The position numbers and the translations under genes are program-made. A stretch of DNA of 20,093 nt from Deltaproteobacteria bacterium (lineage in GTDB: Bacteria > Desulfobacterota > Desulfobulbia > Desulfobulbales > BM004): the NCBI GenBank assembly GCA_020346205.1, contig CP070776.1, forward strand, positions 1 to 20,093, in the 5' to 3' direction. Positions within the stretch are counted from its first letter, which is position 1. Every line of letters begins with the position of its first letter. The notes below the pieces were generated by a model. It ran no database searches. It was not told the origin of the DNA and saw only the letters and a list, made by a program, of their open reading frames with translations. Of the stretch, positions 1-20,093 are shown piece after piece.

Positions 1-2503
1 CCTCACTTGCCTGGCTGATTTTTGCAGCAGTTGTTTCTTCTTTGTCCTGTAATTCCTGCAGTTGTTTTTTCAGCGTAACAACCTGGGCCTGTTCAGTTGC
101 CAGGTCCTGCTCCAGTTTCTGTCTGATGTCCTCTGTGCGGTCTAAGGCTGCGCTTTGGGCAGCCTGCAGTTTTTTAAGCTGTTCCCGGGCTGTAGCCAGT
201 TCTGCTTCCAAACTACTTTGCTGTAATTCCGACCTGGAAATTTTTTCCTGCCGGGAAGATACTTCCTGTCGTAATGCATCCAGTTCCTCCTGCAAAGTGT
301 CCCTTTTAGCCTGTACTGTTGTCAGGGTACGGGTTTGGGTGTCAAGCTGGTCCTGCATTCCGGCCAGTTCCATCTCCACCGTCTTGTGCGCAGTTTCTGA
401 TTTGGCCACCGCCTGACGCTGGTTTTCCAGTTCTTTGTTTGCCTCTGCCAGTTTTGCCTTAATATCTTTAGAGCCTGCCCGGGTTTCCAATAATTCCTGC
501 TTCACGGTTTCCAGCTGTGCCCGCTCAGCAGCTACTGCCTGTTCAAGTTTTTCTAGGGTTTCTGCTTCCTGCTGAGTGACTCGGCCCTGGGCTTCCTTCA
601 ATTCCTCTATCTGATTAAGGGTGGCAGCCAGCTTTTTCTCGAGTTTTGTTTTCGTTACAGCTGACTGGGAGTTGACAGCCTGCAGTTCTGCCAATTCTTT
701 TTGGAGTGTTGCAAGTTCTGCCTGGAGGGTGTCACGGTTGGCCACTGCTGTTCGCAAGCTGGCACTTTGAGTCTCGATCTGGACCTTCAGTTCGGTTAGT
801 TCTTTTTCCAGGGCCTTGTGGTCTGTTTCCAGCCTGTCAGCGGTTCTCTGTTCTGCTGCCAGTTTTTCCCGGGCGCCGGCAAGATCGCTTTCCAGCTGCT
901 GTTTAGTTTTCTCAGTGGTTTCAAGGCGTTTTTGCAACTGCCTGACAAGTTCCTGCGATGTCCTCAGAGCTTCATCCTTTTCTGGACTCCTGCGGGCAGT
1001 TGCAAGCGGCTCAAGGGTCTGTTGTGCAGCTTTCTGTCCGACCTGGCTGTCTGTGTCGGGTACCTGCTTAGCAAATTTTATTCTGTCAGGGTTGATAAAA
1101 CGGACATACTTAGATGATACCCACCCGTTCAATTTTTTTGCCTTGACTTTCAGCCATGAATTTTTCTGCTCTTCTATTTCCAGGACAGTCCCGGCATTAA
1201 GCAGGGTAATGATTGAAGAGGAGCGGTTCGGCCCCTTGCGCAGGTTAAGATTGGCTATGGCAAGGCCAATACGCTTCTCGCCGGAAGCATCCTGACTGCC
1301 AGTGGTTTTGCTTTGGTCGTCCTCGGGAGAGGTTGCGGAGATAAATTCCGCCTTTTGCAGCTGCTGCTGTTCAGGTTTGATACTGCCCAGGATCCCGTAC
1401 TGGATATTATCAAAGAGCTCTCTTTCCCATTCCTTGCCTTTGGATTCCAGCGTAGAGGTGATAACGATAACAGTATTGTACTCCGGCGAAACATAAATGT
1501 ATTGGCCGCCGTAACCAACTGCCACATATGCATCGTTTCCCCTGGGACGTGAATACCAGAGATAGCCGTAATATCCATAAACCTCATGTTCATCCAGATA
1601 GTTTGGCCTGGTGGATGAATCAACCCACCACTTGGGAATGATCTGTTTGTCCCGGTATAAGCCATCATTTAAATAAAGTTGGCCGAAAAGGACCATATCA
1701 AGGGGGATAAGTGAGAGGTTGTTTCCTCCCTGGTTGATGCCCTGCGGATCTATTTCCCAGCCCTTGACACTGATGCCGAGTGGATCAAAGAGGTTTTTTT
1801 CAGCAAATTCCCTTGTGCTCATTCTGGTGGCCCCAGTAAGAACAGCCGAGAGCAAGTGGGTGTCACCAGTGCTGTACTGGTGTTTTGTTCCAGGGTCTGC
1901 CACAAGGGGCAGGTTCAGAATAGTCTGGACCCAATCCGTACCGTTCATGATCAAGGAGTTGTAAGCCTGGTAACTTGTAGGTTCCAGCCCGGAAGTCATG
2001 GCCAGGAGATGCTGTACTGTAATATCAGCCTTGCGGGGATCATCCAGGGATTTGATTTGGGGCAGGAAATCACTTATCGGCTGGTCCAGGTGTAAGTAAC
2101 CTTTGTCTATTGCTATGCCGGTCAGAGCTGACAGTACACTTTTGGTGGCGGATTTTAAGTTATGGGGCTTCAGGCGGTGTCCTTCTCGAAAATATCTTTC
2201 AAGCACCATATAATTATTGCGGACGACTATGATGCTGTAAATGCCTTTCATGTGGCCCATATTGCCAACAGTCGTTTCAAACGTGACCGTGTCAAAACCC
2301 AAGAGCGAAGGTGATGCGGTCAGCCATTTGAGATCCAGTGAGCTTATTTCCGTATCGTTTTTTAAGGGCTGGGCTGAAGCGCTGGAGCTCCAGCAAAAGG
2401 TGAGGAGGGATATACTGATCAAGCAGATGCCAAGGAGCAAAGGAATGCACCTGGCTGTTTTTTCTTTCCTGCCTGACCTTTTATTTATATAAACACAAGC
2501 CAT
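1..2503 (-). CDS. Secreted CubicO-type serine hydrolase fused to SH3b domain and long coiled coil (3' end outside window)
   Basis: Reading the minus strand from the ATG at 2503 gives 834 codons without a stop, running off the window edge, so the C-terminus is missing. A basic N-terminus and hydrophobic stretch ending SSASAQ (about residues 16-45) look like a Sec signal peptide. Residues about 60-395 are a class C beta-lactamase/CubicO fold: the SxxK nucleophile motif is Ser118-ATK121, the second motif Tyr210-Ser-Thr, and the third lies near GYGGQ at 330-334. An SH3b-like domain follows (about 411-472, containing LNLRKGPNRSS and a terminal GWVSSKYV). From about residue 510 onward everything is Glu/Gln/Leu/Lys-rich heptad coiled coil. 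The family hydrolyses amide or ester bonds, often peptidoglycan-related; substrate here is unknown. SH3b plus coiled coil suggests an envelope-anchored enzyme (inference). No clear Shine-Dalgarno site is seen, but the signal peptide supports this start. Confidence 0.85.
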   Translation of the reverse strand, partial: MACVYINKRSGRKEKTARCIPLLLGICLISISLLTFCWSSSASAQPLKNDTEISSLDLKWLTASPSLLGFDTVTFETTVGNMGHMKGIYSIIVVRNNYMVLERYFREGHRLKPHNLKSATKSVLSALTGIAIDKGYLHLDQPISDFLPQIKSLDDPRKADITVQHLLAMTSGLEPTSYQAYNSLIMNGTDWVQTILNLPLVADPGTKHQYSTGDTHLLSAVLTGATRMSTREFAEKNLFDPLGISVKGWEIDPQGINQGGNNLSLIPLDMVLFGQLYLNDGLYRDKQIIPKWWVDSSTRPNYLDEHEVYGYYGYLWYSRPRGNDAYVAVGYGGQYIYVSPEYNTVIVITSTLESKGKEWERELFDNIQYGILGSIKPEQQQLQKAEFISATSPEDDQSKTTGSQDASGEKRIGLAIANLNLRKGPNRSSSIITLLNAGTVLEIEEQKNSWLKVKAKKLNGWVSSKYVRFINPDRIKFAKQVPDTDSQVGQKAAQQTLEPLATARRSPEKDEALRTSQELVRQLQKRLETTEKTKQQLESDLAGAREKLAAEQRTADRLETDHKALEKELTELKVQIETQSASLRTAVANRDTLQAELATLQKELAELQAVNSQSAVTKTKLEKKLAATLNQIEELKEAQGRVTQQEAETLEKLEQAVAAERAQLETVKQELLETRAGSKDIKAKLAEANKELENQRQAVAKSETAHKTVEMELAGMQDQLDTQTRTLTTVQAKRDTLQEELDALRQEVSSRQEKISRSELQQSSLEAELATAREQLKKLQAAQSAALDRTEDIRQKLEQDLATEQAQVVTLKKQLQELQDKEETTAAKISQASE

Positions 2504-2591
2504 AATAGTGATAGCAATTTCTCGCTCAATTTTGCTGCGAGTGAGCTTTTAAAATTCTGCTCCCCACAAACAAGTTGAGTTGCTTTTTATA

Positions 2592-2623
2592 ACAATAAGG
2601 TGACTGAGTCAATCACAATAAGG
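2592..2623. repeat. Two 9-bp direct repeats flanking an 11-bp palindrome
   Basis: ACAATAAGG occurs at 2592-2600 and again at 2615-2623, a period of 23 bases, on either side of the palindrome TGACTGAGTCA (2601-2611). It lies about 100 bases upstream of the start of the CubicO-coiled-coil gene. The arrangement resembles an operator, but no regulator family is recognised and chance is possible. Confidence 0.35.
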
Positions 2624-2689
2624 GTTTTAGGGGTAAGAAAGGGATTAAGGAAAAGAAAAAAGAGGTTACGTTTAACAGGTATGAAGTGA

Positions 2690-2732
2690 TGGAGTAATGG
2701 AGTTATGTTTCTTTCGAAACCCCATTACTCCA
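2690..2732. repeat. Inverted repeat, 11-bp arms
   Basis: The arm at 2690-2700 (TGGAGTAATGG) is exactly complementary to 2722-2732, with a 21-base loop. It sits between the zinc-ribbon gene's stop (2772) and the next minus-strand gene, so it could end or stabilise the zinc-ribbon transcript. It is AT-rich and lacks an adjacent T-run on the minus strand, so it is not a standard intrinsic terminator. Confidence 0.5.
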
Positions 2733-2771
2733 GTCTATCAGTCAAATGCCATAGACATTAATTAGCAGGAA

Positions 2772-3359
2772 TTACGAGCGTCGGAATTCCGTTTTGGTGC
2801 ATTTTGGACAGGGCGGGATTCTGCCAGGGTGCTTCAAGTGGATTTTGCCCTCGCAGTTGGTGCAGACAAATTCTCCTCCATGGGTTATTTCACCGGTTTT
2901 ATATACCAGCGATGTGTTGATCTTTTCACCCATGGACTGGGTCCATTCACTCAGTCCTTTGGCGACATTTACCAGGAAGGCACCTCCTTTGTCCCGGGAG
3001 TATTCATAGACATGCTCTGCCTCCTGGGCAATATCGTGCCAGAGCGCTCCGCCTTTGTCGCGCCAGTGATCAAACTGCTTCTTTGCACCTTCGGCAGCCT
3101 CATCCACTTTAGGTTTGAGGTGCTCGGTTGTGGAGGCAATATCCTTTTTTAATGCTGCGGAAGCCTTACCAATGGCTTCAAAGGAGTGTCCCCCAACTTC
3201 TTTTAACTCAGTGGTTGCCTTGTCGATCGCATGGCTGATGCTGTCTCCATTGATCTTGTCATGGAGTTCTCCAAAGGTTTTACTCACCCGCTGCCGTAAT
3301 TTTTCATATGCGGCAAGCTCCTCTTTTGTAGCCTTTTTCTGCTTGTTGTTTGCTTCCAT
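2772..3359 (-). CDS. YbeL-like (DUF1451) zinc-ribbon protein, 195 aa
   Basis: The N-terminal 150 residues are charged, helical and rich in Lys, Glu and Ala, with an imperfect internal repeat around two RDKGGA segments (residues about 100-105 and 122-127). The C-terminus is a zinc ribbon with Cys166-x2-Cys169 and Cys184-x2-Cys187 and the context KTGEITHGGEFVCTNC, matching the E. coli YbeL family in order and position. The biochemical role of the family is not established. The start is placed at the ATG at 3359 because a strong GAGGAGGAG ribosome site precedes it; an upstream start at 3440 would add 27 residues with no ribosome site. The gene stands alone, divergent from the small Cys-rich gene beginning at 3577 across an AT-rich 217-base gap. 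Confidence 0.85.
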   Translation of the reverse strand: MEANNKQKKATKEELAAYEKLRQRVSKTFGELHDKINGDSISHAIDKATTELKEVGGHSFEAIGKASAALKKDIASTTEHLKPKVDEAAEGAKKQFDHWRDKGGALWHDIAQEAEHVYEYSRDKGGAFLVNVAKGLSEWTQSMGEKINTSLVYKTGEITHGGEFVCTNCEGKIHLKHPGRIPPCPKCTKTEFRRS

Positions 3360-3576
3360 TGTTGGCTCCTCCTCTATTGTTGCTATTCGGCAGCACTCAG
3401 GTTGCCCGCAAATTATGTAACTTTTTTCTATATATATCAAATACTAATCATTTTTTTTCAATGTGCCATTTTTCAGTTACTGCCTGAAAGTCTCATTTTA
3501 TTACTCATAAGTGTTTTGCAATATATTCCTATTCCCCAATTCGGTATTATTATTTTAAGGAGAACGGGAGTTAAAA

Positions 3577-3765
3577 ATGGCCTTTAAAAAATTATCTGAC
3601 AATCTGGGGATGATCTATGTCCCGGAATGTAAGCCGGGCAAGAAGAAACATCCCTGCCATGATTGTTTTTCCTGTCAATGGTGTGGCAACGAGCGCTGCC
3701 GCGTCTGTATGGGAAAGGCGCCTAAAATTCAAAAGCTCCGAAAATCCAGTTTGAAAAGTAAATGA
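3577..3765 (+). CDS. Small cysteine-rich protein, 62 aa
   Basis: A short basic protein with seven cysteines: Cys18, then Cys27, 30, 33, 36, 41 and 44, so the core reads C-x2-C-x2-C-x2-C-x4-C-x2-C. This density suggests a zinc or iron-sulfur site, but no named family is recognised. The tail (residues 47-62) is lysine-rich and probably disordered or nucleic-acid binding (inference). An AAGGAG ribosome site stands 11 bases before the ATG, strongly supporting a real gene despite its size. It converges with the MFS transporter gene, the two stops being 9 bases apart. Confidence 0.75.
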   Translation: MAFKKLSDNLGMIYVPECKPGKKKHPCHDCFSCQWCGNERCRVCMGKAPKIQKLRKSSLKSK

Positions 3766-3774
3766 TTTACTCAG

Positions 3775-4956
3775 TTAGTTTATTTTGCGCCTGTTTTTAC
3801 CCCAGAGAATGGAGGCCAGAATTATAGCTAATAAGGGCATCAGGCCAAGATTAACGGTCTGCCAGCCGTAGCTGTTCTGTAAAGCTCCGGCCGAAAGCGA
3901 AGAGAGAGCCACGGTGGTAAATACGGCAAAATCGTTTAAAGCCTGTGTTTTGGCCCTTTCTTTGGGACGGTATGTTTCTGTCAGCAGGGTAGTAGCACCG
4001 ATAAAGAGAAAGTTCCAACTGACCCCTAATACCAGCAAAGCGGTCCAGAAATGAGAAACACTGCTGCCGGCCAGGTTAATAGTCATGCAGGCAACGCCCA
4101 GGATACCTCCGGCGAGCATTATATTTAGCACACCGTAGCGTTTGATCAGGTGGCCAGTAAAAAAGGCCGGTGCAAACATGCCGAGAACATGCCACTGGAT
4201 GACGAATGAGGTCTGGGAAAACGGGTAGGAATGATGATGCATGGCCAGCGGTGTCGCTGTCATTGCCAGGGCCATGACACCATAACCCAGCATACCGCAG
4301 ATAAGTGCCACGACAAACATCGGTTGGGCAGCAATTACCTTCAGCGGGCGCCCGGTGCTTTTGCCGGATATATCTTTAGTCTTTTGTTTGGGCGGCAGCT
4401 TGAGCAATGACAGTATCATGAAAGACAGGATGTAGAGGCTCACAAGTGCAATGAAGCTTGCAGCAAATGGTGCAGTCGTTATCATACCGCGGGTTATATT
4501 GGCCAGGTTGGGACCGACAAAGGCAGCTACCACCCCTCCTGCCATTATGTATGAAACTGCACGGCTCTTGTATTCCTTGTCAACCGCATCTGCAGCAGCA
4601 AAGCGGTAATAGTTGCCAAATCCGTTAAAGATGCCTACCTGCAGAGTGCCCAGGGTAAAGAGCCAGAATTGATCTTGCAGTATACCAAGGGTTGAAAAGA
4701 TACCACCGCTTATCCCAAATAAACAGGCAAACATGAAGCCCTGCTTGCGGCCGATGCGATCCATCAGCAGTGCAGCAGGAATAGTGGTAAACATGGTGGC
4801 AATGAACTGTGCAGCCAGTGGCAGGGTGGCCCAGGATTTATTTTCAGCCAGTTCAAAGCCGACCAGGGCGGCAGTGGCGATGATCATTGATGCGCCGCTC
4901 ATCATAAGCGCCTGGCAGGCTGCCAGCAGGGGAACATTGCGGCGAAAAGTATTCAT
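3775..4956 (-). CDS. Major facilitator superfamily transporter, 393 aa
   Basis: An integral inner-membrane protein with about twelve hydrophobic segments in two six-helix halves, the usual MFS size. The cytoplasmic loop after helix 2 carries the MFS signature motif A as D66-R-I-G-R-K-Q-G73. A basic/hydrophilic loop (about residues 190-200, PPKQKTKD) marks the central cytoplasmic link. The substrate cannot be told from sequence; the family covers drug, sugar and metabolite exporters and importers. The gene is divergent from the DUF1858-like gene; the 118-base gap holds an FNR-type site that by geometry serves the other gene but might affect both. The ATG at 4956 has no clear ribosome site. Confidence 0.9.
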   Translation of the reverse strand: MNTFRRNVPLLAACQALMMSGASMIIATAALVGFELAENKSWATLPLAAQFIATMFTTIPAALLMDRIGRKQGFMFACLFGISGGIFSTLGILQDQFWLFTLGTLQVGIFNGFGNYYRFAAADAVDKEYKSRAVSYIMAGGVVAAFVGPNLANITRGMITTAPFAASFIALVSLYILSFMILSLLKLPPKQKTKDISGKSTGRPLKVIAAQPMFVVALICGMLGYGVMALAMTATPLAMHHHSYPFSQTSFVIQWHVLGMFAPAFFTGHLIKRYGVLNIMLAGGILGVACMTINLAGSSVSHFWTALLVLGVSWNFLFIGATTLLTETYRPKERAKTQALNDFAVFTTVALSSLSAGALQNSYGWQTVNLGLMPLLAIILASILWGKNRRKIN

Positions 4957-5002
4957 AGCCGGGACCGTAATTTGAAAAAAGTGCTATTGCAAGCCTTTCT
5001 GA

Positions 5003-5044
5003 TTGACCTAAGTCATTTAAATAGTGGCAAGCTTCAATTATACT
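5003..5044 (+). promoter_or_regulatory. CRP/FNR-type site with class II -10 spacing
   Basis: TTGACCTAAGTCAT (5003-5016) matches the FNR-type consensus TTGAT-N4-ATCAA with a TGAC-N4-GTCA core. A -10-like TATACT lies at 5039-5044, 22 bases further on. This puts the palindrome centre (5009.5) about 41.5 bases before a start near 5051, the classic class II activator geometry. It precedes the DUF1858-like gene at 5075. The regulator could be FNR, DNR/NNR-type or HcpR. Confidence 0.6.
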
Positions 5045-5074
5045 GGCTGCAAATTCCATAAAGGGGTCAGAATA

Positions 5075-5290
5075 ATGCAACTTACAAATGATATAGGGAA
5101 CAGGCCGATCAAGGAGGTCATTGAAGAGCATCCGAAAATAGGTGAGATTTTAAATAAATACGAGATAGGCTGTCTCGAATGCAGCATAGGTACATGCTTT
5201 GTCAAGGACGTGGTTGCGGTTCACGTATTGGGTGATGAAATCGAAGCGATGATTGAAAAAGAGATCAACGAGTACCTTGATGGTTTGTAA
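5075..5290 (+). CDS. DUF1858-like small redox protein, 71 aa
   Basis: The protein follows the DUF1858 pattern: an opening with IGNRPIKEVIEEHP, then EILNKYEIGCLEC, the cysteine motif that in this family usually reads GxxCxxC. The cysteines are Cys33, Cys36 and Cys41, a C-x2-C-x4-C arrangement that could be redox-active or bind a cluster. DUF1858 is known as a hybrid-cluster-protein-associated disulfide domain; stand-alone versions have no proven role. The ATG at 5075 is chosen over an upstream in-frame GTG (5024), because the GTG lies before the predicted transcription start and the added residues are not family-like. Regulation by an FNR/HcpR-type activator is inferred from the upstream palindrome. 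Confidence 0.8.
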   Translation: MQLTNDIGNRPIKEVIEEHPKIGEILNKYEIGCLECSIGTCFVKDVVAVHVLGDEIEAMIEKEINEYLDGL

Positions 5291-5312
5291 TTATTAATCT
5301 TTTGCCTTTCTT

Positions 5313-5957
5313 TTACTCAAACTCCTTCCTGAACTTTTCAAACTCTGACTGCAGGGTTTCAAACTCCTGCCGTAACTTGAGCAGTTCCTCTTCAATTACA
5401 ACGATCTTATCATTTTCCCGCCGTACAACTATGGCGGCCCGTTCAGGCTTTGGAGTTTCCGGTTCCACCATGACATCACCTGAGAGGAGATGGGCATAAC
5501 GAGATTCCTTGCGGCCCGACATCCTCGGCAGCTTGATGACATATCCGGATTCGCCAAGTTCTTCGAGGGTCGACTCCACCTCGGCCAGGTCCGTGAAATG
5601 ATAAACCCTTTCAGTGCGCCCCCGCAGTTCACCGACTGTCTGAGGCCCGCGCAGCAGCAGCACCATGAGCAGGGCTGCCTCCCTTTTCACCATTTTTCTG
5701 GTATCCACGAAAATCTCAGCATATTTAGGTACCCTTGATGATGCGCTCAGCACAACCAGTTGATTTTCCCGCAGACTGTCAAGGGCCCGCACAACAGTTG
5801 TTTCTTCAAGGTCCATAACTGGTTCACGGTTTGATTTCTGATTGCAGGCATTGGTCAGTGAATTGAGTGACAAAGGGTAATAATCCGGCGTGGTCATGCT
5901 TTTCTCCATAAGGCTTCCCAGTACCCTTACTTCGATATCAGTGAGTAAAATATCCAT
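5313..5957 (-). CDS. yceH: YceH family (DUF480/UPF0502) winged-helix protein, 214 aa
   Basis: The opening (MDILLTDIEVRVLGSLMEKS) and the segment YYPLSLNSLTNACNQKSNR are hallmarks of the YceH family, which folds as two tandem winged-helix domains (about residues 1-85 and 90-165). The middle contains the typical LLLRGPQTVGELRGRT motif. From about residue 175 the tail is a charged helix likely to form a coiled coil (LLKLRQEFETLQSEFEKF). The family's function is uncertain; the fold suggests DNA binding. An AAGGAAA ribosome site supports the start. It converges with the DUF1858-like gene, with 22 bases between stops. Length is normal for the family. Confidence 0.93.
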   Translation of the reverse strand: MDILLTDIEVRVLGSLMEKSMTTPDYYPLSLNSLTNACNQKSNREPVMDLEETTVVRALDSLRENQLVVLSASSRVPKYAEIFVDTRKMVKREAALLMVLLLRGPQTVGELRGRTERVYHFTDLAEVESTLEELGESGYVIKLPRMSGRKESRYAHLLSGDVMVEPETPKPERAAIVVRRENDKIVVIEEELLKLRQEFETLQSEFEKFRKEFE

Positions 5958-6101
5958 GCAAATTTCCTTTTGACTTGAAGCGCAGTAATTGCCTGATTTC
6001 TTTTTTAACGGAAAAGGATTATAAAAAAACTATCAATAACAATACAGTAGATTTGTAAAATACTCTTCAATCTTTATCCAATCTTCAGAAAAGAGTCTCC
6101 C

Positions 6102-6263
6102 ATGTGTGCCAAAAAGAAAAAACCTAACGTCAAGGATGCTGTCAGTAACCTTTCCAAGCCTATACCTCTGCCCAAAAAGCTCTCTTTGCTCATAAAAAAT
6201 AACACTTACAAACTGCTGAATTTTAAAAATTGCTGTGGACATCCGGGAGAACCAGGCTGTTGA
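6102..6263 (+). CDS. Small protein ending in CCGHPGEPGC, 53 aa
   Basis: An ATG at 6102 opens a 53-codon frame ending in TGA at 6261. The N-terminal half is very basic (MCAKKKKPNVKD), the middle is amphipathic, and the end is Cys46-Cys-Gly-His-Pro-Gly-Glu-Pro-Gly-Cys55-like, counted here as residues 44-53. I recall similar CCG-x2-G-x-PGC tails on small proteins of related bacteria, but cannot name a family. The cysteine and glycine pattern suggests a metal or redox site (inference). The ribosome site is weak. An 82-codon frame on the opposite strand (6033-6281) has no recognisable feature, and the plus-strand reading is preferred because of the C-terminal motif. Confidence 0.6.
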   Translation: MCAKKKKPNVKDAVSNLSKPIPLPKKLSLLIKNNTYKLLNFKNCCGHPGEPGC

Positions 6264-6277
6264 CAGTCTTAAGTTTA

Positions 6278-6292
6278 ACACCGGTTCGGTGT
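6278..6292. repeat. Short hairpin after the CCGHPGEPGC gene
   Basis: ACACC (6278-6282) pairs with GGTGT (6288-6292) around the loop GGTTC, 15 bases after the stop at 6263. There is no T-run, so a terminator role is only possible. The remaining sequence to 6460 shows no other clear feature. Confidence 0.3.
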
Positions 6293-6460
6293 GCTCAGAG
6301 AGTGACTACACGGCAAATTACCAATTCAACCTCGTAGAGTTCTAAGGACGGATAAAAAAAGCTACTGAAAGCTGCATTTTTGAAGAAAGTGAATAGAATA
6401 TAAAATATTGTTTATCGGTTCTTAAAACCTGTTTTGTCTATACACAAAAAAGGTGTTTTC

Positions 6461-7369
6461 ATGAGATTCTGGATCATTTTATTGGCTTTTTTGCTTTTTT
6501 CAGGCACGGCAATGGCCTGGAATTTCGATAATCACAGTATCCCCATCGATGAGATAAAAGGGGGTGGACCGCCTAAAGACGGTATCCCGGCCCTGGTATC
6601 GCCTAAATATGTTCCAGCCCACAAGGCCCGTTTCATGCGTGACGATGAGCAGGTTATTGGCTTGGCTTATAAGGGAGAGGCCAGAGCCTATCCCCTGCGT
6701 ATCATGTCATGGCATGAACTTGTCAACGACCGTATTGAAGACCTGCCGGTACTGGTCAGCTGGTGACCGCTTGCCTATGCGGGCATAGTCTATGTTCGCC
6801 AGACAGAGGGCAGGGAACTCACCTTCGGAGTCAGTGGACTTCTATACAAAAGTAACCTGTTGATGTACGACCGCCAGACCGAGTCTCTCTGGCTTCAGGT
6901 TAAACGTGAGGCAGTAACCGGACCGCTGACCGGCACCAGGCTCAAAAAATTGCCTTCCACTATCACGACCTGGGAAAAATGGCGTAAGCGTTATCCTGAT
7001 ACAAAGGTCCTGTCACCGAAAACAGGGTATATGCGCGACTATGAAAATGATCCCTATGCTGATTATTATAAAAGCAAAAAAGGACTTTTTTCGTTTCTTA
7101 AGCCCGGTCCGGGGGCTGAAGAAAAAGCCCTGGTTGTCGGCGTGGAAATTGAGGGCCGGACATCTGCCTATCTTTTGGACCAGTTGCGGGCTGACAGGGC
7201 AATTAATGACAAGGTAGGAGAGCAAACTGTTATCATTAAGTATGATGCAGAAACTGATATTGTTTCCGTTGAAGGAGAAAAAGGAGATACATTCGAGCAC
7301 ATGCTGACTTACTGGATGGTCTGGAAGGGGATTTATCCAGACACAAAACTCTATGGGTCAAAATATTAG
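6461..7369 (+). CDS. DUF3179 protein, probable selenoprotein with in-frame TGA at codon 102
   Basis: The ATG at 6461 (AAGGTG ribosome site) starts a Sec signal peptide ending at TAMA (residue 19). The frame then continues to 7369 with a single interruption, TGA at 6764-6766, giving 302 residues if read through. Before it the text reads PLRIMSWHELVNDRIEDLP, and after it FGVSGLLYKS and LLMYDRQTESLW, all typical of DUF3179. In this family the position of the TGA normally holds the first Cys of a CPLC-type motif; here the local sequence is VSW-U-PLAYAG, so the second Cys is Ala90-type replaced (Ala at residue 105). DUF3179 proteins are secreted and of unknown biochemical function. A nonsense mutation is the alternative, but lack of any other lesion and a bSECIS-like hairpin favour selenocysteine. 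First gene of a likely operon with the following three. Confidence 0.8.
6764..6788 (+). promoter_or_regulatory. Candidate bacterial SECIS hairpin with UGA codon
   Basis: Eight bases after the TGA (6764-6766), CTATG (6775-6779) pairs exactly with CATAG (6784-6788) around the loop CGGG (6780-6783). Bacterial SECIS elements lie immediately downstream of the UGA, inside the coding region, and carry a G near the start of a small apical loop; the loop here starts 14 bases after the UGA, at the short end of the usual range. An alternative CCGC/GCGG pairing (6767-6782) competes. Folding prediction was not run. Confidence 0.5.
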
Positions 7370-7425
7370 ACTGTATGAACTTTAAATGTAATAAATTACT
7401 TAGAACCTAAACTTTAGGGGGAACC

Positions 7426-7677
7426 ATGGATCCTGAAAAAAAACTGAAACTGGAAGAAAACGGATATGAGTTTGACAGTGATTTGTTATGTTTCATAAAC
7501 AGGAAAGATGGGAAAATATTTTCAAGTGCCTGGGTCGATGAAAAAAATCTGAACACTATACAAATAACCATTTCCCTACCCCATGCACCGACCACCTGGA
7601 AAGTATTTCTAAACCCGGACCAGCCCCACCTGGAAATGCAGACCACCCTTTATGAAAAGTATGGTAAGATCCCGTAA
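7426..7677 (+). CDS. Hypothetical protein, 83 aa
   Basis: A soluble, charged protein with no signal peptide or membrane segment; family not recognised. It starts MDPEKKLKLEENGYEFDSD and has a central stretch of alternating hydrophobic residues (TIQITISLP) suggesting a small alpha/beta or beta-sheet fold. Only one cysteine (Cys22) is present. An AGGGGGAA ribosome site lies just before the ATG, and the gene sits 56 bases after the DUF3179 gene and 40 bases before the flavoprotein gene on the same strand, so it is probably co-transcribed with them. Confidence 0.7.
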   Translation: MDPEKKLKLEENGYEFDSDLLCFINRKDGKIFSSAWVDEKNLNTIQITISLPHAPTTWKVFLNPDQPHLEMQTTLYEKYGKIP

Positions 7678-7717
7678 ATAATTTCATATAAGTATATTAT
7701 ATCTGGAGAGATAATCC

Positions 7718-8785
7718 ATGAGTAGCGATGCCCTTTTTTCACCATTCCAGCTAAAGAACTTTACGTTGAAAAACAGGATCGGTGTGGCCCCCATGACCCG
7801 AATGTCATCTGTGAGGGACAGTGTGCCCCGCCAGGATGTTCTGGATTTTCTTGTGCGCCGCGCTGAAAATAATGTGGCTATTGTCTATACCGAGGCTATA
7901 GTCACGGACTACGAAAGTGCTCAGGGATATCCCGGTCAGGCCCGTATAACGACACAACGCCAGATAGAGGCCTGGAAGAAGGTGGTCCGTGCAATTCAGC
8001 AACATGGATCAATAGCAATTCTGCAGATGTTTCACTGCGGCCGCATGGCTTGGCCCGAAGTAAACCCTGCCAACAGGGTGATTGCCCCCAGCGCCCTTAC
8101 CCCGAAACAGGACAATCCACTAACCGGCGAGCCCTATACAGTACCGGATGAGATGAGTCAGTTTGATATAGAGCATGTTATCAACGGCTTTGTGGAAACA
8201 GCCAAAGGAGCGGTAGCAGCAGGCTTTGACGGAATTGAGATACACGGGGCCCACGGCTATCTCATCAACCAGTTTCTCTCCTCATACTGTAATCAGCGGA
8301 CTGACAGCTATGGAGGCACTGTGGAGAACCGCTACCGCTTTGCCCATGAAATTATCCAGGCAGTAAGGCCTTTAGTCCCAGAGAACCGCCTGATGACCTT
8401 CAGAATCTCAAACTGGGGGGTGGCGGATATGGAAGTTTCACTATACAGCAAAGAGGAATATCAGCAGATTATAAAGTTGCTCTCCCGGGAACCCATAGAT
8501 GCCATCTCAGTATCCACCTATGATTTCAGTCAGAAAGCCTTTGATACGGATATGAACATGGCACAGCTTACCCGCAAATTTACAGACCTGCCGATCATGA
8601 TCTGCGGCAGAATCTATGATCGGGAAAGTGCAGATAAGGCCCTTGAGGATGCAGATATTATCCTTAGCGCCAAATCCATACTGTTGAATCCGAACTGGGT
8701 TGCAGACCTGCTGGCCAGGAAACCGATGCAGGATTTTGCATCCGAAGATGCAAATATAGCCTATACGGACACCCCGCTCCCGTGA
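7718..8785 (+). CDS. NADH:flavin oxidoreductase, Old Yellow Enzyme family, 355 aa
   Basis: A full-length FMN-dependent TIM-barrel oxidoreductase. The N-terminus FSPFQLKNFTLKNRIGVAPM is the family's opening strand and FMN-contacting segment. The substrate-binding pair is His176 and His179 in IHGAHGYLINQF, followed by the diagnostic RTDSYGGTVENRYRF. The C-terminal phosphate-binding region includes MICGRIYDRESADKAL. There are no Cys clusters and no extra C-terminal Fe-S/FAD domain, so it is a short single-domain enzyme like YqjM or NemA that reduces activated alkenes, quinones or nitro compounds with NAD(P)H. Actual substrate is unknown. A GGAGAG ribosome site precedes the ATG. It lies between the small hypothetical and nnrU genes, 31 bases from the latter. 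Confidence 0.93.
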   Translation: MSSDALFSPFQLKNFTLKNRIGVAPMTRMSSVRDSVPRQDVLDFLVRRAENNVAIVYTEAIVTDYESAQGYPGQARITTQRQIEAWKKVVRAIQQHGSIAILQMFHCGRMAWPEVNPANRVIAPSALTPKQDNPLTGEPYTVPDEMSQFDIEHVINGFVETAKGAVAAGFDGIEIHGAHGYLINQFLSSYCNQRTDSYGGTVENRYRFAHEIIQAVRPLVPENRLMTFRISNWGVADMEVSLYSKEEYQQIIKLLSREPIDAISVSTYDFSQKAFDTDMNMAQLTRKFTDLPIMICGRIYDRESADKALEDADIILSAKSILLNPNWVADLLARKPMQDFASEDANIAYTDTPLP

Positions 8786-8816
8786 CCTTGATCCACTTGT
8801 TTTTTAAGGAGTATTT

Positions 8817-9509
8817 ATGCAAAGCGAGGAACTGATTCTCTTCTGGTGGCTCATGTTCGGCGGGTCACACATTATTGGCTCCAGCATCCCTGTCCGTACA
8901 TTAGTAATACGCCGTATCGGTACATTGGGATTCAAAGCCATTTACTCCCTTGTTGCCCTGGCCACTTTTATCCCGCTGTGTTATGCCTATTTCACCCACA
9001 GGCATGCAGGTGCGCTTCTCTATACTTCAGGCTACTCCATAAAACTGCTGGCGCAATTTATCATGCTTGCTGCCATTATCGTTCTGCTGCAGGGCCTGGT
9101 AACAGCAAATCCCATGACCACCATGGCAGAGCTATCCGGAAAGGTCATCCGCAGTGGACATGGTATCCAACGCGTTACGCGGCATCCCCAGAATTTTGCC
9201 TTTGCACTCTTCGGAATGGCACACATGCTTGCAAATCCCTATGTAGGCGACTGGATATTCTTCGGTGGGTTTATTGTCTATGGAATAGTAAGCGCCATAC
9301 ATCAGGATAAACGATTGCTTGCCAAGGGTTCGGCCCAGGTGAAGCAGTTTATTGCCGACACTTCAGCCATTCCCTTTGCAGCGATTATGACCGGCAAACA
9401 GAGGCTGACCCCGGGTGAGTATTATCCACCGGCCATGGCAGCCGCCATAGTGCTCTTCATTCTCTTAAGGTTGCTTCATCCCATGCTTTTTGGAGGCTTC
9501 GGGGGCTAA
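8817..9509 (+). CDS. nnrU: NnrU family integral membrane protein, 230 aa
   Basis: About six hydrophobic segments spread over the whole length. The conserved NnrU core RVTRHPQNFAFALFGMAHML (around residues 118-137) is present, a motif that also resembles isoprenylcysteine methyltransferase-like membrane enzymes. NnrU was first described next to denitrification genes under control of the NO-responsive regulator NnrR; its biochemical function is unsettled. An AAGGAG ribosome site precedes the ATG, 31 bases after the flavoprotein stop, so the two are probably co-transcribed. No other denitrification gene is visible, so the role here may be general nitrosative or redox protection (inference). It converges with yaaA. 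Confidence 0.88.
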   Translation: MQSEELILFWWLMFGGSHIIGSSIPVRTLVIRRIGTLGFKAIYSLVALATFIPLCYAYFTHRHAGALLYTSGYSIKLLAQFIMLAAIIVLLQGLVTANPMTTMAELSGKVIRSGHGIQRVTRHPQNFAFALFGMAHMLANPYVGDWIFFGGFIVYGIVSAIHQDKRLLAKGSAQVKQFIADTSAIPFAAIMTGKQRLTPGEYYPPAMAAAIVLFILLRLLHPMLFGGFGG

Positions 9510-9542
9510 GAGCTGTCAGCGATAAACTTTCAACCTCCGTAA

Positions 9543-10307
9543 CTAACCCCTGCAAAACACCAGCTCTTCTTCAGATGATAAAGCTTTATTGAACACATAT
9601 CCCTCGCTGTCAAAGTTTTTAAGATCCTCAGGATCTTCAATGCGGTTCTTTACTGCATAATTGACCATCAGACCGCGGGCGCGCTTGGCATGAATGCCGA
9701 TCACCTTATAAACCCCGTTCTTGTTTTCCTTGAAGGATATTTTTAGTATTTTTCCAACAAGAATTCTGGGATGGATAACCTTGAAATACTCATCAGAGGC
9801 AAGGTTGACCAGTATGGGTTTCTCTTCAAGCTGCAGGTATCTGTTGAGGGCCTCAGTCACCCTAGTGTCCCAGAAGTCGTATAAATTTTTACTGCTTCCT
9901 GTAGCAAGCTTTGTGCCCATTTCCAACCGGTATGGCTGTATAAGATCAAGCGGCCGTATAACACCGTAAAGACCTGAAAGGATACGCATATGGTCCTGGG
10001 CAAAGTTGAGATCATCATCGTTGAATGTATCAGCAGCAAGTCCTGAATATACATCTCCCTTAAAGACGAGCAGCGCCTGCATGGAATTATCCAGGTCAAA
10101 GGGAGTGTGAAAGTCCTGGAACCGCTGCCAGTTTAGCTGGGCCAGCTTTTCACTGATCCCCATGAGATCACCAACTTGAACAGGGTTTAATTTACTAAGC
10201 GTGTCAATAAGAAACTGGCTCTGTTCCAGCATTTCAGGCAAAGTATGGTTTGGATATTGCTGCCCTTTAAAGTCCAGTGTTTTTGACGGTGAAATAACAA
10301 GAATCAT
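9543..10307 (-). CDS. yaaA: Peroxide stress protein YaaA (UPF0246/DUF328), 254 aa
   Basis: The start MILVISPSKTLDF is the unmistakable opening of the YaaA family, and the signature segments LVFKGDVYSGL, RILSGLYGVIRPLDLIQPYRLEMG and NLASDEYFKV all follow in order. Length is normal (E. coli YaaA is 258). YaaA in E. coli is induced by OxyR and lowers free iron during hydrogen peroxide stress, limiting Fenton damage; DNA-binding activity has been reported. The protein is cytoplasmic. The gene converges with nnrU (33 bases between stops) and lies downstream of, and 78 bases from, the sulfite reductase gene on the same strand. The start lacks a strong ribosome site. Confidence 0.96.
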   Translation of the reverse strand: MILVISPSKTLDFKGQQYPNHTLPEMLEQSQFLIDTLSKLNPVQVGDLMGISEKLAQLNWQRFQDFHTPFDLDNSMQALLVFKGDVYSGLAADTFNDDDLNFAQDHMRILSGLYGVIRPLDLIQPYRLEMGTKLATGSSKNLYDFWDTRVTEALNRYLQLEEKPILVNLASDEYFKVIHPRILVGKILKISFKENKNGVYKVIGIHAKRARGLMVNYAVKNRIEDPEDLKNFDSEGYVFNKALSSEEELVFCRG

Positions 10308-10385
10308 GTCTTATCTTCAGTCGTTTTTATCGGTTGGCAATAATTCTTTAATTCTTTAATTTTTAATTCTGAATTTATAGTTTAT

Positions 10386-11042
10386 CTAATACCTTGTTTT
10401 TCCTCTAACGCCAATTTTCTTCCAGAATTCTTCAATATCTGTTCTGCGCATAAAGCGGCCGGTCCTTTCCATTTTCCTGGCATTGTCCCGGTAGAATTCA
10501 AGACATTTGCCCAGCAGCTCAATCACCTCTTCATCACTCAGATCTTCAGCAACAATATCAGCAATGCGCGGGCACCCGCCACCATTTCCACCGAATACCA
10601 GGGTCCAGCCGTTCTTCTTGCCAAATACCCCTATATCACGGACGTAACTTTCGCAACAGTTTAAAGGGCAGCCGGATATGCCCACCTTGGTTTTTGCTGG
10701 CAGAGGGAGGTCACCAAACGCCTTTTCAATCTTTTCTCCCAGTTCCAGCGAATCCTGGCGGCCATACTTGCACCACTTAATCCCTGGGCAGGCCTGGATA
10801 TAATGGATGCCGACAGGCTTTTGAGGCCCGGTTTTTTCTCCCAGTTCCTGCCATATCTGCTCCGCAGTTTCCTGAGTATGTCCGACAATGGCCAGGCGCT
10901 GAGCCGAGGTGATTTTGAAAAAGGGGATATTATGCTTTTTGGCGATCTCAGTCACCTTTTCTAGGTACTCTGTAGAAAGCACACCCATCTTGATGCCGGG
11001 AAGCACGTTATATGTTTTATTCATGTTTAGTTTCTCACTCAT
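10386..11042 (-). CDS. Small monomeric siroheme sulfite reductase, 218 aa
   Basis: A single nitrite/sulfite-reductase half-unit: an N-terminal ferredoxin-like domain (about residues 8-70) followed by the siroheme-[4Fe-4S] domain. The cluster ligands are Cys85-x5-Cys91 (ACPGIKWCKYG) and Cys125-x3-Cys129 (SGCPLNCC), the last bridging to siroheme iron. The length matches the low-molecular-weight assimilatory-type sulfite reductase known from Desulfovibrio vulgaris. It would reduce sulfite (or nitrite) by six electrons in the cytoplasm; the electron donor is not visible here. No ferredoxin domain is inserted, unlike Fsr or dissimilatory DsrA/B. The ATG at 11042 has an AAGGTG ribosome site. The upstream FNR-type palindrome suggests anaerobic or NO-linked control. 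Confidence 0.88.
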   Translation of the reverse strand: MSEKLNMNKTYNVLPGIKMGVLSTEYLEKVTEIAKKHNIPFFKITSAQRLAIVGHTQETAEQIWQELGEKTGPQKPVGIHYIQACPGIKWCKYGRQDSLELGEKIEKAFGDLPLPAKTKVGISGCPLNCCESYVRDIGVFGKKNGWTLVFGGNGGGCPRIADIVAEDLSDEEVIELLGKCLEFYRDNARKMERTGRFMRRTDIEEFWKKIGVRGKTRY

Positions 11043-11084
11043 AAATACACCTTGAATGTTAGTGATTTAGCTTTATTGAGAGTT

Positions 11085-11125
11085 ACTCTAGCTGATTTCC
11101 ACAATAATTCATTGATATAAGTCAA
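11085..11125 (-). promoter_or_regulatory. CRP/FNR-type site with class II -10 spacing
   Basis: TTGATATAAGTCAA (11112-11125) is a near-perfect FNR-family palindrome (TTGAY-N4-RTCAA). On the minus strand a -10-like TAGAGT occupies 11090-11085, 21 bases past the site, placing the palindrome centre about 41 bases before a start near 11078, upstream of the sulfite reductase ATG at 11042. The divergent transporter gene starts 129 bases away on the other side and is a less likely target. Confidence 0.65.
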
Positions 11126-11253
11126 ATAGACTATTAGCTATCAGCATTCAGGAGTCATATTAAGGACTAATTTTTTTATCCATAAACCAGCACCTAGCAT
11201 CCAGTATATTTATATCTTTTAAAATAAACACTGTCCGATTATCCTGTGCCCCC

Positions 11254-12192
11254 ATGTCTGAAGCAGAAACCCCAAACTATCTCAATACCCAGCTGCCACT
11301 ATGGAGCGTTCACTGCCTGATGCTCATTGCATCAATTATTGTGTCCAGTTCATTTACAGTGGGTGAGGCCATTACCCATGGTTTGGATCCATCTGTTCTG
11401 CTCCTGGTACGTTACGTGGTGGCAGTACTCTGCCTGGCGCCTGTTCTTGTGTTAAATCACGGATTTTTTCTACCAAATGTCAAACAGCTCGGTGGTTACT
11501 CGTTGATCAGTGCCAGCACCGTGGGTTTTTTCTGGTGTATGTTTGAATCGCTGCGCTACACCAATGCTTTGAATACCAGTATTATATTCACACTGGTTCC
11601 TGGAATATCAGGTATTTACAGCGCCATATTCCTGAAAGAACGTCTGGGACGCGGCCGCCTCTGGGCTCTGTTTTTCGGCATGGCCGGAGCCCTGTGGGTG
11701 ATATTCAGGGGAGATATCAAACGCCTGCTTGGTTTGGAGGTGAATTACGGCGACCTGCTTTTCCTGGCCGGCTGTTTTATGATGGCTGCCTATACTCCTC
11801 TCGTGAAACGCATCCACCGGCAGGAATCCATGGTTGTCATGACTTTCTGGGTATTGCTCACAGGGTCTGCCTGGCTGCTTATACTATCCTTTTCAGATCT
11901 GGGTACGGTTGGCTGGCAGGAGGTTGAAATGAAGGTCTGGATCGGCATCGTCTACCTGGCAATATTTTCAACGATCATCACTTTTTACCTGACACATATT
12001 TCAACACTCTACCTTGGCCCAACACGGGTCATGGCCTACAGCTATTTTTATCCTGCCTTTGTATTGGTAATTAACTGGGGACTTGGCAAGGGGTTGCCAC
12101 CTGCTATAATCCTGCCCGGTGTAGCAGTAGTAACACTGGCTACGGTGGTACTGCAGCGTGAGTCAAGAAAAGATAAGAGTGAGGAACTATGA
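11254..12192 (+). CDS. EamA/DMT-family inner-membrane transporter, 312 aa
   Basis: About ten hydrophobic segments in two five-helix EamA repeats (about residues 17-150 and 165-300), the usual arrangement and size for drug/metabolite transporters such as RhaT/YdcZ relatives. The first repeat contains SSSFTVGEAITHG and a LLVRYVVAVL helix; the end of each repeat has the typical GxxxxGxxLI-like helix (GMAGALWVIFRGD). The substrate is unknown; amino acid or nucleoside-type metabolite export is common in the family. The first ten or so residues are hydrophilic and no good ribosome site precedes the ATG, so the start is less certain. It stands alone, convergent with the small four-Cys gene. Confidence 0.88.
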   Translation: MSEAETPNYLNTQLPLWSVHCLMLIASIIVSSSFTVGEAITHGLDPSVLLLVRYVVAVLCLAPVLVLNHGFFLPNVKQLGGYSLISASTVGFFWCMFESLRYTNALNTSIIFTLVPGISGIYSAIFLKERLGRGRLWALFFGMAGALWVIFRGDIKRLLGLEVNYGDLLFLAGCFMMAAYTPLVKRIHRQESMVVMTFWVLLTGSAWLLILSFSDLGTVGWQEVEMKVWIGIVYLAIFSTIITFYLTHISTLYLGPTRVMAYSYFYPAFVLVINWGLGKGLPPAIILPGVAVVTLATVVLQRESRKDKSEEL

Positions 12193-12363
12193 GAGATGTA
12201 AACCAAGCTCTGGAAAGTTAATGGTGGATTCAGAGAGAAGATGTTCAAAGGCAGGAAACAAAAAAGTACGGTATTCATGAGTTGGGCCAAACTCAGATTT
12301 CAAGAAACTGGTGCTAAAGTTAATAAACTTCAGGTACTAAGAAAATACCTTTAACCAGCACTT

Positions 12364-12588
12364 CTAAGGCATGCCAAGAATTACGCTTACCTTGAAAAGG
12401 TCTTCCGGAAAAAGGTTTCCAGGCACCTCCTCCAAGCCCAGGGCCTCTGCTACAATGAACCTGGCGCATTGCTTACTTCCGCTGCCGCAGAATTTTCTCT
12501 TCAGGTCCTCTCTTTCTTTGGCAGTATGCGCTTTGGGCAATTGATCGTTGAAAAAAGGACACTCATTAATGATTGCACAATTCTTCAT
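12364..12588 (-). CDS. Small four-cysteine protein, 74 aa
   Basis: Four cysteines are spaced Cys4-x5-Cys10-x23-Cys34-x6-Cys41, in the contexts CAIINECPFF and KFCGSGSKQCARF. The same arrangement (a CPFF motif, a LKRKYC motif and a CxRY/F motif) occurs in small or domain-sized proteins of many anaerobes, often attached to signalling proteins; a metal or Fe-S site is likely but unproven. An AGAGGGAAG ribosome site precedes the ATG. A questionable 64-codon frame upstream overlaps its start by ATGA, but shows no supporting feature. The gene converges with the EamA transporter; the 171 bases between hold nothing recognisable. Confidence 0.7.
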   Translation of the reverse strand: MKNCAIINECPFFNDQLPKAHTAKEREDLKRKFCGSGSKQCARFIVAEALGLEEVPGNLFPEDLFKVSVILGMP

Positions 12589-12710
12589 GATCTTCCCTCT
12601 CTGCTCTCCGGCTTGATTGCCTCCTGTTCTGTTTCTTGACCAATACAGGTCAATTTCAGGTTTATCTTGGAAAGGGAAGATATTGATGCTCCCCTTTCAT
12701 GCATTTTTAT

Positions 12711-12764
12711 GGTCTGCAAGTCAGGGGATTTCTGGGTATCTTTCAGGAATGACTCCTGCAGACC
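12711..12764. repeat. Imperfect inverted repeat with long arms
   Basis: GGTCTGCAAGTCA (12711-12723) pairs with TGACTCCTGCAGACC (12750-12764); eight and five base pairs are separated by a 2-base bulge, around a 26-base loop. No T-run follows on either strand. It may be a structured RNA end or a remnant of a mobile or intergenic repeat element. Confidence 0.45.
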
Positions 12765-12912
12765 CCTTATATAATGCAAGAAACAAGCCTGTTGTTAGGA
12801 AAACCGGCAGGAATTATTTAAAATGATATAGATTCCAAGTAGTTGGTATGCATATTGTGTGGCAGTTGAAATGCGCAACACAGTTGCATGATGGGACAAT
12901 AGATTAGAATAA

Positions 12913-12970
12913 TTGACAATATTTGTCAGAGTTTGACCATTTTAAGGACGCCTGGGATTAGTATTGTCAA
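12913..12970. promoter_or_regulatory. Cluster of TTGACAAT palindromic elements
   Basis: TGACAA-TAT-TTGTCA forms a 15-base palindrome at 12914-12928. TTGACAATA (12913-12921) recurs inverted as TATTGTCAA at 12962-12970. Two or three half-sites upstream of the gene at 13101 suggest a regulator-binding region; spacing does not fit FNR (3 rather than 4 central bases). Confidence 0.4.
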
Positions 12971-13100
12971 CCTGGGAATTATTCTTATCTTATTATATAT
13001 AAAGTGAATTAAAAACTATCCGGACGGCTTTATATGTCCGTTGCCAATTGCGAACTTGAAAATACGTATTGAGTCGGCTTCTGCTGACAGGAGGTTTGTC

Positions 13101-13340
13101 ATGGCAAGTAGAGCATACTGTTCAAGCGCAGCTGAGGAATTGGAGTTCTGGAGCAGCAGGCTCCATGAACTGTCCAAGAAAATCGATAGTGTACCTTCTA
13201 TCGATAAATATAGACTGTTGCCCCATATTGAAGAGCTGCATATCCTTATGACAGAGATGGATGATCGTCTCTGTGATATGATGAATGCCTGCTCGGCAGT
13301 TGAAAGCTTTAAAGAGGAGGAAACACGCCTGGAAGCATAA
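13101..13340 (+). CDS. Small helical protein, 79 aa
   Basis: Family not recognised. The protein is almost entirely helical, with two amphipathic helices: about residues 9-30 (AEELEFWSSRLHELSKKID) and 37-62 (PHIEELHILMTEMDDRLCDM), joined by a short SVPSIDKYR turn, suggesting a helical hairpin or coiled coil that dimerises. Cys residues are at 7, 58 and 64. The ATG at 13101 is preceded by a strong AGGAGG ribosome site, which decides this start over an upstream in-frame ATG at 13041. It has its own intrinsic terminator and an elaborate upstream region, so it is probably a monocistronic, regulated small gene. Confidence 0.75.
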   Translation: MASRAYCSSAAEELEFWSSRLHELSKKIDSVPSIDKYRLLPHIEELHILMTEMDDRLCDMMNACSAVESFKEEETRLEA

Positions 13341-13392
13341 CTTAAGATCATAAAATAAATGTAATGGCGCGTATGACGTCATTTGAACAGGG

Positions 13393-13422
13393 AGCCGTGG
13401 TAGACTTAAGCCGCGGCTTTTT
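13393..13422 (+). terminator. Rho-independent terminator
   Basis: AGCCGTGG (13393-13400) pairs with CCGCGGCT (13411-13418), one G-U pair, with loop TAGACTTAAG, followed by TTTTT. It lies 52 bases after the stop of the 79-residue protein gene. Confidence 0.85.
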
Positions 13423-13485
13423 CTTACTTTTTCCCTTCAGTCTTATCCCCTTGCGTAGCAAGCCTTTCTCCTTTAACCTTTAGAA

Positions 13486-14286
13486 ATGACAAAATCTTCT
13501 CTTACTGCACTGGACATCTATAAAAAATTACCGCAAACCAACTGCACCAAGTGCCACCTTCCTTCCTGTCTGGCGTTTGCCGCAGCTATCGTGGCTGGTA
13601 GCAAAAAGCTGCAGGACTGTCCGGATCTCTCACCTGAAAGCAAGGCAGAGCTCTTAACACAGCTTCACAAACCTGACCCCATGGAAATTGAGCAGGCGCT
13701 GTTTGTGGATAAACTGCAGAAGAAAATGGAGACCGTAAACCTGGAGGCGGTTGCTCCGCTTATAGGTGCATTCGTGAAAAACGACAGGATTACCATTAAT
13801 TCTCTTGGAAAGGATTTCACCTTTGATCGCAGAGGTAATATGACCTCGGAATGCCATATTATCTCCTGGGTGCAGGCACCTATGCTCTCATATATCACCT
13901 ATAAGACCCATGCGGATATTACCGGTAACTGGATATCATTCCGGGAGATAAAAGGCGGCATTGAATGGCAGACTCTTTTTGCCAACCGCTGTGAAGAACC
14001 GCTTCGAAGACTTGCAGATGAAAATCCAGGCCTGCTCAATGATCTCATCGACCTGTTCATGGGTGAAACCATTGACTGGTATGATGCGGATATAGCTCTG
14101 CTCCTCCATCCTCTGCCCAAATTCCCCATCCTAATTTGCTACCAGGCCCCGGAAGATGACCTTGAGTCGAAGCTCACCATCTTTTTTGATGAATGCTGCG
14201 GCATAAACCTGCACATCAAATCCATCTTTACCCTCTGTTACGGTTTGGTGCAGATGTTCACCAAGATTGCTGAGCATCACCTGTAA
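13486..14286 (+). CDS. Fe-S (PF04060-type) plus DUF3786 protein, 266 aa
   Basis: The N-terminus is a four-Cys [4Fe-4S] domain of the kind found in the corrinoid/Fe-S protein and RnfB: Cys20-x2-Cys23-x4-Cys28-x16-Cys45, in TNCTKCHLPSCLAFAAAI. Residues about 70-260 match DUF3786, including the segments ITINSLGKDFTFD, YKTHADITGNWISFREIKGG and LLLHPLPKFPILICYQAPED. This combination is common in anaerobes with corrinoid or acetyl-CoA pathway proteins, but its function is not established. The protein is soluble, with no signal peptide. The ribosome site before the ATG is weak. It follows the terminator of the small helical gene and converges with the cupin gene. Confidence 0.85.
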   Translation: MTKSSLTALDIYKKLPQTNCTKCHLPSCLAFAAAIVAGSKKLQDCPDLSPESKAELLTQLHKPDPMEIEQALFVDKLQKKMETVNLEAVAPLIGAFVKNDRITINSLGKDFTFDRRGNMTSECHIISWVQAPMLSYITYKTHADITGNWISFREIKGGIEWQTLFANRCEEPLRRLADENPGLLNDLIDLFMGETIDWYDADIALLLHPLPKFPILICYQAPEDDLESKLTIFFDECCGINLHIKSIFTLCYGLVQMFTKIAEHHL

Positions 14287-14320
14287 GGGTAGTGTTGGAA
14301 CACTTCATTTCTCTCCCTTA
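14284..14320. terminator. Nested hairpin between convergent genes
   Basis: The outer arms TAAGGG (14284-14289) and CCCTTA (14315-14320) enclose the inner hairpin AGTGTT/AACACT (14291-14304). It lies at the meeting point of the DUF3786 and cupin genes and may act as a bidirectional transcript end, but there is no clear T-run. Confidence 0.3.
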
Positions 14321-14326
14321 GGGTAA

Positions 14327-14671
14327 TTACACCAGGGGCGGGCTGTGATGCACAAAGAGCCGTAGGGGCCCTTCCCCTGTGTTGCGGGTGCCATGTTCCC
14401 CCTGTGCCGGTATAAAGAGGTAATCACCGGGTTCGATCGGCTGCCAGCTGCCATTGACATAGGTCTCTCCATGCCCCTGGACTACAAAGACAGAATCTGC
14501 CTGTTCCTCATGTGTATGGATCGGGGTTTCTGAACCGGGGGCGATTTCAATCAGGCAGACACTGGCCATGTTGGTTTCCTTGCCGGTTATAAATATCGCG
14601 GCCTTGACATTGTCGAACGTAGGATGCTTGGTAAAAATCATTTCCCGCTGGGGATAAAATTTTGTCTCCAT
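14327..14671 (-). CDS. Single-domain cupin, 114 aa
   Basis: A small beta-barrel protein with both cupin motifs. Motif 1 gives His52 and His54 (PIHTHEE), with Asp59 at the place of the usual Glu, before Gly66. Motif 2 gives PGDYLFIP and His93 (QGEHGTRN). Two histidines, one acid and one more histidine suggest a bound divalent metal. Single-domain cupins include dioxygenases, isomerases and binding proteins, so the substrate is unknown. An AAGGAG ribosome site precedes the ATG. A minus-strand promoter is visible at 14742-14771, divergent from the next gene. Confidence 0.88.
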   Translation of the reverse strand: METKFYPQREMIFTKHPTFDNVKAAIFITGKETNMASVCLIEIAPGSETPIHTHEEQADSVFVVQGHGETYVNGSWQPIEPGDYLFIPAQGEHGTRNTGEGPLRLFVHHSPPLV

Positions 14672-14741
14672 GGCTTACTCCTTTTCCCAGAATTTTGCCG
14701 AAAGCAGCCTGTCGTATGAATATGATAAGAATTGTGTATAA

Positions 14742-14771
14742 ATTATAACAGGGAAAGGAGATTTTTTACAA
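14742..14771 (-). promoter_or_regulatory. Sigma70-like promoter of the cupin gene
   Basis: On the minus strand TTGTAA (14771-14766) and TATAAT (14747-14742) are separated by 18 bases. The -10 is a perfect match and the -35 matches at four of six positions. It is 71 bases upstream of the cupin ATG. Confidence 0.5.
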
Positions 14772-14791
14772 AGATTTTAGTCCTTCACCTT

Positions 14792-14820
14792 TTGACCTTC
14801 ATCCTCATAATGCTTATAAT
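14792..14820 (+). promoter_or_regulatory. Near-consensus sigma70 promoter
   Basis: TTGACC (14792-14797) and TATAAT (14815-14820) are separated by exactly 17 bases, close to the ideal housekeeping promoter, with 33 bases between -10 and the ATG at 14854. It should give strong expression of the following gene. Confidence 0.75.
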
Positions 14821-14853
14821 TTATTTTTGTAAAAAGCATCAGCAGGAGTTGGA

Positions 14854-15246
14854 ATGATGCCTAGTGTATCAGCATGCTGGTTGGATTTATTAGTTGATAG
14901 TGAAGCAAAACTTATCGGTTTTGCTGCTTCTGTCCTACAAATCTCCGAATACGAGCTGTTCCGAATAGCCCACGAGAATTGGTTTAACCGTCCGATTTCA
15001 GAAAGCAGGCTCGATTACCTGTTCAAGGATTACCTTGGAAGTAGCGACGCACCTTTCTGGGTCAATGATTTTGCCAGGAAAGTCCATGAGAAATTCAAGG
15101 CCGGTGAACTCAATTATAAGGAATATGGGATCAAACGACGGGTCTGTGACCGCAGAACAAGGATAAAAGGCTGGATTATCATTACCTTCCTGATAATACT
15201 TCTGTCAATTTACAGCTACGTGATCACCCAGTACCCTTCTTACTGA
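14854..15246 (+). CDS. Unknown protein with C-terminal membrane anchor, 130 aa
   Basis: Family not recognised. Residues 10-85 are helical and contain the aromatic-rich segments AHENWFNRPISES and APFWVNDFARKV. A basic cluster (IKRRVCDRRTRIKG, residues 93-106) precedes a single hydrophobic segment (about 107-125) and a short tail, so it is probably a tail-anchored inner-membrane protein with its N-terminal domain in the cytoplasm (positive-inside rule). An AGGAG site lies 7-10 bases before ATGATG, so either Met could start. It is driven by a near-consensus promoter, and its stop abuts that of the lipoprotein gene on the other strand. Confidence 0.75.
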   Translation: MMPSVSACWLDLLVDSEAKLIGFAASVLQISEYELFRIAHENWFNRPISESRLDYLFKDYLGSSDAPFWVNDFARKVHEKFKAGELNYKEYGIKRRVCDRRTRIKGWIIITFLIILLSIYSYVITQYPSY

Positions 15247-15247
15247 T

Positions 15248-15445
15248 TTAATCGTTATCCACAAGACAACTGTCATCCTGCAGGTTTTGATCAAACCTGA
15301 ACTGCAAAAGCCCTTTCAGCGGTTTTTGTATGCCATCCTTGGAGTTGCCTCCACTTCCTCCTCCGCACGAGGATACAAGCATGATACAAGACAGGAAAGC
15401 AAAGAAAAGACCGCACCAATACTTAATTTTTGAGTGAAAGTACAT
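15248..15445 (-). CDS. Probable small lipoprotein, 65 aa
   Basis: The N-terminus is basic (residues 1-9), then hydrophobic (WCGLFFAFLSCIMLV), then a lipobox-like VSSC with Cys27, followed by GGGSGG. This is the pattern of a lipoprotein signal peptide with a flexible glycine linker. The mature part is under 40 residues (QKPLKGLLQFRFDQN), unusually short; the gene may be a small lipoprotein or a remnant of a larger one. No clear ribosome site is present. The stop lies one base from that of the convergent plus-strand gene. Confidence 0.5.
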   Translation of the reverse strand: MYFHSKIKYWCGLFFAFLSCIMLVSSCGGGSGGNSKDGIQKPLKGLLQFRFDQNLQDDSCLVDND

Positions 15446-15552
15446 GGTGTATTATTTAAGCATTATGTTTTTATTTGCGTCCAGTAATTTGTAAATAAGT
15501 AAAACGTCTATATTTGATAAATGCTTGAAAATATAAATGAAATGTAGATAAT

Positions 15553-15582
15553 AAAAAAGGTTACAGTTTGTAAACTGTAACC
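15553..15582 (-). terminator. Rho-independent terminator of the 46-residue gene
   Basis: GGTTACAGTTT (15559-15569) and AAACTGTAACC (15572-15582) form an 11-bp perfect stem with a 2-base loop. On the minus strand it is followed by TTTTTT (15558-15553). It lies 58 bases after the stop at 15641, showing that this short gene is a transcribed unit. The interval 15583-15640 has no other feature. Confidence 0.85.
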
Positions 15583-15640
15583 CTGGTTGATTCTTATTAC
15601 TTAAATATTTCAACAACGTTGGATTGCACAAGTACTTATA

Positions 15641-15781
15641 TTACAGCAGGAATAGCATGAGCAGGAGTCCGGCTCCAAACCAAAGTCCAACCGTGGCTGC
15701 CACTCCAAACAGGATAGATAAGATTAAGTCTGAGGCACTCCATTGAAAATCTGTATGTTTATCTTGTGTTATAGCTGCCAT
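15641..15781 (-). CDS. 46-residue single-span membrane peptide, Fur-box controlled
   Basis: An ATG at 15781 with an AGAGGTGAG ribosome site opens a 46-codon frame ending in TAA. Residues 1-17 are polar (MAAITQDKHTDFQWS) and residues 19-46 form one long hydrophobic stretch (LILSILFGVAATVGLWFGAG then LLLMLFLL), long enough for one, possibly two short, membrane passes. No family is recognised. The combination of ribosome site, dedicated terminator and upstream Fur-like box makes it a convincing small gene despite its size. Iron-regulated small membrane peptides often accompany iron uptake systems, but no such system is next to it, so the role is open. Confidence 0.75.
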   Translation of the reverse strand: MAAITQDKHTDFQWSASDLILSILFGVAATVGLWFGAGLLLMLFLL

Positions 15782-15863
15782 GATACTCACCTCTTATACA
15801 AAGTTTAGCAATATGCCGGGCAGTCACTTTAGTAAAAGCCACTCACTGATTATTCTTCTTAAA

Positions 15864-15878
15864 TAATAATCATTATCA
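15864..15878 (-). promoter_or_regulatory. Fur-like box
   Basis: On the minus strand the site reads TGATAAT-G-ATTATTA, 14 of 15 matches to the 7-1-7 Fur consensus (TGATAAT-N-ATTATCA). An overlapping AATAATC/GATTATT inverted pair follows toward the gene. It lies about 83 bases upstream of the 46-residue gene's ATG. The rest of 15879-16024 is AT-rich with no clear feature. Confidence 0.7.
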
Positions 15879-16024
15879 GAAAAATATGCCAGCAATACTA
15901 CAATGAGTGAAAAAGAGATGATAATGTATTAAAATCAACAAGTTACTAGTTTCTATACACGACAAGACATAAACTAATCCCTGGGGTTAAGTAATAGCTT
16001 TACTGTTTTGTGGCGTTAATACTT

Positions 16025-17482
<1,458 letters not shown>

Positions 17483-17556
17483 TCAAGAGAAAATCATAGA
17501 TTGAAGTTCGCTGGCTCCTGTTGTCAGGAAAAAAAAGATAGATTTGCATCCTCTCT

Positions 17557-18375
17557 TCAAACCTTCACAACATTCACATTGGCAGGACCCCGCTGAACTG
17601 TCCGGTAATATTCCACTGCAGGATCACCAAAGGACATTGCATACCCAATTATGTGATTATCAGGTATTCCAAGTCTTGCTGCCAGGCCGGTACAAACACC
17701 AAGTGCCATCATGACCATCCCATTCCAGACCGTTCCAACGCCCTTGGCATGCGCCATCAGCTGAAAGGTTGTCAGGGCGATGAGTGTATCCTGGGCAGGG
17801 CTGGGAGCTTCACTGGGTGCACTTGTAATGAGCAGGTGCGGCGCACCTCTGAAAATAAGATCCTTGCCTTCCTTCCATGCCTCGACAGCTGCACCGAGAT
17901 ACTGCCCGACAAAACCCTCCGGCAATTTTTCTGCCTCATGGAGCTGGGTCAGTTGTGCCAGGACCTCTTGCCGCAGGTTTTTTATGACCGCACCTTTCTT
18001 GATCACTGTAAAGAGTACTGCCTGGGAGTTTACACCGGTCGGAGCATGGCAGGCAATATCCAGAAGTTCGTCGATCAGCATCGGATTCAGATCTTTCTCG
18101 CTGTAGCGGCGTACCGACCTGCGGCCTTTGATGAGCGTCTCCAACCTGGAAGCATCCGGTAAATTGTTTTCAAGTTCCGGGCTTGCATCAGGGTTTCTGC
18201 CAAGGACCGAAACAGCACCTTCCGGGCAGACAGCAAGACAGTGCTGGCACCGGTAGCATCCCTCTTCATTGTTAATGGTGGGGTAGTCATCCATGTCGAT
18301 GACTCCAGTAGGGCATTCTTCTGCGCATTCACCGCATTGGGTGCAGCGCTCTTCGTCTATATGAAATTGGATCAT
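17557..18375 (-). CDS. 2[4Fe-4S] ferredoxin-nitroreductase fusion, 272 aa
   Basis: Two ferredoxin clusters come first: Cys11-x2-14-x2-17-x3-21 and Cys40-x2-43-x2-46-x3-50, each in the CxxCxxCxxxCP form. A nitroreductase domain follows (about residues 78-255) with RRSVRRY (85-91) and the APTGVNSQ FMN-binding segment, which are family hallmarks. Such fusions are common in anaerobes and let reduced ferredoxin feed electrons to FMN; the electron acceptor is unknown. The protein is cytoplasmic. An AAGGAGG ribosome site precedes the ATG. The gene is followed after 188 bases by metY on the same strand, and is divergent from the CFA synthase gene. Confidence 0.93.
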   Translation of the reverse strand: MIQFHIDEERCTQCGECAEECPTGVIDMDDYPTINNEEGCYRCQHCLAVCPEGAVSVLGRNPDASPELENNLPDASRLETLIKGRRSVRRYSEKDLNPMLIDELLDIACHAPTGVNSQAVLFTVIKKGAVIKNLRQEVLAQLTQLHEAEKLPEGFVGQYLGAAVEAWKEGKDLIFRGAPHLLITSAPSEAPSPAQDTLIALTTFQLMAHAKGVGTVWNGMVMMALGVCTGLAARLGIPDNHIIGYAMSFGDPAVEYYRTVQRGPANVNVVKV

Positions 18376-18491
18376 GGAAGCCTCCTTTTTTTGATCGGGT
18401 TAATTTGCTTTTTAGATATAGATACAATATTTCAAGCAAAGAGCAAAGGAGTTGAAAGGGCTGGTGAGTTTTATGTGTCTGGAATTTGACA

Positions 18492-18508
18492 AAGGCGAAC
18501 TCCGCCTT
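18492..18508. repeat. Short perfect hairpin
   Basis: AAGGCG (18492-18497) pairs with CGCCTT (18503-18508) around AACTC, in the gap between the divergent nitroreductase and CFA synthase genes. No T-run follows; possible operator or chance. No convincing sigma70 promoter was found for the CFA gene in this 250-base gap. Confidence 0.3.
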
Positions 18509-18625
18509 GCAGCGGGGAATACAGGCTCTTGACCCGGGGAAAAAATCGATGCAAAAAAATATCAACTCACTATAGTGGTATAAAAAAGCGTCCTATAAAC
18601 AAGATCCTCAACATGAGGCATAATC

Positions 18626-19846
18626 ATGTATCTGCTCTCACACATGCTGAAAGGTTTTGTCCAGACAGGCACCCTGAATGTTATTGATGCCGACGGCAAG
18701 CACCATGTTTTTTCAGGCCGGCCAGGGCCGGAAGTAACATTCCGGCTGCATGACAAGGCTTTATATAAAAAGTTGTTTTTCAACCCGGAAATGGGTGCTG
18801 GTGAAGGTTACATGGATGGCACCCTTACTTTTGAGGATTGTAGCCTCGCAGATTTCTTGAGTTTTTTCTCAATCAACCGGCTCGCTCTGGGTTCCTATCC
18901 GCTGCAGGCTTTTTTTCGAAAGATGTCCAGAAAACTTCGTTCATTTCAGCAGTACAACCCTATTGGCAAAGCGCAGGAAAACGTTGCCCATCACTATGAT
19001 CTTTCAAATGATTTTTACAAACTCTTTCTCGATGAAGATATGCAGTACTCCTGTGCCTATTTTATGCATGAGGAAGAAACACTGGAACAGGCACAGCTTA
19101 ACAAAAAAAGACATCTTGCCAGCAAGCTGCTGCTCGAACCAGGCCAGCGGGTACTCGATATCGGATCAGGGTGGGGGGGGCTTGCCCTCTATCTGGCATC
19201 ATTATCAGATTTAGAGATCGTCGGGGTTACTTTATCAAAGGAACAATATGAACTTTCGGTGCAAAGGACAAAGGAACTTGGCCTGGAAGACCGTGTTCAG
19301 TTCAAGCTCCAGGATTACAGGCATGTTGAAGGTCCCTTTGACCGCATAATCTCAGTCGGCATGTTTGAACATGTCGGTGTCCACCATTATGGTGAATTTT
19401 TCAATAAAGTCTACAACCTGCTTACTGATTCTGGTGTTGCACTGATCCACTCCATCGGTCACATGAGCCCGCCTGGAACCGCAAGCCCCTGGCTGAGAAA
19501 ATATATTTTTCCCGGCGCTTATTCCCCTGCCCTGTCCGAGGTGTTCTCGGCCCTGGAATTGAACAGCCTCTGGGCAACTGATGTTGAGATCCTTCGGGTC
19601 CACTATGCAGACACATTGCGCGAATGGCACAAACGTTTCGAAATGAATCGAGACAAAATTGCCTCCATGTATGATGAAAGGTTCTGCAGGATGTGGGAGT
19701 TCTATCTTGTCAGTGTCGGGATGATGTTCAGGACCGGCAGCCAGATGGTCTTTCAGATGCAGGTCGCTAAGCAGCGCGATGCTGCACCCTTGACGCGGGA
19801 CTATATCGTCAGTCAGGAGTCTGAATTCCGGAAAGCCGGGAAATAG
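18626..19846 (+). CDS. cfa: Cyclopropane-fatty-acyl-phospholipid synthase family, 406 aa
   Basis: The protein methylates double bonds of membrane phospholipid acyl chains using S-adenosylmethionine. An N-terminal lipid-binding domain (about 1-115) is followed by HHYDLSNDFYKLFLD (122-136), the SAM loop VLDIGSGWGGLALYL (176-190), GMFEHVG (245-251) and HYADTLREWHKRF (326-338) with RMWEFYL (355-361); all are CFA hallmarks. The bicarbonate-binding and lipid-binding details cannot be checked. The length is near E. coli Cfa (382) with a somewhat longer tail. A GAGG ribosome site precedes the ATG. The next gene starts four bases after its stop, so the two are co-transcribed. Confidence 0.94.
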   Translation: MYLLSHMLKGFVQTGTLNVIDADGKHHVFSGRPGPEVTFRLHDKALYKKLFFNPEMGAGEGYMDGTLTFEDCSLADFLSFFSINRLALGSYPLQAFFRKMSRKLRSFQQYNPIGKAQENVAHHYDLSNDFYKLFLDEDMQYSCAYFMHEEETLEQAQLNKKRHLASKLLLEPGQRVLDIGSGWGGLALYLASLSDLEIVGVTLSKEQYELSVQRTKELGLEDRVQFKLQDYRHVEGPFDRIISVGMFEHVGVHHYGEFFNKVYNLLTDSGVALIHSIGHMSPPGTASPWLRKYIFPGAYSPALSEVFSALELNSLWATDVEILRVHYADTLREWHKRFEMNRDKIASMYDERFCRMWEFYLVSVGMMFRTGSQMVFQMQVAKQRDAAPLTRDYIVSQESEFRKAGK

Positions 19847-19850
19847 AAAC

Positions 19851-20093
19851 GTGAAATTATTTGCAACAGTACTTTCCTTCCTTTTACTATTTGCCGGGAA
19901 TGGACCAGTCTCTGCCCGGGAGACAACGATTGTAACCATTATAGATCAGAAACCAGTGACTATTGTAAAAGGTCAAGTAACTGAATTAACTGTCACGGCA
20001 AAGATCAAAAAAGGTTTTCATATTCAGGCGAATCCAGCGTCGGATGAGTTTCTCATTCCCACAATACTGACAATGCAGACAAGTGAAGGTATT
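19851..20093 (+). CDS. DsbD-like N-terminal (cDsbD/nDsbD-type) secreted protein, 5' part only
   Basis: A GTG start at 19851, four bases after the cfa stop, opens a frame that runs off the window (81 codons seen). A signal peptide (residues 1-22, LFATVLSFLLLFAGNGPVSA) is followed by an extracytoplasmic beta domain with KKGFHIQANPASDEFLIPT. This matches the N-terminal thiol:disulfide interchange domain family of DsbD, which also occurs in shorter secreted proteins. The rest of the protein, including any thioredoxin or membrane part, lies outside the window. The tight spacing suggests translational coupling to cfa. Confidence 0.8.
   Translation, partial: MKLFATVLSFLLLFAGNGPVSARETTIVTIIDQKPVTIVKGQVTELTVTAKIKKGFHIQANPASDEFLIPTILTMQTSEGI

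Follow-up and report, generated by a model that had tools for sequence, protein, structure and literature searches.

A DUF3179 protein with a probable selenocysteine at the conserved cysteine position and no cysteine of its own

RESULTS

A single in-frame UGA at the first conserved cysteine of DUF3179

The UGA codon at 6764-6766 of the window, by which we mean the whole stretch of 20,093 nucleotides analysed, is very probably read as selenocysteine (Sec), which would make the gene around it a working selenoprotein gene; judged from sequence comparison, we give this reading a probability of about 0.93. The same reading had been put forward in an earlier note on this DNA and is supported here by the conservation of the TGA among relatives, by a covarying hairpin common to the TGA forms and by the presence of SelA and SelB in the relatives' genomes. 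The features referred to below are these.

6461..7369, + strand: candidate DUF3179 selenoprotein gene, 302 residues, Sec at residue 102, TAG stop
6461..6517, + strand: probable signal peptide MRFWIILLAFLLFSGTAMA, judged by eye from a hydrophobic run and A-M-A before W
6713..6715, + strand: His85, nearly invariant, ahead of the Sec strand, in a column at least 90% conserved in 60 homologues
6764..6766, + strand: putative Sec102 codon UGA at the family's first conserved Cys, with TGA there in 57 distinct loci
6780..6798, + strand: candidate hairpin of the bacterial SECIS type, in which 6780-6786 pairs with 6792-6798 around the apical loop 6787-6791 (AGUCU)

The reading frame opens with an ATG at 6461 and closes with a TAG ending at 7369, and the TGA, codon 102, is the sole in-frame stop inside it, at exactly the place given in the earlier note. 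The profile PF11376 matches the window protein over residues 39-269 with an E-value of 5e-85 and a score of 285.9 bits, against a Pfam cut-off of 27, and both halves of the protein pass separately. As the half before the TGA matches profile positions 1-64 and the half after it positions 66-234, in series, the TGA replaces one column of the family; this column is indeed the first Cys of the CPLC motif, as had been supposed, and is at least 90% conserved in 60 aligned homologues. The picture of a CPLC motif with its first Cys replaced holds for that residue and has to be amended for the second, which is also changed, to Ala (GCC, at +3), so that the motif reads U-P-L-A. The CPLC pair, present in most DUF3179 members, is absent from the window protein, which has no Cys anywhere, and the Pfam score does not require the pair.

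The probable signal peptide makes export of the product probable, and a structure model places a helix at residues 2-16. The antisense strand of the ORF contains one stop and four additional TGA. Searches returned no Rfam match anywhere in the window and no NCBIfam model matching the DUF3179 protein, and no further selenoprotein was callable in the window from a read-through ORF list covering 12200-16020.

Conservation of the TGA and the Sec machinery of relatives

Alignment of homologues at the Sec column, which the earlier note had recommended as a check for Cys or TGA, reveals both, with 57 distinct loci carrying TGA and 72 carrying TGC or TGT; the class and phylum genome sets overlap, and these totals are those after removal of repeats. 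The initial scan, in which each species was represented by one genome, found 76 loci, 56 with TGC or TGT and 20 with TGA, the latter being the six nearest relatives (L001-L006), one acidobacterial locus (L027) and 13 loci of Chloroflexi/Dehalococcoidia. Within the class of the L002 genome, nine of 257 genomes have a match at E<=1e-60, six of them with TGA, and the phylum of that genome (a sample of 395) yields 21 genomes at the same threshold, 17 with TGA. The class of the L004 genome has matches at E<=1e-50 in 20 of 277 genomes, with TGA in 20/20, and a sample of 200 from the class of the L027 genome has 18 such matches in 16 genomes, with TGA in six of the matches. The family as a whole is large, with at least 7181 DUF3179 proteins at E<=1e-3 among 8000 candidates scored. 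Eleven of 15 fetched relatives are stored as fragments of 168-199 residues that start past the UGA and are unnamed or hypothetical.

The Chloroflexi/Dehalococcoidia loci with Cys at +3 (L056-L059, L061-L064, with L060 excluded, L066, L067, L069, L070 and L074) constitute a second large set of Sec DUF3179 proteins, in genomes with SelB and SelA; our search for literature on selenoproteins of SAR202 or Chloroflexi SAR202 found nothing. Plasmid records hold distant DUF3179 relatives only (27 records, identity <60%). On one of these, a Thiothrix subterranea plasmid (L113, 5637-6915), the DUF3179 gene adjoins a gene annotated as a GDCCVxC domain-containing (seleno)protein, and the neighbours also include thioredoxin-domain and DUF4395 genes.

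Of 55 genomes with TGA forms, 53 have a SelB above the curated cut-off, against 16 of 46 genomes with Cys forms, which account for 46 of the 56 Cys loci of the 76-locus scan. The TGA side comprises 20/20 genomes from that first scan and 33/35 from a second set, where G381 (1.4 Mb) and G609 gave no hit. SelA, in a search that covered TGA-form genomes, is present in 20/20. A tRNA-Sec of at least 60 bits is found in 17 of 20 TGA genomes and four of 16 Cys genomes; none reaches this cut-off in G314 or in the two nearest genomes, G001 and G002, where ARAGORN calls the candidates tRNA-Ser. These two nearest genomes contain SelA and SelB and, with 1.6 and 2.4 Mb, look incomplete.

A hairpin common to the TGA forms

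The candidate hairpin of the window starts 13 bases past the UGA. On its own, the window stretch folds no better than shuffles (z of -0.2 to -1.0), and its hairpin is not better than synonymous recoding (z of -0.30). Taken as sets, the forms differ: the mean folding z is -1.14 in 41 TGA forms and -0.01 in 59 Cys forms, with eight and four of them, respectively, below p 0.05. The Mann-Whitney p of 1.3e-6 for this comparison overstates the significance, given the relatedness of the sequences. Of 28 TGA forms of the L002 phylum and Acidobacteria, 26 make six or seven pairs of a fixed seven-pair stem, bases 17-23 with 29-35 numbered from the T of the TGA, against 0/59 Cys forms; one base off this register, the Chloroflexi TGA forms make 6/6 pairs in 13/13 cases, again against 0/59 Cys forms. 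These fixed stems were picked after the folds had been viewed; loci retrieved afterwards test the fixed stem more fairly. In that later batch 9/11 TGA forms of the L002 phylum reach 6/7 pairs and the remaining two form the shifted stem, six acidobacterial TGA loci, of which one repeats L027 (its fold has a bulge within a longer stem), reach just 5/7, and 0/15 Cys forms reach six pairs. With the register left free, the longest stem averages 6.6, 5.0 and 4.2 pairs in the three sets first compared, and the separation is poor, 13/59 Cys forms having a stem of at least six pairs.

In a 28-row alignment, 93.9% of cells pair and eight show a change on both sides, with a covariation score of 0.263; each of these three measures exceeds 500/500 shuffles and every slid register. 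Two other measures, two pairs with two-sided change and six further pair types, were reached by 171 and 201 of 500 shuffles, respectively, and RNAalifold alone gives only four pairs, 19-33 to 22-30. The G and U of the loop are invariant in the 28 rows, yet they also begin a Val codon; PMC2398784 describes a conserved apical-loop G as a mark of the bacterial SECIS. A SECIS model has its sole window match at 6764, is weak on the Chloroflexi forms (best E 0.051) and gives chance-level matches elsewhere too. The hairpin after the UGA is common to the TGA forms and covarying, and not significant for the window alone.

Loss of the partner cysteine

At residue +3 the 57 TGA forms have Ala (22), Ser (7), Thr (10) or Cys (18), and the 72 Cys forms have Cys (68), Thr (3) or Asn (1). 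The mature part, counted from 78 residues ahead of the Sec to the stop (for L170 and L175 only to an extra stop), is free of Cys in 39/39 TGA forms without Cys at +3, including 29/29 of the UxxA/S forms. In a tree of 58 hand-chosen rows, from which Chloroflexi were omitted, the UxxA/S forms fall in a single clade of 31 rows with support of 100/96. Two CxxA proteins, P0004 and P0012, nest inside this clade within a set of seven (100/99), and L149 (CxxC, TGC) is sister to L164 (UxxC, TGA), both from genome G636. L149 reaches 5/7 stem pairs, the same as its Sec sister, and its stem is perhaps a leftover SECIS. The same tree calls for at least five changes between Sec and Cys, and a 106-row tree, from which the short row L076 was dropped, for at least four. 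Loss of the Cys at +3 takes only two changes on the 58-row tree and is therefore old, not the outcome of many separate events. That residue 102 is kept as Sec or Cys while its +3 partner can be lost is the main clue to the mechanism, and points to an active site with one chalcogen.

Two relatives carry an additional stop. In L175 (UxxT, genome G1121) a TAG stands at the column of the invariant Gln146, 44 codons past the TGA, and the frame is open beyond it. Past this TAG, comparison with L173 and L174 gives a pN of 0.143 and 0.153, similar to the 0.160 between those two; the values against L171 and L083 are higher (0.221 and 0.289). PylS scores above its cut-off in the L175 genome alone among eight genomes tested, and L175 may be a gene with both Sec and pyrrolysine; against this, its invariant Asp137 is also altered and it is a single gene, and a decaying gene is the other candidate. 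Also against it, the sole other genome examined from the taxonomic family of G1121 gave no DUF3179 match. L170 (UxxS) has a second in-frame TGA 71 codons past the first, beside a conserved Trp (TTWKUWKK), for which a sequencing error, decay and a second Sec are candidate readings.

Gene neighbourhood

Genes for DUF1858-like, DUF480, OYE flavoenzyme and NnrU proteins recur near the DUF3179 gene in L001 and L002 only, and clustering of neighbours within 4.5 kb gave nothing further informative, many loci having just ~1.5 kb of flank. The DUF1858-like gene of the window (5024-5290) encodes a small protein with a weak match, under cut-offs, to the hybrid-cluster-associated redox disulfide family, and is also upstream in L001 and L002. 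An 83-residue orphan at 7426-7677 has no Pfam or NCBIfam match and 18 homologues, each of 83 residues; it also sits between the DUF3179 and OYE genes in L002.

DISCUSSION

The window protein is an additional member of an already listed selenoprotein family. The earlier note had taken DUF3179 to be possibly undescribed in this respect; it appears as a predicted selenoprotein family with the motif UxxC/T in tables of PMC9312934 and PMC13188914, both of which cite Zhang and Gladyshev 2007 (Olavius symbiont) for it. With those listed proteins the window protein shares PF11376 and the Sec at the conserved CPLC site, and it differs in having Ala at +3, which the published motif does not include, and no Cys. 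The DUF3179 rows of the two tables do not contain a UxxA/S motif, and UxxA has 0 occurrences in the main text of PMC13188914. In PMC9312934 a differing Sec motif within one domain is treated as a differing subfamily, and by this rule the UxxA/S forms would count as a new one, a small step. The UxxT forms (L082-L084, L086 and L171-L175, from the class and phylum of the L002 genome) resemble the window protein in the TGA column, the stem and the Cys-free mature part, and differ in their Thr at +3 and in forming their own clade. The UxxC forms of Chloroflexi and Acidobacteria share the TGA column, the hairpin after it and, where searched, SelB and SelA except in G609; unlike the window protein they keep the Cys at +3, and their stem is shifted by one base (Chloroflexi) or bulged (Acidobacteria).

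On the Sec reading, SelB on the candidate hairpin would bring Sec-tRNA(Sec) to the UGA codon, and readthrough would yield a full-length, exported DUF3179 protein with Sec in place of the conserved Cys. Sec102 is probably the catalytic residue, since a Sec or Cys is always kept there even though the +3 partner is often lost, and His85 is a possible partner of its selenol. The mature protein, being free of Cys, cannot make an internal selenenyl-sulfide, and its selenol would act as a one-chalcogen site, presumably to be regenerated by an external thiol or electron donor of the cell envelope. A role of this kind for the window protein, as an exported redox enzyme with one Sec, is a tentative proposal to which we give slightly less than even odds.

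A different function for the same residue is unlikely: Sec would be inserted, and residue 102 and His85 would be metal ligands in a Rieske-like beta fold instead of the former being a redox nucleophile. Rieske iron-sulfur domains bind their cluster through two Cys and two His (CxH and CxxH), and the window protein has no Cys. Rieske homology was itself a structural lead that profiles do not support, the hhalign score of 15.0 being surpassed by column shuffles, which reach 18.9. Foldseek against the PDB gave no match at E<=0.001, and no PDB chain was found by sequence at E<=1.

We consider it very improbable that the TGA is a nonsense mutation in a Cys codon, whether through gene decay or a sequencing error. 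TGA is one base away from TGC and TGT, and a few related loci, L170 and L175, do carry additional stops, but an identical TGA is retained in 57 distinct loci, a conservation that already refutes this explanation for the group, and dN/dS past the TGA is about 0.06. By the Nei-Gojobori method, over 78 codons before and 105 after the TGA, the window gives 0.093 before and 0.057 after against L001, and 0.092 and 0.062 against L002; in comparisons with three remoter relatives, synonymous change past the TGA has reached saturation. The codons past the TGA are thus under purifying selection at least as strong as those before it. This selection, with the larger part of the domain lying 3' of the TGA, leaves very little room for a genuine stop, with a functional product of 101 residues or a regulated mix, even though Sec insertion competes with termination at UGA and TGA ends four of the 17 counted genes of the window and so has not simply been reassigned.

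Taking the Sec reading together with the clade data, we suggest that the UxxA/S forms are an undescribed lone-Sec subfamily that has lost the partner Cys, is Cys-free in its mature part and has spread through much of a phylum while keeping its UGA, that DUF3179 would accordingly act through one chalcogen and not as a CxxC thiol exchanger, and that L175 may carry both Sec and pyrrolysine; this combined proposal we hold to be a little nearer to doubtful than to probable. The finding corrects the annotation of relatives stored as fragments that start past the UGA, and it points to residue 102 as the key residue of the large DUF3179 family. The natural exchanges of Sec and Cys, in P0004 and P0012 within the UxxA/S clade and in L149 beside L164, would allow the contribution of selenium to be tested.
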